Made by a program: the position numbers and the translations under genes | NCBI GenBank assembly: GCA_015494535.1 | Contig: WGBC01000026.1 | Location: 1-64,000 of the forward strand | DNA: 64,000 nt | Direction: 5' to 3' | From: Nitratiruptor sp. | Lineage (GTDB): Bacteria > Campylobacterota > Campylobacteria > Campylobacterales > Nitratiruptoraceae | The notes under the pieces: model-generated | What the model was told of the DNA's origin: nothing | Databases searched by the model: none | The model's input: the letters and a program-made list of their open reading frames with translations, nothing else | Shown: one piece after another, positions 1 to 64,000 of the stretch | How positions within the stretch are numbered: the first letter of the stretch is position 1 | Layout: each line of letters begins with the position of its first letter

Positions 1-773
1 TAGATGGCATAAAATTTGCCGCTTACAATTCCTTTCTGGCTCAAAGCCCTTTGCCACGCACCAATGATGTCTTCAAGGTTATCCTCTTTGGCACAGGTGT
101 CAATCTGATTGAGGATATAGAGCACTTTATCCGCATCAGTATGGGTGATGGCGCTTTGGACAAGGTGATTGAGGGTATCGCGCATTGCGCCAGGTTCTGG
201 ATGTCTTGCATCAAAAAAGATAAGCACAAGATCCGATAGGTTAATGATATGATCGCTCATGCGTAAAATCGCATCTCTTTGTACATCTGCATCAAATCCT
301 GGGGAGTCTATGAGGATTTGTCCTTTGATACGCTCGCTATTGACGGCTTTGAGCTGGAGGTATTTATTGATATTTTTCTCTTTAGGATCCAGTTTTTCGA
401 TCTCCTTTGAGATGTTATAAAATGGAAATCTGGGATCCGCATCCAGTGCAACGCCAGGCAATGAGACAACTTCATCTTTTTTGGTGTAGCAAATTACGGT
501 GAATTTGTCGTCTATCGCCTGATTGCCAGTCTCTTGCACTTTTTTGCCCAAAAACTCGTTGATAAAACTCGATTTGCCTGCACTAAATGTCCCAAGAATT
601 GAAATGAGCGGCCACCACGATATAGTCTCGGTATATGTCTGGGAGGGAAGCAAAAAGCCGATTTTTTTGGCTATTTTATCGAGCTCCTTATACTCGTCTA
701 TCACCTCCACCAAAAGAGGATTCTCATTAGTGAGGTGCTCTTTGAGTTTTTTGTAGCGCTCTTGAGGTGTCAT
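1..773 (-). CDS. Dynamin-family GTPase, N-terminal part (3' end beyond the left edge)
   Basis: The open frame begins at ATG 773 and is still open at base 1, so at least 257 residues are present. A GTPase domain is clear: G1 loop GTFSAGKSS at residues 61-69, G3 DSPG at 156-159 and G4 NQID at 222-225. The G1 form with SAGKSS and the stretch before it fit the dynamin/EHD-like superfamily rather than small Ras-like or Era-type GTPases. Such proteins bind membranes and are often paired in bacteria, but the helical stalk that would show this lies outside the window. Transcribed away from htpG, with a 131-base shared upstream region. Function beyond GTP hydrolysis is not deducible. Confidence 0.85.
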   Translation of the reverse strand, partial: MTPQERYKKLKEHLTNENPLLVEVIDEYKELDKIAKKIGFLLPSQTYTETISWWPLISILGTFSAGKSSFINEFLGKKVQETGNQAIDDKFTVICYTKKDEVVSLPGVALDADPRFPFYNISKEIEKLDPKEKNINKYLQLKAVNSERIKGQILIDSPGFDADVQRDAILRMSDHIINLSDLVLIFFDARHPEPGAMRDTLNHLVQSAITHTDADKVLYILNQIDTCAKEDNLEDIIGAWQRALSQKGIVSGKFYAI

Positions 774-847
774 TCACTACCTTTTTTTAGTTTTTAGTAT
801 AGCATAAGCCAACTGCCCGATCAATTGAGTAAAATATGGAAGATTAT

Positions 848-877
848 TTGATAACAAAAGACTAAATATGATACAAT
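848..877 (+). promoter_or_regulatory. Probable sigma-70-type promoter of htpG
   Basis: TTGATA at 848-853 and TACAAT at 872-877 are separated by 18 bases, with the htpG ribosome site AGGAGG at 893-898 downstream. The spacer contains AGACTAAA, also present between the -35 and -10 of the cbpA promoter. Assigned from sequence only. Confidence 0.45.
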
Positions 878-904
878 TGCAAAAAAATTTGGCAGGAGGA
901 AGAG

Positions 905-2704
905 ATGGCGAAACACCACTTCGAAGCAGAAGTGAGCAAGCTTTTGCATCTAGTCATCCACTCGCTCTATACAAACAAAGAGATCTTTTTACGCGAGCTC
1001 ATTTCCAACGCATCAGATGCATTAGATAAGCTGCACCTTCTCACTCTCACAGAGGAAAAATTCAAAAACTTGGAGTATGATCCCAAAATCACCATCACCC
1101 TCGATCCTATAGAAAAGCGCTTGATCGTGAGCGACAACGGGATCGGTATGGATGATGTAGATTTGGTGGAGAATCTAGGAACGATAGCCAAGAGCGGCAC
1201 AAAGAAGTTTTTGGAAGAGCTTGATAAAAATCTAAAAAACAAAGAGAATCTCATAGGGCAGTTCGGGGTAGGGTTCTACAGTGCTTTCATGGTGGCCGAC
1301 AAAGTGGAGGTGGTAAGCCGCAAAGCCGGGGATGAAAAGGCGTGGATTTGGAGAAGCGAGGCCAAGGGTGAGTTTGAGATTGATGAGGCGAGCAGAGACT
1401 CTTTCGGGACGGATGTGATCTTGTATCTAAGAGACGAGGAGTTTTTGGAGGAGTGGAGAATAAAGGAAATCGTCAAAAAGTATAGCGATCACATCCCATA
1501 TAGGATCTTTTTGAAAAAAGATGACAAAGAGGAGCAGATAAACAGCGCAAAAGCTTTGTGGAAAATGAGCAAAAGCGAAATAAAAGATGAAGAGTACAAG
1601 GAGTTTTATAAAACCCTCTCGCATGACAACAATGAACCGCTTTATTGGATGCATACAAAAGCGGAAGGGACACTGGAGTACACGACACTCTTTTATATCC
1701 CATCCGTTAGACCATTCGATCTCTTTCGATCAGATTACGAGCCCGGCGTGAAACTCTATGTCAAAAATGTATTCATTATGCAAGATAGGGATCTCTTGCC
1801 AGCTTATCTTCGCTTTATTAGAGGTATCATCGATTCCGAAGATCTGCCACTCAACATCTCTAGGGAGACGCTCCAATACAATGCCGTACTCGCAAAGATC
1901 AAGAAAACTTCTATAAGAAAAATTCTTACAGAACTCAAGAAGCTTAAAGATCAAGACAAAGAGAAGTATCGCAAATTCTGGGATCTTTTTGGGCGCGTGC
2001 TCAAAGAGGGATTACTTAGCGATTTCGAACACAAAGAACTCATAAAGTCGCTTTTGCTCTTTAGGACAAACAAAAGCGACGAATATATCGATTTTGATAC
2101 CTACATACAACGCATGCCAAAAAACCAGAAATCTATCTACTATTACGTAGGCAAAAGAGTAGAAGAATCACCACTATTGGATAGATTCAAAAAAGAGGGA
2201 TTTGAAGTGATATTTTTCGAGGACGATATCGACTCTTTGGTGGCCGAAACGATAGAAGAGTATGCCCAAAAACCTCTCAAATCTATTGCAAGTACCGAGG
2301 CGGACGAAGATTTTGGCACTTTAGAGTTGGATGAAGGGACGTATCGAGATATTGTGCATGCCCTCAAGGATGCGCTACAAGAGAAAGTAAAAGATGTAAA
2401 AATATCCGCAAGGCTTACGGACTATCCAGTCTGCTTGGTGTTTGACAAGAATGATCCCGAGTATCAGACATACAAGATTTTGCAACAGATGGGAGAATAT
2501 GCGATCGAGCCAAAGCCAATCCTAGAGATTAATCCACAGCATGAGATTTTTGCAAAGGCCATGCTCAAAAACGACCCACAAAGCCTCAAAGAGATAGCGC
2601 CGATACTATACAACGAAGCGAGAATTTTGGAAGGTATGGAGATTGAAGATCCTATGATGTTAGCAAAGAAGATAAACGAACTCTTGGCAAAAGCGCTCTC
2701 TTAG
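905..2704 (+). CDS. htpG: Molecular chaperone HtpG (Hsp90)
   Basis: 599 residues, slightly short for bacterial Hsp90 but complete. Cytosolic ATP-dependent chaperone that remodels client proteins late in folding. The N-terminal GHKL ATPase shows the family motifs LRELISNASDALDKL, DNGIGM and GQFGVGFYSAF in order; the middle domain carries the conserved NISRETLQ segment. A strong AGGAGG lies 6 bases before ATG 905. It stands alone in transcription but sits next to the cbpA-hspR heat-shock pair, so heat control is plausible; no CIRCE element (TTAGCACTC repeat) is visible upstream. Confidence 0.98.
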   Translation: MAKHHFEAEVSKLLHLVIHSLYTNKEIFLRELISNASDALDKLHLLTLTEEKFKNLEYDPKITITLDPIEKRLIVSDNGIGMDDVDLVENLGTIAKSGTKKFLEELDKNLKNKENLIGQFGVGFYSAFMVADKVEVVSRKAGDEKAWIWRSEAKGEFEIDEASRDSFGTDVILYLRDEEFLEEWRIKEIVKKYSDHIPYRIFLKKDDKEEQINSAKALWKMSKSEIKDEEYKEFYKTLSHDNNEPLYWMHTKAEGTLEYTTLFYIPSVRPFDLFRSDYEPGVKLYVKNVFIMQDRDLLPAYLRFIRGIIDSEDLPLNISRETLQYNAVLAKIKKTSIRKILTELKKLKDQDKEKYRKFWDLFGRVLKEGLLSDFEHKELIKSLLLFRTNKSDEYIDFDTYIQRMPKNQKSIYYYVGKRVEESPLLDRFKKEGFEVIFFEDDIDSLVAETIEEYAQKPLKSIASTEADEDFGTLELDEGTYRDIVHALKDALQEKVKDVKISARLTDYPVCLVFDKNDPEYQTYKILQQMGEYAIEPKPILEINPQHEIFAKAMLKNDPQSLKEIAPILYNEARILEGMEIEDPMMLAKKINELLAKALS

Positions 2705-2720
2705 GCGCTATTGCTTCTTA

Positions 2721-2749
2721 TTGTTTCTTATGGTAAGATAAAAGATATT
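2721..2749 (+). promoter_or_regulatory. Probable promoter of the XRE regulator gene
   Basis: TTGTTT at 2721-2726 and GATATT at 2744-2749 with a 17-base spacer. The left arm of an inverted repeat fills the spacer, so a protein bound there would block polymerase. Confidence 0.35.
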
Positions 2750-2761
2750 TCTTGCCATAAG
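2727..2761. promoter_or_regulatory. 12-bp inverted repeat before the XRE regulator (operator or RNA hairpin)
   Basis: CTTATGGTAAGA at 2727-2738 and TCTTGCCATAAG at 2750-2761 match as an inverted repeat in 11 of 12 positions with an 11-base spacer. The right arm ends in the AAGG of the ribosome site for the gene starting at 2770. It could be the autoregulatory operator of the encoded HTH protein or an mRNA stem that masks the ribosome site. Confidence 0.5.
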
Positions 2762-2769
2762 GAATCGCT

Positions 2770-3099
2770 ATGCAGTATGGGGAAAAGATTAGAGAACTTC
2801 GTGAAAAACTTGGACTCTCCCAAAGCGAGTTTGCCCAAAAACTTGGCGTACACAAGCAGATGATAAGCGATGTGGAGCGTGGCAAACAAAAGCGCTTCAA
2901 CCCTCAAATCGAAAAGAGACTCGTAGAGCTTTTCGATTTGCCGCAAGAGTGGTTTGTCCAAGAGCAGAGCCTAAAAGATGAGTGTAAAAGTCCCGAAGAG
3001 GAGATTTTGCTCAAATATTTTCGCCAAATTCCCGCTCAAAATCGCCTCCAAGCCTTGGCATGCATCTTGCAATGCCTAGCAGAACATAGCAAAACTTAA
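2770..3099 (+). CDS. Small XRE-family helix-turn-helix transcriptional regulator
   Basis: 109 residues. The first 60 residues form an HTH_3/Cro-CI domain: IRELREKLGLSQSEFAQKLGV, followed by the recognition helix around HKQMISDVERGKQ. The remaining 45 residues have no recognised domain and could serve dimerisation. It lies alone between htpG and cbpA, 65 bases after htpG, with its own promoter-like sequence and an inverted repeat in front. Autoregulation is likely by analogy with this family; targets are unknown. Confidence 0.85.
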   Translation: MQYGEKIRELREKLGLSQSEFAQKLGVHKQMISDVERGKQKRFNPQIEKRLVELFDLPQEWFVQEQSLKDECKSPEEEILLKYFRQIPAQNRLQALACILQCLAEHSKT

Positions 3100-3132
3100 T
3101 AAATTTTATTCGTGCTGTTTCATTAAATTTGA

Positions 3133-3162
3133 TTGACTTAGACTAAAGTTTTATGTTATAAT
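3133..3162 (+). promoter_or_regulatory. Promoter of the cbpA-hspR operon
   Basis: TTGACT at 3133-3138 and a perfect TATAAT at 3157-3162, spacing 18. The sequence ACTT-N6-AAGT at 3136-3149 is a short inverted repeat over the end of the -35 box and is a candidate HspR contact site, but it does not match the classic HAIR box (CTTGAGT-N7-ACTCAAG). Confidence 0.55.
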
Positions 3163-3194
3163 CTTAATAAAAAATTGAATTGGGGAGGAGAGCC

Positions 3195-4079
3195 TTGAGT
3201 AAAAGCCTCTACGATACTTTGGGTATAAGTCCCAACGCATCAGCGGACGAAATAAAAAAAGCCTATCGAAAATTGGCAAGAAAATACCATCCAGATATCT
3301 GTAAAGAGCCGGAGTGCGAAGAAAAATTCAAAGAGATCAACGCCGCTTATGAGATTTTGAGCGACCCTGAAAAGCGAAAACAGTACGATCAGTATGGCGA
3401 TGCGATGTTTGGTGGCCAAAATTTTCACGATTTTGCGCAGCAAAACTTCCAAGGCGGCGTAGATTTGGATGAAATCCTTCGCTCCATTTTTGGGGGAGGG
3501 GGATTTGGCGGATTTAGCTCTGGATTCAGAAGCGGCGGTTTTGGTGGATTTGAGGAGTTTGCGCAGCCAGACTTGGATATGCATGCCAAAATCACCATAC
3601 CGTTTCGCACGGCAGTACTTGGTGGAACCCATTCCATATCCATCAATGGAGAGACCTTTGACGTGCGTATTCCGGCAGGCGTGAAAAATGGCGATACGCT
3701 TCGCATTCGTGGCAAAGGAAAAGCCTATAAAAATATGCGAGGCGATCTGCTTTTGAAAGTGGAAGTGGCGCCAGATCCAGAGTATAGAAGAGAAGGAAAC
3801 GATCTGTACAAAAAGATAGATATTCCTCTCAAAATCGCCATGTTTGGCGGCAAAGTGAAAGTCCCGACGCTGGAAAAGGAGATTACGCTCAAAGTGCCAA
3901 AAAATACCAAATGCGGTCAGAAATTTCGTGTCAAGGGAATGGGTGTGATGGATAGAAAAACCAAGCAAAAAGGGGATCTCTATCTAGAAGCTAACGTAGT
4001 ATTGCCAAAAGTGGAGGAGCTTGATAGCGATCTTGCCAAAATGATGGAAGAAAAACTTCCAGGAGGTGAAAATGCATAA
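3195..4079 (+). CDS. cbpA: DnaJ-class co-chaperone CbpA (J-domain protein without zinc finger)
   Basis: 294 residues when started at TTG 3195, which follows GGGAGGAGA at ideal distance; a longer reading from TTG 3180 would place the ribosome site inside the gene. The J domain (about residues 4-66) keeps the HPD triad at 32-34. A Gly/Phe-rich linker follows (about 85-125), then the two beta-barrel DnaJ C-terminal subdomains. The CxxCxGxG zinc finger of DnaJ is absent, which makes it CbpA-type. It stimulates DnaK ATPase. The last 8 bases overlap hspR, the conserved cbpA-hspR arrangement of Helicobacter and Campylobacter, where HspR represses the operon. Confidence 0.95.
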
Positions 4080-4452
4080 GTATGATGAGCCGGTATATCT
4101 CATTAGCGTTGTAGCAAAAGTTCTCAACATCCATCCCCAAACCCTTCGCCAATATGAGAGGGAAGGGCTTATTACCCCATCTAGGACAGAAGGAAAAACG
4201 AGACTCTATTCGCAAAAAGATATAGATCGAATCAAGACGATTTTGCGCCTAACAAGAGAGCTTGGGGTCAATCTTGCGGGAGTGGACATCATCTTGCGCC
4301 TTAAAGAGCAGATGCAAGAGATGGAAAAAGAGATAGAGATGCTCAGAAATGAACTGCAAAAGTATGAAGAAACCATCACCGTGCCCAGAAGTAGGGCAGT
4401 GGTGAAAAAAGATTTCAACACCGAGATAATAATTTTCGAAGAAGAGAAATAG
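4072..4452 (+). CDS. hspR: Heat-shock repressor HspR (MerR family)
   Basis: 126 residues from ATG 4072, placed 5 bases after AGGAGG at 4061-4066; the GTG two codons earlier lies on the ribosome site itself. The N-terminal winged HTH has the HspR signature [14 protein letters not shown]...TRLYSQKDI (about residues 18-56) and is followed by a coiled coil (about 75-110). In Helicobacter and Campylobacter HspR represses cbpA, clpB and dnaK operons, with DnaK as co-repressor. Co-transcription with cbpA implies autoregulation through the promoter at 3133-3162. Confidence 0.95.
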
Positions 4453-4460
4453 AGCTAGAA

Positions 4461-5729
4461 TCAGTGCTCTTGCAGCCTCGTTACTTGAGCGCCAAGAGCG
4501 TTGAGTTTGCTCTCTAAGTTTTCGTAGCCGCGATCGAGATGGTAGATGCGGTGAACGTTGCTCGTACCTTGTGCCGCTAAAGCCGCTAAAACCAGTGCAC
4601 TGCTTGCCCTGAGATCCGTAGCCATCACATCTGCACCGTAAAGCTCAGTAGGGCCAATAACTGTTGCAATATTGCCTTTAAGCTGGATATTTGCTCCAAA
4701 TCGCCTAAGTTCCGCCACATGCATAAAACGATTTTCAAAAAGGCGCTCCTCGATGATGGAGGTGCCGTTGGCTAGGAGAGCCAAGGCCATAAACTGCGCT
4801 TGCATATCTGTAGGAAAGCCTGGATATTCACTGGTCACTATTTCGATGGGCTCGATTCTTCTAGCTGGTGAAATTGTAATATTGCTATCTCCTATCTCCA
4901 GACCAAATCCCATCTGCTGTAATTTGACCAAAATACTCTCTATATGAGCTGGAATGACTTTGTCGATGGTGATAGTGGAATTGGTAATCGCCCCAGCGCA
5001 AAGGTAGGTACCGGCTTCGATACGATCGGGAATCACCGAAATAGTTTCCATCGGCAATAACTCTCCCTCGCTTCCAAAAATGGTTATCTCGTCGCTGCCA
5101 ATTCCCTCGATATCGACCCCGCTATTTTGAAGGATTTGGCATAATTGCACAACTTCTGGCTCTTTGGCGGCATTTATGATGGTGGTTTTGCCTTTTGCCA
5201 AAGCCGCAGCCATGAGAATGTTTTCCGTACCAGTCACGGTGATTTTATCGAATATGATGGTGGCTCCTCGCAGCCCTTGAGGAGCTTTTGCATGCACATA
5301 GCCGCCTTTGATGCTGATATCTGCACCCATTTGTTCTAATGCACGCAGATGCAAATCGATAGGCCGCTGCCCTATGGCGCATCCTCCGGGCAAACTCACC
5401 TCACAGTGACCAAATCGAGCCAATAGCGGCCCCAAAACGAGAATGGAAGCGCGCATCGTGCGTACGATATCGTAAGTGGCTTTGGTGGATGTGATGGTGG
5501 AAGTATCTATGGTGGCAGCGCTCTTTGCATGTTCATACCTAGCACCCAGATTGTCAAGAAGTTTCAGGAGCGTCTTTATGTCTCGTACATTTGGGAGATT
5601 GGTGATTTGCACAGAATCTTTTGCAATAATTGTAGCGGCAATGAGGGGCAGGGCGGCATTTTTGGCTCCAGAAATCGTTACCTTACCACGCAACTTGTTG
5701 CCACCTACAATTTGCAAATAGTCCATCAT
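4461..5729 (-). CDS. murA: UDP-N-acetylglucosamine 1-carboxyvinyltransferase MurA
   Basis: 422 residues, normal length. Catalyses the first committed step of peptidoglycan synthesis, enolpyruvyl transfer from PEP to UDP-GlcNAc, in the cytosol. The catalytic loop [11 protein letters not shown] keeps Cys117 (Cys115 in E. coli), the fosfomycin target, so sensitivity to fosfomycin at the enzyme level is expected. Two ATG codons are adjacent at the start (5729 and 5726); AAGGA lies upstream. Convergent with hspR with only 8 bases between stops. Confidence 0.98.
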
Positions 5730-5746
5730 TGTCCTTTTTTTGCAAA

Positions 5747-5752
5747 ATTATA
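5747..5752 (-). promoter_or_regulatory. -10 element of the murA promoter
   Basis: A perfect TATAAT reads on the minus strand at 5752-5747, about 18 bases before the murA start, with no clear -35. Promoters of this group often lack a -35 box. Confidence 0.4.
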
Positions 5753-5790
5753 CTACAATAGTTTTGATATTAAATAATATAGGTATAGCT

Positions 5791-6213
5791 ATGGAGAACA
5801 TAAAGAAGGTCGAAGAGCTGCTTAACTCGATACAAACCACCGATACCCTGCGTAAAAGAAACCGCAAGAGGCTGCATGAACTCTATGAAGAGCTACAGAT
5901 TAGAGAAAAAGTAGGGGAGTTTAAAGAGATTTTTACATTTTTAGCTATCAATCTTACGGGAATTTCATTGCAAAAAGAGCATCTTGGCACGATCCAGCCA
6001 AAGCGCTACATCCAGATAATCGGTATCAAAAAGGAAGAGAACCGATCCAAAAATATCAATCTGGGATATTTCGGCAAAGCAGAGAGCATAAATGAAGAAA
6101 AAAAGCAAAAGATCGTGGAGTTCGTTTTGCGATGGAGGCTGGAGAAGAGTTTCATGAGCGTAGATCATTATAAGGATCTTTTAGGGGTTTTGCATGCGGG
6201 AAAAGTGGAATAA
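5791..6213 (+). CDS. Conserved hypothetical protein, 140 aa
   Basis: Not recognised. The likely start is ATG 5791 (MENIKKVEELL); an upstream in-frame ATG at 5740 would add a hydrophobic stretch that overlaps the murA promoter and has no ribosome site. The product is soluble, charged and mostly helical, with two helical segments at the N-terminus (about 1-55) and a basic middle region. The 3' end overlaps the next gene by 20 bases, so the two are probably co-transcribed and translationally coupled. No motif suggests a function. Confidence 0.75.
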   Translation: MENIKKVEELLNSIQTTDTLRKRNRKRLHELYEELQIREKVGEFKEIFTFLAINLTGISLQKEHLGTIQPKRYIQIIGIKKEENRSKNINLGYFGKAESINEEKKQKIVEFVLRWRLEKSFMSVDHYKDLLGVLHAGKVE

Positions 6214-6694
6214 AAGATACAGCGAAATCCAGCACATTCCAACTCCCAACGCGTTGTTAAAGAGATTTTTGAATCTGGTGCAAGGAAAGAGGGCGCTCGA
6301 TATCGCTTGCGGGCTGGGGCACAACGCCTACTATTTGGCGCAAAAGGGTTTGTTGGTGGATGCCGTAGATATTTCTGAAGTTGCGCTGCAAAAAGCGCCA
6401 AAACATCCAAATATACGCTATATCAATGCCGATCTTATGCACTTTTCAATTAAGCCCAACAGCTACGATCTCATCATAAACTTCAACTACTTGCAAAGAG
6501 ATCTTTTCCCAGCGATTGAAGAGGGTTTGAAAAGCGGGGGAGTGGTGCTTTTTGAAGCATTTACCTACCATTCCAACATGAATCCAAGCTATTGTCTTCA
6601 TAAAAACGAGCTATTGGAAGCTTTTATCATGCTTGAAATCTGCTATTATCAACTAAAAGAGGGCAAAGCGAGGATCGCTGCCATCAAGAACTAA
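6194..6694 (+). CDS. Small class I SAM-dependent methyltransferase
   Basis: 166 residues. Motif I ALDIACGLGHNA at about 33-44 binds S-adenosylmethionine, followed by acidic motif II VDAVDIS and the motif IV region YDLIINFNYLQ. This is the TehB/UbiE-like fold at minimal length. The substrate cannot be deduced. It overlaps the upstream unknown gene by 20 bases and converges with the TetR gene, overlapping it by 11 bases at the 3' end. Confidence 0.85.
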   Translation: MREKWNKRYSEIQHIPTPNALLKRFLNLVQGKRALDIACGLGHNAYYLAQKGLLVDAVDISEVALQKAPKHPNIRYINADLMHFSIKPNSYDLIINFNYLQRDLFPAIEEGLKSGGVVLFEAFTYHSNMNPSYCLHKNELLEAFIMLEICYYQLKEGKARIAAIKN

Positions 6695-7307
6695 TAGCCA
6701 CCCCTTCCCAAAAAAACTCCACATGCTTCTCAAAAATGGTGGAGAGGGATGTGGTGCTCTTATCATCCATCCTCAGCAATAAGGTATGCAAACGGAAATA
6801 GAAAAGCGGGGCGAAGAACTCCTGTGCCATTAGCAAAGGATCACCACTTCTTATCAGCCCCTCTTGCATCATCACGAAAAAAGCGTTGGAGAGATGCTTG
6901 ATATATTCGTCAAAGAATTTTTGTAAAAAGATCTGGCGAATCTTTTCGTTTTGCATAAGTTCGACTAATATGATGCGAAAAAGCTTTTCATGCCTGCTGT
7001 CGAAGGAGAGGATTTTGATGTTCATCGCAAATTCAAGCAGGTATATTTTACCTCTTTTAGCATAGATTTGTGGCGGTTTTTTCGTAAAAAACTCATCAAG
7101 AGGCGAGACGAAAAGATTTTGCATGATGGAGGCAAAAATCTCCTCTTTGTTTTTGAAATGGTTGTAAATTGCACTCTCTCTAATACCAACAGCCTTGGCG
7201 ATTTTTCTAACGGATGCACCTTTGTAGCCAAAGGAGGCTATAAGATCCAAAGCGGCATCCAAAATCTTTTGTTTGGTCGAACTAGTTGTCTGTTTATCCC
7301 TATCCAT
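6684..7307 (-). CDS. TetR-family transcriptional regulator
   Basis: 207 residues from ATG 7307, which follows AGGAGA by six bases; an in-frame start at 7355 would read through the operator region and has no ribosome site. The HTH (about residues 15-58) has the TetR pattern GYKGASVRKIAKAVG then AIYNHFKNKEEIF. The C-terminal ligand/dimer domain (60-207) is helical and not diagnostic. Five phased palindromes lie just upstream, between this gene and divergent xerH, so autorepression and possible control of xerH are likely. No transporter or enzyme neighbour hints at the ligand. Confidence 0.92.
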   Translation of the reverse strand: MDRDKQTTSSTKQKILDAALDLIASFGYKGASVRKIAKAVGIRESAIYNHFKNKEEIFASIMQNLFVSPLDEFFTKKPPQIYAKRGKIYLLEFAMNIKILSFDSRHEKLFRIILVELMQNEKIRQIFLQKFFDEYIKHLSNAFFVMMQEGLIRSGDPLLMAQEFFAPLFYFRLHTLLLRMDDKSTTSLSTIFEKHVEFFWEGVAISS

Positions 7308-7326
7308 GGGGATTCTCCTAAGGTGA

Positions 7327-7417
7327 TGAACGAATGTTGTTTTATATATTAACATATGTTCAGTTAATGTTCAATTTATTGTGAACTATTGTTCATATAT
7401 TTATGAACAGATGTTAA
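7327..7417. promoter_or_regulatory. Array of five helically phased palindromic boxes (candidate TetR operators)
   Basis: Boxes of 14 bp resembling TGAACA-NN-TGTTCA: 7327-7340 (9 of 12 positions), 7349-7362 (11/12), 7360-7373 (8/12, left half degenerate), 7382-7395 (11/12) and 7404-7417 (11/12). Centres at 7333.5, 7355.5, 7366.5, 7388.5 and 7410.5 are separated by 22, 11, 22 and 22 bp, so every box faces the same side of the helix. The array spans the region between the tetR ribosome site and the xerH -10 box. Confidence 0.7.
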
Positions 7418-7438
7418 CTTCTAGCTAATAGTGGTTGC

Positions 7439-7447
7439 TGCTATAAT
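7439..7447 (+). promoter_or_regulatory. Extended -10 promoter of xerH
   Basis: TGCTATAAT at 7439-7447: perfect -10 with the TGn extension, no good -35. The last operator-like box ends 22 bases upstream, where -35 contacts would fall. Confidence 0.5.
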
Positions 7448-7469
7448 ATAAATAGTGAAAATAGAAAAT

Positions 7470-7496
7470 AGTTTGAAAATTATAGTTTTCAATACT
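7470..7496. other. difH: Candidate dif-like recombination site (difH) upstream of xerH
   Basis: TTGAAAA at 7473-7479 and TTTTCAA at 7486-7492 form a perfect inverted repeat around the 6-base centre TTATAG, and outer AGT/ACT extend it to about 27 bp. Xer core sites have two arms around a 6-8 base spacer, and in Campylobacter and Helicobacter difH lies beside xerH. Position 20 bases before the xerH start fits. No comparison with published difH sequences was possible here. Confidence 0.5.
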
Positions 7497-7515
7497 TTTG
7501 ATAAGGATCCACTGG

Positions 7516-8568
7516 ATGAAATATCCTCTCGATTTCAAAGATCATTTTTGCGAAACTTTGCGTTTTTGGATTGAGCGCTATATCCGCTTCAAGCTCAACT
7601 CTTTATCCAACAGGCAGGTAAAGGATCAAAAAACGATAGCAGACGCGATAAAGGCTTTGAGTATTGGTACCAAATCGATCGAAGAGCTCGCCAATATTGC
7701 CAAAAAATCGAGAAATGCCGGCCTCATTGGCATCAATACCTATTATAAGCCTCTTGAAAAACTCTATCTGCATCTTTGCGATTTGGGTCTGGCCTCAATG
7801 AAGGAGATAGACGAGGAGCTTATCATCGATTTTCTCACCTCTTCCACAGGAGGCCTTAGCGATGCGACGAAGAAAAACTATCGCATCGCTATGATAAATT
7901 TTTTTGGCTATATCGACAAAAACAACGAAGATAACCATATATACAATATCGAGCTCAAAAACTGGCTGGGTCTGAGGGGAAAAAGCGGCGTGAAGCTGCC
8001 CGCCTTTTTGAGTGAGGATGAGATAGCCAAATTTTTGCAAGCCATCGATACCTACGAATTTCGCCAAGATGTAGCGGCACGCAACAGGCTCATCATCAAA
8101 ATCATCATATACACGGGAATGCGGGTATCTGAGGCCATAAATCTCAAAATAAAAGATATAATCCCAGAAGAAGATGTATACCTTATCAAAATCACCGGCA
8201 AAGGCAACAAAGTAAGAGTAGTTATGATAAAATCTGATAAAATCCAAAGAGATCTTGAGGAGTGGATGCAAAGAAGAAAGTGCGAAGAGAATCTACTCTT
8301 TTGTAACAACCGCGGCAAAGCGCTCACGCAAGCTTATATCAGCAGGATTGTGGAGAAGATTTTGCTCAGTTGTGGCATCAAAAAAGAGAAAAATGGCGCG
8401 CACATGCTGCGCCATACCTTTGCCACCCTGCTCTACAACAAAAGCAAGGATCTCGTGCTAGTACAGGAGGCTTTGGGGCATGCGAGTCTCGATACTTCGA
8501 GGATCTATACCCATTTCGACAAACAGAAGCTCTACAAAGCTGCAAGCATAATGGATGATATTAAATAG
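7516..8568 (+). CDS. xerH: Tyrosine recombinase XerH
   Basis: 350 residues from ATG 7516, preceded by AAGGA at good spacing; a TTG at 7498 in the same frame lies in the candidate dif site and is less likely. N-terminal SAM-like core-binding domain (about 50-160), then the catalytic domain with Arg in TGMRVSEAINLKI, the HMLRHTFATLLY box (His-x-x-Arg), GHASLDTSRIY with the second His, and the nucleophile Tyr. Campylobacterota use this single recombinase with difH for chromosome-dimer resolution instead of XerCD. Confidence 0.9.
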   Translation: MKYPLDFKDHFCETLRFWIERYIRFKLNSLSNRQVKDQKTIADAIKALSIGTKSIEELANIAKKSRNAGLIGINTYYKPLEKLYLHLCDLGLASMKEIDEELIIDFLTSSTGGLSDATKKNYRIAMINFFGYIDKNNEDNHIYNIELKNWLGLRGKSGVKLPAFLSEDEIAKFLQAIDTYEFRQDVAARNRLIIKIIIYTGMRVSEAINLKIKDIIPEEDVYLIKITGKGNKVRVVMIKSDKIQRDLEEWMQRRKCEENLLFCNNRGKALTQAYISRIVEKILLSCGIKKEKNGAHMLRHTFATLLYNKSKDLVLVQEALGHASLDTSRIYTHFDKQKLYKAASIMDDIK

Positions 8569-8583
8569 TATGAAGGAGCGAAT

Positions 8584-8883
8584 ATGGATGTAAAAAAGTG
8601 TGAAAGCTTGGAGGAAGTAAGAAGAGAAATCGACAAAATCGACGAAGAGATCGTCAAACTCATAGCCAAACGCAGCAAATATGTAAAACAAGCCGCAAGA
8701 TTTAAAGAGAGCGTAGAGGAGATCAAAAGCGACGAGAGAATCTCTGACGTGCTCAATCACGTCAGGCATCTAGCCGCTACTTTAGGAATCTCGCCAAATC
8801 TCGTAGCCGATATTTTCAAGATACTTATCGACAAGATGGTGGAGATGGAGATAGAGGAGTTCAAAAACGGAGGGGCTTACTAA
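8584..8883 (+). CDS. Chorismate mutase (AroQ-type, monofunctional)
   Basis: 99 residues, about the size of a free-standing AroQ domain. The pattern EEVRREIDKIDEEIVKLIAKR followed by KQAARFK gives the N-terminal Arg, the first-helix DxI/L repeats and the active-site Lys typical of the all-helical chorismate mutase / isochorismate pyruvate-lyase fold. Converts chorismate to prephenate for Phe/Tyr synthesis, although lyase activity on isochorismate cannot be excluded by sequence. AAGGAG precedes ATG 8584, 15 bases after xerH. Its last 4 bases overlap the convergent motB-like gene. Confidence 0.85.
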   Translation: MDVKKCESLEEVRREIDKIDEEIVKLIAKRSKYVKQAARFKESVEEIKSDERISDVLNHVRHLAATLGISPNLVADIFKILIDKMVEMEIEEFKNGGAY

Positions 8884-9563
8884 TTTAGCTTCTTGTGCAC
8901 CTCTATAAGAATCTCCACCCTATTGTTGCGCCTTTTGAGCAGTGGATTGTTCCAAGTATATAGCGGCTTCGTATCCCCGTAGCCGCTAATAAAAAAGAGC
9001 GAGCCATCGATCCCTTTTTGCATGAGATAAAAGGCCACAGCTTCTGCGCGCTTGACCGATAGTTCCCATGCATCCTGCACACCTTTTGGCAGCGGGAAAT
9101 CCTCATCAATGAATGCATGACCTTGGATTTTTATTTTGAAGCTGGCCTTTTTTTGGAGTTTTTTTAACACTTGTGCTATTTCATCCAGCGCCTTTTTCGC
9201 TTTTGGCGTAAGGGCATAGCCGTTGCCATCGAAAACTACATCGTTAAAAAGCCGGATCATAGCATATTTCGTGGTGGTGCTCATCTGGTATGCGTGTACA
9301 GGCAAGATCTTCTTTATTCTTTTTTTGATCTTTTGCACCACATCGGTGGTAAATGGCACTATGGGCGGCACTACATTTATCTGCATTGGCTTATATTTTG
9401 GTTCACCTTGGAAATAGGATATGAATTTGAGCGCTTTTGTCACATCCACCGTACTCATGGCATAAAGAAGGATAAAGAAGGTTAGCAATAGCGACATCAA
9501 ATCCCCAAAGCTAACCAACCATCCGGGGATACTTGGACACTCCTCTTTTTTCTCTCGTGCCAT
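8880..9563 (-). CDS. motB2: Second MotB-like flagellar stator protein
   Basis: 227 residues. Same layout as the upstream motB: short cytoplasmic N-terminus, one membrane helix with SFGDLMSLLLTFFILLYAMS (about 18-37) that keeps the proton/sodium-binding Asp21, and a C-terminal OmpA-like peptidoglycan-binding domain (about 115-225; GHAFIDEDFP and NNRVEILIE). The start codon shares one base with the motB stop (TAATG), so translation is coupled. A second MotB with an intact Asp in the same operon suggests stators of mixed composition or alternative stators. Confidence 0.85.
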   Translation of the reverse strand: MAREKKEECPSIPGWLVSFGDLMSLLLTFFILLYAMSTVDVTKALKFISYFQGEPKYKPMQINVVPPIVPFTTDVVQKIKKRIKKILPVHAYQMSTTTKYAMIRLFNDVVFDGNGYALTPKAKKALDEIAQVLKKLQKKASFKIKIQGHAFIDEDFPLPKGVQDAWELSVKRAEAVAFYLMQKGIDGSLFFISGYGDTKPLYTWNNPLLKRRNNRVEILIEVHKKLN

Positions 9564-10270
9564 TACCCTACTCCTGGAATATCTACAACAAACTCGATAC
9601 GCCTATTTTTTGCCCTGTTGGCTGGCGTATCGTTGGGAGCAATCGGATCATACTCCCCTCTTCCCTCGGCTGCCAACAGCCTCTTATCGTACCCGCAAGC
9701 TATAAAAAGCCTCAATATAGTAATAGCCCTATAGACAGAAAGTTCCCAATTGTTTTTGAATTTTTTGGATCTGATTGGAGAGTTATCTGTATAGCCTATG
9801 ATGGTGATACGAAATCCGCTATCTTTGAATCTTTTGCATAGCGTTACGAAATGCGCAACTGCCTCTTTGGTGGGAATCGCGCTGGCTGGTGGGAAAATAT
9901 TGTCACTGAAAATCCTAAGGGCGATCCTGCTACCATGCTCCACCACCTCCGCTGCGATGCCGGTGCGCTGCAGGCTCTCTTTGATTTGGTTGAGCTCTTT
10001 TAAGATCTGCTTTTTCTTTTTGAGCCTTGGATGCATGTTTTTAAATTGTAAATCGAGATTGTTTTTGATAAGGCTTCTAGCATCTTGGGTCATCTGCCTG
10101 CCGCCAAAGGCTTCTGTAAGACCTCTGATGGATTGGTAGAACTTCTCTAACGATACGGTACTCATAGAGTAAAGCAGGATGAAAAAAGTAAGCAGCAACG
10201 ACATCAAATCCCCGAAACTCACAAGCCATCCGGGGATACTGGCGCACTCCTGCTTCTTTTTTCTTGCCAT
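9563..10270 (-). CDS. motB: Flagellar motor protein MotB
   Basis: 235 residues. N-terminal membrane helix SFGDLMSLLLTFFILLYSMS holds the ion-binding Asp21; the plug/linker follows and the C-terminal OmpA-like domain (about 125-230, GYTDNSPIRS...NRRIEFVVDIPG) anchors the stator to peptidoglycan. With MotA it forms the ion channel that drives the flagellar rotor. The 3-base gap to motA indicates one operon. The PGWLVSFGDLMSLLLTFFIL segment resembles PomB/MotS as much as MotB, so the coupling ion is uncertain. Confidence 0.92.
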   Translation of the reverse strand: MARKKKQECASIPGWLVSFGDLMSLLLTFFILLYSMSTVSLEKFYQSIRGLTEAFGGRQMTQDARSLIKNNLDLQFKNMHPRLKKKKQILKELNQIKESLQRTGIAAEVVEHGSRIALRIFSDNIFPPASAIPTKEAVAHFVTLCKRFKDSGFRITIIGYTDNSPIRSKKFKNNWELSVYRAITILRLFIACGYDKRLLAAEGRGEYDPIAPNDTPANRAKNRRIEFVVDIPGVG

Positions 10271-10273
10271 TTT

Positions 10274-11032
10274 TTATCCTGATACCTCTACTCCAAAAAG
10301 TGCCGAAAGTTGCTGCTGCAAAGAGTTAGGATTGACGCCCTTTTCGATGCTTTTGATGGTGATGATGTAGGACTCTTTATACAAAAGCAAGAGATCTTTA
10401 TAGTATTTGAGTTTTTTTGCTATTGGAACACACACGATATTTGCCAAAATTGCACCGTAGAGCGTAGTGATCATCGCCACGGCCATACCTGGTCCCAAGG
10501 CTGCAGGATCTGAAAGGTTTTGGAGCATCTGGATAAGCCCGATAAGTGTTCCAATCATACCAAGGGCTGGGAAAAGCTCCCCCAAAGAATCCCATACTTT
10601 CACTTCGGTTTCTAGCTGCTGATCCTCTTGGGCTATGGCGTTTTCGAAGTTGCTCTCTATCTCTTCGATACTCTGGCCATCGATGAGCATACGCATGATA
10701 TTACCTAGTATTTTATCCCTTTCATAGAAGCTATCAATATCCGCTTCAAGGGCCAAGATGCCCTCTTTTCGAGCCTTTTTGGTAGCCTCCACCAAAAAAT
10801 CTATCAGTTCTATAGGGTCTGGAAGCGTGGGTTTGAAGGCTTTGCCGGCCGCTTTGACGCCTTGGATAAAATCTTTAAGGGGAAATGCGGCGAGTGAGGC
10901 CGCAAAACCGCCACCGATAACGATCAGAATCGATGGCCCGTTGATAAATGCCCCAGGACTCCCACCCAGTACGATGGAGATGATAATCAAAAGCCATGCG
11001 CCGCCAAGACCAATTAAAGTTCCTAAATCCAT
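10274..11032 (-). CDS. motA: Flagellar motor protein MotA
   Basis: 252 residues, four membrane helices: two near the N-terminus (about 5-25 and 33-50) and two at 150-205 around FPALGMIGTLIGLIQML, with the large cytoplasmic loop (55-145) that contacts FliG. The Pro of the third helix and the charged loop are kept. Length and GFAASLAAFPL resemble PomA/MotP. First of the stator genes, followed by two motB genes. An inverted repeat covers its ribosome site (11036-11064). Confidence 0.95.
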   Translation of the reverse strand: MDLGTLIGLGGAWLLIIISIVLGGSPGAFINGPSILIVIGGGFAASLAAFPLKDFIQGVKAAGKAFKPTLPDPIELIDFLVEATKKARKEGILALEADIDSFYERDKILGNIMRMLIDGQSIEEIESNFENAIAQEDQQLETEVKVWDSLGELFPALGMIGTLIGLIQMLQNLSDPAALGPGMAVAMITTLYGAILANIVCVPIAKKLKYYKDLLLLYKESYIITIKSIEKGVNPNSLQQQLSALFGVEVSG

Positions 11033-11035
11033 GGC

Positions 11036-11064
11036 AATCCTATCCTTGTTGTCTTGATAGGATT
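11036..11064 (-). promoter_or_regulatory. Perfect 9-bp inverted repeat over the motA ribosome site
   Basis: AATCCTATC at 11036-11044 pairs with GATAGGATT at 11056-11064 around an 11-base loop. In the motA mRNA the AGGAT of the ribosome site lies inside the stem, four bases from ATG 11032, so folding would mask initiation. It could instead be a protein operator. Confidence 0.5.
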
Positions 11065-11078
11065 ATCGGAAATCGGGA

Positions 11079-11309
11079 CTATTTTTTAAGTGCGGTGTAA
11101 AGTTTTTCCATGGCGGCTACCATGGCGCTATGATCGTCGAAATGCAGCTGCTTTTTGGAGCCATCTTTATAAAGAAGAATAAGCGTGTAAGCAACGAACT
11201 GCAAGGATTTTTTATTTTGCTCATACCACTCGATAGAGACTGTAGTCTCGTCCCCATCATAGCGCACGAGCACCGATGGATAGACGTTCGCTATATTTGC
11301 GAGTTCCAT
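11079..11309 (-). CDS. Small hypothetical protein, 76 aa
   Basis: Not recognised. 76 residues with alternating beta-like segments (SVLVRYDGDETTVSIEWYEQ and VAYTLILLYKDGSKKQLHF) and a C-terminal helix (SAMVAAMEKLYTALKK); no signal peptide or membrane helix. It starts one base after the stop of the upstream DksA-like gene and lies 46 bases before motA, so it is part of the same minus-strand operon. A beta-sandwich or PH-like fold is possible but not shown. Confidence 0.7.
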   Translation of the reverse strand: MELANIANVYPSVLVRYDGDETTVSIEWYEQNKKSLQFVAYTLILLYKDGSKKQLHFDDHSAMVAAMEKLYTALKK

Positions 11310-11657
11310 CTATCTGCTAGGCTCTTTTTCGATAATTTCGCGACATACGATGCAGTATTTCGCGTAAGGCTTGATTTTGAGCCTAAGTGTCTTGATGCGC
11401 TCGCCACACATCTCGCAAATACCATATTCGCCATTTTGGATCTTTTTCAATGCATACTCGATCTCTTCAAGCTCTTTTCTTTGTTGATCGTGAATAGCGT
11501 GCTCGATGAGATTGTCAGCGCACACAGAAGCGTAATCCCCATCGTCATTGATCTCTACATTTTGTAGATCCTCTATCTCCGAAGCCGAGGTATTGAGGTT
11601 TTTCAATATCTGCTCTTTTCGCTCAAGTAAAAGCTTTTCGAAAAATTCCAGTTCCAT
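11310..11657 (-). CDS. DksA/TraR-type C4 zinc-finger protein
   Basis: 115 residues from ATG 11657 (MELEFFEKLLL), with AGG seven to eight bases upstream; an earlier in-frame start at 11696 has no ribosome site. N-terminal coiled-coil helices (1-75) are followed by the four-cysteine finger CEMCGERI...AKYCIVC near residues 86-107. DksA-like proteins enter the RNA polymerase secondary channel and act with ppGpp. Campylobacter DksA is similar in size. Being upstream of motA may link growth state to motility, which is inference. Confidence 0.88.
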   Translation of the reverse strand: MELEFFEKLLLERKEQILKNLNTSASEIEDLQNVEINDDGDYASVCADNLIEHAIHDQQRKELEEIEYALKKIQNGEYGICEMCGERIKTLRLKIKPYAKYCIVCREIIEKEPSR

Positions 11658-11743
11658 ATATCTACCTCGCTCTAAAAGTTTGAGGAATTTTATCATAAAA
11701 AGCTTTTTTAATTATTAATAGTTCTATAATTTTTTCTTCATTT

Positions 11744-11752
11744 TGCTATAAT
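11744..11752 (+). promoter_or_regulatory. Extended -10 promoter of yqeY
   Basis: TGCTATAAT at 11744-11752, 26 bases before ATG 11779, same TGn-TATAAT form as at xerH and kdsB. A second TATAAT lies at 11725-11730. Confidence 0.45.
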
Positions 11753-11778
11753 CACAAAAAATATGAAGGAGCTTTGAT

Positions 11779-12222
11779 ATGAGTCTGAAAGAGCAACTAC
11801 AAAACGATCTCAAAGAGGCAATGAAAGCAAAAGATAGTTTCAAAAGAGACACTATACGATTTTTGATGAGTGCTATCAAGCAGGTGGAGGTGGATACCAG
11901 AAAAGAGCTTAGTGACGCCGACATCGTCAAAATCATCCAAAAAAGCATCAAACAAAGAGAAGAGGCAGCCCAACAATACAAAGAGGGAGGCAGAGATGAT
12001 CTTTACGAAAAAGAGACAAAAGAGGCCGAGATTCTAAGATCCTACTTGCCAAAACAGCTAAGCGACGAGGAGCTAGCACAAGAGGTGCAAGCCACCATCC
12101 AAGAGGTGGGAGCCACTTCCATGAAAGATATGGGCAAAGTGATGCAAGCAGCCACCAAGAAACTTGCTGGTCAAGCAGATGGCAAACGTATAAGCGAGAT
12201 GGTCAAAAAGCTCTTAGGCTAA
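11779..12222 (+). CDS. yqeY: YqeY/GatB-domain protein
   Basis: 147 residues, the usual size of the YqeY family. Helical protein related to the tRNA-binding tail of GatB; residues 1-90 form the YqeY N-terminal helices ([17 protein letters not shown], then [37 protein letters not shown]) and the end carries the GatB-tail pattern [29 protein letters not shown]. Proposed to bind tRNA or aid amidation, but its role is not settled. GAAGGAG lies before ATG. Converges with trpC, overlapping 9 bases. Confidence 0.9.
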
Positions 12223-13002
12223 GCCTTTTAGCCTTTTGACTTCCGAGGCGATATCGCTTTGGCGCATGAAGTGTTCCCCTATTAAAAATGCATCCACACC
12301 AATCTCATGGAGATGTTTTACTTGCTCGAAAGAATTGATACCGCTTTCAGCCACGATGATCTTACCCTTTGGAATGAGAGGTACCAGCTCTTCACTGAGC
12401 CTCACGTCCACCTCGAACGTCTCTAGGTTCCTATGATTGATACCGATAATATTTGCTCCCGCAAAGATGGCCTTGACGAGATCCTTTTTGTCGTGAATCT
12501 CCACGAGTGCTTCCATGCCCAAATGCCATGTGTATTCGAGCAGCTCTTTGAGCTCTTTTCTGCTAAGAGCCTTGGCAATGAGCAGCACAAAGTCAGCCCC
12601 ATATACCAACGCTTCAACAAGTTGGTACTTGTCGATGATGAAATCTTTTCTAAGAAGTGGCATTGGTACATAGCGGCGAATTTGGGTGAGATATTCTATG
12701 TTGCCTTGAAAGAAAAACGGCTCTGTTAGGACTGAAAGCGCATTTGCCCCACCCTCTTCATAGGCTTTGGCTATGGCTATGGGATCGAAATCTTCGCGGA
12801 TTACTCCTTTGCTAGGACTCGCCTTTTTCACTTCCGCAATTATTTTGTAGGGGTCTTCCGGGCTGCTTCGCAGTGCATCCTCCACAGGTCTTGGAACGAA
12901 TGGATTGTAAGCAAGGCTTCTGCCAAGCCACTCTAATGGATACTCCTTCTTGCGACGCTCAACTTCCTCTTTCGTTTTCTTGATAATCTCATCTAAAATC
13001 AA
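12214..13002 (-). CDS. trpC: Indole-3-glycerol phosphate synthase TrpC
   Basis: 262 residues from TTG 13002, which follows AAAGGAAATAGA and overlaps the TGA of the upstream gene (ATTGA), a coupled start; a reading from 13020 has no ribosome site. TIM-barrel enzyme of tryptophan synthesis that closes CdRP to indole-3-glycerol phosphate. Landmarks: [35 protein letters not shown] and VAESGI, which hold the catalytic Lys/Glu residues. It is separated from other trp genes and sits in an operon with unrelated genes, common in this phylum. Confidence 0.96.
12216..12237. terminator. Bidirectional terminator-like hairpin between yqeY and trpC
   Basis: AGGCTAA at 12216-12222 and TTAGCCT at 12228-12234 make a 7-bp stem with loop GCCTT, followed by TTT on the plus side. 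It overlaps both stop codons of the convergent genes. Confidence 0.5.
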
Positions 13003-14252
13003 TCTATTTCCTTTGCACACTTGCTTATTTCTCGTAGGTGTAATTGTATCTCATCATCTTGAAAATGCAAATCGTAATAGACTTTTTTTATCAGTTTCAA
13101 AGCCTCTTTGCACTTGCCAAGCTTATAGTATCCCCAAGCAAGCGAGTCTAGATAGTAGGGAGAGTCTGGTTCTTTTTGCAACGCCTCCTCGACAAGTTTG
13201 ACGCCTCTTGTTATATCGATATCGTAATCTATGTAGAGATAGCCCAGGTAATTGAGGTATATCGGATCTCTATCTTTTTTGATAGCTTTTTCGAGCTTGG
13301 AGGCCACGCTTCGCAAAAGTTTTCGATCCTTGACTTTTGCCCCTTCAAATTCGAAAATGGCAGCTTGAGCCAAGAATTTGGGATCTTTTTTCTCTTTGTA
13401 GAGTTGCATCGCCACTTCATAAGCTTTGTCGAAATCTTTTTGGAGTTTGTAGATAGAGAGCAGTAGTTCTTTGTCATCTACCTTTTTTGCCCATCTTTTT
13501 GCTTTTTCGTACTCCTTTTGGTAGATATATAGCTGTGCCACTTTCTGGGCGTAGGGAACTTCGTGATAATTCTCGTAAAGCCTCTTGTAGACCGATATTA
13601 GCCCATCGATATCGTTCAACAGGCTATAAAATGATGCAAGCGTATGGCATACAGATTTTTGGCAGCCATAGATTCTGGTATGCGTCTCGAGGTAGGCGAT
13701 AGCCTCTTTTTGCTTTTCAAGATAGAAAAACATTATATAAGCGATGGTATTGACGCTCTTTTGCGAAGGCTGCAGCGCATAGGCGCTTTTGTAGTATTTG
13801 AGTGCTAACTGATAGCGTTTTTGGGCTAGATAGATGGAGCCCAAAAATTCGTAATCCTTGGCTTCTGGAGCCAGTTGAATCGCTTTTTGGATATATTGCG
13901 CCGCCTTATCGTACTCTTTTTTCGCGAAATATATGGAAGAGAGCTGTTCGTAGAACTTTTTGTTTTTGGGATACTTTTTTATACCCTCTTGTGCCAAGGA
14001 TATGGCTTCATCAAGCCTATTGGCAAGATAGCTGTTGTTTATCATCTTTTGCAAAATGATAGGCTCATTTGTAAGATCATAGACCTGTTTGTAGTATTGG
14101 TTGGCCAAATCGTAAAGCTTTTGCGATTCCAAAAAGGTGGCTTCAAGCAAGAGGCTGTCCAACCTCGCTTCGTCGAAGCTCTTCGAAGGCTGTTTCAAAG
14201 CACATCCGCTTACAAACAGGAGCACTAAGATAAGAGCGATATACCTATGCAT
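12999..14252 (-). CDS. TPR-repeat outer-membrane or periplasmic lipoprotein
   Basis: 417 residues. N-terminal lipoprotein signal [17 protein letters not shown] with Cys17 as lipidation site; most of the remainder is tandem tetratricopeptide helices (about 40-400), for example [20 protein letters not shown] and [22 protein letters not shown] lipoproteins usually scaffold envelope complexes; the particular partner is unknown. It overlaps the YkgJ-like gene by 28 bases and trpC by 4 bases. Confidence 0.88.
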
Positions 14253-14611
14253 TCTTTACATACCTCGTCGATGTTGTTTTTATCTTTGTAGCGTGGCCAG
14301 AAGGGATACTCTCTGCACTGCTGGGGCCTTACGGGATAGATTTGGCAGCCTTTGTTCTCTTCGAAAAAAATACAAAAGTGCTCGCCTTTGCGTTTGATCT
14401 CTTTGATGCTATATCTATATCCTTCTTTCTTGCAATACTCTTGTAAGAAAATTTCTGACTTCAATCCCAAAAAGTTGGCGATCTCTTCGATCTCTTTTTT
14501 GTTGAGCCAGATATAACCGCTCTCTCCCCTGCAGCACGCCCCATTGCACTGGGTGCAGGCAGCGGGATCGAAAGCGAAGGAAAAACCCTCTTTTTTTATT
14601 AGATTTCGCAT
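14225..14611 (-). CDS. YkgJ-family CxxCxxxCC metal-binding protein
   Basis: 128 residues with the cysteine cluster CTQCNGACCRG near 19-29 and a second set CQIYPVRPQQC with REYPFWP near 87-103, the signature of the YkgJ/UPF0153 family that binds a zinc ion or an Fe-S cluster. Biochemical role is unknown. Common in Campylobacterota as a single gene. Overlaps the methyltransferase upstream by 13 bases, so expression is coupled. Confidence 0.88.
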   Translation of the reverse strand: MRNLIKKEGFSFAFDPAACTQCNGACCRGESGYIWLNKKEIEEIANFLGLKSEIFLQEYCKKEGYRYSIKEIKRKGEHFCIFFEENKGCQIYPVRPQQCREYPFWPRYKDKNNIDEVCKECIGISLLS

Positions 14612-15294
14612 TTTATACTGTGTACCCCTACTCTTTTGAATATCTCTTCTGTCTCTTTTTTGTATTTGCCATCTTCAAACACCACAAGGGGTGCTTGGAT
14701 CTGTGTTAGCGACTTCGAACTCTTTTTGGCGTATATCATCACAAGCGTCGCCGCTTTTTGCTTATGTGGATGCACGAAACGCATCTTTTCTATCGTAAAT
14801 TTATAAATAGTAAGCTTATGTATTATATCTTGAATCTGCTTAGCATCATAGCAAAATATCAAAGCCCCTTTTGGCTTTAGGATTCTATTGGCCTTTTGCA
14901 AAAACTGCTCCAAAGGCAAATGGGCGCAATACCTTGCGGTATCTACCATCTTATCTTTGCTGCGCAATACATCTTTGTGGTAAAAGGGGGGATTGGAGAT
15001 GATGAAATCGAACTTCTTCCCAAACACCATATGCAAAAAGTCGCCAAAATAGATGGTGATATCCTTGTTGTTCGCTTGTGCGTTGATTCTAGCATACTGG
15101 ACGAAGCGTTCTTGCATCTCTATGGCGTTGACGTTTGCCTCTTTGAAATCTCTTGCTACCAGCAGCGCGAGAATCCCCGAACCAGTCCCCACATCCAGCA
15201 CCTCCCCGCGGATGGGAAACTGAGAGATGAAGTCGTACAAAAAGATGGTGTCGCTATTGTAGCAGTAGCCAAAAAGCGGTTGGTAGATAATCAT
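14599..15294 (-). CDS. TrmN6-like tRNA1(Val) adenine-N6 methyltransferase family protein
   Basis: 231 residues. Motif I EVLDVGTGSGILALLVA (about 33-49) binds SAM and motif IV ISNPPF (about 105-110) is the N6-adenine catalytic tetrapeptide NPPF. Length and layout match the TrmN6/YfiC family, which methylates A37 of tRNA-Val in E. coli; the exact target here is inferred. AAAGGAGGGG precedes ATG 15294. Head of the minus-strand operon ending at trpC, divergent from kdsB. Confidence 0.85.
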   Translation of the reverse strand: MIIYQPLFGYCYNSDTIFLYDFISQFPIRGEVLDVGTGSGILALLVARDFKEANVNAIEMQERFVQYARINAQANNKDITIYFGDFLHMVFGKKFDFIISNPPFYHKDVLRSKDKMVDTARYCAHLPLEQFLQKANRILKPKGALIFCYDAKQIQDIIHKLTIYKFTIEKMRFVHPHKQKAATLVMIYAKKSSKSLTQIQAPLVVFEDGKYKKETEEIFKRVGVHSIKCEI

Positions 15295-15308
15295 ACCCCT
15301 CCTTTATT

Positions 15309-15317
15309 TGCTATAAT
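15309..15317 (+). promoter_or_regulatory. Extended -10 promoter of kdsB
   Basis: TGCTATAAT at 15309-15317, 22 bases before ATG 15339. Same form as the xerH and yqeY promoters. Confidence 0.45.
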
Positions 15318-15338
15318 TTTACCTAAAAAAGGGCTTGC

Positions 15339-16052
15339 ATGATCATCATACCCGCTAGGCTCCAATCCACGCGCTTCGCAAAGAAGGTGCTCCATCCAAT
15401 CGACGGCGTGCCGATGGTGATAAAGACCGCGATGCAAGCGGCGAAAGTGGACGATGTAGTCATCGCCACGGATGCCCGGGAAGTAGTGGAAGTGGCTAAA
15501 AGATATGGCTTTGAGGCGGTGCTTACAAGCGTTGAACACAAAAGCGGGACAGATAGAATCAACGAAGCCGCAGCTATTTTGGGCTTGGATGAGGATGAAA
15601 TCCTACTCAACGTCCAAGCGGACGAGCCATTTATTGAGCCTGAAGTGATACAAAGCGTCTATACCCTTACCCAAAAGCATATCCACCAAGCCGATATAAT
15701 GATGTGCAGTGCCTACAAGAGTGCTCCTTTACCTCCAAAAAACGATCCCAATAGCGTCAAAGTGGTGGTAGATGGGGCTGGGCATGCGCTCTATTTCTCC
15801 AGATCTCTCATTCCCTATCCAAGAGAGTCGATGGATGTAATCAAGATCCATCTTGGGATTTATGGCTATAGCAAGAAGATGCTACAAAGATTTTGCTCTT
15901 TAAAAACTGCACCTTTAGAGGATATCGAAAAGCTCGAGCAGCTGCGAGCACTCTATCATGGTTACAGAATCGCTATGCAAGAAGTGCAATCAAGCAGCGT
16001 CGGAATCGATACGATCGAAGATCTTCACAGAGCCCTCGGCAAGCGTGGCTGA
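15339..16052 (+). CDS. kdsB: 3-deoxy-manno-octulosonate cytidylyltransferase KdsB
   Basis: 237 residues. Activates Kdo with CTP to CMP-Kdo for lipopolysaccharide inner core synthesis in the cytosol. The N-terminal nucleotide-binding loop IIIPARLQSTRFAKKVL, VVIATDAREV and the NVQADEPFI metal motif are present. AAAGGG lies before ATG. The 3' end overlaps the convergent GGDEF-EAL gene by 63 bases, unusually long for this compact genome, and could allow transcript interference. Confidence 0.96.
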   Translation: MIIIPARLQSTRFAKKVLHPIDGVPMVIKTAMQAAKVDDVVIATDAREVVEVAKRYGFEAVLTSVEHKSGTDRINEAAAILGLDEDEILLNVQADEPFIEPEVIQSVYTLTQKHIHQADIMMCSAYKSAPLPPKNDPNSVKVVVDGAGHALYFSRSLIPYPRESMDVIKIHLGIYGYSKKMLQRFCSLKTAPLEDIEKLEQLRALYHGYRIAMQEVQSSSVGIDTIEDLHRALGKRG

Positions 16053-17531
16053 GGGTTTGCCGATAAAAAAGCCCTGCACATTTTCTATACCATAGGACGC
16101 CAAAATTTCTAATGTCTTTTTATCCTCTACAAATTCGGCGATCGTTTCAATCTGCATATATTTCGCAAAAACGGCGATACTTTTAAGCACGCGTCTCGCT
16201 CTTTCGTTATTTTGGAGCTGTTTGACGATGCTGCCATCGATTTTGATGATGTCGGGCTCTAGTGTGAGAAAATAACTGATGTTGGAGTAGCCGCTGCCAA
16301 AATCGTCTAGCGCTACTTTGCATCCAAGTTCGCGTAGATAATGGATTCGGTTGATGATTTTCTCGTCGTCCGTTTTCATCTCTTCGTTTTCCAAAAGCTC
16401 GAAAATGATATATTTTGTGAGATCTCTGTTTGCCAAGACAAGCTCTTTGATGCTTTCGAACAACTCGTCGTCGAAAAAGTCCGATTTATTGAAATTAACG
16501 CTAATGTTTACATGCTCTTTTTTGATGGTCTCGAAGGCTTTGACCACGATCTTCTTCGTAAACTCCCTATAGACATTGGTTTGGAAAATGGAGTATAGAA
16601 ATTGGTATGGATAGTAGATCCTCTCACCATCTTGCAGCCTCGCCAACGCCTCATATTTATCGATTTTGCCTGTTTTGATGTTGTAGATTGGCTGATAGTG
16701 CAATAGGATTTTGTCATCCTTAATAAGTTCTGTGATTTTTTGAAAAGGCAGATACCCTTTTGAGGCTTCTTCCTCGTCGAAATACCTGATGCAGTCCCTT
16801 CCGCTATGCTTGGCATGATACAAAGCGTTGTCGGCTTTTTTGAGCGCCTCGTTGAGGCTGCTATCTTTGTAGGCTACGAGATTCACGCCGATGGAGAGCG
16901 AGATTTGGATGGTGTTGCCGCTGCTTAGGGTAATTGGCTCAGCTTTTGCCCGCTTGTAGATACGCTCGAAAAGTTTTTTATAGTCTTTGTCCTTCTCCTT
17001 TTGCAAAATCAATAACAGCTCGTCTCCGCCATAGCGGATCAGAATATCGTCGTTTCTGATGTATTTGGCAATACGCTTGGATATCTCTATCAATACCTCG
17101 TCACCTGCCGCATGCCCGTATGTGTCGTTGATAACTTTGAAGTAGTCTATATCTATCATGGCTATGACGATCTTATCCAGTGCGACTTTGCCATGCAGCT
17201 TCTCCAGATAGGCTCTGTTATATATCTTTGTCAAAGGATCGATGAAATTGCGCCTATGCTCTCTATGCAAAAACATATATAAAGCCACTATCAACACGAA
17301 AATAGTGATAAAAAAGAGCAAAAGATACTGCAAAAAGGTTTTGAGCTCCATTAAGATCTCTTTGATGCGCAGATATGCGTGGGTGGAGAGATCCGCTACC
17401 AAAAACGTCTGGTAATCTTTGAAGATCTTGAGTGGATAGAGCATGGTTATCCATAGATTGTCTATCTTTTCTTGCAAAAATATTTTTGCGGTGTTGGATG
17501 CGAATGCCCTATCCCACTGATGCTCTTGCAA
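15990..17531 (-). CDS. GGDEF-EAL c-di-GMP protein, downstream part after an in-frame stop
   Basis: 513 residues open from TTG 17531, in the same frame as the fragment at 17577-17930 and separated from it only by a TAG at 17577-17579. The part holds the end of a periplasmic sensor, a second membrane helix (about residues 48-70), GGDEF with RYGGDELLLI and an upstream RNDD inhibitory site, then EAL with YEALARL, the ALDDFGSGYSN loop and KIDGSIVKQL. Both catalytic centres look intact, so it could make or break c-di-GMP if expressed. No ribosome site precedes TTG 17531, so independent translation is doubtful. Confidence 0.75.
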   Translation of the reverse strand: MQEHQWDRAFASNTAKIFLQEKIDNLWITMLYPLKIFKDYQTFLVADLSTHAYLRIKEILMELKTFLQYLLLFFITIFVLIVALYMFLHREHRRNFIDPLTKIYNRAYLEKLHGKVALDKIVIAMIDIDYFKVINDTYGHAAGDEVLIEISKRIAKYIRNDDILIRYGGDELLLILQKEKDKDYKKLFERIYKRAKAEPITLSSGNTIQISLSIGVNLVAYKDSSLNEALKKADNALYHAKHSGRDCIRYFDEEEASKGYLPFQKITELIKDDKILLHYQPIYNIKTGKIDKYEALARLQDGERIYYPYQFLYSIFQTNVYREFTKKIVVKAFETIKKEHVNISVNFNKSDFFDDELFESIKELVLANRDLTKYIIFELLENEEMKTDDEKIINRIHYLRELGCKVALDDFGSGYSNISYFLTLEPDIIKIDGSIVKQLQNNERARRVLKSIAVFAKYMQIETIAEFVEDKKTLEILASYGIENVQGFFIGKPSATLAEGSVKIFDRIDSDAA

Positions 17532-17576
17532 AGGGAAAAACTTCTGCCCGAAAATCCCCTTCTCGTCTTCGTTCAG

Positions 17577-17930
17577 CTACCCATCTGCAAGGTAGCGGTA
17601 GCCGCTATTGTCTTTGTAGATGATATAGACGTAGCGGTTTTCCTTGTTGATGAAGCTGCTCAAAAGCTTGTCAATCTCTACTTGTCTTTGCGGGTTTTCC
17701 CGCAGATAGGTGACGATGTTAGATGGAAGATGCAAAATCTTTTGGAAAAGCTTTTCTATGGTGTGCACGTCGTTGGCTATCTCTTGGACTTTTATCGATT
17801 GAAACTCTTTCGTAGTAGCTTCGATGACGCTATCGAAACGAATGTAGAGAAAAACGGTGAGGATAAAAAGCAGAAGGAGAAGATAGAGAAAATAAATATA
17901 CTTTTTAAGTGCTTTGTATCCCATTTTCAC
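17577..17930 (-). pseudogene. N-terminal sensor fragment of the GGDEF-EAL protein, cut by TAG
   Basis: 117 residues: a membrane helix (about 12-30) and the first part of a periplasmic sensor domain ending in YRYLADG, then TAG at 17577-17579. The frame continues directly with LNEDEKGIFGQKFFPL, which is plausible sensor sequence, so the intact gene would span 15990-17930 (646 codons). A single substitution (for example from TCG, TGG or CAG) explains the stop. It could be a real mutation, strain polymorphism, readthrough or an assembly error. Overlaps the upstream gene by 4 bases. Confidence 0.7.
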
Positions 17931-18355
17931 TCAATATACTTGCTATATTTCTGTGGCAACTCTATGCCAAAATCTTCAAGCCTGTTTTTGTTGAAGATGA
18001 TAGTGGGTCTTCCTTTTTGCCAAAAAAAGGCACCTATGATTTTGTCTTTGTTACTGATGAAATCACGGTATTTGGTGACGAAAATCTTGTGATCTTCTAT
18101 GCACTCTTTTGGTAGATGCTTCAATGTATCCACAAATAGTATATCGGCTTCCAAACAGTTATCAGTATAGCGATACTTTTTCACAAATTTTGGGATATCT
18201 CTATACTCTTTGGAGTCGATGTAGACTGCGGTATTGGAGAGGTTGTGATCGAGTAGATCCACGATGAGCGAAAAGAGGCTCGCTTTGAGTAAAACGGCGT
18301 TTGACACTGCAAAAATATAGGTAGATACGAGCAATATGGCTGCTAAAACTCTCAA
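17927..18355 (-). CDS. Periplasmic YfiR-like / binding-protein-like protein, 142 aa
   Basis: 142 residues with a signal peptide (MRVLAAILLVSTYIFAVSNA). The pattern near the end, PTIIFNKNRLEDFGIELP, resembles the last strand-helix of YfiR (DUF4154) and of small phosphate-binding-like proteins. In Pseudomonas YfiR is the periplasmic repressor of the diguanylate cyclase YfiN. Here the gene lies exactly between a TonB-dependent receptor and a GGDEF-EAL protein, overlapping each by 4 bases, so a role as periplasmic relay is a reasonable inference. Confidence 0.65.
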   Translation of the reverse strand: MRVLAAILLVSTYIFAVSNAVLLKASLFSLIVDLLDHNLSNTAVYIDSKEYRDIPKFVKKYRYTDNCLEADILFVDTLKHLPKECIEDHKIFVTKYRDFISNKDKIIGAFFWQKGRPTIIFNKNRLEDFGIELPQKYSKYIE

Positions 18356-20247
18356 AACTGATACTCCAATCCTACCAAAAATGTCCTATCAATCACGGAT
18401 ATATCATTAAGATGCAAAATTTGCGAGTGAATGATATCATAACCATAGTAATCGCTTTTGATCGCAGTGTCGAAAATATTGATACCCTTACAATAAAATG
18501 AAAGTTTATCGCTGTAGTCGTAGTTGATTGTGAAACTCACATCAATACCTGGTTTGGTATCTTTCGTCCACTTTCTATAGACGATAGCATTGTAGAAATC
18601 GAAATCTCCAAAACGTTTGTAGAGCACCGCATGGGCTCCATAGAGCTTCCTACTCTTACCGTTGCCATAATCTGGCTGTACCACAAAGGCATCTAATTCA
18701 ATTTTGTCGATAGGGTTGAAACGGTAGCGATATCTTAGATCCACGCTATCAAACACAATTGTATTGTCTATGTTGTATAGACGCATATTCTCAAGATCTC
18801 TGGCTATGAGATCCTTGGCTTTCATATGCGTATAAAGAAAAGAAAGATTTGCATTTTTGCCTTTTTTCTGCAACTCAAGAGCATAAATCCTGTAGTGCTG
18901 CGCTTGAAGCGTATTTTGCGATTGCGTCTCTATAAGCTCTATGGTGGATGGTTTGAAATCGCCATCTACCATGAAAAGCTTAGCTAAATACCCATAATCA
19001 TTATAGATATAGCCTAGACGAAACATATCTATATCATAATCCCGCACACCGCCATTGCAACTGTAGTTATCGTATTTATACGAAACAAAGGCTATATTTC
19101 TTTGATTGAAAAGATACTTGCTTTCCCCATAGCCGCTTAAAAGAAACTCTTTTGAGAACGGAAAATGGGATCTATCCACTCCATCGTAGCTGTTTTGCTT
19201 GAAAATAAAGCGCTTGAATCTACTTTTAAAGCCTAGGAGTAGATCCCATTTGGGCGTCAGGGAGCTCTGTTTCGCAATTTGTGCGTCAATAGTGGAGTTC
19301 TTTGCTTTGATGTGATGCTGTTTGAAAGGAAGGATATAAGGAAAGCTATCAATTGGCAGTACACCCAAGATATCCTTTGATTTTGCAAAAGAGTCGATGT
19401 CTGCATAAGTAACGTATAAATAGCAGTTCCATCCAGTTTGTACGTTTTTATAGCGTAGCCCTCCATAGATGGTCTGTACGTCCACATTGCCTTTTTGCGG
19501 ACTAAGATCGATAGCGTTGGCGGTGAAGGGCTTGAGGGAGACATCGCTTGCATAAAGCTCTGCTCTTAGATGGTTTTTGATGAGTTGAGCATAGAGGGTA
19601 GTAAAACGCTTATCTCTAGAAAGCGTTGTTTTTTGGTAATGGTATTTTTTCCTTTTGAGATCGCGGTGATTGGCATAGAAAAGGTATGAGAAATCCTCCA
19701 ACTCTTTGGCGCTAAAGAGCGTGATATCTTTTTGGCCATGGCTTCCGCCACTCATATCTATAGTAGTGATGTTTTCTCTTGAAGGCTCTTTTGTGTAAAG
19801 CTTGATGATGGCAATCGATGGCTCTGTTCCAAGGGTAAAAGATACCGCTCCTAGATATATCTCGATATGATCGATAAAGGAGAGATCCATCTCGGAAAAG
19901 ACTTGCAAACTATTGCCAAAGATGGCATCACTCGTCTCTTTGTCGTCTATATAGATCTTGATTTGATGCTCTTGCGTTGGCTGAAAAGGTGCATAGAGTA
20001 AATCGGTAAGCCCCTGGGCATCTTCGTTGTAGCGCATGAACGGGATACGCTCCAATATCTCTTTGAGCGATTTGATGCGCATACGATCGAGATCTTCTCT
20101 GGTATAAGTTATCACATACCCTGCGCTCTCTTGCTTCGTTTTGTTGCTGAGATCTTCAGCTTGTTGCAATTTACTAAGCAGTAGCGTCAAATCGCTTTGC
20201 TCGGCATATAGCGCAGCACCTAGAAGCAATATAGCCAAACGTTTCAT
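18352..20247 (-). CDS. TonB-dependent receptor-like outer-membrane protein
   Basis: 631 residues. Signal peptide (about 1-16), then a plug domain (about 40-160: GYVITYTREDLDRMRIKSLKEILERIPF and IKIYIDDKETSD), then a 22-strand-type barrel ending in FLVGLEYQF with a terminal Phe, the insertion signal. It is short for a nutrient receptor (usually 650-800) and I see no convincing TonB box, so it may be a sensor rather than an importer. Operon position before a YfiR-like protein and a GGDEF-EAL protein supports a signalling role. Confidence 0.82.
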   Translation of the reverse strand: MKRLAILLLGAALYAEQSDLTLLLSKLQQAEDLSNKTKQESAGYVITYTREDLDRMRIKSLKEILERIPFMRYNEDAQGLTDLLYAPFQPTQEHQIKIYIDDKETSDAIFGNSLQVFSEMDLSFIDHIEIYLGAVSFTLGTEPSIAIIKLYTKEPSRENITTIDMSGGSHGQKDITLFSAKELEDFSYLFYANHRDLKRKKYHYQKTTLSRDKRFTTLYAQLIKNHLRAELYASDVSLKPFTANAIDLSPQKGNVDVQTIYGGLRYKNVQTGWNCYLYVTYADIDSFAKSKDILGVLPIDSFPYILPFKQHHIKAKNSTIDAQIAKQSSLTPKWDLLLGFKSRFKRFIFKQNSYDGVDRSHFPFSKEFLLSGYGESKYLFNQRNIAFVSYKYDNYSCNGGVRDYDIDMFRLGYIYNDYGYLAKLFMVDGDFKPSTIELIETQSQNTLQAQHYRIYALELQKKGKNANLSFLYTHMKAKDLIARDLENMRLYNIDNTIVFDSVDLRYRYRFNPIDKIELDAFVVQPDYGNGKSRKLYGAHAVLYKRFGDFDFYNAIVYRKWTKDTKPGIDVSFTINYDYSDKLSFYCKGINIFDTAIKSDYYGYDIIHSQILHLNDISVIDRTFLVGLEYQF

Positions 20248-20606
20248 TTTCTCTTTTTTCCAATCTTTTGTCGTATGATTTGCTCTGCCGTGAGAGCCAC
20301 CTCTTTTTTTGACATTTTTTTATCATTTTTTTTCTCGATCTTGTCCTTATTATCGAGCTTTTTGCCAAATGTTTTATAAACGCTAAAAAGAATAAAAAAT
20401 ACAATGAGCAAATAGAACGCCCATTTGGCAATCAATACATAAGGCAAAAGGGCTACATTGTGCGATAGGCGCAGATACTCCACGATGTCGCGGTAGATAA
20501 ATTCTATGATGATAAAAAGCAGCAGTGCTATGAAGATTTTCAACAAAAGCTTGCGAAAGCGATAGATATAGGTCCAAATAAGTGCGGATTTGATTTGGCG
20601 AAACAT
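20244..20606 (-). CDS. Hypothetical membrane protein, 120 aa
   Basis: Not recognised. Two predicted membrane helices (about 20-38, LLLKIFIALLLFIIIEFIY, and 60-80, AKWAFYLLIVFFILFSVY) followed by a very lysine-rich cytoplasmic tail (85-120). Overlaps the TonB-dependent receptor start by 4 bases and follows the 80-aa gene by 9 bases, so it is inside the seven-gene operon. Function unknown. Confidence 0.7.
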   Translation of the reverse strand: MFRQIKSALIWTYIYRFRKLLLKIFIALLLFIIIEFIYRDIVEYLRLSHNVALLPYVLIAKWAFYLLIVFFILFSVYKTFGKKLDNKDKIEKKNDKKMSKKEVALTAEQIIRQKIGKKRK

Positions 20607-20615
20607 AATCTATCC

Positions 20616-20858
20616 TTAAAAAAGAGAGATCCCAAGTGCTGCAAGCAGGGCGATGAGCCCTTTGGTTTTGAGATCGTCGTAGAGCTTTTGGCGCTCATCT
20701 TCGTAGATGATAGCTAGCTCTTCTTGAGTGAAGTCATCAGGAGTTAGATGGTGCTGTGCCAATCTTGCTGCCACCCTCTTTTGCACCCTCTCTTCGATCG
20801 CGGAGAGTATCTTTTCTTTGAGGGATTTTGTGAGGTTAAATTTTTCCAAAAAACTCAT
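20616..20858 (-). CDS. Hypothetical protein, 80 aa
   Basis: Not recognised. 80 residues: amphipathic helices rich in Lys/Glu/Arg (residues 8-65) and a short hydrophobic C-terminus (GLIALLAALGISLF) that could insert in a membrane. Overlaps the permease gene by 4 bases. A tail-anchored helper is possible, without direct evidence. Confidence 0.65.
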   Translation of the reverse strand: MSFLEKFNLTKSLKEKILSAIEERVQKRVAARLAQHHLTPDDFTQEELAIIYEDERQKLYDDLKTKGLIALLAALGISLF

Positions 20859-21655
20859 AGTAGTTTCTCTTTCTTGTTGGTTATATTTTGTAGATAGTCG
20901 CTAATATTGATGAGTGAGTACGTTACCAAGAAGATCATGAGTCCTGGAAAAAAACTCACCCACCAAGCAATATCTATCACCTCTTTACCCTCACTCAAAA
21001 TCGATCCCCAACTCATCTGTGGTGGCAATACACCAAGCCCTAAGAAACTCAGTCCAGATTCAGCCAAAATCGCCCCACCCACTCCAAAGGTGAAACTGAT
21101 AAAAAAGATTGGCGCAATAAGGGGCGAAAAATATTTTAATATTATTTTATATGAAGGGTATCCCGCTATCTGCAATATCTTAATAAAGGGCTTTTTCGCA
21201 ATGGCGAAACTCTCGCTTCTAATCATCCTCGCACTCCCCATCCAGCCGGTGATGGAGATGACGATGATGAGCACCAAAGATGAAGCTTGCATATAGCTTA
21301 CAAGGGCCAAGAGCAAGAAAAACGTAGGAAAGGTGAGGAAGAGATCAACGATTATAACGAACCCCTTGTCCACCATCCCTCTAAAAAATCCGGCACTTAC
21401 CCCTGCAATGAGTCCAATCAAAGAAGCGATAATGGCACTACCTACTCCAATTATGAGGGAATTTTTGCCACCCTCTATGACTCTAGCCAAAAGATCGCGC
21501 CCTAACCTATCTGTCCCAAAGGGATGATCCAGTGATGGTGGCAACAGTATTGCATCGGGGTTAAGAGCGTAAGGAGAAACATGGTAGAAGATACTTCCAA
21601 AGAAGCTAAGAAAAACAATCAAAAGCAAAATCGTTATACTGCCTATTGGTTTCAT
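20855..21655 (-). CDS. ABC transporter permease, DppC/OppC type
   Basis: 266 residues, about six membrane helices. The HPFGTDRLGRDLLARVIEGG segment (about 44-63) and the EAA loop in the region of LKYFSPLIAP are signatures of the dipeptide/oligopeptide/nickel permease family (inner-membrane subunit DppC/OppC/NikC). No partner permease, ATPase or binding protein lies nearby, so the other subunits must be encoded elsewhere. Overlaps rsmD by 4 bases. Confidence 0.9.
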   Translation of the reverse strand: MKPIGSITILLLIVFLSFFGSIFYHVSPYALNPDAILLPPSLDHPFGTDRLGRDLLARVIEGGKNSLIIGVGSAIIASLIGLIAGVSAGFFRGMVDKGFVIIVDLFLTFPTFFLLLALVSYMQASSLVLIIVISITGWMGSARMIRSESFAIAKKPFIKILQIAGYPSYKIILKYFSPLIAPIFFISFTFGVGGAILAESGLSFLGLGVLPPQMSWGSILSEGKEVIDIAWWVSFFPGLMIFLVTYSLINISDYLQNITNKKEKLL

Positions 21656-22233
21656 CGATAAAAACTCAGCGTACTTTTGCCAAATTTTCTTTTTTTATAG
21701 CGTTTGAAACCTCCAATCTCTTCGCCAAAATCGTATTTACTCATATGCTCGATTATAACTGCCTCCACCACCTCTTTGGGAAGCTTTTTGATAAGTTCCT
21801 TGACAGCTTCGTAAATGTCCTCGAACCCCTCTCTGATAATAAATGGTGGATCGAAATAGAAGTAGGCCTTCTCTTTTTTGGATTTGAGATCTTCTACAAT
21901 ATCCCAAATCATTTCAAAAGCATCGCCAAAATAGAGCTTGCAGCGAGATTTATCAAGACAATTGATATTGCTCTGCAACACCTTGTATGAACTTGGATGC
22001 TTTTCGATAAAATATACTCTCTTTGCCCCTCTACTAAGGGCTTCAAGACCCACGCTACCGCTACCTCCAAAAACCTCCACGAAATTTTTATCCACTATAT
22101 CGAACTGCAGAATGTTAAAAAGCGCTTCTCTTAGCATATTTTTAGAGCTTCTTGTGATCTCTTTATCCGGCAGCGCTATCTTTTTACCTTTAAATTTTCC
22201 AGCAATTATCCTGGTACTAAGCCCTTTTTTCAT
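21652..22233 (-). CDS. rsmD: 16S rRNA (guanine966-N2)-methyltransferase RsmD
   Basis: 193 residues from ATG 22233, which follows AAGGA by five bases; the in-frame start 33 bases upstream lacks a ribosome site. RIIAGKFKGKKI opens the family, VFGGSGSVGLEALSRGA binds SAM and FYFDPPF is the catalytic DPPF motif. Methylates G966 of 16S rRNA during 30S assembly. First gene of the minus-strand operon that ends with the GGDEF-EAL gene; divergent from argG. Confidence 0.93.
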   Translation of the reverse strand: MKKGLSTRIIAGKFKGKKIALPDKEITRSSKNMLREALFNILQFDIVDKNFVEVFGGSGSVGLEALSRGAKRVYFIEKHPSSYKVLQSNINCLDKSRCKLYFGDAFEMIWDIVEDLKSKKEKAYFYFDPPFIIREGFEDIYEAVKELIKKLPKEVVEAVIIEHMSKYDFGEEIGGFKRYKKRKFGKSTLSFYR

Positions 22234-22307
22234 CTCTTTCCTTTGACCAAATTTTATCATAAACAAATTTTGGTTAGAATTATAAAAAATTTTCTTAAAG
22301 GATATGG

Positions 22308-23525
22308 ATGGCTAAAAAGGTCAACAAAGTCGTACTTGCCTATAGCGGTGGACTTGATACCTCTGTAATTCTTAAATGGCTTCAAACCACCTACAATGCT
22401 GAAGTGGTCACTTTCACTGCAGATATCGGTCAGGGCGAAGAGCTAGAGCCTGCAAGAAAGAAGGCTTTGCAGCTTGGCATAAAAGAGGAGAATATTTTCA
22501 TTGAGGATCTAAAAGAGGAGTTTGTCAAAGATTATGTCTTTCCTATGTTTAGGGCAAACACCATCTATGAGGGAGAGTATCTACTTGGCACCTCCATCGC
22601 TCGCCCACTTATTGCCAAGCGCCAAATCGAGATTGCCAACAAAGTTGGCGCAGATGCGGTTGCGCATGGAGCCACTGGCAAAGGAAACGATCAGGTACGC
22701 TTCGAGATAGCTTATCTTGCGCTCAATCCCGATATCACCGTTATCGCTCCATGGAGGGAGTGGGATCTTAACTCTCGCGAAAAGCTACTGAGATTTGCCG
22801 AAGAGCATGGTATTCCAATAGAAAAGCATGGCAAAAAGAGCCCTTACTCCATGGATGCGAACCTCTTGCATATCTCTTATGAAGGCGGTATCTTAGAAGA
22901 TCCTTGGAACGAGCCAGAAGAGGATATGTGGCGCTGGACAAACTCTATCGAAGAGGCACCAAACAAGCCAGAATATATCACCATCGATTTTGAAAAAGGA
23001 GACGCCGTCGCCATCAATGGAGAGCCTTTGAGCCCCGCCAAGCTTTTAGAAAAACTCAATGAATATGGCAATCGCCATGGCATTGGAAGAGTGGACATAG
23101 TCGAAAATCGCTTCGTAGGCATGAAGAGCAGAGGCTGCTACGAGACGCCTGGCGGTACTATTTTGCTCAAAGCCCATAGAGCGATAGAATCGATAACGCT
23201 TGATCGAGAAGAGGCGCATGAGAAAGACAAACTTATGCCAAAGTATGCAGAGCTCATCTACAACGGCTTTTGGTTTAGCCCTGAGAGAGAGATGATGCAA
23301 GCAGCCATCGACAAAACGCAAGAAAATGTGAGCGGTACGGTACGCCTCAAACTCTTCAAAGGCAACGTATTTGTGGTAGGTCGCAAATCGCCAAATAGCC
23401 TCTTTGCACCAGAGTTTAGCACATTCGAAGAGGATAGCGTCTACAACCAAAAAGATGCGGAGGGCTTCATCAAGCTCAATGCTCTTAGATTTATCATAGA
23501 AGGACATGTAAGGAGAAAAAAATGA
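22308..23525 (+). CDS. argG: Argininosuccinate synthase
   Basis: 405 residues, standard length. Condenses citrulline and aspartate with ATP in arginine synthesis. The PP-loop [16 protein letters not shown] is at residues 9-24 and [13 protein letters not shown] near 119-131 binds citrulline/aspartate. AAAGG lies seven bases before ATG 22308. The TGA stop overlaps the rplI ATG, so argG, rplI, hslV, hslU and era are probably read as one unit. Confidence 0.98.
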
Positions 23526-23965
23526 AAGTATTGCTTATTAAAGATGTAGCAAATTTAGGAAAAGCCGGAGAAGTTAAAGAGGTCAAAGATGGCTATGGCA
23601 AAAATTTCTTGATTGCCAGAGGTCTAGCAAAGCTTGCCACTCCTGAAGTGATTGAAGCGTGGGAGAAAGAGCAAGCGCAAAAGGCTGAGCAGGAAGCAAA
23701 AGAGATTGAGAGACTTAACAAGCTCAAAGAAAAGATAGAATCCATAAAGCTTGTCATCAGGCATAAAGCTGGAGCCAATGGAGCACTCTTTGGAGCCATT
23801 ACCAATAAAGAGGTGGCAGAAGCATTGAAAGAGAAAGGAATTGAAATCGATAAAAAACATATCGATATTCATCCTCCTATCAAACAAGCCGGAGAATACG
23901 ATATCGATATCAAGCTAGGGCATGGTATCCATGCCAAACTGGATCTTGTAGTAGAGGCCGAGTAA
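23522..23965 (+). CDS. rplI: 50S ribosomal protein L9
   Basis: 147 residues. N-terminal rRNA-binding domain [36 protein letters not shown] matches the L9 signature; a long helix (about 45-75) leads to the C-terminal domain. Binds 23S rRNA at the L1 stalk base. Overlaps argG by 4 bases and hslV by 1 base. Confidence 0.98.
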
Positions 23966-24504
23966 TGTTCGAAGCCACTACCATACTTGGCTACAAAGCC
24001 GATGGCGTTGCAGTTATTGGTGGCGATGGGCAGGTAACTTTCGGCAATACCGTGCTCAAAGGCAACGCTACGAAAATCAGAACACTCTACAATGGCAAAA
24101 TTCTTGCGGGCTTTGCCGGTAGCACTGCCGATGCGTTCAATCTTTTTGATATGTTTGAAAAAATTTTGGAGAATAAAAAGGGCAATCTGCTCAAAAGCGT
24201 CATAGAGTTTTCAAAAGAGTGGCGAAAAGATAGATATCTGCGTCGCTTGGAAGCCATGATGATAGTGCTCAATACCAAGCATATTTTTATCCTGAGTGGT
24301 ACAGGCGATGTGGTGGAACCAGAGGATGGCAAAATTGCGGCAATTGGCAGTGGCGGCAACTTCGCCCTATCGGCTGCCAGAGCGCTTGAGCGCCACGCAA
24401 AGCTCGATCCAAAATCTTTAGTTGAAGAGTCCTTGAAGATCGCTGCCGAGCTTTGCATCTACACCAACGAAAATATAAAAATCTTGACCCTGGAGGATAA
24501 ATGA
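23965..24504 (+). CDS. hslV: ATP-dependent protease subunit HslV
   Basis: 179 residues. Proteasome-like peptidase of the HslUV complex. The chain reads [14 protein letters not shown], so the catalytic Thr is residue 5, behind a short leader, instead of directly after Met as in E. coli; Campylobacter has the same form. [24 protein letters not shown] and [15 protein letters not shown] are conserved. Start overlaps the rplI stop (TAATG) and the end overlaps hslU by 4 bases. Confidence 0.97.
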
Positions 24505-25826
24505 ATCTCACGCCAAAAGAGATAGTCAAGTATCTCGATGAGTATATTATCGGTCAAAAAGAGGCCAAAAAAATAATAGCCATCGCTCTTCGCAACCGCT
24601 ACAGAAGAATGCAGCTGCCAAAAGAGATCCAAGATGAAATAACGCCCAAAAATATCTTGATGATAGGAAGTACTGGGGTTGGTAAAACAGAAATTGCAAG
24701 AAGACTGGCTAAAAGCTTAGATCTGCCATTTGTAAAAGTGGAGGCTAGCAAATATACCGAAGTTGGCTTTGTTGGGCGCGATGTGGAGTCTATGGTGCGA
24801 GACTTGGTGGCAAACGCGTTGGTGCTTGTCAAAGAGATTCACAAAGAGAAAAACAAAGACGCAATCGAAGAGTACGTGACAAAAAAGATTCTTGAAAAGC
24901 TACTGCCACCATTGCCAAAAATGGCGAGCGAAGAGAAAAAAGTAGAGTATCAAAAAAGCTATGAGAAAATGAGAGAGCGCCTGTTGGCTGGAGAGCTCGA
25001 CAACCTCAAAATAGAGATCGAGATCCCAAAAAGCACGCTCTCTTTCGAAGATACCAATCTTCCACCTGAATTAGCCAGAGCGCAAGAGTCCATAGCCAAG
25101 ATTTTCACACTTGGCGTCAACAAAGAGCAGATCAAAAAAGAGGTGAATGTCAAAGAGGCCAGAGAGCTTTTGAAAAACGAAGCGAGTGAAAAGCTTTTGG
25201 ATATGGAGCAGATCAAGCAAGAAGCTCTCAAAAAAGCGCAAGAAGAAGGTATAATCTTTATTGATGAGATCGATAAGATTGCAGTAAGTGGTAATAACAG
25301 ACAAGACCCATCCAAAGAGGGTGTGCAAAGAGATCTTTTGCCAATTGTAGAAGGAAGTACCGTCAACACCAAATGGGGGCCAATCAAGACTGATCATATC
25401 CTCTTTATCGCGGCTGGCGCGTTTCATCTCAGCAAACCCAGCGACTTGATACCAGAGCTTCAAGGAAGATTTCCTCTTCGCGTAGAGCTTGACTCTTTGG
25501 ATGAAGAGGCTCTCTATAAGATTTTGGCGCATACAAAAAACTCTCTTATCAAGCAATATCAAGCACTTTTGAGCGTAGAAGGGGTGGAGTTGGAATTTAG
25601 CGACGACGCTTTGCAAGCCATTGCCAAATATGCCCACAACGCAAACCAAAAACTCGAAGACATAGGTGCTAGGAGGCTTCATACTGTGATAGAGAATCTC
25701 TTGGAGGATCTAAGCTTCGAAGCGGACGAGCACAAAGGCGAAAAGATTGTAATCGATCGCAATTTTGTGGATGAAAAACTGCAAGAGATTATAGAAAACG
25801 AAGATCTTGCAAAATATATTTTATAA
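24501..25826 (+). CDS. hslU: ATP-dependent protease ATPase subunit HslU
   Basis: 441 residues. AAA+ unfoldase that feeds HslV. Walker [10 protein letters not shown] (about 52-60), the family pore loop GYVG-type region as [13 protein letters not shown], the intermediate I-domain (about 105-230), Walker [11 protein letters not shown] (about 250-259) and the C-terminal tail ending LAKYIL that docks into HslV are present. Follows hslV with a 4-base overlap. Confidence 0.98.
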
Positions 25827-25835
25827 GGAAACAAC

Positions 25836-26708
25836 ATGAAAGCTGGCTTTGTAGCGCTCATTGGTCGTCCCAATGCTGGCAAAAGCACTCTGCTCAACTG
25901 GCTATTGGGCGAAAAGATAGCAATGGTGAGCCACAAAGCCCAAGCTACAAGAAAGAGGCTCAACGCCATCGTGATGCATGGGGATGCGCAAATTGTCTTT
26001 GTGGATACCCCCGGACTGCACGAAAAAGAGAGGCTTTTGAATAAATTCATGCTCCAAGAAGCTATCAAAGCTTTGTCAGATGCGGATCTCACCCTCTTTC
26101 TAGCCCCAGTTACAGATGATATTAAATACTATGAAAAGTTTTTAGAACTTGCCAAAAATCGCCCCCATATCGTAGTGCTAACCAAAATAGATCTCGTAAA
26201 CAACGCCAAGCTTTTAGCCAAAATAAAAGAGTACCAAAAATATCAAGATAGATTTTTAGAGCTCGTTCCCGTATCTGTGAAGAAAAACATTGGCAAAAAG
26301 GAGCTATTGGACACCATCGCCAAATATCTGCCAGAACATCCCTACTACTATGATCCAGAACTGCTCACCACAGAAAATATCCGAGATATTTACAAAGAGC
26401 TGATTCGCGAAGCTATTTTCGACAATGTAAGTGACGAAATACCCTATGAGAGCGATGTGATCATAGAAAAGATTGAAGAGTCCTCTACTCTCGATAAAGT
26501 CTATGCCATGATAATCGTAGAAAAACCTTCCCAAAAAGGGATAATCATTGGCAAAAAAGGCCAAACACTCAAGCGTATCGGCAAAGAGGCAAGAAGATTG
26601 ATGGAGGAGTTTAGCCAAAAGAAAATCTACTTAGAACTCTTCGTCGTTGTAAAAAAGGGCTGGACGAAAAACAAAAAAGAGTTGGAAAATATAGGCTATC
26701 TCTTTTAA
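25836..26708 (+). CDS. era: GTPase Era
   Basis: 290 residues. Ribosome-assembly GTPase that binds the 3' end of 16S rRNA. G1 GRPNAGKST (10-18), G3 DTPGL (57-61), G4 TKID, and a C-terminal KH domain with GIIIGKKGQTLKRIGKEAR are clear. AAGGAA precedes ATG 25836, nine bases after hslU. Last gene of the argG-rplI-hslVU-era string. Confidence 0.97.
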   Translation: MKAGFVALIGRPNAGKSTLLNWLLGEKIAMVSHKAQATRKRLNAIVMHGDAQIVFVDTPGLHEKERLLNKFMLQEAIKALSDADLTLFLAPVTDDIKYYEKFLELAKNRPHIVVLTKIDLVNNAKLLAKIKEYQKYQDRFLELVPVSVKKNIGKKELLDTIAKYLPEHPYYYDPELLTTENIRDIYKELIREAIFDNVSDEIPYESDVIIEKIEESSTLDKVYAMIIVEKPSQKGIIIGKKGQTLKRIGKEARRLMEEFSQKKIYLELFVVVKKGWTKNKKELENIGYLF

Positions 26709-26789
26709 AACCCCCAAATTAAGCGACTTTTAAACAAACATTCACATTTCTTATGTTAAAATTAATTGAAATTACTATAATGGGATAGT

Positions 26790-28310
26790 ATGAAGCAGGA
26801 TGCATATAAAAGATATGTCACAATAGATCCTTATAATAGAGATTTCTTCCTATATGAAAATGGCATAATCAAAAGTTTCAAAAATCCCAAATTCAATCCC
26901 AAAAATTTCTATATCTCCTATCTACAAACCAAAGATACGATTATCACCACTATCGAAGTAAGCAAAAATATCCCTCGTGATGACTTAAAAGATGTAGTAG
27001 AGATCAAAGCCTACGAAGAGCTCGATCTCGACCCTGCTCTTGAGTACAAAATAGATTTTCACGAAATACCCACTCCAATACATGAAAAAAACATCAAACT
27101 CCAGCTCTTCGTCACAGAACCCCAAATCATAGACGAGGTGTTCGCAGAGACGGTCAAAAAGATTCACTATATCGATTACATCATTCCTTTGCCACTACTT
27201 TTCAAACCTCTCTACTCCCAGGAGATACTGGATAGGACCGAAACACACCTCTTCATCTATTTTCAAAAGGATGATACACTCTTTGCCCTCTATAGCCAAG
27301 GAAGCTTGCTCTATGCAAAATCCCTCAAATACTCCTTCGAAGAGATTGCCCAAAGGCTCAGTGAGCTTAAAGGTGAGAATATCGATGTGAATAGCGTCAT
27401 CAAAACATTGGCAAAAGATGGACTCAAAATTGAAGATCTTGACGAGATGCAGTATTACATGCAGATCTTTAGCGAAATCTTCATGCATATCAACGATGTA
27501 CTGATCTATGCGAAAAGAGCCAACGAAATAGAGATTGTCGACAAGATTTTCATAAGCTCCGACGTAGGCTACATAAAGGGCATAGAGGAGTATTCTCACA
27601 CCTATTTGGCTCAAGAGGCGCACGATTTTCATTTCGATTACCCTCTGCATACCAATGAACCCTACATTGAAGATCTCCATTTTCTTATGGCTCTATGCGC
27701 AGAAGATATCTTGCATAGATATGAAAACTATCCCAATCTCACTATATATAAGCGCCTTCCTCCCCTCCTCAAACGCCCAAGCGGTGAATTGGTTCTTGTT
27801 ACAGTAGCTACTCTTTTGCTCTCTCTTGCATATCCTTTATATAATGTCTTCATGACCTATAAATTGGAGCACGATAAAGTAGTATTGCAAAAAGAGTATC
27901 CGCTCATACATACCAAGAGACTTGCATTGGAGCAAAGAATCAATACTCTCAAAAACGAGATGGCAAAGATTAGAAAGAAGATCGCCTTCAAACAGCAAGA
28001 ATTGGAACGAAGAAAGAAGATTCTCAATCAAATATACGACAAGAAAGTCAACTATATCCTCAAAGCCAAAACATTGGCGGATCTCACGCAAGATCTCGTA
28101 AAATATAAAATCAAAACGATCAATATTGAAAACAACGAATCGATTTTCGATTTCAATGTCACGTCGGTGGACAACAAAAACATAACCAAATTTATCAAAT
28201 ATATCGCGGAGAACAAAAGCGATATCTATGAGATCGCTACACGAGAGATCAATAAAACCGATCCAAACAGCACGGTATATTTCAGTAAAATCGAGGTACG
28301 GGTCAAATGA
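26790..28310 (+). CDS. PilM-PilN-type pilus assembly protein (MshI-like)
   Basis: 506 residues. The first 320 resemble the actin-like PilM/MshI/GspL cytoplasmic part (weak, by order and secondary structure). A single membrane helix at about 331-352 (ELVLVTVATLLLSLAYPLYNVF) is followed by a coiled coil (355-415) and a small ferredoxin-like domain as in PilN. Such fusions form the inner-membrane platform of type IV pili and type II secretion. Position as first gene of a run in MSHA order supports this. A TATAAT at 26776-26781 is only eight bases before ATG, and no good ribosome site is present. Confidence 0.75.
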   Translation: MKQDAYKRYVTIDPYNRDFFLYENGIIKSFKNPKFNPKNFYISYLQTKDTIITTIEVSKNIPRDDLKDVVEIKAYEELDLDPALEYKIDFHEIPTPIHEKNIKLQLFVTEPQIIDEVFAETVKKIHYIDYIIPLPLLFKPLYSQEILDRTETHLFIYFQKDDTLFALYSQGSLLYAKSLKYSFEEIAQRLSELKGENIDVNSVIKTLAKDGLKIEDLDEMQYYMQIFSEIFMHINDVLIYAKRANEIEIVDKIFISSDVGYIKGIEEYSHTYLAQEAHDFHFDYPLHTNEPYIEDLHFLMALCAEDILHRYENYPNLTIYKRLPPLLKRPSGELVLVTVATLLLSLAYPLYNVFMTYKLEHDKVVLQKEYPLIHTKRLALEQRINTLKNEMAKIRKKIAFKQQELERRKKILNQIYDKKVNYILKAKTLADLTQDLVKYKIKTINIENNESIFDFNVTSVDNKNITKFIKYIAENKSDIYEIATREINKTDPNSTVYFSKIEVRVK

Positions 28311-28939
28311 GTATGCTCAGACAGATAGACGAGTTCTTCGCACAGAGAAAAAAAAGTGAAAAATATCTCATCTACGCATCCATTTTCTTAGGTATTTTTT
28401 TGGCTTCCTACCAGTATCTTTTGCCATATACGGAAAAGCTGCTCAAAAAAGCCAAAAACGAAAAGCGTGCAATCCAAGCCAAAATCGACGTGGACAAAGC
28501 CTATCTGCGAGGCATTACCGTCAAGGGAGATGAACTCTACTACATAAAAAAATATACCCAACAGATTGAAGATCTTAAAAAGAGTTTCCTTGCCATCAAC
28601 GACAAAAAAGAGTATCTCGACAACAAAATCAAAGAACTCTCTTATCTACTCTACAATAAGAAAAAGTGGGCACAATTTCTCAACTCTTTGACGCAGCTAG
28701 CAAACAAGCACAATATCGAAATCAATTACATTCTCAACAATTTCCTGGATGTTACCAAAACATTTGGCCATGTTTTGGAAGTGGAGATATCCTGCTTAGG
28801 AGACTTTAAAAACACTATCGCCTACGTCAACGACATCGAGCAAAGCGATTTGGTAGTCGACGTGTATGAAATGAAAATGAGTAGCAATATGCCCATAGAA
28901 ACACTCATAAAGGTATCGGTATGGGGAATAAACTATTAA
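28307..28939 (+). CDS. PilO-type pilus assembly protein (MshJ-like)
   Basis: 210 residues. One membrane helix near the N-terminus (about 22-41, YLIYASIFLGIFLASYQYLL), coiled coil (45-115) and a C-terminal alpha/beta domain (125-210), the PilO/MshJ/GspM layout. Partner of the preceding PilN-like part in the inner-membrane platform. Overlaps its neighbours by 4 and 19 bases. Sequence identity with the family is low; assignment rests on fold pattern and gene order. Confidence 0.7.
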   Translation: MSMLRQIDEFFAQRKKSEKYLIYASIFLGIFLASYQYLLPYTEKLLKKAKNEKRAIQAKIDVDKAYLRGITVKGDELYYIKKYTQQIEDLKKSFLAINDKKEYLDNKIKELSYLLYNKKKWAQFLNSLTQLANKHNIEINYILNNFLDVTKTFGHVLEVEISCLGDFKNTIAYVNDIEQSDLVVDVYEMKMSSNMPIETLIKVSVWGINY

Positions 28940-29346
28940 TAGCCTGTCTGCCATTGTTGCTAGTGGCTTCGCAAAAATATCCCGATATCGATAAACTTAT
29001 CGAGAAAGTGAAAGTTCAAAGAAAGGGACTCTCGCCAGAAGTTATAAAAAAACTCAAAGATCCCTTTATTGACGAAGTTAAACTCAAAAAGATCGTTATC
29101 AAGCAAAAGATCTTAAAAAAGATCAAAAAACAAAAATTGCATCTACGACTAGAATCTATCTTCAACGATCGTGTCAAAATAAATACAAGATGGTATAAGG
29201 TTGGATCGAAAGTTGCTGGCTATCGTATAGTGAAGATAGATTACGATAAAAAAAGCGTCCTCTTAAAAAGAGGAAAAAAACAATTACGCCTTTATCTAGT
29301 AAAGAGAAAAAAGAGATTTAGATTAGTAAGCGGGGGAAAAGTATGA
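28921..29346 (+). CDS. Small periplasmic pilus/competence protein (MshK- or CtsR-like)
   Basis: 141 residues with a signal-like N-terminus (LLIACLPLLLVAS). A lysine-rich middle leads to a small beta domain WYKVGSKVAGYRIVKIDYDKKSVLLKRG (about 97-124), the fold of MshK and the GspC/PilP HR domain that touches the secretin. It lies directly before the secretin gene, as MshK and Campylobacter CtsR do. Very basic overall, which is unusual for a periplasmic protein. Confidence 0.65.
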   Translation: MGNKLLIACLPLLLVASQKYPDIDKLIEKVKVQRKGLSPEVIKKLKDPFIDEVKLKKIVIKQKILKKIKKQKLHLRLESIFNDRVKINTRWYKVGSKVAGYRIVKIDYDKKSVLLKRGKKQLRLYLVKRKKRFRLVSGGKV

Positions 29347-30836
29347 TGAAGAAGATTTTGCCACTACTGCTTTTTATTGCGATGATGTTGCAAGGCTCCG
29401 AAGAGTGCTCATCGAGGCTTTTTACTTTGCAGACCGCACCCAATGTCAAAATTGGCGAAATCGTAGCAAACATAGCAGATGAGTGCTCATTGAGCGTACT
29501 TGTCAAAGACTCCTCCGCAAGAAAGAAGCTTCGACAAAGCGTAGGCAAACTCTATCTCAAAAACGTCTCCTTGCAACGATTGCTCGATATCATCCTGAAA
29601 GAGCATGAGCTTACATACGATCTTGAAGAGAATATCCTCAAAATCCGATACCTTGTCACCAAAACCTTCAAACTCGACTACGTCACCTCCAAAAGAGAGG
29701 GCAAGACGGTCACTGACGCTTCAGTGGACGTAGGCGGCGTGGTGCAAAACTCAGGTTCCACTACCAAAAAAACGCGGGATGTAAACATCATCTCTTCGCA
29801 AGATAGCTTCGATTTTTGGAAGAATATAGAAGAAGAGATCTTCAACATCCTCAACCGCCCAGGCGACGAGTACAATGCCTCCAAACCCATAGTCAATCCT
29901 AGTGCAGGGCTCGTGACCGTAACCGCTACGCAAAGGCAGATCGATCGTGTACAACACTATATCGATGAGATAGAAAAGCGCCTACACAAAGAGGTGCTTA
30001 TCGATGTCTCCATTTTGGCAGTTTTTTACAACAAAAATCTCACAACCGGCATCGATTGGAGCCGCTTCAACCTCACCTTCAACGGGCAGCAAGATGCCAG
30101 CGGCACTTTTTCTCCTACCAATCCGTTAGCAACATACCAAAGCGTCGGTGTGGGAACGAACTTCAAAAATATCGATTTTGCCAGCACTGCCACGGCGGTC
30201 ATAAACGCATCTCTCAATCTTAGCGGCATCATCGACTTTTTGCAAAAAAATGGCAAAGTCGTCACCCTCTCCAACCCAAAAATCCTCACCCTCAACAACC
30301 AGCCGGCCATTATTACTATCGGAGACAATATCAATTACAACGTGCCAACCTCCATAACTATTAGTGCACAAGGCTATTTAGGTCAAAAAGCCTATACTCC
30401 TTCTTCCATTTTCGTAGGGATTTTACTCAATATCACACCAGAAATCACAGAAAACAATGAGATTATTTTGCGTATTAATCCATCAATATCTGAGTTGAGA
30501 AATCCAGAAGACCTCTACAAAAGTGATTTAAATGGTTTTAGAGAAATAGCTCCAGATACGAAAGAGAAAAAGATCTCCTCAGTTGTCAAAGTAAAAGATG
30601 GCTCTACGCTCATCCTTGGAGGGCTCATCTCCAATACCAAAAATTTCATGATCAATGGCGTGCCGGTCTTAAAAGATATACCTTTTTTTGGTAATCTATT
30701 CAAAAGCAAAAAAAGAGACAACCAGCGCTTCGAACTTGTTTTTGTGTTGAAGCCTAAAATCATCGATGAAGAGGAAGATTTCGATATCTCATTAAAAGAT
30801 CTGGGGTATGAAAAACTAAAAAATGCACAACAATGA
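29343..30836 (+). CDS. ctsD: Secretin (MshL/CtsD-type outer-membrane channel)
   Basis: 497 residues. Signal peptide (about 1-18), N-terminal STN/N0-like domain (20-105), a further N domain (about 165-220) and the secretin barrel domain (about 240-485) with the signature SSVVKVKDGSTLILGGLIS. Forms the outer-membrane ring for pilus or pseudopilus passage; in Campylobacter the orthologue CtsD is needed for natural transformation. Starts at 29343 or the next ATG 29346. Overlaps both neighbours. Confidence 0.92.
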   Translation: MMKKILPLLLFIAMMLQGSEECSSRLFTLQTAPNVKIGEIVANIADECSLSVLVKDSSARKKLRQSVGKLYLKNVSLQRLLDIILKEHELTYDLEENILKIRYLVTKTFKLDYVTSKREGKTVTDASVDVGGVVQNSGSTTKKTRDVNIISSQDSFDFWKNIEEEIFNILNRPGDEYNASKPIVNPSAGLVTVTATQRQIDRVQHYIDEIEKRLHKEVLIDVSILAVFYNKNLTTGIDWSRFNLTFNGQQDASGTFSPTNPLATYQSVGVGTNFKNIDFASTATAVINASLNLSGIIDFLQKNGKVVTLSNPKILTLNNQPAIITIGDNINYNVPTSITISAQGYLGQKAYTPSSIFVGILLNITPEITENNEIILRINPSISELRNPEDLYKSDLNGFREIAPDTKEKKISSVVKVKDGSTLILGGLISNTKNFMINGVPVLKDIPFFGNLFKSKKRDNQRFELVFVLKPKIIDEEEDFDISLKDLGYEKLKNAQQ

Positions 30837-31608
30837 AAATATTTACAAAGCGGCTAAAGAGATATTTTATGAAAGCAGCGATCCGAAAGATTTCGTAGCG
30901 ATAGACTCCAATATAGTCCAGCTGGAATCCCTCAAATCTTCTATAGCAGATAGATTCAAATTCATTCTCCTCACTGGCGAGCCGGGTGTGGGCAAAAGCA
31001 TGCTGCTAAGAAGAGCCCACTATGAGCTGGGAAACGATGAGATAATGCTAATTGATCATCCATTTTTTTCTTTGCAAGAATTGCAAAAAGAACTCTCCCA
31101 AAGGCTTTTTGGTAAAGAGGTGGATCTCTTACAAACAGCAAAAGAGTCCCAAAAGGTTTTTACCATCTTTTTGGATGAAGTGCAGCTATACGGGGATGAG
31201 CTTTTGGAATATCTCAGGCTTCTTAGCGACACCCAAAGGTTTCGCTTCGTCTTGGCTCTACATACCGATAAACAGAGCGAGAAACTGCAACAAAAACATT
31301 TCTCCACAAGGACATACAAAACACTCCACCTCACCCCTCCAAACTGGCAGGAGCTGCAAATCTATATCCAAAAGAAGCTTTTACATGCCTCCCTCAACGA
31401 TATCGCTAGAGGTATTGACGCAAAAAGAACCAAAAAGATTCATCACTTCACCAAAGGCAATCTGCGTCAAACGGACAAATTTTTGGCCACACTTTTCGAT
31501 ATACTAGATTTTTTCTATACTAACTATCCATCCAAAATCGATACGCAAAAGATTCCAGTAAAATATATCGAAATGAGCGCTATACATTTAGGATTGCTCC
31601 GTGCATGA
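30823..31608 (+). CDS. ctsP: AAA ATPase of the pilus/competence operon (MshM/CtsP-like)
   Basis: 261 residues. Walker A LLTGEPGVGKSMLLR (about 45-59) and Walker B VFTIFLDEVQLYG (about 108-120), followed by a sensor region and helical lid. This is the ExeA/MshM ATPase type; CtsP in Campylobacter is a cytoplasmic ATP-binding protein needed for DNA uptake. Shorter than ExeA because the periplasmic peptidoglycan-binding part is missing. Placed right after the secretin as in both msh and cts loci. Confidence 0.88.
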   Translation: MHNNENIYKAAKEIFYESSDPKDFVAIDSNIVQLESLKSSIADRFKFILLTGEPGVGKSMLLRRAHYELGNDEIMLIDHPFFSLQELQKELSQRLFGKEVDLLQTAKESQKVFTIFLDEVQLYGDELLEYLRLLSDTQRFRFVLALHTDKQSEKLQQKHFSTRTYKTLHLTPPNWQELQIYIQKKLLHASLNDIARGIDAKRTKKIHHFTKGNLRQTDKFLATLFDILDFFYTNYPSKIDTQKIPVKYIEMSAIHLGLLRA

Positions 31609-32203
31609 GTATGAACTATTAGAAAAGAGATGGCAAAAGTATCGCTACAAAAAGCTTCTTGTCAAAGGGCTTTTCACCACAGCTTTGATAGCGCTTGCAA
31701 GCTTACTTTTGACATGGAAAAGCGTGAGCAAATTTGAGCCAACTTCGCCAAAAGCCAAGGTCACCAACTATCTTGCGCCTTCGCTGGATTTCGAAAAACA
31801 TCTCCTTGCAAAAAAAACGGCTCAAAGCAGACCTTCCAAACCGTCCCAACCTATAAAAAAAGCGAAAAAACCAAACACCTCCCACCTTGCAATCAGCGCC
31901 ACAAAGCTTACGTTACCCCAAATGCTGCAAAATTACAAAAAGCATCCATCCATCGATCTTGCCAACATGATAGCAAACGAGTATTATCAGCAAAAAGAGT
32001 ACCAAAAAGCGATGAAATGGGCCATCAAAGCCAATGAATTCGACAAAGAAAACGAGCAAAGCTGGATACTCTATGCCAAAAGCGCATACAAATTAGGCCA
32101 GAAGCAAAAAGCTATAAACGCCCTCAAAATCTACCTTCGCAAACACCCATCCAAAAGAGTCAAAAAGCTTCTTTCCCAAATGATGCAGAAGGATTCGCTA
32201 TGA
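31601..32203 (+). CDS. TPR membrane protein (MshN-like; position of CtsX)
   Basis: 200 residues. One membrane helix (about 18-38, LLVKGLFTTALIALASLLLTW), a Lys/Ser/Pro-rich linker (45-100) and two or three tetratricopeptide repeats (100-195, with YYQQKEYQKAMKWAIKANEF and SWILYAKSAYKLGQKQKAI). Layout and gene position equal MshN of the MSHA system. In cts loci the membrane protein CtsX occupies this place. Confidence 0.75.
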   Translation: MHEYELLEKRWQKYRYKKLLVKGLFTTALIALASLLLTWKSVSKFEPTSPKAKVTNYLAPSLDFEKHLLAKKTAQSRPSKPSQPIKKAKKPNTSHLAISATKLTLPQMLQNYKKHPSIDLANMIANEYYQQKEYQKAMKWAIKANEFDKENEQSWILYAKSAYKLGQKQKAINALKIYLRKHPSKRVKKLLSQMMQKDSL

Positions 32204-32742
32204 AAAAAATCCTTTTATCACTCTTTTTGGCCACCTTGCTGCTTGCCGACGTGCAGACCCTCATCCAAAAATATAAACAAGGCGATTACAAATATGTCTG
32301 CCTCAATGGATACAAACTCTTTTCCAAACTTAAAAAGGATGAAGACCTTGTGAGTATGTATGCTTTTTCTTGCCTCAAAGCAGACTACATCAATAGGCTG
32401 GCCGTGCCTATTCTCATCCTTGGCAAAACACCAGCATCACGTAAAAACAGGGCGTACTTCTCTTTGATACTAGCGCAAAAAAACCTACTCATATCGGCTT
32501 TGAGCGATCATGAAGAATTCACCGGTCTCAATGTCCCAAACACCGATCACATCATCTCAAAAGTCTTCAATCTCTATTTTCAAAAAAAATATAAAAAATC
32601 CGATAATGCATACATCATACGCGATCCTAAAATTGCCGGAGTTGAATATAGAGTCTTTATCGTCAAAAAATCTTCGATTCCCTATTTGCGAATCGATGTA
32701 TATAAAAACGGCAAAAAAATAGATACCCATCTCTACAGGTGA
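32200..32742 (+). CDS. Hypothetical secreted protein of the pilus operon, 180 aa
   Basis: Not recognised. Signal peptide MKKILLSLFLATLLLADVQ, then an alpha-helical region (20-110) and a lysine-rich beta-like end. It lies between the MshN-like and GspE-like genes, with a 4-base overlap upstream and four bases to the next gene. There is no counterpart at this position in classic msh loci, so it may be a lineage-specific component. Confidence 0.7.
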   Translation: MKKILLSLFLATLLLADVQTLIQKYKQGDYKYVCLNGYKLFSKLKKDEDLVSMYAFSCLKADYINRLAVPILILGKTPASRKNRAYFSLILAQKNLLISALSDHEEFTGLNVPNTDHIISKVFNLYFQKKYKKSDNAYIIRDPKIAGVEYRVFIVKKSSIPYLRIDVYKNGKKIDTHLYR

Positions 32743-32746
32743 AACG

Positions 32747-34489
32747 ATGAACAATAGATTACTCGATACCCTTATAGCGAACCTGCATCTAGACGATCAT
32801 GATGTGGCAAACATCAAAAGCAACCTCTCAAGTATCAAAAATAGCATCTATTTTCTCATCAATCGAGAATTTGTTACCGAAAAAGAGCTCATCAAGCTCA
32901 TAGCGAAAAATCTGCGAGAGGGAAAACTCTCCATAGAGGATCTGGATGAGTTACCAAATGATTTGATAGAGAAAATCCTCAAAGAGTACGCCAATATTTT
33001 AAACATCGAGTATGTAGATCTCGATACCTACGACATCGATCTCAAAATAGCCACGAAAGCGCCTTTGAACCAGCTCAAAAAGTATCGAGTCTTGCCACTC
33101 AAAGAGAGCGAAATAAACATTCTAGCGGCTATCAGCGATCCAATAGATATCGCCGCGCAAGAAGCAGCCCAGAGGCTATTTCCAAAAAAGCCAATCAAGT
33201 TCGTGCTATCGAGCAAGCTACAGATCGAAAACTTTCTCAACAAACTCGAACTCAACGAAAATATCAAAGAGTTCATCAATGAAATCCGCCAAGATCTCCA
33301 GCAAGGTGGTGCAAACAGAAACGAATTGGAAGAATCGAGCGCGGTGTTGCGCTTAATAGAAGCCATCTTAAAGACTGCGATACTCTCGCGCGCCAGCGAT
33401 ATCCATATCGAGCCAACAGAAAACAACTGCGTCGTGCGCACGAGGATAGATGGCATTTTGAACGAAAAATTCATATTCGACAAAGATATCTACCCTCCCC
33501 TCTCTTCCCGCCTCAAACTCATGGCGAATCTCGATATCGCCGAAAAGAGAAAACCGCAAGATGGAAGATTTAGCGAAACGATACTTGGCAAAGAGTACGA
33601 TTTTAGGATTTCGACCCTGCCGATAGTATCTGGCGAGTCCATCGTAATGAGGATTTTGGACAAGTCAAAAGCGATGATCCCTCTTGAAGAAGCGGGTATG
33701 AGCGCCTATAACTTCGAGATTTTCACCAAAGCCCTCAAGACGCCTTATGGCATCATTCTTGTCACGGGACCTACTGGAAGCGGTAAATCTACCACCCTTT
33801 ATGGCGCGCTCAATATGCTGCGCAGCGTTGAAAAGAAGATAATCACCGTAGAAGATCCTGTGGAATACCAAATAAATCTCGTTCAACAAGCTCAAGTCAA
33901 CCCAAAAATAGGATTTACCTTCGCTTCTGCCCTTCGATCCATTCTTCGCCAAGACCCGGACATCATTATGATTGGTGAGATTCGCGATGAAGAGACGATA
34001 CGCATAGCAGTCCAAGCGGCACTTACTGGCCACTTGGTGCTCTCCACGCTCCATACCAACGATGCGATAAGTGCCATCAACAGGATGATCGACATGGGCA
34101 TAGAGCCATATCTCGTCAGCGGCGCACTCATCGCCATCGAGGCCCAAAGGCTCGTGAGAAAAATTTGTCCATACTGCAAGATAGAGACGGAGTTGCAACC
34201 ATCCATCTACAACGAAATCAAACCCTATCTGCCACAAAGTTATAAATTTTTCAAAGGCAAAGGGTGTAAACATTGCGACTTTACCGGCTATAGCGGCAGG
34301 GAGATGATCAGCGAGGTATTCAAGGTAGACGAAGAGATTGCAAGAATGATCGCTAAAGAGGAGAGTAAAGAGAAAATCTACCAAAAAGCTTTGGAAAAAG
34401 GTTTCAAATCGATGCTAGTCGATGGTATCAACAAAGCGATCGAGGGTTCAACCAGCGTAGAAGAAGTCTTGAGGGTAACGAGGCTGTAA
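32747..34489 (+). CDS. ctsE: GspE/PilB-type assembly ATPase (MshE/CtsE)
   Basis: 580 residues. N-terminal MshEN/GspE domain (1-180), then the hexameric ATPase: GPTGSGKSTTLY Walker A (about 342-353), Asp box EDPVEYQ, Walker B DPDIIMIGEIRDEET and His box TGHLVLSTLHTND. A C-terminal four-cysteine finger, CPYC and CKHC (about 471-505), is kept. Powers pilus or pseudopilus extension. CtsE is the Campylobacter transformation orthologue. Confidence 0.95.
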   Translation: MNNRLLDTLIANLHLDDHDVANIKSNLSSIKNSIYFLINREFVTEKELIKLIAKNLREGKLSIEDLDELPNDLIEKILKEYANILNIEYVDLDTYDIDLKIATKAPLNQLKKYRVLPLKESEINILAAISDPIDIAAQEAAQRLFPKKPIKFVLSSKLQIENFLNKLELNENIKEFINEIRQDLQQGGANRNELEESSAVLRLIEAILKTAILSRASDIHIEPTENNCVVRTRIDGILNEKFIFDKDIYPPLSSRLKLMANLDIAEKRKPQDGRFSETILGKEYDFRISTLPIVSGESIVMRILDKSKAMIPLEEAGMSAYNFEIFTKALKTPYGIILVTGPTGSGKSTTLYGALNMLRSVEKKIITVEDPVEYQINLVQQAQVNPKIGFTFASALRSILRQDPDIIMIGEIRDEETIRIAVQAALTGHLVLSTLHTNDAISAINRMIDMGIEPYLVSGALIAIEAQRLVRKICPYCKIETELQPSIYNEIKPYLPQSYKFFKGKGCKHCDFTGYSGREMISEVFKVDEEIARMIAKEESKEKIYQKALEKGFKSMLVDGINKAIEGSTSVEEVLRVTRL

Positions 34490-35733
34490 TGAGATATTTC
34501 AATGTTCAAGTCCTGGCAAAAGGCAAAAAGAGCACCCTGCTTATCAAATCGGAAGATAAGAAAGAGGCAATTGAGAAAGCCAAGCTCAAAGCCAATGGCA
34601 TCGTCCTAAAAATCGAAGAGACCTCCCAGCCTGCGGAAGAGAGGATCAAGGAGTTCAAAAAGGCACTCGCCTCATTCAAAAAAAGCAAGATCAAACGAAG
34701 CGATCTCATCGCCACCATCAGGCAACTTGCCGTCATGGCAAATGCAGGTATTCCTTTGCACGATGCATTGACTGAAATCGCACACTCCACCACCAATATG
34801 CACTTGCAAGCTATTTTGCTCGATGTTGCCGAAAGCATCAACGCAGGTATCAGCCTCTCCCAAGCTATGGAAAAATATAAAAATCAGCTTGGCAATCTCA
34901 CTATTACCCTTGTCAGGCTTGGAGAGCAGACAGGCGATATGGCGTATGCCCTCTTTACGCTCGCCGATATTTTGGAAAAAATAGACGAGAACGTAAGAAA
35001 ATTCAAAAAAGCCATCCGCTATCCCCTCATTACCCTAGGTGCCATGGCAATCGCCTTTACGATTCTCATCAGCTACGTAGTGCCAAAATTTAAGTCTATT
35101 TTCGAGAAATTTCATGCAGAACTGCCTCTGCCAACAAAAATCCTCCTTTGGCTCGAGCATGCATTCAACACCTATGGGCCCTACATACTGCTAATCCTAA
35201 TCCTTGGGATATTCATTATTATGTTTTTGTACAAAACCAACAAAGATTTCAAAAAGCAGCTCGATACACTCTTTATGCGTATATACCTGCTCAAAAACAT
35301 CATTTACTACTCCCAACTCAACCGCTTCATGCTCATTTTCTCCGAGCTCATCAAAGCTGGCATCCCCGTGGTAGAAGCTTTGGAAAACTCCGTAGCTATG
35401 GTGGACAATGCCTACATGCGCGAAAAGCTGGAAATCGTCAAAACCATGGTGGAGAAGGGATCGTCCATCGAGGAGGCGTTTGCGCAGACCAATCTTTTCG
35501 AGAATATGATTTTGCAAATGATTGCGGCAGGTGAGACAAGCGGGCAGCTTGATAGCATGCTGCAAAAGATCACGGAGTATTATGGTATGAAGTTCGACTA
35601 TATTCTAGACAACCTCTCAAGCTATATCGAGCCAATCATGCTGGCCATCATTGCGGCAATGGTATTGCTGCTTGCACTTGGTATATTCTTGCCGATGTGG
35701 GATATGGCAAAAGTGGTGCAAGGTGGGGCTTAA
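34489..35733 (+). CDS. ctsF: GspF/PilC-type inner-membrane platform protein (MshG/CtsF)
   Basis: 414 residues. Two repeated T2SSF domains (about 72-195 and 275-400) with membrane helices at about 175-200, 222-250 and 375-405. LRQLAVMANAGIPLHDAL and FSELIKAGIPVVEALE are the characteristic repeat starts. Works with the GspE ATPase in pilus assembly. Start shares one base with the stop of the ATPase gene. Last gene of the operon, ending convergently on the uvrD-like gene with a 4-base overlap. Confidence 0.94.
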   Translation: MRYFNVQVLAKGKKSTLLIKSEDKKEAIEKAKLKANGIVLKIEETSQPAEERIKEFKKALASFKKSKIKRSDLIATIRQLAVMANAGIPLHDALTEIAHSTTNMHLQAILLDVAESINAGISLSQAMEKYKNQLGNLTITLVRLGEQTGDMAYALFTLADILEKIDENVRKFKKAIRYPLITLGAMAIAFTILISYVVPKFKSIFEKFHAELPLPTKILLWLEHAFNTYGPYILLILILGIFIIMFLYKTNKDFKKQLDTLFMRIYLLKNIIYYSQLNRFMLIFSELIKAGIPVVEALENSVAMVDNAYMREKLEIVKTMVEKGSSIEEAFAQTNLFENMILQMIAAGETSGQLDSMLQKITEYYGMKFDYILDNLSSYIEPIMLAIIAAMVLLLALGIFLPMWDMAKVVQGGA

Positions 35734-35750
35734 AGAAGCCCTGCTTCTTT
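35726..35750. terminator. Convergent terminator with two alternative hairpins
   Basis: AAAGAAGC at 35732-35739 pairs with GCTTCTTT at 35743-35750 (8 bp, loop CCT). An alternative stem GGGCTT 35726-35731 with AAGCCC 35736-35741 overlaps it. Lies across the stop codons of the two convergent genes. Confidence 0.5.
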
Positions 35751-37709
35751 GAGAAAACGAGAAGGCAGAAACTCCACTCTTTTAATGCGATCGTATTTCG
35801 CGTAGCTTAGATACAAAATCTCCTTAGCTCTTGTTACGGCCACGTAAAAGAGCCTTCTCTCCTCTTCAATGGAACCGCTTTTGGCAGCGAGCTTGAGGTT
35901 TGGAAAGCGCCCTTCCATGAGATCGACTACATACACCTCCCTAAACTCCAAACCTTTGCTTGCATGAATACTGAGTAGATTCACTCCACTACCCTGCTCC
36001 ATCTCGCTGCTGCCAAGCACCATGGCGTTGTAGAAGCGATAGACATCTTCGTAGTTTCTTGCAAGATGTTCCATCAAAGCCACTCGCCTTGCAATTTTTT
36101 GCTTTGCCTCCTCAAATAGCGCTTCATCGATACTTCCATCTTTTCTCTTGGCCCTATTTGCAGCCAAAGAGTGGATGATAGCCTCAAAAATGGCGGAATC
36201 TCTTATATGCTGGATGAAACTCTCAGGTCTTTTCAAACGCAAACGAAAAAGCTTAGCCAATTCATCTAAAAATTTAGCTCCCTCTTGGGAGAGTTTTGGA
36301 TGTTTGAGGATAGGATTGTCCAAAATAGTTAAATCCTTGAACCTGCTTTTACTGCCAAGCTGCACGAAATCGTCAAAGAGTGCTAGCTGATAATTGCGCT
36401 CAGGCTTGCTAAAAGGATTGGCTATATCTATTGGACTCAGCAACCCCTTTTTTATATCCCCTTCCCCACAGCGCTGCAGTGCCTCGTAGAGATCTTTTGC
36501 GATATTGGAGCCTACCCCTTTTGCATACTGCAAAATATGAATAAATGCCAAGAGATCCTTTGGATTGATGAGAATCGCCAAGAGATCGAAAAGCGCTTGG
36601 ATCTCTTTCATATCAAATAGACTTCTACTCCCTTTTCTTTTGCATGTAATTCCTCTTTGACGAAGCGCCGCTTCAATTCCATCGGCACTGGCGTTGTTGC
36701 GAAAAATGACGGCAATCTCCTCTTTAGAAGTAAGGCTCACGCTAATCCTTGCGGCAATCGCCTCGTATTGGGCATAGAGATCCTCAAAGGCTAGAAGCTT
36801 TGGGGGATGGGCTTTTTTAAGATTCATCACTTCCAAACGCTTAGGATAAATCCTTTCATTGTTTGCTATGACTCTGTTTGCAAGATCGAGTATATACTTG
36901 GTGGATCGGTAGTTTTTGCTGAGATTGAAGACTTTGGCTTTGGGATAGCGCTTGGTAAATGAGGCGATGATATCGATATTTGCGCCATTGAAGGCATAAA
37001 TGCTTTGATCGTAATCCCCTACGCAAAAGAGCGAATCGAATCTGATGGCATCCAAAAAAGAGGCTTGCAAATTGTTGGTATCTTGATACTCATCCACTAG
37101 AACTTCCACAAAACTCTTAATATCTTCTTTTCGTCTAATCACCTCCAAAAGCAAATCATTGAAACTCAAAAAACCATACGATGCTTTAAGATCTTCATAT
37201 TCTTGCACAATATCTTCATAAATTGGAGCCAAAGGGGCATGTTCTGGGTTTTTACGCTCTATCCACTCCCCAAAGCTCATATCTAGACTGCTGTTTTGAT
37301 AGTAGGAGTAGTATTCATAAAGTGAGCTTGCGGCATATGGCTTGAGTTCAAGCCTTTGAAAATCCCTTTTCTCATATATGCTTTTGAAAAGGGTTTTAAG
37401 CTCCTTTGGAGGCTTTAACACCAGATTGCTATCGATATTTTTAAGCCAGCGATAACTTACGGCATGAAACGTTCCGGCTTCTATCTTTTTGGCCTCTTTG
37501 GGAAATTTTCGCTCAACCCTTTTTATCATCTCGGCAGCCGCTTTATTGGTAAACGTCAAAAGCAATATATCCTCTGGCTGTACCCCTTGCATAAGGAGTT
37601 TTTCTATCCTGGCTACAATCGTGCTGGTTTTGCCCGTACCCGCACTTGCAATCACAAGATTGTATCCCAAAGGTGCATCGACGGCGGCTTGCTGTTCGGC
37701 GTTGAGCAT
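35730..37709 (-). CDS. UvrD/Rep-family ATP-dependent DNA helicase
   Basis: 659 residues. Superfamily 1A helicase: motif I IASAGTGKTST (about 20-30), motif II VLVDEYQDTNN, motif III GDYDQSIYAFNGA, motif IV region, motif V SIHASKGLEFREVYV and motif VI VAVTRAKEILYL. 3'-5' translocase for repair or replication restart; PcrA/UvrD and Rep cannot be told apart by eye. Starts at ATG 37709, 61 bases from divergent valS. Confidence 0.93.
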   Translation of the reverse strand: MLNAEQQAAVDAPLGYNLVIASAGTGKTSTIVARIEKLLMQGVQPEDILLLTFTNKAAAEMIKRVERKFPKEAKKIEAGTFHAVSYRWLKNIDSNLVLKPPKELKTLFKSIYEKRDFQRLELKPYAASSLYEYYSYYQNSSLDMSFGEWIERKNPEHAPLAPIYEDIVQEYEDLKASYGFLSFNDLLLEVIRRKEDIKSFVEVLVDEYQDTNNLQASFLDAIRFDSLFCVGDYDQSIYAFNGANIDIIASFTKRYPKAKVFNLSKNYRSTKYILDLANRVIANNERIYPKRLEVMNLKKAHPPKLLAFEDLYAQYEAIAARISVSLTSKEEIAVIFRNNASADGIEAALRQRGITCKRKGSRSLFDMKEIQALFDLLAILINPKDLLAFIHILQYAKGVGSNIAKDLYEALQRCGEGDIKKGLLSPIDIANPFSKPERNYQLALFDDFVQLGSKSRFKDLTILDNPILKHPKLSQEGAKFLDELAKLFRLRLKRPESFIQHIRDSAIFEAIIHSLAANRAKRKDGSIDEALFEEAKQKIARRVALMEHLARNYEDVYRFYNAMVLGSSEMEQGSGVNLLSIHASKGLEFREVYVVDLMEGRFPNLKLAAKSGSIEEERRLFYVAVTRAKEILYLSYAKYDRIKRVEFLPSRFLKEAGLL

Positions 37710-37770
37710 TCACTATCCTTAAGTAATTTTTTGGTAAAATCGGGCAAAATTTTTAGCGTAAAGGTTATTG

Positions 37771-40374
37771 ATGAGCGCATACGATCCCAAAAAAATCGAA
37801 AAGCAATTCTATCACATTTGGGAAGAGCGAGGCTATTTTGAAATAGATGGCAACATAGAGATCCAAAATGGCAAGACTTTTTGCATTATGATGCCTCCAC
37901 CCAATGTCACAGGAAGGCTTCATATCGGCCACGCCCTCACCTTCACCCTCCAAGACATTATGGTTCGCTACAAAAGAATGGATGGCTACAAGACCTTATG
38001 GCAGCCGGGGACCGATCACGCAGGGATTGCCACGCAAAACGTCGTAGAAAAGCAGCTTCTATCCCAAGGCATCAAAAAAGAGGAAATTGGCAGAGAGAAG
38101 TTTTTAGAGTATGTGTGGCAGTGGAAAGAGAAGTATGGCAGTGCTATCGTGGAGCAGCTGCGCCTTTTGGGGGTAAGCCCAGCATGGAGCAGAGAGCGCT
38201 TCACGATGGACGAAGGGCTCAAAAATGCAGTCAGAGAAGCTTTTGTGAGACTTTATGAAGAGGGACTTATTGTCAAAGGCAACTATCTTGTCAACTGGTG
38301 TACCCACGACGGGGCACTCAGCGACATAGAGGTGGAATACGAGGAGAAAGAGGGAGCGCTCTACTATATCCGCTACCCAATCGTGGGAGAGGATGGCTAT
38401 GTAGTGGTGGCTACTACTAGGCCAGAGACATACTTTGGCGATACGGCAGTGATGGTCAATCCAAACGACGAGCGCTACAAAGAACTCATTGGCAAGAAGG
38501 TGCGACTCCCACTCATAAATAGAGAGATCCCAATCATCGCGGATGAGCATGTGGATATGGAGTTTGGAACGGGCGTGGTGAAGGTCACGCCAGCACACGA
38601 TCCAAACGACTACGAGGTGGGCAAGCGTCACAATCTCGAATTCATCACTATTTTTGACGAAAAGGGTATCCTCAACGAGCATGCAGGGGAGTTCGCGGGG
38701 CTTGAGCGATTGGAAGCGAGAGAAAAGATCGTCAAAAAGCTTCAAGATGAAGGATTTATAGAAAAGATCGAGCCTCACACCCATCAAGTTGGCCACTGCT
38801 ATCGATGTGGCAACGTAGTTGAGCCCTACATCTCACCACAATGGTTTGTCAAAGCAGAAATTGCCAAAGAGGCGATACGAAAAGCCAACGAGGGAGAGAC
38901 CAAGTTCTACCCTCCCCAATGGCTCAACAACTTCAACGCCTGGATGAGAGAACTTCGAGATTGGTGTATTTCTCGCCAGCTTTGGTGGGGGCATAGGATT
39001 CCCGTATGGTACTGCAAGGCGTGCGGGCATGAGTGGGCCAGCAAAAATGAGTATGAAGAGCAATGCCCAAAATGTGGCAGCCACGACATCTATCAAGATC
39101 CAGACGTGCTCGATACCTGGTTCAGCTCCGCCCTTTGGCCATTCTCAACCCTTGGCTGGGGCAATGGCGAGTGGGGCAAAGGCGTGAAGTGGAACGAAAA
39201 CGATCTCGAAGAATTCTATCCAAACGACCTGCTCATTACCGGCTTTGATATTTTGTTTTTCTGGGTTGCCAGGATGATGATGATGGGAGAGCACTTCTTG
39301 CATAAGCTCCCATTCAAAGACGTTTACTTGCATGCTCTCGTGCGTGATGAGCATGGCCAGAAGATGAGCAAATCAAGAGGAAATGTTATTGATCCAATCG
39401 ATACCATCAACGAATTTAGCACAGATGCTCTGCGCTTCACTCTGGCAATCCTTGCCGTACAAGGGCGCGATATTAGGCTCTCGCGCGATAGGCTGGAGCT
39501 TTATCGCAACTTCACAAACAAACTCTACAATGCTGCTAGATTTTTGCTCATGCATCAAGAGCGATTTGAAGATCTAGACAATACCCAGATCAAAACAGAT
39601 CTTGGGCGCTACATGCTTAGCCGCTTCAATAGAGCAATCCAAGAGGTAAGAGAAAATCTCGATAGCTACCGCTTCAACGACGCTGCCACTACGCTTTATC
39701 GCTTCTTGTGGGGAGAGTTTTGCGACTGGGGGATTGAGCTTGCAAAGGCAAATAAAGAAGCAATACCAGAGCTTGGGACTATCTACAAAGAGGCGATGAA
39801 GCTTTTGCATCCTTTTATGCCTTTTATCACCGAATACCTCTATCAAGAGCTAAGCGGCACCACTTTGCAAGAGTCAAAATCGATCATGATTATGCCTTAT
39901 CCGCAAAGCGGCGAACAGGAAAAGGAGCTTGAAAAGAGTTTCTCTACCATTATCGACGCAATCGTAACGCTTCGCCGCGCAAAAGCGCTCATTGATATGG
40001 CGAACAAATCGATCCCAAAAGCCTATGTAAAAGCCGACTTGCCAGAAAGCGCAAAAGCCTACATCCAAAAACTGGCAAAAACCCAAGAGGTAACTTTTAG
40101 CAAAGAAGCGATAGAAAACGCGGTAGCTGATATTGGCGAAAAGGTGGAGGTCTTCATCCCGCTTGAGGGCATAGATCTTACCCCTATCGTAAACCGCCTC
40201 AACAAGCAAAAAGCAAAAGTAGAAAAAGAGATCGAAAAACTCTCCAAAATGCTTGGCAACGAAAACTTCGTCAAAAACGCTCCAAAAGAGGTAGTGGAGC
40301 AGAACCAAAAGGCTCTCGAAGAGGCAAAAGCCAAACTCACAAAAATCGAAGAGGAGCTTGGCAGACTCTCCTAG
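37771..40374 (+). CDS. valS: Valyl-tRNA synthetase
   Basis: 867 residues from ATG 37771, six bases after AAGG; a TTG codon just before is in frame but unlikely. Class I synthetase: PPPNVTGRLHIGHAL (HIGH motif, about 39-53), CP1 editing domain (about 190-350), zinc-like cysteine pairs CKAC and CPKC near 418-443, KMSKSRGNVIDP (KMSKS motif, about 531), anticodon domain and the C-terminal coiled coil (about 800-867) typical of ValRS. Charges tRNA-Val in the cytosol. Confidence 0.98.
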   Translation: MSAYDPKKIEKQFYHIWEERGYFEIDGNIEIQNGKTFCIMMPPPNVTGRLHIGHALTFTLQDIMVRYKRMDGYKTLWQPGTDHAGIATQNVVEKQLLSQGIKKEEIGREKFLEYVWQWKEKYGSAIVEQLRLLGVSPAWSRERFTMDEGLKNAVREAFVRLYEEGLIVKGNYLVNWCTHDGALSDIEVEYEEKEGALYYIRYPIVGEDGYVVVATTRPETYFGDTAVMVNPNDERYKELIGKKVRLPLINREIPIIADEHVDMEFGTGVVKVTPAHDPNDYEVGKRHNLEFITIFDEKGILNEHAGEFAGLERLEAREKIVKKLQDEGFIEKIEPHTHQVGHCYRCGNVVEPYISPQWFVKAEIAKEAIRKANEGETKFYPPQWLNNFNAWMRELRDWCISRQLWWGHRIPVWYCKACGHEWASKNEYEEQCPKCGSHDIYQDPDVLDTWFSSALWPFSTLGWGNGEWGKGVKWNENDLEEFYPNDLLITGFDILFFWVARMMMMGEHFLHKLPFKDVYLHALVRDEHGQKMSKSRGNVIDPIDTINEFSTDALRFTLAILAVQGRDIRLSRDRLELYRNFTNKLYNAARFLLMHQERFEDLDNTQIKTDLGRYMLSRFNRAIQEVRENLDSYRFNDAATTLYRFLWGEFCDWGIELAKANKEAIPELGTIYKEAMKLLHPFMPFITEYLYQELSGTTLQESKSIMIMPYPQSGEQEKELEKSFSTIIDAIVTLRRAKALIDMANKSIPKAYVKADLPESAKAYIQKLAKTQEVTFSKEAIENAVADIGEKVEVFIPLEGIDLTPIVNRLNKQKAKVEKEIEKLSKMLGNENFVKNAPKEVVEQNQKALEEAKAKLTKIEEELGRLS

Positions 40375-40380
40375 TCTGCC
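40360..40380. terminator. Hairpin over the valS stop codon
   Basis: GGCAGACT at 40360-40367 and AGTCTGCC at 40373-40380 form a perfect 8-bp stem with loop CTCCT. No U tract follows on the plus strand, so it may attenuate or protect the transcript rather than terminate it. Confidence 0.4.
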
Positions 40381-40389
40381 AAAACCGCT

Positions 40390-41865
40390 ATGCTAAAAAA
40401 GAGTTACAACTTTACTCAAAATCCGAAAAACGACATCTTAAGCGGCACCGTGGTGGCTATCGCCCTCATACCGGAGGCTATTGCTTTTTCCATCATCGCC
40501 GGCGTTAATCCGCAAGTAGGTCTCTATACCGCTTTTATCTTGGGACTTATCACCGCGCTCATAGGCGGAAAGCCCGGCATGATTAGCGGTGCCACGGGTG
40601 CCGTGGCTGTGGTGCTGGTGGATCTCGTGATGCGCCACGGGATAGAGTATATGTTCTGGGCTGCCATACTAGCTGGCATCATCCAGATTGCCATCGGGAT
40701 TTTACGTCTTGGCAAATTCATCCGCCTCGTCCCCCAGCCAGCCATCTATGGTTTCGTCAACGGCTTAGCCATAGTCATAGCCCTAAGCCAGATACCCCTC
40801 ATCAAAGACGCCAATTTTATGACGCTCTTTTTGGTGGCGCTTACGATGATCATTATCTACTTATTGCCTCGCTTCACGAAAGTGATCCCAGCATCCCTTG
40901 GGGCGATCATAGCCATTACTGCACTGGTACTCATTTTCAATATCGATACCAAAAAAATAGGCGATCTTGCAGATATCAGCGGTTCGTTTCCCACATTCCA
41001 CATTCCAGCCGCACCGCTCAATCTTGAGACCATCAAAATCATCCTGCCATACTCCATCATCATCGCCCTTGTAGGGCTCATAGAGTCGCTTTTGACACTC
41101 TCTGTTCTGGATGAGATGAGCGGGAGTCGTGGCAGCGGTAATCAGGAGTGCGTAGCCCAAGGGGTGGGCAATATGACCTGCGGATTTTTCGGGGCAATGC
41201 CAGGGTGTGCGATGATTGGGCAATCGATGATCAACTACACCAGCGGGGGCACCGGCAGGCTCTCCTCTTTGGTGGCGGCACTGCTGCTTATCACTTTCGT
41301 GGTAGCCATCAGCGGCTACATCGCACAGATCCCTCTAGCGGTGCTGGTGGGCATCATGTTTGTGGTAGCTATCGCCACTTTTAGCTGGAGCAGCCTTGGG
41401 CATTTCAGACGCATGCCAAAAGAGGATATCTTCGTGATGGTCACCGTCACCATAATCACCATCTTTGCCGATTTGGCGATTGCCGTGATTGCGGGAGTGA
41501 TTATCTCCGCATTGGTGTTTGCTTGGAAACATGCAAAGATTTACGCTAGAACATACAAAGAAGATCACAAAAAGATATATGAGCTAGAAGGACCGCTCTT
41601 TTTTGGCTCTGTACAGTCTTTCTTGGAAAAATTTGATCCCATTAACGATCCATTCGAGGTGGTGATAGATTTCAAAAACGCGAGAGTCATGGATCAAAGC
41701 GGCGTGGAGGCGATAGACAAAATCACCAAAAAATACAAAGAGGCTGGCAAAAGCATAGTTCTTCGCCATTTAAGTGCTGAGTGCAAGCAGCTTTTGCAAG
41801 AGGCGGGGCCATATTGTACATGGGAAGAGGACGATCCAAATTACCGCGTAGCGATAGATTACTAA
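40390..41865 (+). CDS. SulP-family anion permease with STAS domain
   Basis: 491 residues. About ten to fourteen membrane helices (residues 15-385) with the SulP opening [23 protein letters not shown] and a C-terminal STAS domain (about 405-490, [20 protein letters not shown]). SulP proteins carry sulfate, bicarbonate or other anions across the inner membrane. Sulfate uptake and BicA-like bicarbonate uptake are both plausible in an autotrophic organism; the sequence does not decide. Starts 15 bases after valS. Confidence 0.92.
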
Positions 41866-41874
41866 GGAGCTCAT

Positions 41875-42549
41875 ATGCAAAAAATTTACGAGATGCTACA
41901 ACTACAAAACCGACTCAACAACGACACAAACGGCGTACAATGGAGAGAAGATAGAACCAAAAACGGTAAACTCATCAACTGGAAGCGCTGCATCTATATG
42001 GAGACGGCGGAGCTTATCGATTCTTTTCCTTGGAAGCATTGGAAAAGCATCGACGCCCAGCCCGATATGCAAAACGTCAAGATCGAGCTCGTGGACATAT
42101 GGCACTTTCTGATGAGCTACCTGCTCAAGCACAACCCCCTCGATGAAGCTGCTAGGCTCATTGACAATCTCAAATCAACAAAGAGCGACATAAAAATTGA
42201 AAAATGGGATAATGAGAGAATAGAAGAGTATCTGGACATTTTCGAAGAGCTCATGGCTTTGGCGCTCGTGAAGAATGACGGCGAAATGATGCAAGAAGCC
42301 CTTTTGGAGCAGTTTTTCAAAGCTTGCGATAGCGTGGAGCTAGGCTTTGATGAGCTCTATAGCCTCTATATCGGCAAGAACGCTCTCAATCAGTTTCGCC
42401 AAGAGCATGGCTACAAAGAGGGAACATACCAAAAGGATTGGGGAGGCAAAGAGGATAATGTGGTGATGCAAGAGATTTTGGCTCAAAATCCAGATATAAG
42501 TTTTGAAGATCTCAAAGCCAAACTCTTAGCCATCTATAAAGAGCTCTGA
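41875..42549 (+). CDS. dut: Dimeric (all-alpha) dUTPase
   Basis: 224 residues. The ORF shows the dimeric dUTPase/MazG-like signature: QWREDRTKNGKLINWKRCIYMETAELIDSFPWKHW with the metal-binding Glu pair, then NVKIELVDIWHFLMS with the second acidic motif. Hydrolyses dUTP to dUMP and keeps uracil out of DNA. This type is used in Campylobacter and trypanosomes in place of the trimeric beta enzyme. AAGGAG before ATG; stop overlaps the next start (TGATG). Confidence 0.93.
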   Translation: MQKIYEMLQLQNRLNNDTNGVQWREDRTKNGKLINWKRCIYMETAELIDSFPWKHWKSIDAQPDMQNVKIELVDIWHFLMSYLLKHNPLDEAARLIDNLKSTKSDIKIEKWDNERIEEYLDIFEELMALALVKNDGEMMQEALLEQFFKACDSVELGFDELYSLYIGKNALNQFRQEHGYKEGTYQKDWGGKEDNVVMQEILAQNPDISFEDLKAKLLAIYKEL

Positions 42550-44363
42550 TGTGGCTCTTTGTCTATCAAGAGGATACAAAAGAGTATAAAGATACACTTC
42601 AAAAAAGCTTTACTATCGAATCCGTCCCTTTTGACAAGAGGCTCTCCATACAGCCAAATAGCAAAGTTTTTTTGATGCTGGATGATGAGAACTTTTTGGC
42701 ATTTGTTCAAAAATTTAGCGATCTGTCTTGCCAAATCTATATCCTTCCATTTGCGAAAAACCCTCTCCAGCAAAAGGCTTTCAACATCCCAAGTAATTTC
42801 GACGAGGCTCTGCAGCGCTACCAAGAGGAGAAAATCGCATACACAAACACCCTTTTGCGGTGCAACGAGATGACCAGTATCGGCTGTGTCACTATAGGCA
42901 AAAGTGACGTGATCCAAAAAGATCTCCTCTCTTTTTTGAAAGCCCTACTCTCGTTGCACCTTTTACCTCTAAAAATTACTACGAAAGAGGATCAAGAGTT
43001 CAAAAGCGCCGCTCTGTTCATCGAGGCTGGCAACGAAGCGCTTATGACAAAAAAGCGCCTAAGCTTCTTCAAAACGAGTGACAATCAGTGTAAGAGGATC
43101 GCTGCCATCATCTATGCACCAAAAAGCCTGCTGCAAGCGTTGCGTCTTAAATTTTTGCCAAAAAACCAAGAGAATCAGCCACTCCCAGAGGGAATTGGCG
43201 TTATCAAATCCGCAAAGCTTCTCATTACCTCTCTTGATGGACAAGCTTTAGATCTGCATATTAATGGCAAGCTTGTCAGCACAAAAAACGTGGAGCTCGA
43301 GAGCAAAGAGATGGCAATGCAAATTGCTACCACCTTTAGCTGTGTAAGCGCAGAGGAAACAAAAGAGAGTATTCGCATTCAAAAACTCCCAACCAATGAA
43401 GAGCTTATCAATTTTTATACCAAAAAGCACCTCCCCCTCCTACCCATCGCTGCTGAAGAGGATTTTGCCGAACTCTTTACGAAACTTCGCCAAAACGCCA
43501 AAATGAGCGTTGCATATACGGTTTTACTTATCATCAGCGTGCTCATGGCTACCACAGGGCTCTTTCAAAACTCCGCCCCTACCATCATAGGTGCGATGAT
43601 CTTAGCACCTCTTATGGGGCCAATCATCTCTCTTGCCATGGCAGCTGTACGCTTTGATGCTACCCTCTTGCGTCAAAGCCTAAAAAGCGTCGTGCTCTCA
43701 ACTCTCTTAGCCCTCTTGCTGTCGGCTTCTTTCGCAGCTCTTCTTTCTCTTCGTCATATCACAGAGCAAATGGCAATGCGAACACACCCCACTCTGCTCG
43801 ATTTGGCTGTAGCCATCCTCGCTGGCATCGCAGCAGCTTACGGGCATGCAAATTCAAAAGTGGGCGAATCGTTGGCAGGCGTGGCGATCGCCGTAGCTTT
43901 GGTGCCTCCTCTTTGCGTAGCGGGCATCGGCATTGGCTGGATGCAGCCCAATCTCTTCTTTGGCTCAATCCTGCTCTTTTTGGCCAACGTCATTGGCATT
44001 ATTTTTGCCGCTGGCATGGTTTTCTATCTTTTGGGTTTTGCATCGCAAAAGTACGTCGCTGCAGCCTTTTTCATCAAGACCATAATGGTTGCTTTCATCA
44101 TCATCCCCCTTTGGCTCTCTACACGTACATTTTTGACTGAAGAGAATCTTTATAGTAAAATCGCACTACTTAACAAAAATATAGATTCTACCACTATACA
44201 AATTGAAAAAATTACTCTCCAAGGTAATCATATGGAGGTTTATGTAGATATCTTTGCATCAAAAAGACTCTCTCCTACAACTAAGCAAGCATTAATCAAA
44301 AAAATCAAAAAATTTGTGCCTCCACATACAACTATAATTGTTTCAAATAAGGAGAGGTATTAA
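42549..44363 (+). CDS. DUF389 family membrane protein
   Basis: 604 residues. A large soluble N-terminal part (1-300; its SAKLLITSLDGQALDLHINGK segment weakly recalls diacylglycerol-kinase-type folds) precedes the DUF389 membrane domain with helices at about 318-515: TTGLFQNSAPTIIGAMILAP and AVALVPPLCVAGIGIGW are family motifs. A final soluble segment (530-604) is richer in A+T than the rest. Function of DUF389 is unknown; an anion or small-solute transporter has been guessed. Overlaps dut and the DUF202 gene by one base each. Confidence 0.82.
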   Translation: MWLFVYQEDTKEYKDTLQKSFTIESVPFDKRLSIQPNSKVFLMLDDENFLAFVQKFSDLSCQIYILPFAKNPLQQKAFNIPSNFDEALQRYQEEKIAYTNTLLRCNEMTSIGCVTIGKSDVIQKDLLSFLKALLSLHLLPLKITTKEDQEFKSAALFIEAGNEALMTKKRLSFFKTSDNQCKRIAAIIYAPKSLLQALRLKFLPKNQENQPLPEGIGVIKSAKLLITSLDGQALDLHINGKLVSTKNVELESKEMAMQIATTFSCVSAEETKESIRIQKLPTNEELINFYTKKHLPLLPIAAEEDFAELFTKLRQNAKMSVAYTVLLIISVLMATTGLFQNSAPTIIGAMILAPLMGPIISLAMAAVRFDATLLRQSLKSVVLSTLLALLLSASFAALLSLRHITEQMAMRTHPTLLDLAVAILAGIAAAYGHANSKVGESLAGVAIAVALVPPLCVAGIGIGWMQPNLFFGSILLFLANVIGIIFAAGMVFYLLGFASQKYVAAAFFIKTIMVAFIIIPLWLSTRTFLTEENLYSKIALLNKNIDSTTIQIEKITLQGNHMEVYVDIFASKRLSPTTKQALIKKIKKFVPPHTTIIVSNKERY

Positions 44364-44746
44364 TGCAAAAAATAGATCCAAAAAACCTCATGGCTCTTGA
44401 GCGTGCAGTAGCATCGCTGCTTGGTATTGCCATTTCGTTTATTGTTTTAGGGTTTGTAGTGCAAAAATTTGAACTTTTTTTGCGCTTGATAGCTTATGAA
44501 ATCAATGCAAATACAAAAAATCTTCATCTCCCATCTATGATACAGCATTATTATCTTTATCAATATTTGGGGATAATGATAGTAGTGGCAGGTATCATTG
44601 TAGCTGTATATAGCTATTTTTACTATCTTAAATGGATTGAACTTTTACAAAAAGGTAAAATTGATAGTGATAAAAAAGTTTATTTCTATATTTCTCTCTT
44701 TATCGCGTTCATTGGTATTATTCTTGTAATCTTAATGAGCATATGA
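44363..44746 (+). CDS. DUF202-like small membrane protein
   Basis: 127 residues, three membrane helices (about 15-35, 70-90 and 107-126). The N-terminal ALERAVASLLGIAISFIVLGFVV resembles the LERTxLAWxRTxLAxxxxGF start of DUF202/YidH proteins. More A+T-rich than neighbours. AGGAGAGG precedes its ATG, which overlaps the DUF389 stop. The stop codon is followed after two bases by the 3' end of rnpB on the other strand. Confidence 0.7.
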   Translation: MQKIDPKNLMALERAVASLLGIAISFIVLGFVVQKFELFLRLIAYEINANTKNLHLPSMIQHYYLYQYLGIMIVVAGIIVAVYSYFYYLKWIELLQKGKIDSDKKVYFYISLFIAFIGIILVILMSI

Positions 44747-44748
44747 GC

Positions 44749-45075
44749 GGCGCAGCTGTAAGCCGAGTTCTGTCTTGGATAGCAATTTATCTAAACTCTA
44801 TGTCGCCATAGAGCTCTAGCGTCGCACTCAAAAGTGTGAGGCTTTAACCTGGTGCGACTTGCTGCGGGTTGGGTTTACACTGCCCTCTTTGTTGCCAAAG
44901 AGGCGGTGAGCTCTTACCTCGCCTTTTCACCCTTGCCTGTGCCAAAAGGCCATCGGCGGTTTCTTTTCTGTTGCACTTTCCCTCGGCTTTCGCCGGCCAC
45001 CCGTTAGGTGGAACCCTGCCTCACTGCAGCTCGGACTTTCCTCTTGGCCTGAGCCAAGCTGCTATCCGCTGCGCC
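44749..45075 (-). ncRNA. rnpB: RNase P RNA (class A)
   Basis: Catalytic RNA that matures tRNA 5' ends. On the minus strand, the P4 segment AGAGGAAAGTCCGAGC reads at 45044-45029, GGTAAGAGCTCACCG lies in the middle and ACAGAACTCGGCTTA at 44773-44759 closes P4. The ends pair as P1: GGCGCAGC (45075-45068) with GCTGCGCC (44756-44749). About 327 bases, fairly short but complete. No protein gene overlaps it. Boundaries are good to a few bases. Confidence 0.95.
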
Positions 45076-45081
45076 AAAGCT

Positions 45082-45110
45082 ATTATACCTTAAATTTAAC
45101 TTAATTTCAA
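45082..45110 (-). promoter_or_regulatory. Promoter of rnpB
   Basis: On the minus strand TTGAAA (45110-45105) and TATAAT (45087-45082) are 17 bases apart, and the RNA 5' end at about 45075 is seven bases downstream. The strongest textbook promoter in the window. Confidence 0.75.
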
Positions 45111-45895
45111 CCAGCCCTTACTATATACCATAGTCCCACGCCCAAGATGAGTGTTATAAAATTTAAAGCCATAAAGCGAAGTAGAAAAAGTGGCTCTTTA
45201 TATTTGGCAATATAAAACTTGTAGGCAATAATATTTGCAAGCGAACCCCACAAAATTCCATATCCTCCTACACTTACACCCCACAAAAGTGGTTGCCACT
45301 GCTGGGTAAAGTTGGCTACTACCACGCTAGCTGGCACATTGCTTATTAGCTGCGAAAGAATAAGAGAGAGCCAGAAAATATCGTGAATATGGGTAATATC
45401 TTTTTGGAAAAAAAAGCCAATATTATCGGCAATGCCAAAAAAAAGAAAAAAAGTGGCTAGTAAATAGTAGTCAATCTGCAAACTTTTTGGATCGCGAAAA
45501 AGTGCGTAGAAAAATACTACAAACGCCAAAAAGAGAGGTACCACTTTTACTACTGCAGAAACTACTAATAGAAAAAGAAATAGAAACTCTTTTGCTTTTC
45601 GTGTAGGAGGCTTTACAACAACTTCATTATCATTTACCACCTCAATGTGCAACATTGCAACTAAAAGAAGAGAAAACAGAAAAATAAAAAGCACAAAAGG
45701 AAAAATAGAAGCTACAAACTCTTGGAAAGTCAGATTGTATTGCCAAAAGATGTAGAGATTTTGCGGAGTGCTACTTGGCAAAAGGGCTGCACCGTTTGCT
45801 GCAATCGCTTCGATAATAATGAGATATGCTTTTTTGGGACTATTAAGCAAAAGAGTAATCGGCACTATTACAATGAGCGCCACATCATTTGTCAC
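45107..45895 (-). CDS. ArsB/NhaD-like ion transporter, downstream part (possible -1 frameshift product)
   Basis: 262 residues from GTG 45895, about eight membrane helices. It begins with TNDVALIVIVPITLLL, the conserved helix-loop found in the middle of ArsB/NhaD/SLC13-type transporters, not at their N-terminus, and NGAALLPSSTPQNLYIFW is the family's ion-site loop. The upstream frame supplies the missing first helices, so the two pieces are probably one protein of about 351 residues joined at the slippery run 45895-45901. The GTGA overlap would also permit separate translation. Confidence 0.75.
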   Translation of the reverse strand: MTNDVALIVIVPITLLLNSPKKAYLIIIEAIAANGAALLPSSTPQNLYIFWQYNLTFQEFVASIFPFVLFIFLFSLLLVAMLHIEVVNDNEVVVKPPTRKAKEFLFLFLLVVSAVVKVVPLFLAFVVFFYALFRDPKSLQIDYYLLATFFLFFGIADNIGFFFQKDITHIHDIFWLSLILSQLISNVPASVVVANFTQQWQPLLWGVSVGGYGILWGSLANIIAYKFYIAKYKEPLFLLRFMALNFITLILGVGLWYIVRAG

Positions 45896-46161
45896 AAAAA
45901 AGAGATCAAAAATGTAACTATCACCAAAGCGTATGCTGGATAAATTCCTTGCTCGATTTTGATAGCAATGAAATGTAGCAAGCCTGAGTTCTCAAGCCCC
46001 TTAATTGCGATAAAAAGCGTAAAGAGAATAAAGAGCACCTCATACTCATCAGATGAATAGTGAGGAAAACGGTGCAAAAGCAACGATGAGGCTATCCACA
46101 ATACCAAAGAGAGCCAAAAGAGCCACTCTTTGGTAATGAAGCTTCTTATCTTATGGTTCAT
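45892..46161 (-). CDS. ArsB/NhaD-like ion transporter, N-terminal part
   Basis: 89 residues: cytoplasmic start, helix at about 14-30, FILFTLFIAIKGLENSGLLHFIA and helix YALVIVTFLISFL ending at TGA 45894-45892. The sequence stops in the helix that normally continues into VTNDVALI, which is present in the -1 frame. Overlaps the M14 peptidase stop by 11 bases, so it is the last transcription unit member after the ATP-grasp and M14 genes. See the slippery site. Confidence 0.7.
   Translation of the reverse strand: MNHKIRSFITKEWLFWLSLVLWIASSLLLHRFPHYSSDEYEVLFILFTLFIAIKGLENSGLLHFIAIKIEQGIYPAYALVIVTFLISFL
45895..45901 (-). other. Candidate -1 frameshift heptamer T_TTT_TTG directly before a stop
   Basis: On the minus strand the zero-frame codons are TCT TTT TTG TGA. 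The heptamer T_TTT_TTG has the X_XXY_YYZ phase needed for a tandem -1 slip, and the shifted frame (TTT TTT GTG ACA) gives SFFVTNDVAL, matching the expected transporter sequence. Confidence 0.5.
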
Positions 46162-48721
46162 AATGTAAAATTACAGGCTCCGAGTAGTTTGGCACATCAT
46201 CATAGCTAAAGACGGCGTAGAATTTGGCTATTTTGGTATTGCCAAAGTTATCATAAGTATACTCATCTTTTCCGGCATAGAGTTTCACGCCATCGTACGG
46301 ATTGCGTGGCGGATGAAATCTGTTGCGCACCACATAGGCACCTACGAAATCTTTATCTTTTGGATTCTTCCAAGTTAACTTCACCATACCCTTTTCAACC
46401 GTAGCTTTTATATCGCTTACAGGTGCTACTGGCTTTTTTCGTCTTTTTATATATTTGACTACTAGTTTCACCTCATGCTCGCTCATCCTGTCGTACCAGT
46501 CTATGATATGATCCTTCGTGGCGGATGCCAAAGTTGGATGGATGATGAACGAAACTGGGCGATTTTGGGCGTGAAACTCTTCTAATGCGATCTTGCTAGC
46601 GGTATCGAACAAAAAGTAGTGCACGCTGCTTTTTTGCAGATCCTCCTCGCTCACCTCGTAGTCGATAAAGCCAAGAGATTTTCTTTTGTGGATATGATCG
46701 TAATCTATTTTTTCAAGATCCACAAACTCAATCAAGTAGCGGATATCCTCGCTGCTTTTTACGATCTTTTTGCTCTGAATCTTGATATAAGCTTCTGTGA
46801 TGACAGTTTTTTCAGGATCAGGTAAAAGGCCAAGATCAAACTCCATATACCCATACACTACTCTGCCCTCTTTGTCAAATCCGCAGCGAAGCCTATCTAC
46901 GACTATTCCCTCTTGCGAGATGGTTTTGAGCTGCAGTGGGGCGATTTCTGCTTCTACTGGAGGGATGGTATATTTGATGTCAAGATGTGGGCGATAGTGG
47001 ATCCCGCCACCAAATGGTCCATAGCCAAGATCAAACATCATCATCTGGCTGTCTGCTCCAAGAGGCAGCTTGGTTGGCCCTTGCATACGAAAAAGAACTT
47101 CTTGTTTTTTGAGGCACTCTTGCAAAAGCTTCCTCTCATACTCATTGAGCTCCCAAGTCTTCCAGATCCCTTGTGTGAGCTTTTCGGAAGGGATGGTCTG
47201 ACCAAGGGTCTGGATAACTTTTGCGTTGTGAATCTCCTCAAAACTACTAAGATTTTTTACATCCTCTATGAAGCTAATACTCCACTCTCCATACTTCTCA
47301 ATCTTGACGTTGACGCGATTGAGTGGATAGAGGCTGATGCGAGCCTCTTTGATGATAGCGTTAGGTGGGATGGAATTGAGTTTAAATTTCATCACCCCAT
47401 AGCTGATGCCTAGCGTCTTGTTCACTCCTACAAAAAGAGAATTCTTGCCAAAATGCTCCGCATTTTTTTGGGATTTTTGCGCCACGTAGCCAATCTCTTG
47501 TGGATTGGGGAAGATACTTCGAAAAAACTCATCTCTCTCTAGCTGCGTCATTACCTTTACTTGCGGTGCAAAAGGGCCTTTGAGTTTTGTTATGGAGTCT
47601 ACTGCACGAATATAGTAAAAATAGAGCTTGCCGCTCTTTCTATCTTTGTCGATATAGCTCAAATTGGCGGTTGTCGCTATGAGAGATGGCTCTTTGCAAG
47701 CCTCTTTGTGCTTTTCGTTGCGATAGATCTCAAAGTAGATATGTGGGCTTGGCTCATACTCCCAGGTAAGCTTGACGCAGTTACTGCCAACCTCTTCAAG
47801 AGTAAAATTCTCCACTCTTGCAGGTGTATTGGAGGAGTAGTTGCAGGCTTGATTAAGCGCATACAAAAGGGCTGGAATATTCTCATCGATCGATTCGCTC
47901 ATATTTTGCAAATAATCTGGTATGTTTCTCGTACCAACCTCCACTACGGTAGCTAAAATCCCTCTAGAGTAGTAATACTCCCTCCCACTGCCACTAATGA
48001 GCTTTGCAGGGGGTTTGCCCCTGTGAATCCCATAGCGCCTTCCTGTTACCTTTTCAATCTCAAAGTTCATATTGGCGCACAGCACATTGAGATCCGTTCC
48101 TTCAATCTCGGCTTCATGGTTGAATTTGTGTGCCGGGAAAAAAACATTACCTTGAGAATGATAATCAAGAGCTATGGTAATGTTTGGATGATTGTCTACA
48201 AACTCTTTGATAGCTCTAGTTTCTGGCTCACTAAATGGCTCAGGACCTCCATAGATGTTTGAGGTGTAGTTTTTGCTTTTTGTCCAGCCCACGCTAAAGT
48301 TTCTATTGAGATCCACTCCGTAGCTGCCATCTGGATTCTTGCGCCTATTTTTTCGCCAAAAGGAGTAGTGTGTCCTGCTATATTCAAATCCATCGGGGTT
48401 GAGCACTGGCACGATGTAGAGCGTATTCTTGGCCAAAGCGCTGATTACTCTCGGATCGCTTTTGTGGTGGGTCAAGAGATAGTCGATAAAAGCAACTGCC
48501 AATTCGTTGCCTATCCACTCTCTTGCGTGAATGGTGCCGGTATATAAAAGGGCAGGTTTGAGATCGGCAAACTCCACATCCAATGAAATCGTAGCCAAAA
48601 TGATATCCCTGTCTTCCCATGTCTTACCAATAGATTGGATCTTAATGAGATGGGGATACTCTTTGACCTTTTGTTTCAAAAATGCAACTGTCTCATCATA
48701 GGATTTATACTGATGTTTCAA
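46151..48721 (-). CDS. M14 zinc carboxypeptidase with fibronectin-like and DNRLRE-like domains
   Basis: 856 residues from TTG 48721, preceded by AAGGAG. Metallocarboxypeptidase domain at 1-300 with zinc ligands His65 and Glu68 (HARE), His188 (DYHSQG), substrate-site Asn139-Arg140 and catalytic Glu261 (VVEVGT). Then a fibronectin-type domain (about 305-395), two DNRLRE-like beta domains (about 400-600 and 600-765; GVMKFKLNSIPPNAIIKEARI and YGYMEFDLGLLP) and a second fibronectin domain (770-856). No signal peptide is visible, odd for such accessory domains. Overlaps the ATP-grasp gene upstream by 17 bases. Probably trims an amino-acid tail or peptide made by the ligases. Confidence 0.88.
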   Translation of the reverse strand: MKHQYKSYDETVAFLKQKVKEYPHLIKIQSIGKTWEDRDIILATISLDVEFADLKPALLYTGTIHAREWIGNELAVAFIDYLLTHHKSDPRVISALAKNTLYIVPVLNPDGFEYSRTHYSFWRKNRRKNPDGSYGVDLNRNFSVGWTKSKNYTSNIYGGPEPFSEPETRAIKEFVDNHPNITIALDYHSQGNVFFPAHKFNHEAEIEGTDLNVLCANMNFEIEKVTGRRYGIHRGKPPAKLISGSGREYYYSRGILATVVEVGTRNIPDYLQNMSESIDENIPALLYALNQACNYSSNTPARVENFTLEEVGSNCVKLTWEYEPSPHIYFEIYRNEKHKEACKEPSLIATTANLSYIDKDRKSGKLYFYYIRAVDSITKLKGPFAPQVKVMTQLERDEFFRSIFPNPQEIGYVAQKSQKNAEHFGKNSLFVGVNKTLGISYGVMKFKLNSIPPNAIIKEARISLYPLNRVNVKIEKYGEWSISFIEDVKNLSSFEEIHNAKVIQTLGQTIPSEKLTQGIWKTWELNEYERKLLQECLKKQEVLFRMQGPTKLPLGADSQMMMFDLGYGPFGGGIHYRPHLDIKYTIPPVEAEIAPLQLKTISQEGIVVDRLRCGFDKEGRVVYGYMEFDLGLLPDPEKTVITEAYIKIQSKKIVKSSEDIRYLIEFVDLEKIDYDHIHKRKSLGFIDYEVSEEDLQKSSVHYFLFDTASKIALEEFHAQNRPVSFIIHPTLASATKDHIIDWYDRMSEHEVKLVVKYIKRRKKPVAPVSDIKATVEKGMVKLTWKNPKDKDFVGAYVVRNRFHPPRNPYDGVKLYAGKDEYTYDNFGNTKIAKFYAVFSYDDVPNYSEPVILHYEP

Positions 48722-50126
48722 ACTGCTCCTTTTTAAAGTTTTTCCAAGAATCTAGTAGTTTTTGTAATGTTTTTTCTTTAATGCCTTTGAGCTCAAGCAG
48801 GGCATCTGGATTGTTATCGAGTTCATAAGCAATATTAAACGCATCCATCTGATCCAAAATTTTAGTGGCTTTTTTCTTGCCAAGTCTTTTATGCAAGAAA
48901 GCGATCACATCTTCTTCCTTGACGCTCACTGGTTGCTCATCGCTTGGCTCTTCGAAAATATGCTCCTCATTGGAAACTTTCTCCTCCTTGGTTGGCTTTT
49001 CACTCCAAAAATTTTTGCACTTACTCGTAAAATCCCACTGCTCGCTTGGCCACTCTTCATACTCTCTATCCTCGGTATTGAGCATAGGATACTCTTCATC
49101 AAGCTGCCAAATTTTGTGCTGGGTGCCTTGCTCGTCGAATTTTACCCTATTTAAGAAATATTCTCCATCAAAACTTGGCGTATAGCGCCCAAATGTTATG
49201 TAGCGCATAGTACGCAGCAAACTGCTGTCGATCTTGCCAAGCTCCTCCCAGTTATACACTGGAATATTTGGCTTAGGAAATCTACCACCACTTAATTTCC
49301 ACATCAAATACTGCCCTATCCAATCCCTGATATAAGGAAAGGCAGCAAAAGCAGTAGCGCATTCTAAAATCCTATACTTGCCATCTTCCTTGCCTACAGC
49401 AATATCACACGCCCAATACTCGGCATTAGCGGCTTTACTCACTTTTACGGCCAAATCCAGCACCCCTTTTGGCACGTTCATATAGTCTATACTGCCACCC
49501 TGACTGGTGTTGGTTAGCCAGTGTCCTTCAGGAGGCCTTCGCCAAAAGGCGCATACTGGTTTGTGACCAATGAGCATCACACGAATATCGGCGCTCATCG
49601 GTACGAAATCTTGCACGTAGATTGGGCAGTACTTCTTCTCTTCCAAAAGCTTCTTGGCCTCCTCATAGCTATCCACCTTATGCACGTAGTAGCCTCCATA
49701 GTTGCTTGGCCCATAGCTTCTTTTGATAATTTTTGGATATGTGGTGGTGCGCAAAAACTCCATTCCCTCCTCTTTGTCATAAAAGATATAAGTTTTTGGC
49801 ACGGGAATATCATATTTCCAGCAAAATCTAGTCACATTCTCTTTGGATTTGTTGGCAAACTGCGCATCGAGCGAGGGTATGAAGCGTACGTTTGGCAGCT
49901 TCTTTGCAATCTTTCTAAACGTCTCGTAGGCGGTAGCTGGAATGTTGCCGATGAGTACATCGATCTTTTTCTTTTTTACCTCTTTGATAAATCTCTCCTC
50001 ATCACCCTTCCAGTGATAGACAACCGTCTCGATTTTGTCAGGCCAACCGCGAAAGTTGCTCCTATCGAAAAATCTCAATACATAATCTAAATACAAAAGT
50101 CCTATTTTTGGTAATTTTTTAGCCAT
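48705..50126 (-). CDS. RimK-like ATP-grasp ligase with C-terminal helix-hairpin-helix tail
   Basis: 473 residues. Residues 1-100 form a pre-ATP-grasp domain; 100-290 the ATP-grasp core with ADIRVMLIGHKPVCAFWRRPPEGHW, NTSQGGS and RILECATAFAAF (the metal-binding Glu is present but the usual ExN ends as ECA, so one ligand differs). A charged linker (390-415) precedes a helical end with NPDALLELKGIKEKTLQKLL, a helix-hairpin-helix pattern. Likely forms an amide or peptide bond using ATP through an acyl-phosphate. Substrate unknown. ATG follows AAAGGATC. Confidence 0.82.
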   Translation of the reverse strand: MAKKLPKIGLLYLDYVLRFFDRSNFRGWPDKIETVVYHWKGDEERFIKEVKKKKIDVLIGNIPATAYETFRKIAKKLPNVRFIPSLDAQFANKSKENVTRFCWKYDIPVPKTYIFYDKEEGMEFLRTTTYPKIIKRSYGPSNYGGYYVHKVDSYEEAKKLLEEKKYCPIYVQDFVPMSADIRVMLIGHKPVCAFWRRPPEGHWLTNTSQGGSIDYMNVPKGVLDLAVKVSKAANAEYWACDIAVGKEDGKYRILECATAFAAFPYIRDWIGQYLMWKLSGGRFPKPNIPVYNWEELGKIDSSLLRTMRYITFGRYTPSFDGEYFLNRVKFDEQGTQHKIWQLDEEYPMLNTEDREYEEWPSEQWDFTSKCKNFWSEKPTKEEKVSNEEHIFEEPSDEQPVSVKEEDVIAFLHKRLGKKKATKILDQMDAFNIAYELDNNPDALLELKGIKEKTLQKLLDSWKNFKKEQFETSV

Positions 50127-51018
50127 TTTTGATCCTTTTTTGTATAAGTTCTACAATTTTTTCTATTTTTTTGTCATTGAAATTAAGTCCCATCTTCTCT
50201 TGCTCAGGCGTTGCAAACGCTGGAATACCATTGACTTCCAAGACAATATACTCTTCATGCTCCCTATCATAAATGATATCCACTCCTGCAATCTCTATAT
50301 CAATTGCCTTAGCAGCCCTTTTAGCAAGTTCAATCACTTCATCCTCACACTCTCGTAAAATCACGCTGCCACCACTAGTCACATTGGTTCTCCAATCACC
50401 ATCCTTTGCTTTTCTGCCATAACATGCAATAAATTCGCCATCCACGATGTCCACTCTATAATCGCTCCCATCGTAATCTATGAACTTTTCGATATAGAAA
50501 AAGCGCAGATCCGTTTGGTTGAGAAACGGCAAGATCATATCGAGCTTATCCTTGCTATCCACCAGCGCCATACCCATGCCACCCCAACCATCGACCGTCT
50601 TAAATACCGCTTTGCCCCACTCCAAGACTTTATTGCGAATCGTCTCCACATCCTCTCTGTGGCACAAAAAATAGTCAGCTGTCTTGATGCCGGCATTTCT
50701 TAGTACGTCGTTGGTTTTGAATTTGTCTTCGCTGATGTTGAAGGCTCTAAAATTGTTGATGCATGGCACATGCCTATCAAGTGCTTCATAAAGATAGACT
50801 TGATATTTGGTTTGCTCGCCCGCATTGTAACTAAAAAAGCAATCAAGCTCATACATGTTTATGCCATTTAAGAGCAGCTTCCCGCTCTCAGCCACCGCAT
50901 GGCGAAGATTGAGGCCAGTCGAGACAATATGACCATACTCTTGCAGCCTATCGACTATCTTTTTTTGGATGATATCCCCACCCCCATTTTGATACATCCA
51001 GATGCCTATATGCGCCAT
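50119..51018 (-). CDS. RimK-like ATP-grasp ligase (second, single-domain)
   Basis: 299 residues from ATG 51018, six bases after AAAGGA. RimK/DdlN-type ATP-grasp: FKTVDGWGGMGMALV is the glycine-rich ATP loop, YRVDIVDGEFIACYGRKA the base/ribose region, TNVTSGGSV the phosphate loop, and IVLEVNGIPAFA carries the ExN metal ligands intact. Related enzymes add glutamate or other amino acids to a carboxylate of a peptide or metabolite. First gene of the ligase-ligase-M14-transporter operon; overlaps the second ligase by 8 bases. Confidence 0.88.
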   Translation of the reverse strand: MAHIGIWMYQNGGGDIIQKKIVDRLQEYGHIVSTGLNLRHAVAESGKLLLNGINMYELDCFFSYNAGEQTKYQVYLYEALDRHVPCINNFRAFNISEDKFKTNDVLRNAGIKTADYFLCHREDVETIRNKVLEWGKAVFKTVDGWGGMGMALVDSKDKLDMILPFLNQTDLRFFYIEKFIDYDGSDYRVDIVDGEFIACYGRKAKDGDWRTNVTSGGSVILRECEDEVIELAKRAAKAIDIEIAGVDIIYDREHEEYIVLEVNGIPAFATPEQEKMGLNFNDKKIEKIVELIQKRIKNG

Positions 51019-51069
51019 TAGGAGTCCTTTAAGATGTTTTAATCTATAATACAAAAAAGTTGATTAAGG

Positions 51070-52164
51070 ATGAGTAAAATGGGATACGATTTTAGTGAGT
51101 TGGCAGAAATTATCAATATCAATTCCTACACCAAAAATAAAGCTGGCGTGGACGAAAATGGAAAGATATTTCGAGAAAAATTTGAAGCGCTGGGGTTTAC
51201 AACCACCATTTTTGAAAGAGAAGAGTTTGGCAATCATTTATGGTTCAAATCCAAACATAAAGATGGCAAGAAGATGCTGCTTCTTGGGCATATTGATACC
51301 GTTTTCCCTCCCGGCAGCTTCGAAGATTTCAGTGAAGATGAGGAGTGGATATACGGGCCCGGAGTGTGCGATATGAAAGGCGGGATATTTGTAATGTTGG
51401 AGGCTCTTAGAGCTCAAGAAAAAATATATAACATCGATGTCTTTTTAGTAACTGATGAAGAGATTGGCAGCGACGACTCAAGAGAGCTTACCTACTCATT
51501 GGCTAGAGAGTATGAGTATTGTCTAGTATTCGAAGCGGCAGGTAGAAATGACGAGATAGTGACGGCGAGAAAAGGTATCGGCACCTTTACAATCGAAATC
51601 AAGGGCAAAGCCGCTCATGCAGGCAACTGCTACACACAAGGCGTAGATGCCAATAAAGAGGCGGCCCATAAGCTTTTGGCACTCTCGCACCTTACAGACT
51701 TGGCTGCTGGGACGACTCTGAATGTTGGCAAAATAGAGGGCGGTATTGGTGCAAATACCATTAGCCCAGAGGCAAAACTCCTCTTTGAAGCCCGTTTCAC
51801 CACCACAAAAGAGCGCGATAGGGTCTTGCAAGAGATTACAGAGATCACCAATACATCCTTCGTGGATGGCAGCAGTGCGACGCTTGGAGGAGGTCTGCAA
51901 AGAGACGTGATGGAAGAAAACCAAAAGCAGCTGCAATTTATCAAAGAATTAGAAAAGTGGAGCGGTAGCAAACTTCTTACAGAGAGACGTGGAGGTGGGA
52001 GCGACGCGAATATTGCGGCAAGTGCCGGCGCAATTACGCTCGATGGCTTTGGACCCTTTGGGGATGGGGATCATACCATACATGAGAGGGCTAGCAAAAA
52101 GAGCTATCTTAATAGAATTGAGCTGGTAAGCAAAATTTTTAGAGGATTTATGGCAAATATTTAG
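51070..52164 (+). CDS. M20 family metallopeptidase (carboxypeptidase G2-like)
   Basis: 364 residues. Zinc ligands of the M20 family are visible: GHIDTVF (His), GPGVCDMKGG (bridging Asp), TDEEIGS (catalytic Glu and Glu ligand), EAAG and DHTIHER (His). A dimerisation domain occupies about 175-290. Closest in style to CPG2/glutamate carboxypeptidase, which cleaves C-terminal glutamate from an amide. Divergent from the ATP-grasp operon with 51 bases between starts, so possibly co-controlled. No signal peptide, cytosolic. Confidence 0.9.
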   Translation: MSKMGYDFSELAEIININSYTKNKAGVDENGKIFREKFEALGFTTTIFEREEFGNHLWFKSKHKDGKKMLLLGHIDTVFPPGSFEDFSEDEEWIYGPGVCDMKGGIFVMLEALRAQEKIYNIDVFLVTDEEIGSDDSRELTYSLAREYEYCLVFEAAGRNDEIVTARKGIGTFTIEIKGKAAHAGNCYTQGVDANKEAAHKLLALSHLTDLAAGTTLNVGKIEGGIGANTISPEAKLLFEARFTTTKERDRVLQEITEITNTSFVDGSSATLGGGLQRDVMEENQKQLQFIKELEKWSGSKLLTERRGGGSDANIAASAGAITLDGFGPFGDGDHTIHERASKKSYLNRIELVSKIFRGFMANI

Positions 52165-52559
52165 CCTCTATTCCACTTTTTGCGCAGCTCCTGCTGACGC
52201 TTTATGAAGTTTTTAATTAAGGATGAAGTATCAAAGCCCAGCTTTTCTCGCATCTCATCCACATCCAGCCCGCACGCCTCTACCGCCCTTTGCATTAAAT
52301 GCTCGTTTTCTAGTAGCAGATGTGGCTCGATTTTATGGCTTTTGAGATACTTGAAGAGTCTTTTTACATCCTTTTCATCAATCTCTCTATCTTTTAGAAG
52401 ATATTGGAAGTGTTTAAACTCCACTTTTCTTTTTCGCCAGCTATAATAGAGTGCGGCTATGGCAAAAAGAAGCATAAAAACAGCCAAGATAGCAAGAGCT
52501 TTGATAATACTCTCGCTATCTTGCGAATACCGAAAATGGCGTGCAATCTCTTCAAACAT
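52161..52559 (-). CDS. Hypothetical single-pass membrane protein, 132 aa
   Basis: Not recognised. One membrane helix (about 21-41, IKALAILAVFMLLFAIAALYY) and a charged cytoplasmic helical domain (45-132). It starts two bases after htpX and converges on the M20 gene with a 4-base overlap, so it is likely co-transcribed with htpX and could assist it. Confidence 0.7.
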   Translation of the reverse strand: MFEEIARHFRYSQDSESIIKALAILAVFMLLFAIAALYYSWRKRKVEFKHFQYLLKDREIDEKDVKRLFKYLKSHKIEPHLLLENEHLMQRAVEACGLDVDEMREKLGFDTSSLIKNFIKRQQELRKKWNRG

Positions 52560-52561
52560 AT

Positions 52562-53440
52562 TTATACTTCATAGCCCATTTTCTGCGCAACCTCTTTGAT
52601 GTGCGCAAGTCTCTTCTCAATTGGTGGGTGCGATGCGAAAAGATCCATAAATCCCACAATACCAAAAGCCTTCATATCGCTAGGAAGTGCAATCTGCTCT
52701 TTTGGAATCTGGCCTAGCTTTGCCAAAGCGTAGTAGATGCCTCTTGGACCATCTAAGCGAACCGCTCCTTCATCCGCTTTATACTCTCTATATCTGCTAA
52801 ACCACATGGCAAGCATGGTTGCGAATATGGTAAGAGCGATTTCAAGAGCAAAACTGATAGCCATATAAGCCATAGGAGACGGATTGCCCTCTTCATCCTT
52901 TGGCGCTAGGATATTTGCTAGGAGGCGAGAGAAGAAAAAAACGAAGGTATTGAGCACGCCTTGCAAAAGCGTCATGGTTACCATATCGCCATGCTTGATA
53001 TGGCTAATCTCATGCGCCAATACGCCCTCCACCTCTTCCGGACTCATGAGTTCCAATAGACTTGTGGATACCGCCACAAGTGCATCGTTTCTATTCCACC
53101 CTGTAGCAAAGGCGTTTGGCGGCCCATCGAAGATCCCCACTTCCGGCCTACCAATACCTGCCTCGTCGGCAAGCTTGTAAACCGTACTAACTAACCACTC
53201 TTCAGTAGCGTTGCTTGGCTGCTCAATCACCCGCACACCCATATGCATCTTTGCCATCCATTTGGAGAGAAAAAGGCTAATAAGCGCACCGCTAAATCCC
53301 ACGATAAACGAAAGTATTAATAGTCCGCTTGTAGTAGAGTGATCTAGCCTAATACCAAAAAAGGCTTCAAGAACAAAAATCGTCAAATATATGGAAGCCA
53401 TCACGGCCAAGTTCATCAATATAAAGAGAACTATTCCCAT
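52562..53440 (-). CDS. htpX: Membrane protease HtpX (M48 family)
   Basis: 292 residues. Two N-terminal membrane helices (about 3-25 and 38-60), the zinc motif LAHEISHIKHGD (about 138-149) and further helices at 155-215; Glu of the EYKADEGAV box is the third ligand. Quality-control protease of inner-membrane proteins. Strong GGAGGG before ATG 53440. Followed by a small membrane protein gene. Confidence 0.96.
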   Translation of the reverse strand: MGIVLFILMNLAVMASIYLTIFVLEAFFGIRLDHSTTSGLLILSFIVGFSGALISLFLSKWMAKMHMGVRVIEQPSNATEEWLVSTVYKLADEAGIGRPEVGIFDGPPNAFATGWNRNDALVAVSTSLLELMSPEEVEGVLAHEISHIKHGDMVTMTLLQGVLNTFVFFFSRLLANILAPKDEEGNPSPMAYMAISFALEIALTIFATMLAMWFSRYREYKADEGAVRLDGPRGIYYALAKLGQIPKEQIALPSDMKAFGIVGFMDLFASHPPIEKRLAHIKEVAQKMGYEV

Positions 53441-53500
53441 TTACCCTCCTCTTTTTTGTTTTTAGTGATTGTAGCGAAAAAAGTTAAAACTTTCTGCAAC

Positions 53501-54316
53501 CTATATACCACTTTTTTTGCTTAAGCAAAAGGCGATTCCTTTTTCGTAATAGGCAGCCTCATTGATAAATACCCCATAACATGCATCCCTATCAAAAAAA
53601 TACTCCTTCTCATCAAATCCCAAAAATATCGGATCGCCTTTATGCAATAGTTGATAATCCCTACCAGCAAACTCTGGATGGATCATGGCTGCAATCTCGC
53701 CATCTTTTCTTGGAAAATCGATTGTATCAAATATATCATAGCACTCTACCTCTTCATCCATACTCTCCTCTTTTTGCAAAATATCAAGAGCTCTGTGCAC
53801 CACTTTTAAAGTTTTAAAAAAAAGTTCACTATCCAAAACCCCTTGGCATATTGGGCCAACTTCAATAGTGATGGAGGCTGGCACAATGGAGTTGATAAAT
53901 GCCCCCTCATCGGTGGAAAACCAGCGCAAAATCCTCACTTCCTCAAATTCGCTAGCTAAAATCTTGGCCACGTTTTCACTGAGCTTCTCTTGAGAGCTGA
54001 GCACGATGGTGATGCCCATATTTGCGGTCGTGGTATGCAAATCTATCAAAAAGTCGCAATCTCTCAAACGATCCTTTATCACTTTTGCCCTCTCAAACTC
54101 ATAAATATGGCTGTCTTGCATAAGCTTGGCTTTATCAAATGATCTGTTAAGATCGTAGTCTATATATCTTCTGCACTCCTTGATAGCTTTTGGATTTGCC
54201 AAAAGGAGATCTAGTTGCAATTCTTTGGGGCTCAATCCATCACTTTGCAGCTTTTTGACTAGATACACTCCCAAAAGCTCATTGCCATGCACGCCGCCAC
54301 TAATTGTTACACGCAT
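53501..54316 (-). CDS. Succinylglutamate desuccinylase / aspartoacylase family protein
   Basis: 271 residues from ATG 54316 (MRVTISGGVHGNE), with AAAGGA upstream; the adjacent ATG 54319 is possible. Zinc motif GGVHGNE gives His and Glu ligands near 9-12, the NPKA/R-R region (YDLNRSF) binds the carboxylate and DLHTTT the third ligand and catalytic region. M14-fold enzymes of this group remove N-acyl groups from aspartate or glutamate. Resembles AspA more than AstE, with no arginine-degradation genes near. Its place next to the ligase/peptidase genes may be meaningful. Confidence 0.88.
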   Translation of the reverse strand: MRVTISGGVHGNELLGVYLVKKLQSDGLSPKELQLDLLLANPKAIKECRRYIDYDLNRSFDKAKLMQDSHIYEFERAKVIKDRLRDCDFLIDLHTTTANMGITIVLSSQEKLSENVAKILASEFEEVRILRWFSTDEGAFINSIVPASITIEVGPICQGVLDSELFFKTLKVVHRALDILQKEESMDEEVECYDIFDTIDFPRKDGEIAAMIHPEFAGRDYQLLHKGDPIFLGFDEKEYFFDRDACYGVFINEAAYYEKGIAFCLSKKSGI

Positions 54317-54363
54317 CATATTCCTTTTGCTTTTTTTGTATAATAGCAAGAAAAAGAGGTTTG

Positions 54364-55551
54364 ATGAATAGTTACAGGCTGCTTTTTGAATCCGAATACG
54401 AAGACGTGATAGAAAAACTAAAAAGCGAGAGGGATCGAAACATCACCGGCTACTACGATCTGCCTTTTGATTCCATCAAGCTTCCAAAAAAAGATTTTCA
54501 AGAAATCGTACTTATTGGCATAGGGGGCTCATCTCTTGGAACAAGAGCAATTGATAGCTTCTTGCGCTTAAAACGCAAAGCCAAAAAGATCCACTACCTG
54601 GACAATCCCGATCCCGTCGCATTCAAAAATAAATTAAGCAGAATAGATCCCACAAATTCCCTTTTCATTCTCATCTCGAAATCCGGTACCACATTAGAGA
54701 CCATTACGCAGTTTAAAGCCCTCTTACATTACTTCAATCTTGATTTATCCCAAGATGCCAAGAGATTCATCTTCATTACAGACAGAGACTCCGCCCTTGA
54801 CAAACTAGCCAAAAAGTACCAAATCGAATACTTTTCTATTCCCAAAAACGTTGGCGGCAGGTTTTCTGTTCTTAGCAATGTAGGTATGATTCCCTTGGGG
54901 CTTGCGGGCTATGAAATAGAAAAGATCCTCTATGGAGCCAAGTTTTTCATGCAGCGCTTCTTCGCTAAAAAAGAGACAACTATTCTCAAAAAGGCCTCGT
55001 TTCTAGCCAAAAATTGGCAACAGTATCCAATGAACGTGCTCTTTTCCTATGCTAATGAGCTGGAAAACTTCAATAAGTGGTATATGCAGCTATGGGGTGA
55101 GTCTTTGGGCAAAATCGATGCGCACGGCCAATCGGTAGGGCTTACGCCAATTACGCTGATAGGTCCCAGAGATCAGCACTCCTTCTTGCAGCTTCTAGCC
55201 CAAGGGCCAATCGATAAGAGCGTAACGTTTCTAAGGATCGCAAATTTCGAAGAGGATCTGCTCATCCCAAACTGCAGCTTGCCATATCTTGAGAGCACCG
55301 ATTTTATCAATGGACTCACCTTCGGCCAGATGGTAAATGAGCAAGCCAAAGCCACCATGAAGAGCCTCAAAAAGCGCAATATGCCAATCGATGAGATAAT
55401 CCTGCCTTGCATCAACGAAGAGAGTATCGGGGAGCTTATCGTCTATTTCGAGCTGCTCACTTCCAGCGTGGGAGCGCTCTTAGAAATTAATACCTACGAT
55501 CAGCCAGGGGTTGAAGAGGGCAAAAGGATTTTGCGCGAAACTATCGGCTAA
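54364..55551 (+). CDS. pgi: Glucose-6-phosphate isomerase
   Basis: 395 residues from ATG 54364 after AGAGG; the longer reading from 54304 runs through the upstream promoter region of the divergent gene. Short form as in Campylobacterota. VLIGIGGSSLGTRA, LISKSGTTLET and the QHSFLQLLAQGP segments mark the sugar-phosphate sites. Interconverts glucose-6-phosphate and fructose-6-phosphate for gluconeogenesis. Convergent with metE with a hairpin over the stops. Confidence 0.95.
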   Translation: MNSYRLLFESEYEDVIEKLKSERDRNITGYYDLPFDSIKLPKKDFQEIVLIGIGGSSLGTRAIDSFLRLKRKAKKIHYLDNPDPVAFKNKLSRIDPTNSLFILISKSGTTLETITQFKALLHYFNLDLSQDAKRFIFITDRDSALDKLAKKYQIEYFSIPKNVGGRFSVLSNVGMIPLGLAGYEIEKILYGAKFFMQRFFAKKETTILKKASFLAKNWQQYPMNVLFSYANELENFNKWYMQLWGESLGKIDAHGQSVGLTPITLIGPRDQHSFLQLLAQGPIDKSVTFLRIANFEEDLLIPNCSLPYLESTDFINGLTFGQMVNEQAKATMKSLKKRNMPIDEIILPCINEESIGELIVYFELLTSSVGALLEINTYDQPGVEEGKRILRETIG

Positions 55552-55570
55552 AGCCAGCAGAAGCTGGCTT
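55551..55570. terminator. Bidirectional hairpin between pgi and metE
   Basis: AAGCCAGC at 55551-55558 and GCTGGCTT at 55563-55570 form a perfect 8-bp stem with tetraloop AGAA, in the gap between the two convergent stops. Short of T-runs, so termination may be partial. Confidence 0.5.
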
Positions 55571-57824
55571 ATAGCTTGATGATGCGGCTTCGCACATCTT
55601 TAGTGGCTTCTACCATGTTTTTTAGAGATGGAATCACCTCTTCCCATTTTCGTGTTTTCAAACCACAATCCGGATTTATCCATAGCTGCTTTGCTGGCAA
55701 TACCTGCAGACGGTTTTCGATCTCTTTAATAAGCTCCTCTTTGCTTGGCACGCGAGGGCTATGAATATCATACACCCCTGCTCCCACCTCTTTTTGGTAG
55801 TCGTAGTTTTTGAAGGCTTCCAAGAGCCTATTGCCATTTCTAGCAGTTTCGATAGAGATAACTTCCGCATCCATCGCATCTATGGTTGGCATAATGTCGT
55901 TGAAGTCGCTATAACACATGTGGGTATGGATTTGGGTTTGGGGCTTTGCGGGAGCTGTGGCGATTTTGAAGCTCTCCACCGCTACTCTTTCATATTCGGC
56001 TCTATTTTCTTGTCGCAATGGGTAACCCTCTTTGAAAGCAGCTTCGTCCACTTGAATGATCTTGATGCCAGCTTCTTGCAAGTCCGCCACTTCATCGGCG
56101 ATTGCCAAAGCCATCTGTTTGTAGACCTTTTCACGCTCAAGATCATCCCTTACAAATGACCAATTGAGCATCGTTACTGGACCTGTAAGCATCCCTTTGA
56201 CAATTTTGTCAGTACGACTTTGAGCATAGGTAATCCACTCTACCGTCATAGGAGCTGGCCTGCTCACGTCCCCAAAAATAATTGGAGGCTTGACGCACCT
56301 ACTTCCATAGCTTTGTACCCAGCCATTTTCGCTAAATGCCACGCCTTCAAGCATTTGGCCAAAGTATTCCACCATGTCATTGCGCTCAAACTCCCCATGC
56401 ACCAAAATATCCAAGCCCACATCCTCTTGGACTTTGATGCAGTAATCGATAAATTCGCGCATCTTTGCTTTATACTCTGCTTCGCTAATTACTCCATCTT
56501 TGAAATCTTTGCGAACTTTCCTTACCTCTGGCGTTTGAGGGAAACTACCTATTGTAGTGGTTGGTAAGATTGGATAGCTAAGGAGTTCATGCTGAATCCG
56601 TAAGCGCTTGGTAGCCGGCATGGAGCGCTCTTTTTGCTCTTGGGTTAAGTTTTGTAAGCGCTCTTGGACTGCTTCATTGTGGATTTGCAACGATGTTTTT
56701 CTGGTTGCATTTGCCGCTTTGTTGGCTTCATAAAGCCTACTATCTTTGCCTAACTCTTTGCCGCGATAGAGTTTATCAATAATACGAAGCTCATCAAGCT
56801 TCTCATTGGCAAAAGCAAGCCAGCTTTTTATGTTGCTATCAAGCTTTTCTTCATAGCGCAGGGTATAAGGCACATGCAAAAGAGAGCAGCTTGTAGAGAC
56901 TATTACTTGCTCTTTATCGATTGGCAAACTTCGCAGGAATTTTACTTTCTCATCGATATCGCTAATCCAGATATTTCTGCCATCCACAATCCCTGCAATT
57001 AACTTTTTATCGCTTTTTGCAAATCTTTCAATAGCCTCAATATTGTTCTTACCATAGACTAAATCTAGTCCAATGCCGCTAATTGGCATATCAAGAAGAA
57101 TTTCTACAGCCTCTAAAGCGTGTTCAAAATATGTAACCACACATAGCTCCAACCCTGCCACTGCTAACTGATCATAAACTTTAAGAGCCTCTAGCTGCTT
57201 TTGAGTTGGATCTTTGACAAGGGCTGGCTCATCAAACTGCACAACTTTGACGCCATTTTGAGCTAGCTCTTCTAAAATCTGTCGATAGATTGGCAGGATT
57301 TTTTCTATAAGATCTAACGGATCGATACCATCAATCGTTCTAGAAAAACTCAAAAATGTCACAGGGCCGATGAGATTAACTTTTGGTTCAATCCCCAAAG
57401 CTTTAGCCTCTTTATACTCTTGCACTATTTTAGAGGTATTTGGGCTAAATGAACTCTTTTTGTGAAGTTGCGGCACGAAGTAATGGTAGTTGGTATTGAG
57501 CCACTTTGTCATAGGTAAAGCTTTATGCCTCGCATCGCCACGCGCCATAGCGAAATAGCGATCAATTCCACTGAGATCTTTGTATTCATCAGGTTCACAC
57601 CCAAGCAAAACAATCATATCAATCATTTGATCATAGTAGCTAAAATCATTACAGCTAATATATTCGATCCCAGCCTCTTTTTGGTACTGCCAGTGGCGAG
57701 CTCTTAGCTCTTTAGCCACACTCTCTAGCTCTTCAAATCCAATTTCACCTCTCCAATACTTTTCCAAAGCAAATTTAAGCTCTCTTTTTTCACCAATTCG
57801 AGGATATCCTATAACGTAAGGCAT
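55569..57824 (-). CDS. metE: Cobalamin-independent methionine synthase MetE
   Basis: 751 residues, full length. Transfers methyl from 5-methyltetrahydropteroyltri-glutamate to homocysteine. Two TIM-barrel halves: N-terminal (1-360, GYPRIGEKRELKFALEKYW) and C-terminal catalytic (420-745), with zinc ligands in IHTHMCYSDF (His, Cys) and NPDCGLKTR (Cys). AAGGAG precedes ATG 57824. A 354-base leader separates it from yqgF; no methionine-type riboswitch could be recognised there. Confidence 0.97.
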   Translation of the reverse strand: MPYVIGYPRIGEKRELKFALEKYWRGEIGFEELESVAKELRARHWQYQKEAGIEYISCNDFSYYDQMIDMIVLLGCEPDEYKDLSGIDRYFAMARGDARHKALPMTKWLNTNYHYFVPQLHKKSSFSPNTSKIVQEYKEAKALGIEPKVNLIGPVTFLSFSRTIDGIDPLDLIEKILPIYRQILEELAQNGVKVVQFDEPALVKDPTQKQLEALKVYDQLAVAGLELCVVTYFEHALEAVEILLDMPISGIGLDLVYGKNNIEAIERFAKSDKKLIAGIVDGRNIWISDIDEKVKFLRSLPIDKEQVIVSTSCSLLHVPYTLRYEEKLDSNIKSWLAFANEKLDELRIIDKLYRGKELGKDSRLYEANKAANATRKTSLQIHNEAVQERLQNLTQEQKERSMPATKRLRIQHELLSYPILPTTTIGSFPQTPEVRKVRKDFKDGVISEAEYKAKMREFIDYCIKVQEDVGLDILVHGEFERNDMVEYFGQMLEGVAFSENGWVQSYGSRCVKPPIIFGDVSRPAPMTVEWITYAQSRTDKIVKGMLTGPVTMLNWSFVRDDLEREKVYKQMALAIADEVADLQEAGIKIIQVDEAAFKEGYPLRQENRAEYERVAVESFKIATAPAKPQTQIHTHMCYSDFNDIMPTIDAMDAEVISIETARNGNRLLEAFKNYDYQKEVGAGVYDIHSPRVPSKEELIKEIENRLQVLPAKQLWINPDCGLKTRKWEEVIPSLKNMVEATKDVRSRIIKL

Positions 57825-58178
57825 TGTATCTCCTTGTAAAAATTTTTAATATTTAAAAGCGATCAATAGAAGATGCAAAATGGAGGAGCAATACCAGTTT
57901 TTGTATAGCGACACTTACAAACAGGGGGTTTTTTGATGCGTGAAAGTCGCAGGACTTTATGAGCTAAACAAGCAAAAAACATATTGCAATAGCAAGGTTT
58001 AACCTGAAAAAGAGTTGAGGTCTTGTTTTCTAAAAGCTCATCGGGTGGATCGTCGCTGCTTTCATATTGTATAATATTATATCGATAAAAGCGTACAGAG
58101 GTGATAATTTTTTGCAAAATTACGCCTGCATTTGTAGCAGTCATCGCACGAAGGCTAAAGTAGTTTTTCTTAAAGCCT
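57825..58178. other. 354-base intergenic region between yqgF and metE without a confident gene
   Basis: The longest gap in the window without an assigned gene. An open frame at 57863-58222 (minus) exists but starts inside yqgF and its composition (CYCNMFFACLAH, Cys-rich end) is not convincing. Visible structure: an 8-bp inverted repeat GGCTAAAG 58153-58160 / CTTTAGCC 58177-58184 over the yqgF stop, a 6-bp hairpin AAAGTC 57943-57948 / GACTTT 57953-57958, and a TATAAT-like stretch near 58070-58090. It probably holds the metE promoter and a long leader; a decayed repeat or gene is an alternative. Confidence 0.5.
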
Positions 58179-58559
58179 TTAGCCACCAAGAAGCCACCTC
58201 TCCAAAATCTTTTGTGCAGCAATGGAGTCTAGGCGACCATCCTTTTTATGTTTCATAACGCCTTTGGTAGCCTCTTTGGCTTCATGGCTCGTAAAACCTT
58301 CATCCACATAGAAAACCTCTCCATCAAAGTCCAATAGACTCACAAAATGGCGTATTCTTCTACTCATCTCCTCTTTGCTGCTGCCATCTGGGATGCCTAC
58401 AATGAGCTTTTCTATCTGCCATTGGTGCAAAAACTCGCTCACCTCTCGCGCTGCTTGCTCGCGATTTTTCCTAAAAATTGGAGTTTGCGGCAATGCTATC
58501 TTGCCATCCAAGCTTATGGCCACGCCTATGCGCTTTAGCCCCACGTCCAAAGCCGCCAC
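58179..58559 (-). CDS. yqgF: Putative pre-16S rRNA nuclease YqgF/RuvX
   Basis: 126 residues from GTG 58559, one base after the mnmE stop; the longer frame from 58637 lies inside mnmE. RNase H-like fold: [18 protein letters not shown] with the first catalytic Asp, [26 protein letters not shown] and [13 protein letters not shown] with the last Asp. Matures the 16S rRNA 5' end. Follows mnmE directly and is probably co-transcribed. Confidence 0.92.
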
Positions 58560-58560
58560 C

Positions 58561-59904
58561 CTACTTGCCAAGGCAAAACTCCCCAAACATCTTATCAAGC
58601 AGCTCGCTGCTTTCCATCGGCCTAGTAATCGATCCAATATAACGCAAAGCTTCGTTTATATGAAAAGCAAAGATCTCCAACTCTCCCATCTGCAGCGGAG
58701 AGAATGCGGCTTCTATCTCTTGCAGAGTATTTTGTACCGCATCAATTTGCCTTTTGGAGATAAGCAAAATCTCCTCTGTATTAGCGTAATTAGCAAGTAT
58801 CTCTTGTAGTCTCTCAATCAAAGCTGAAATGTCTTCTTTGACGCTTAACCTCAAAGCAGGCCACCCTTCTAGCTGCGCCACTGCGCCTCTATCTACTTTA
58901 TTGAGCACGACGATGATATCCTTTTTCTCTCTGTACTCCTCTATCAGCTTCAAAATCTTCTCATCCTCATCATCCAAAGGCTTGCTCGCATCGAACATCG
59001 CGATGACTATATCGCTCTCCTCGATTGCCGCAATGCTGCGTTCAATTCCTATCTTTTCTATCTCATCCTTGGCCTCGCGTATGCCTGCGGTATCTACAAA
59101 GCGTACAAGATGTGAGCCAATTCTAACACTCTCTTCGATGGTGTCTCTAGTGGTTCCTGCAATATCGCTCACAATGGCCCTCTCGTATGAGAGGAGTGCA
59201 TTGAGGAGGCTGCTTTTACCTGTATTTGGCTTGCCGACAATCGCCACTTTGAAGCCATCAATCAATCCTTCTCTTCGCTTACTGGAAGCTACGGTATTAG
59301 CGAGCAATTTTTGAATCTCATGCAGCTGCTCAACCATCTGCTCTTGCAAATCCTGGGGCAGATCCTCTTCTGCATAGTCGATGTTCACTTCCACATAGGC
59401 TAAAATACGAATGAGCTTCTGGCGGATATCTTCGACAAACTCTTTGAGCTCACCTTTGAGCTGGCGTGCCAAAATCTTGGCTGCATCTTCGCTCTTGGCT
59501 TCGATTATTTTGGCTATCGCTTCAGCTTCACTCAAGTCTATTTTGCCATTGATAAATGCTCGTTTGCTAAACTCCCCAGGCTCTGCCAGTCTCGCTCCTG
59601 CTTCGAACACGGCATCAAGCACCATTTTGGCTACCACCACACCACCATGACACTGAAACTCTACGATATCCTCGCCTGTGAAACTATACGGAGCTTGAAA
59701 GTAGATAAGGATGCCTTGATCGATAAGAGTGTTATCAAGAGTATATATAGATCGAAGATGTGCTTTTCTTGGAAAGAGATCTTTTTTGGTAAGCTTTTTG
59801 GCAATGGTAAGTGCCTCTGGACCGCTCACTCTTACAATCGCGATGGAACCAACCCCCAAAGGGGTGGCTATCGCGGCGATGGTATCAGTTTTTTCTAAAC
59901 TCAT
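58561..59904 (-). CDS. mnmE: tRNA uridine-5-carboxymethylaminomethyl modification GTPase MnmE
   Basis: 447 residues. N-terminal folate-binding domain (1-115), helical domain, inserted G domain with [28 protein letters not shown] and NKVD (about 220-370), and the C-terminal CLGK, in which the Cys is functionally important. Works with MnmG on wobble U34 of tRNAs. Overlaps jag by 20 bases. Confidence 0.97.
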
Positions 59905-60613
59905 TAACGATAATATACTTCTCTTGGTTTCTCTCTCTGATAGCTACATATTTATCTGGAAAAGCTTCTCTTAATTGTCTAAGTGCAATCTGAATAAGTA
60001 CGCCATCAAGAGGTTTAGTTTGGCCTCTACCCTCTTTTTTGATACGCTCAATCAAAGGAGCAAGATAGGCTCTAATCATCTCCTCTTGCGTTTTGAGAAA
60101 CTCAGCGATCTCCAGGCGAATTTGCAAGTTGTATTTTGGGTTGATCCAGTTAAAGAGCATGTATGAGAGAGCTTTATATCGATACCCCTCTTTACCGATG
60201 AGTAGCGCCGCATCCTCGCCACTAAACTCTATTAAAAGCGTATCTTCATTGTATGGCTTCACCTCGACTCTATCGAGTTTGAAGCAGATTTTGTCAAAGA
60301 GGTTTTGTAGAGCAAACTCTACCTCTTGAGCAATTTGTTCTAGATCTTTTTTCTCTTTGTAGAAGTTATCAAAGATTTCATTCTCTTCTCGAGCTATTGT
60401 AGGAAGCGGTTCAGGGATCTCTGGTTTACTCTCTTCTTCTTTTTTGCAATAGACCAAGATGATTGCATTCTTTTTCCCAATGCCAAGAATCCCCTTGGAT
60501 GGGTGCTGCAAAATTTTTGTCTCAAGATCGGCAATGGAACAGTTGAGTTCTTGCGAGGCCTTTTTATAGGCCTCTTCTAAAGTTGGTGCTTCGATTTTAA
60601 TAGGATCTTTCAT
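59885..60613 (-). CDS. jag: Jag/KhpB (EloR) RNA-binding protein
   Basis: 242 residues. Jag-N domain (1-52, TLEEAYKKASQELNC and SKGILGIGKKNA), a linker rich in Glu/Lys, KH domain (about 95-175 with LIGKEGYRYKALSYML) and R3H domain (180-240). RNA-binding partner of KhpA, linked to cell-envelope growth; nearly always next to yidC. Start shares one base with the yidC stop (TAATG). Confidence 0.93.
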   Translation of the reverse strand: MKDPIKIEAPTLEEAYKKASQELNCSIADLETKILQHPSKGILGIGKKNAIILVYCKKEEESKPEIPEPLPTIAREENEIFDNFYKEKKDLEQIAQEVEFALQNLFDKICFKLDRVEVKPYNEDTLLIEFSGEDAALLIGKEGYRYKALSYMLFNWINPKYNLQIRLEIAEFLKTQEEMIRAYLAPLIERIKKEGRGQTKPLDGVLIQIALRQLREAFPDKYVAIRERNQEKYIIVNEFRKN

Positions 60614-62202
60614 TATTTATCCTTATTTACTGACTTTCGCGCCTCGAAAATTTTGTTGACAATGAGTTGCTGGATGATAGAGAGAATATTGTTCACGAAC
60701 CAATAGAGCGTCAAACCTGCCGGGAATGTGAGGAAGAAAAATGTAAAAACAATCGGCAAATAGGTAAAGATCTTCTTTTGCATCGGATCGGTTATGGTAG
60801 TCGGGGTAATCTTTTGGTGGATGAACATCGTCAATCCCATCAATACCGGCAATACAAAATAGGGATCTTTTTGACTCAAATCGGTTATCCACAAAATCCA
60901 AGGCGCCCCTTTGAGTTCAATTGCATTGAGCAATACTCTATATATAGCAAAAAATATAGGGATTTGCAAAAGCATCGGCAAACACCCACCCATTGGGTTT
61001 GCGCCATGTTTTTTGTAAAGCTGCATCATATGGGCGTTCATCTTTTGCGGATCGCCTTTGTATTTTTGCTGGATCTCTTTGATTTTTGGCGCGAGATCTT
61101 TTAGCTTTTGCATAGAGAGCATGCCTTTAAGCGTCAGAGGGAAGAGGATGATACGAATGATTATAGTCAAAATCACAATCGCCCATCCCCAGTTGCCAAC
61201 AAAGTGGTAGAGCGCCAAAAGCGCTTTGAACATAGGTTTAGCGATGAATGTAAAAAAGCCATACTCAATCACATCGGTCAGTTCTGGATTGATACTTTTC
61301 AAAAGCTCATACTCTTTTGGCCCTGCATACCCTTTTACTTGGAATTCTGGGCTTCCTTCTACAAAGAGTATAGGATTGTTTTCGCTATCTTTTGAAACAA
61401 CGACATTGAGTCCACGCTGTAAATCATAAAAGAAGGTCGTATAATACCTATCAAAAGCTGCAGCTATACGCGCTTTTTGAAAAACTTCACTCCCTAAAGC
61501 ATCCCCATCTTCGATGATAGTGAGCGTACCGTCTTGCTCTTTGATGAGCGCGCCATGCACGGTGTAGCCATCAACTCTAACGCTTGGGCGATATCCAGGA
61601 GAAATAAAATACTTATGGCCATTTTGCAGCTTCACATGCACTTCATAGGCGCCAGTAGGATAGACAGTGATCTCTTTAGTTACCGTCTCATTGGAGAGTT
61701 TTTGCGTCAATGTTATCGTTTGCTTGCTTGATAGTTCTATCTCTTTTGCGCCACTGTAGCTATATGGCACCTTAAAGGACTCCTCGTTCAATGCTACGTC
61801 GCTGAATCGAAGTTCCAGTGGTTTTGGAAGTTTTGACTCATCAAAAAGCGCTATCTGTTTACCCTCTTCGTTTTTATACTTTTTCTCTTCCAAAATAATC
61901 TGCTTGATTCTTCCCAATTTGTCGATATAAAGTTCGAATCTTTTGGATTTGATTTTCACCAATACATCGTTATTTGCGCTGTTCTGTACGCTAGCTGGCG
62001 TCTGGGTCGATGGAGCTTTAGTGCTTTGTGTAGCTTGCTGTGGTTGGGGAGCTTGTAGTTGTTGGGAAGTTTTGACAGAGCTGTTTTGCTCGGCAACTGG
62101 CGGGGTTTTTGGCATAAAAAAATAGTCATATACCATCAAAACTATGAGAGAAATAATTGTAGCTAGAAGAACTCGCTGGTTTGTATTCATCTTCTCAAAC
62201 AT
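60613..62202 (-). CDS. yidC: Membrane protein insertase YidC
   Basis: 529 residues, Gram-negative long form. N-terminal helix (about 11-27), Gln/Pro/Ser-rich linker (35-80), periplasmic beta-supersandwich (80-310) and the five-helix insertase core from about 335 (GWAIVILTIIIRIILFPLTLKG) with the cytoplasmic hairpin MQKLKDLAPKIKEIQQKY. Inserts inner-membrane proteins alone or with SecYEG. Follows yidD by three bases. Confidence 0.98.
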   Translation of the reverse strand: MFEKMNTNQRVLLATIISLIVLMVYDYFFMPKTPPVAEQNSSVKTSQQLQAPQPQQATQSTKAPSTQTPASVQNSANNDVLVKIKSKRFELYIDKLGRIKQIILEEKKYKNEEGKQIALFDESKLPKPLELRFSDVALNEESFKVPYSYSGAKEIELSSKQTITLTQKLSNETVTKEITVYPTGAYEVHVKLQNGHKYFISPGYRPSVRVDGYTVHGALIKEQDGTLTIIEDGDALGSEVFQKARIAAAFDRYYTTFFYDLQRGLNVVVSKDSENNPILFVEGSPEFQVKGYAGPKEYELLKSINPELTDVIEYGFFTFIAKPMFKALLALYHFVGNWGWAIVILTIIIRIILFPLTLKGMLSMQKLKDLAPKIKEIQQKYKGDPQKMNAHMMQLYKKHGANPMGGCLPMLLQIPIFFAIYRVLLNAIELKGAPWILWITDLSQKDPYFVLPVLMGLTMFIHQKITPTTITDPMQKKIFTYLPIVFTFFFLTFPAGLTLYWFVNNILSIIQQLIVNKIFEARKSVNKDK

Positions 62203-62205
62203 TGA

Positions 62206-62523
62206 TTAGCCTTTAAAACTTTTTATAAGATAGAAACTGTTTTTATCTTTTGGCACAAGCCAGTAGTGGACATCGATCCTCTTAAAGGATACGTTATGGA
62301 TACGCTTTCTTATCACGGGATAGTCGATCCCTCCAGCAAAAAGCTGATTGCATCGAAGCACCCTTGCAATCGAAAAAATAAAAGCCATGAAAAGATTGTC
62401 TTTTTCAAAGCGCCATTTGGCGTATTCAGAACAGGTTGGATAGTACCTGCAACTGCCATACGATAATAGAGTGAAGACCTTTTGATAAAGCTGCAAAAGG
62501 CCTAATATCGCTTTTCTTACCAT
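62206..62523 (-). CDS. yidD: Membrane protein insertion efficiency factor YidD
   Basis: 105 residues. Family signature LLSYGSCRYYPTCSEYAKWRF with conserved cysteines (about 19-39), then the amphipathic FIFSIARVLRCNQLFAGGIDYPV. Inner-membrane-associated factor that helps YidC. Overlaps the end of rnpA by 7 bases. A little longer than usual at the C-terminus (about 85 in E. coli). Confidence 0.94.
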   Translation of the reverse strand: MVRKAILGLLQLYQKVFTLLSYGSCRYYPTCSEYAKWRFEKDNLFMAFIFSIARVLRCNQLFAGGIDYPVIRKRIHNVSFKRIDVHYWLVPKDKNSFYLIKSFKG

Positions 62524-62834
62524 AATTTTGAAACTACCGTTTTAAACCGCTTTTGCAGTATTGCATATGGCGCTTCCAAAATCTTTGGCTTAGCGACGAA
62601 AACGTACCATCCAGCCTGTAATCTCTCTATTACAGGAATAACCAAAGATCTCAAAATTCTCTTTGCCCTATTTCTTTTGACAGCTTTGCCAACTTTTTTG
62701 CTGGCTACGAAGCCAAATCTTTTGTCACTCGATTTGAGATAAAAAAGCACAAAAAACGGCGTATGAATGCTTTTGCCGTTTTTGTAGACTCTATCAAACT
62801 CTTTTTTGGTTTTAAGAGTTTGAAAACCTTTTAT
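62517..62834 (-). CDS. rnpA: Ribonuclease P protein component RnpA (non-canonical start likely)
   Basis: 105 residues if started at ATA 62834. The frame shows a normal Rnp[50 protein letters not shown] (RNR motif) to the C-terminus. The only ATG/GTG/TTG codon in the frame is GTG 62750, which would delete the conserved FDRVYKNGK segment (77 aa). Upstream the frame is open to a TAG inside rpmH with no standard start; ATA 62834 (overlapping the rpmH stop) and ATT 62843 are the candidates. Alternatively translation is coupled from rpmH or the sequence has an error. Confidence 0.8.
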
Positions 62835-62965
62835 ACTGCCAATCTTTTTCTGCCTTTTGCACGTCTTGCGTTGATCACTTTTCTTCCGTTTTTGCTCTTC
62901 ATTCTTGCACGAAAGCCGTGTGTTCTTTTTCTACGGGTATTGTGTGGTTGATAAGTTCTTTTCAT
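62831..62965 (-). CDS. rpmH: 50S ribosomal protein L34
   Basis: 44 residues, basic and complete: [20 protein letters not shown] opens and KGRKRLAV closes the chain. Binds 23S rRNA in the large subunit. ATG 62965 follows AAAGGATAGCTAAAG. It heads the rpmH-rnpA-yidD-yidC-jag-mnmE-yqgF run, the conserved order of most bacteria, although here clpB rather than dnaA lies upstream. Overlaps the proposed rnpA start by four bases. Confidence 0.97.
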
Positions 62966-63076
62966 CTTTAGCTATCCTTTTATTAAAATTTTGGAGCCTT
63001 AGTTTACTAAAATGAAGCTTAAAAGGTGATTAGTTTATGGGGATTGATAAGGAGTATAGGGGGATGGCCAAAGAGA

Positions 63077-64000
63077 TTAGACTCTTTGACCGTTGACAAA
63101 GACAATCACCTGATCGCCCTCGGCATCGAATTTGACACTGTCGCCCTCTTGAACTTTGTCTTCAAGGATAAGTTCTGCCAACCTATCCTCCACTATTTCA
63201 TACAAAGCTCTCTTTAGCGGCCTTGCGCCATAAACAGGATCGAAACCGGCTCTTGCTATGAGTTTTTTGGCGCTTTCGGTCAATTCAAGCTTGATATCGC
63301 GCTCTTTGAGCTTCTCTTGAATTTTTGCAAACATGATATCCACGATTTTTACAATCTCTTGTTCGCCAAGAGGATTGAATATCACAATATCGTCCAAGCG
63401 GTTTAAGAATTCAGGCTTAAAGTATCTCTTAAGCTCATCTTTAACCGCTTTTTCTCTATCTTCTGGATCTCTAAACTCCATAATCTTATCGCTTGCGATG
63501 TTGCTTGTCATGATGATGATGGTGTTGCGAAAATCGACCGTCACGCCCTTGTTGTCTGTAAGGCGTCCATCATCAAGCACTTGCAACAAGATATTAAAGA
63601 CATCTGGATGCGCTTTTTCGATCTCATCAAATAGCACTACGCTATATGGTTTTCTGCGCACCGCTTCAGTGAGCTGTCCACCCTCTTCATATCCCACGTA
63701 TCCTGGAGGCGCTCCCACGAGGCGGCTGACCGCATGTTTTTCCATATATTCGCTCATATCAATTCTTATAAGCGCTTTTTCTGTATCGAACAAGAATCTT
63801 GCCAATGTCTTAGCTGTCTCAGTCTTACCAACCCCAGTAGGACCTAAGAACATAAAGCTACCAATTGGCCTGTTGGTATCTGAAAGGCCTGCTTTATTTC
63901 TCTTAATGGCACGCGCCACTGCTCTAATGGCTTGATCTTGTCCAACTACATACTTTCTTAACTCATCTTCAACGTGCAAGATCTTCTCTTTTTCGCTTTG
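63077..64000 (-). CDS. clpB: ClpB disaggregase, C-terminal part (5' end beyond the right edge)
   Basis: The frame is open at base 64000, giving the last 307 residues. They hold the second AAA+ module: [12 protein letters not shown], Walker [23 protein letters not shown] pore loop, Walker [11 protein letters not shown], sensor and arginine-finger region [12 protein letters not shown], and the D2-small domain ending in NGQRV. The preceding residues [13 protein letters not shown] match the join to the first module of ClpB, which favours ClpB over ClpA/ClpX. HspR-controlled in relatives; its promoter is outside the window. Confidence 0.95.

Follow-up and report, generated by a model that had tools for sequence, protein, structure and literature searches.

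Transfer of a signal across the periplasm by an outer-membrane TonB-dependent receptor is known from FecA-FecR-FecI, and receptor-driven relays of this type work through an N-terminal signalling domain together with a sigma factor and its anti-sigma factor. A different kind of relay is represented by YfiBNR of Pseudomonas aeruginosa (HmsCDE in Yersinia), in which the OmpA/PAL-type lipoprotein YfiB serves as the input, the small periplasmic protein YfiR, possessing two conserved cysteine pairs (PMC4655355), is placed between the outer-membrane protein and the enzyme, and the output comes from a c-di-GMP enzyme in the inner membrane that carries a PAS/Cache-like domain on its periplasmic side. 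The periplasmic YfiR-YfiN core has been described as a module whose inputs and outputs vary, the latter being interchangeable with GGDEF-EAL proteins and histidine kinases, and TonB is not mentioned in that work (Malone 2012, PMC3375315). Literature searches on YfiR combined with TonB receptors yielded no paper on an arrangement such as the one reported here, and none was found on the pair TOL_0243 (NCBIfam NF053591, YfiR-like) and TOL_0244 (NF053590, TonB-dependent receptor), whose adjacent locus tags indicate neighbouring genes, as in the locus described here.

The window, i.e. the whole stretch of DNA analysed, comprises 64,000 nucleotides of a Nitratiruptor sp. contig. A reading made from the sequence alone had described positions 15990-20247 as a three-gene unit with 4-base overlaps between the genes. 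Both overlaps were confirmed exactly: at 18352-18355 the TTG start of the middle gene overlaps the receptor stop (TTGA), and at 17927-17930 the GTG start of the third gene overlaps the stop of the YfiR-like gene. The three genes are real as well, with the third one not being a single open frame (Table 1). The unit is part of a longer series of genes that overlap and point the same way, extending from 21655 downwards, and an intact paralogous unit is located elsewhere in the same genome (L062, contig C98). Intact units are also found in other organisms, for example in Sulfurimonas indica (L109/L037).

Table 1 Coordinates of the features of the three-gene unit in the window.
Feature	Positions	Strand	Description	Basis
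Receptor (REC)	18352..20247	-	TonB-dependent-receptor-like outer-membrane protein, 631 aa	Pfam Plug 9.6e-6
Middle gene	17927..18355	-	YfiR-like periplasmic protein (142 aa, signal peptide included)	Alignment, AlphaFold, Foldseek
Third gene	15990..17930	-	Membrane Cache-GGDEF-EAL protein, 646 codons if TAG is read through	Homologues, Pfam
Third-gene first fragment	17577..17930	-	117 aa: TM1 and first half of periplasmic Cache domain	
In-frame TAG in third gene	17577..17579	-	At conserved Ser position	
Third-gene downstream fragment	15990..17531	-	513 aa: remaining Cache domain, TM2, GGDEF, EAL	

The sequence-only reading had made its proposal depend on the genes being conserved together elsewhere, which is what was found: in 51 of 54 loci the middle gene is immediately preceded by the receptor gene, often with the identical 4-base TTGA overlap, and the same adjacency is seen in 61 of 62 further loci from Campylobacterota and two Aquificota bins. 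Pairwise distances among the three proteins correlate at 0.85-0.88, and when paralogues were swapped within genomes the real pairing ranked 1 of 144 for every protein pair, showing that the three members of a unit are inherited together as a matched trio. Chance neighbours are ruled out by the co-occurrence and paralogue-swap tests. The placement of the window unit inside a longer overlapping co-directional gene run would suit chance neighbours or a generic operon with no functional coupling between its members, which is nevertheless extremely improbable given that the three-gene grouping is kept at more than 100 places in vent and sediment bacteria despite flanking genes that vary between families, and that the paralogue sets are co-inherited. 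Incomplete units comprise a receptor and a small protein with no adjoining sensor enzyme (L044, L118, L120 and L121) or a small protein and an enzyme with no receptor (L034, L047 and L128).

The Plug match of the window receptor covers residues 38-141 and is above the Pfam cut-off, and the C-terminus, ...YQF, was recognised by inspection as an outer-membrane beta-signal. Among 44 members of the receptor family Pfam Plug was found in 34, and for the 22-strand beta-barrel typical of TonB-dependent transporters the Pfam barrel model gave a match in 4; the family is diverse, often with 22-38% identity to the window protein, and is represented by several paralogues per genome. The place of the TonB box is occupied by the N-terminal motif LxxLLxxxxxxxDLSxxTKxESAG, and residues S34, T37 and G43 are invariant in the family alignment (n = 44). 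A strict pattern for a TonB box after the signal peptide matched none of the 44 receptors; as it recognised no more than 4 of 12 unlinked receptors from genomes not used for training, a looser one was added. The looser pattern is absent from 35 of 38 receptors of the family, all three matches in the others being the LDxLL motif, and is present in 21 of 21 receptors with no link to a YfiR-like gene in the same genomes, the latter count not being independent since the patterns were fitted to these receptors. The lack of a clear TonB box, pointed out in the initial reading, has thus been borne out, whereas the shortness of the receptor, also pointed out there, is nothing special, as unlinked receptors of the same genomes are mostly 615-700 aa long. 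The Plug domain and a weak similarity to models of B12 and siderophore receptors are shared with TonB-dependent transporters (BtuB, siderophore receptors), from which the family differs in the missing TonB box, the rarity of matches to the Pfam barrel model and the linked signalling genes. FecA-type relays resemble the proposed function of the unit in being trans-periplasmic; unlike in those systems, Plug starts here as early as residue 38 with no apparent signalling extension, and there is no linked sigma or anti-sigma gene.

Proteins of the middle family share a conserved FFWQKGRP motif. The AlphaFold model (pLDDT 94) has YfiR structures among its top Foldseek matches (probability up to 0.98, TM about 0.5 and E >0.01 for YfiR chains), with lobes of the related fold from 6k1y and 3lkv, labelled as substrate-binding proteins, ranking ahead of them. 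DUF4154 (PF13689) was absent among the Pfam families matching 51 alignment members at E ≤ 0.1, and a separate PF13689 search yielded matches in related genomes and none in G000; membership of the middle protein in Pfam DUF4154 was ruled out by these searches. A profile-profile match to canonical DUF4154 (probability 88) was discounted, being near background once the signal peptide was trimmed, and searches of PDB sequences with the profiles of the middle protein and of the sensor were unproductive. In contrast to YfiR, the small protein thus lies outside DUF4154 and does not have the two cysteine pairs, the window protein containing two cysteines and its paralogue at L062 none. The suggested resemblance to YfiR is upheld by the context and tentatively by the predicted fold, and not by Pfam sequence models. 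As to the context, true DUF4154 proteins in members of the same order adjoin Plug/barrel receptors and GGDEF or GGDEF-EAL proteins; in one such locus from the same genus, L091 (REC-DUF4154-GGDEF-EAL), the best YfiR match is TOL_0243 (5.6e-20) and the TOL_0244 model is matched at 2.3e-23, both below cut-off. The window proteins gave no match to NF053591 or NF053590 at E up to 0.1, and the receptor of L033, a close relative of that of the window, matched the TOL_0244 model at 0.0092, below cut-off.

The third gene codes for GGDEF (9.8e-40) and EAL (1.3e-53) domains according to Pfam, and its intact homologues are 618-650 aa long. The periplasmic part is a single-Cache domain, for which a fold matching the sensor domains of WalK and KinD was predicted in the close intact relative L033 (pLDDT 93.7). 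This domain belongs to a single family whatever output module it is attached to (GGDEF-EAL, GGDEF or histidine kinase), with homology between the GGDEF-EAL and the GGDEF-only or histidine kinase partners at 5e-36 to 9e-76 (not detected for L075), so the output is not always c-di-GMP, and the constant core consists of the receptor, the small protein and the Cache domain. Unlike in YfiBNR, no HAMP domain between TM2 and GGDEF was found among the Pfam matches of 32 GGDEF-EAL partners.

In the window the third gene, taken in the sequence-only reading for a membrane c-di-GMP enzyme with a periplasmic sensor, does contain these domains, with its frame split by the TAG into two pieces, both of which are matched by the sensor HMM (5.4e-24 for the 117-aa and 8.7e-33 for the 513-aa piece). 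At the TAG position the relatives have a serine within YRYLADGS/YRYLLDGS; recoding of TAG (pyrrolysine or other) was considered and set aside, as TCN serine codons are used there by the relatives. GGDEL is read in place of the GG[D/E]EF present in all 32 aligned intact relatives, its codons being two bases apart from GAG-TTT of the close ones. The intact frame and catalytic motifs of an active GGDEF-EAL protein are thus found in the relatives and not in the window copy, which does keep the RxxD I-site and the conserved EAL residues. The copy is broken or mis-assembled, given an in-frame TAG at a conserved serine, and the stop is either recent or an assembly error, since apart from GGDEL there is no departure at the other 48 invariant columns. 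Judging from the sequence, the window unit is probably inactive, or mis-assembled, owing to this stop. The chances are about even that the locus is undergoing decay and that a membrane-anchored enzyme is not made from its third gene any more, in which case the 513-aa piece, if expressed, would have neither TM1 nor half of the sensor domain. Decay is suggested by the TAG and GGDEL together, as well as by the clean loss of the receptor in related loci (L034); there is, however, no frameshift and no further change at invariant columns, and one wrong base is possible in the source assembly, which consists of 112 contigs and is 79% complete.

The unit probably conveys a signal from outside the cell to its interior. 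Its interpretation as an outer-membrane-to-cytoplasm signalling device, in which the protein contacts, the way control runs and the existence of a ligand are inferred, is somewhat favoured because the Cache domain is shared across outputs, the paralogues are co-inherited, DUF4154 proteins occur in the same context and the TonB box is absent. The best reading is a novel form of the YfiBNR type of signalling in which the receptor barrel replaces YfiB: a small periplasmic protein whose predicted fold may be similar stands between an outer-membrane protein and an enzyme whose periplasmic domain has the predicted single-Cache fold, whereas the input is a Plug/barrel protein and the unit has no OmpA/PAL-type lipoprotein. 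Such a parallel, already drawn from the sequence alone, is strengthened by the conserved linkage, the Cache domain and the co-inheritance, and weakened by the internal stop, by the middle protein falling outside the YfiR Pfam family and by some outputs being histidine kinases. Also against the device are the TM-scores to YfiR of only about 0.5, the missing HAMP domain and OmpA-type lipoprotein, and the incomplete units noted above. The receptor barrel, having no recognisable TonB box, would sense a ligand or the outer-membrane state, and the signal would pass via the periplasm-facing plug and the conserved N-terminal segment to the small YfiR-like protein, which may bind the periplasmic Cache domain of the inner-membrane partner and set its output, i.e. 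the making or breaking of c-di-GMP at the majority of loci and histidine kinase activity at other loci. If YfiBNR is a guide, repression of the partner is the most likely role of the small protein, which would be held at the outer membrane upon receptor engagement.

The same genes might instead serve nutrient sensing, with true import through the receptor and with a one-lobe substrate-binding protein, encoded by the middle gene, that takes over the imported ligand and hands it to the Cache domain, much as some chemoreceptors are served by binding proteins. The substrate-binding label of the top-ranking structures matched by the middle protein, the frequent binding of small ligands by Cache domains and the presence in the genome of ExbD, a component of the TonB energy system, agree with this idea. 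Despite that, it appears rather unlikely: the same fold similarity is reported for YfiR, a repressor that acts through protein contact (PMC4655355), the TonB box is missing from these receptors and present in unlinked receptors of the same genomes, and no conserved kind of transporter gene accompanies the unit. Envelope stress has been proposed as the YfiBNR trigger (PMC3375315), so the barrel could also report outer-membrane assembly or envelope stress and not a ligand, with the middle protein as a relay; this is improbable, as the diversity of the receptors and their several paralogues per genome suggest different ligands and not one common state.

Regarding the signalling device preferred here, the constant pairing of a receptor barrel with a YfiR-like protein would provide a concrete input where the outer-membrane signal is poorly known and would make ligand screening feasible. 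A broader and more doubtful possibility concerns eight Campylobacterota genomes in which Plug genes were examined with their flanks and 17 of 38 were YfiR-linked: these 17 TonB-receptor-like proteins may be TonB-independent signal receptors and not importers, with LSxxTKxESAG, in the place of a TonB box, engaging YfiR-type relays that switch Cache enzymes or kinases, a logic that would then extend to several subfamilies of YfiR, canonical DUF4154 among them. The missing TonB box together with the LSxxTKxESAG motif offers a testable sequence mark for telling sensors from transporters, and, if the proposal is true, many annotated TonB-dependent transporters of vent and sediment bacteria would be sensors for biofilm or motility decisions.

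The unit found in the window consists of overlapping genes coding for a TonB-dependent-receptor-like protein (REC family), a small YfiR-like protein and a membrane Cache-GGDEF-EAL protein. Both overlaps are exactly 4 bases, as the sequence-only reading had stated, and the receptor, described there as short, is not unusually so.

Genes of the unit in the window
Gene	Position	Strand	Remarks
Receptor gene	18352-20247	-	631 aa; Plug domain (Pfam)
Small YfiR-like gene	17927-18355	-	142 aa; TTG start
GGDEF-EAL gene	15990-17930	-	in-frame TAG at 17577-17579

The unit is the tail end of a co-directional, mostly overlapping run (15990-21655) coding for a permease-like protein, proteins of 80 and 120 aa, the receptor, the YfiR-like protein and the enzyme. 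At its 3′ end it shares 63 bases with a cytidylyltransferase gene that runs in the opposite direction (convergent). The source genome is a draft assembly (1.4 Mb, 112 contigs, 79% complete) and harbors a second, intact unit on contig C98, preceded by response regulator and histidine kinase genes. Such a pair is located immediately upstream of the receptor gene in many units (L062 on C98, 4059-5935, as well as L045, L049, L059, L061, L068, L078 and L081), which suggests transcriptional control or a second input.

The in-frame TAG was overlooked in the earlier reading. Intact relatives have YRYLADGS or YRYLLDGS at this site, with the serine codon being TCN in the closest of them, and across the 49 alignment columns that do not vary in 32 intact relatives the window enzyme departs only once, with GGDEL where the relatives have GG[D/E]EF. 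As the enzyme is otherwise undamaged, the stop must be either a recent change or an assembly error.

The three genes, proposed from the sequence to form a signalling unit, are indeed conserved together elsewhere, with flanking genes differing from family to family. A search among 100 genomes of the order turned up relatives of the small protein in 46 (E ≤ 0.01, a few matches being weak), and 33 of 200 genomes sampled across the phylum have a match, some of these also being weak. The receptor gene lies directly upstream of the YfiR-like gene on the same strand in 51 of the 54 loci retrieved, and 27 of these 51 show an overlap of exactly 4 bases. When named genomes were scanned independently with a pattern, another 63 loci emerged, among them some from two bins labelled Aquificota, and the receptor is upstream in 61 of the 62 with enough sequence. 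There are some variants. In L044, L118, L120 and L121 the gene after the receptor and YfiR-like genes codes for a HAD-type hydrolase and not for a sensor enzyme (Pfam checked for L044). In L034 (4940-5021) the receptor gene is gone, leaving about 70 bases between the upstream gene and intact YfiR-like and enzyme genes, and L041 (5088-5507) is a solitary YfiR-like gene just upstream of flagellar motor-like (motA/motB) genes, with no adjoining receptor or enzyme. L037 (2136-5881; Sulfurimonas indica, L109) has two tandem receptor genes with a 4-base overlap followed by one YfiR-like and one GGDEF-EAL gene. L178 contains the unit with a 485-aa partner; the metagenome bin it comes from bears the title Helicobacter pylori PMSS1, a taxon label which is probably wrong.

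The downstream gene codes for a GGDEF-EAL protein in most loci, for GGDEF alone in others and for a histidine kinase in several. When compared with a profile built from the GGDEF-EAL partners, the N-terminal region of about 200 residues proves homologous across the different outputs (5e-36 to 9e-76), the sole exception being kinase L075, in which this profile detected no sensor region. The sensor region of the close relative L033 was modelled as a single-Cache fold (pLDDT 93.7) matching the sensor domains of WalK, KinD and chemoreceptors. The constant core is therefore the receptor, the small protein and the Cache domain, with exchangeable outputs. In the histidine kinase loci L082, L083 and L084 the next gene encodes an EAL domain (response regulator-PAS-EAL in L082 by Pfam), and the output may still reach c-di-GMP via a phosphorelay.

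Between the three parts of the core (receptor, small protein, Cache sensor domain), tree distances show correlations of 0.85-0.88. Co-inheritance was separated from species history by swapping paralogues within genomes carrying two or three units, and the true pairing ranked best of 144 for every protein pair; the three are inherited as sets.

The small protein possesses a signal peptide and a strongly conserved FFWQKGRP motif. Its likeness to YfiR, claimed from the sequence, appears to hold for the predicted fold and the context, but no DUF4154 (YfiR family) match is listed for the family in Pfam. The model (pLDDT 94) resembles substrate-binding proteins of the one-lobe type as well as YfiR structures (TM ~0.5), and YfiR itself is reported to share this relationship with binding-protein lobes (PMC4655355). 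Profile comparison with canonical DUF4154 gave a probability of 88 (shuffled columns ≤0.8), which drops to 2.8 without the signal peptide, so the likeness is one of predicted fold and context rather than proven homology. Most DUF4154 or near-DUF4154 genes found in the order have as neighbours a Plug/barrel receptor gene together with genes for GGDEF(-EAL) proteins or for signalling proteins of other kinds, and L091, from the same genus as the window, is a receptor-DUF4154-GGDEF-EAL unit. A second YfiR-like subfamily (L096-L105), whose members have about 170-195 aa and mostly score close to the DUF4154 cut-off or fall short of it, has the same receptor and GGDEF(-EAL) context, with the receptors carrying their own N-terminal motif, SEIAxxTKxNIDKTP.

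Eight related genomes contain 39 Plug genes, 38 of which were examined with their flanks; 17 of the 38 are linked to a YfiR-like gene and a c-di-GMP enzyme, as is the 39th (G024:C1:526387, the receptor of L071). In unlinked receptors the signal peptide is followed by a short stretch of V-x-V type, as for a TonB box, instead of which the REC family has LxxLLxxYxxESxLSKxTKxESAG. The reported lack of a clear TonB box was upheld, with a strict pattern found in 0 of 44 REC proteins and 0 of 14 receptors beside other YfiR-type genes. A looser pattern matched 21 of 21 unlinked receptors versus 3 of 38 REC proteins, all three through the LDxLL motif itself. This difference is suggestive but does not amount to proof, since it was the unlinked set that served to fit the patterns, and in new genomes the strict version picked up just 4 of 12 such receptors.

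With linkage, co-inheritance, the shared sensor, predicted folds and the lack of a TonB box as the observed part, the most likely reading is that the receptor would sense a ligand or else the state of the outer membrane, with the small protein passing the signal on and the Cache domain setting the enzyme output; protein contacts, the direction of control and the ligand we infer. By analogy with YfiBNR, the small protein would most likely act by repression and be sequestered. In the chief competing explanation, the receptor would import a ligand, which the small protein would then deliver to the Cache domain.

For the favoured sense-and-relay reading, a modular YfiR-YfiN periplasmic core with histidine kinase and GGDEF-EAL outputs, mostly without YfiB, was described by Malone et al. 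2012 (PMC3375315), where TonB is unmentioned. Curators have already given names to both partners in what seems to be a receptor/YfiR-like pair of this kind, as NCBIfam 2026 includes the YfiR-like family TOL_0243 and the receptor family TOL_0244; our literature search found no paper on a receptor-driven version of YfiR-type signalling.
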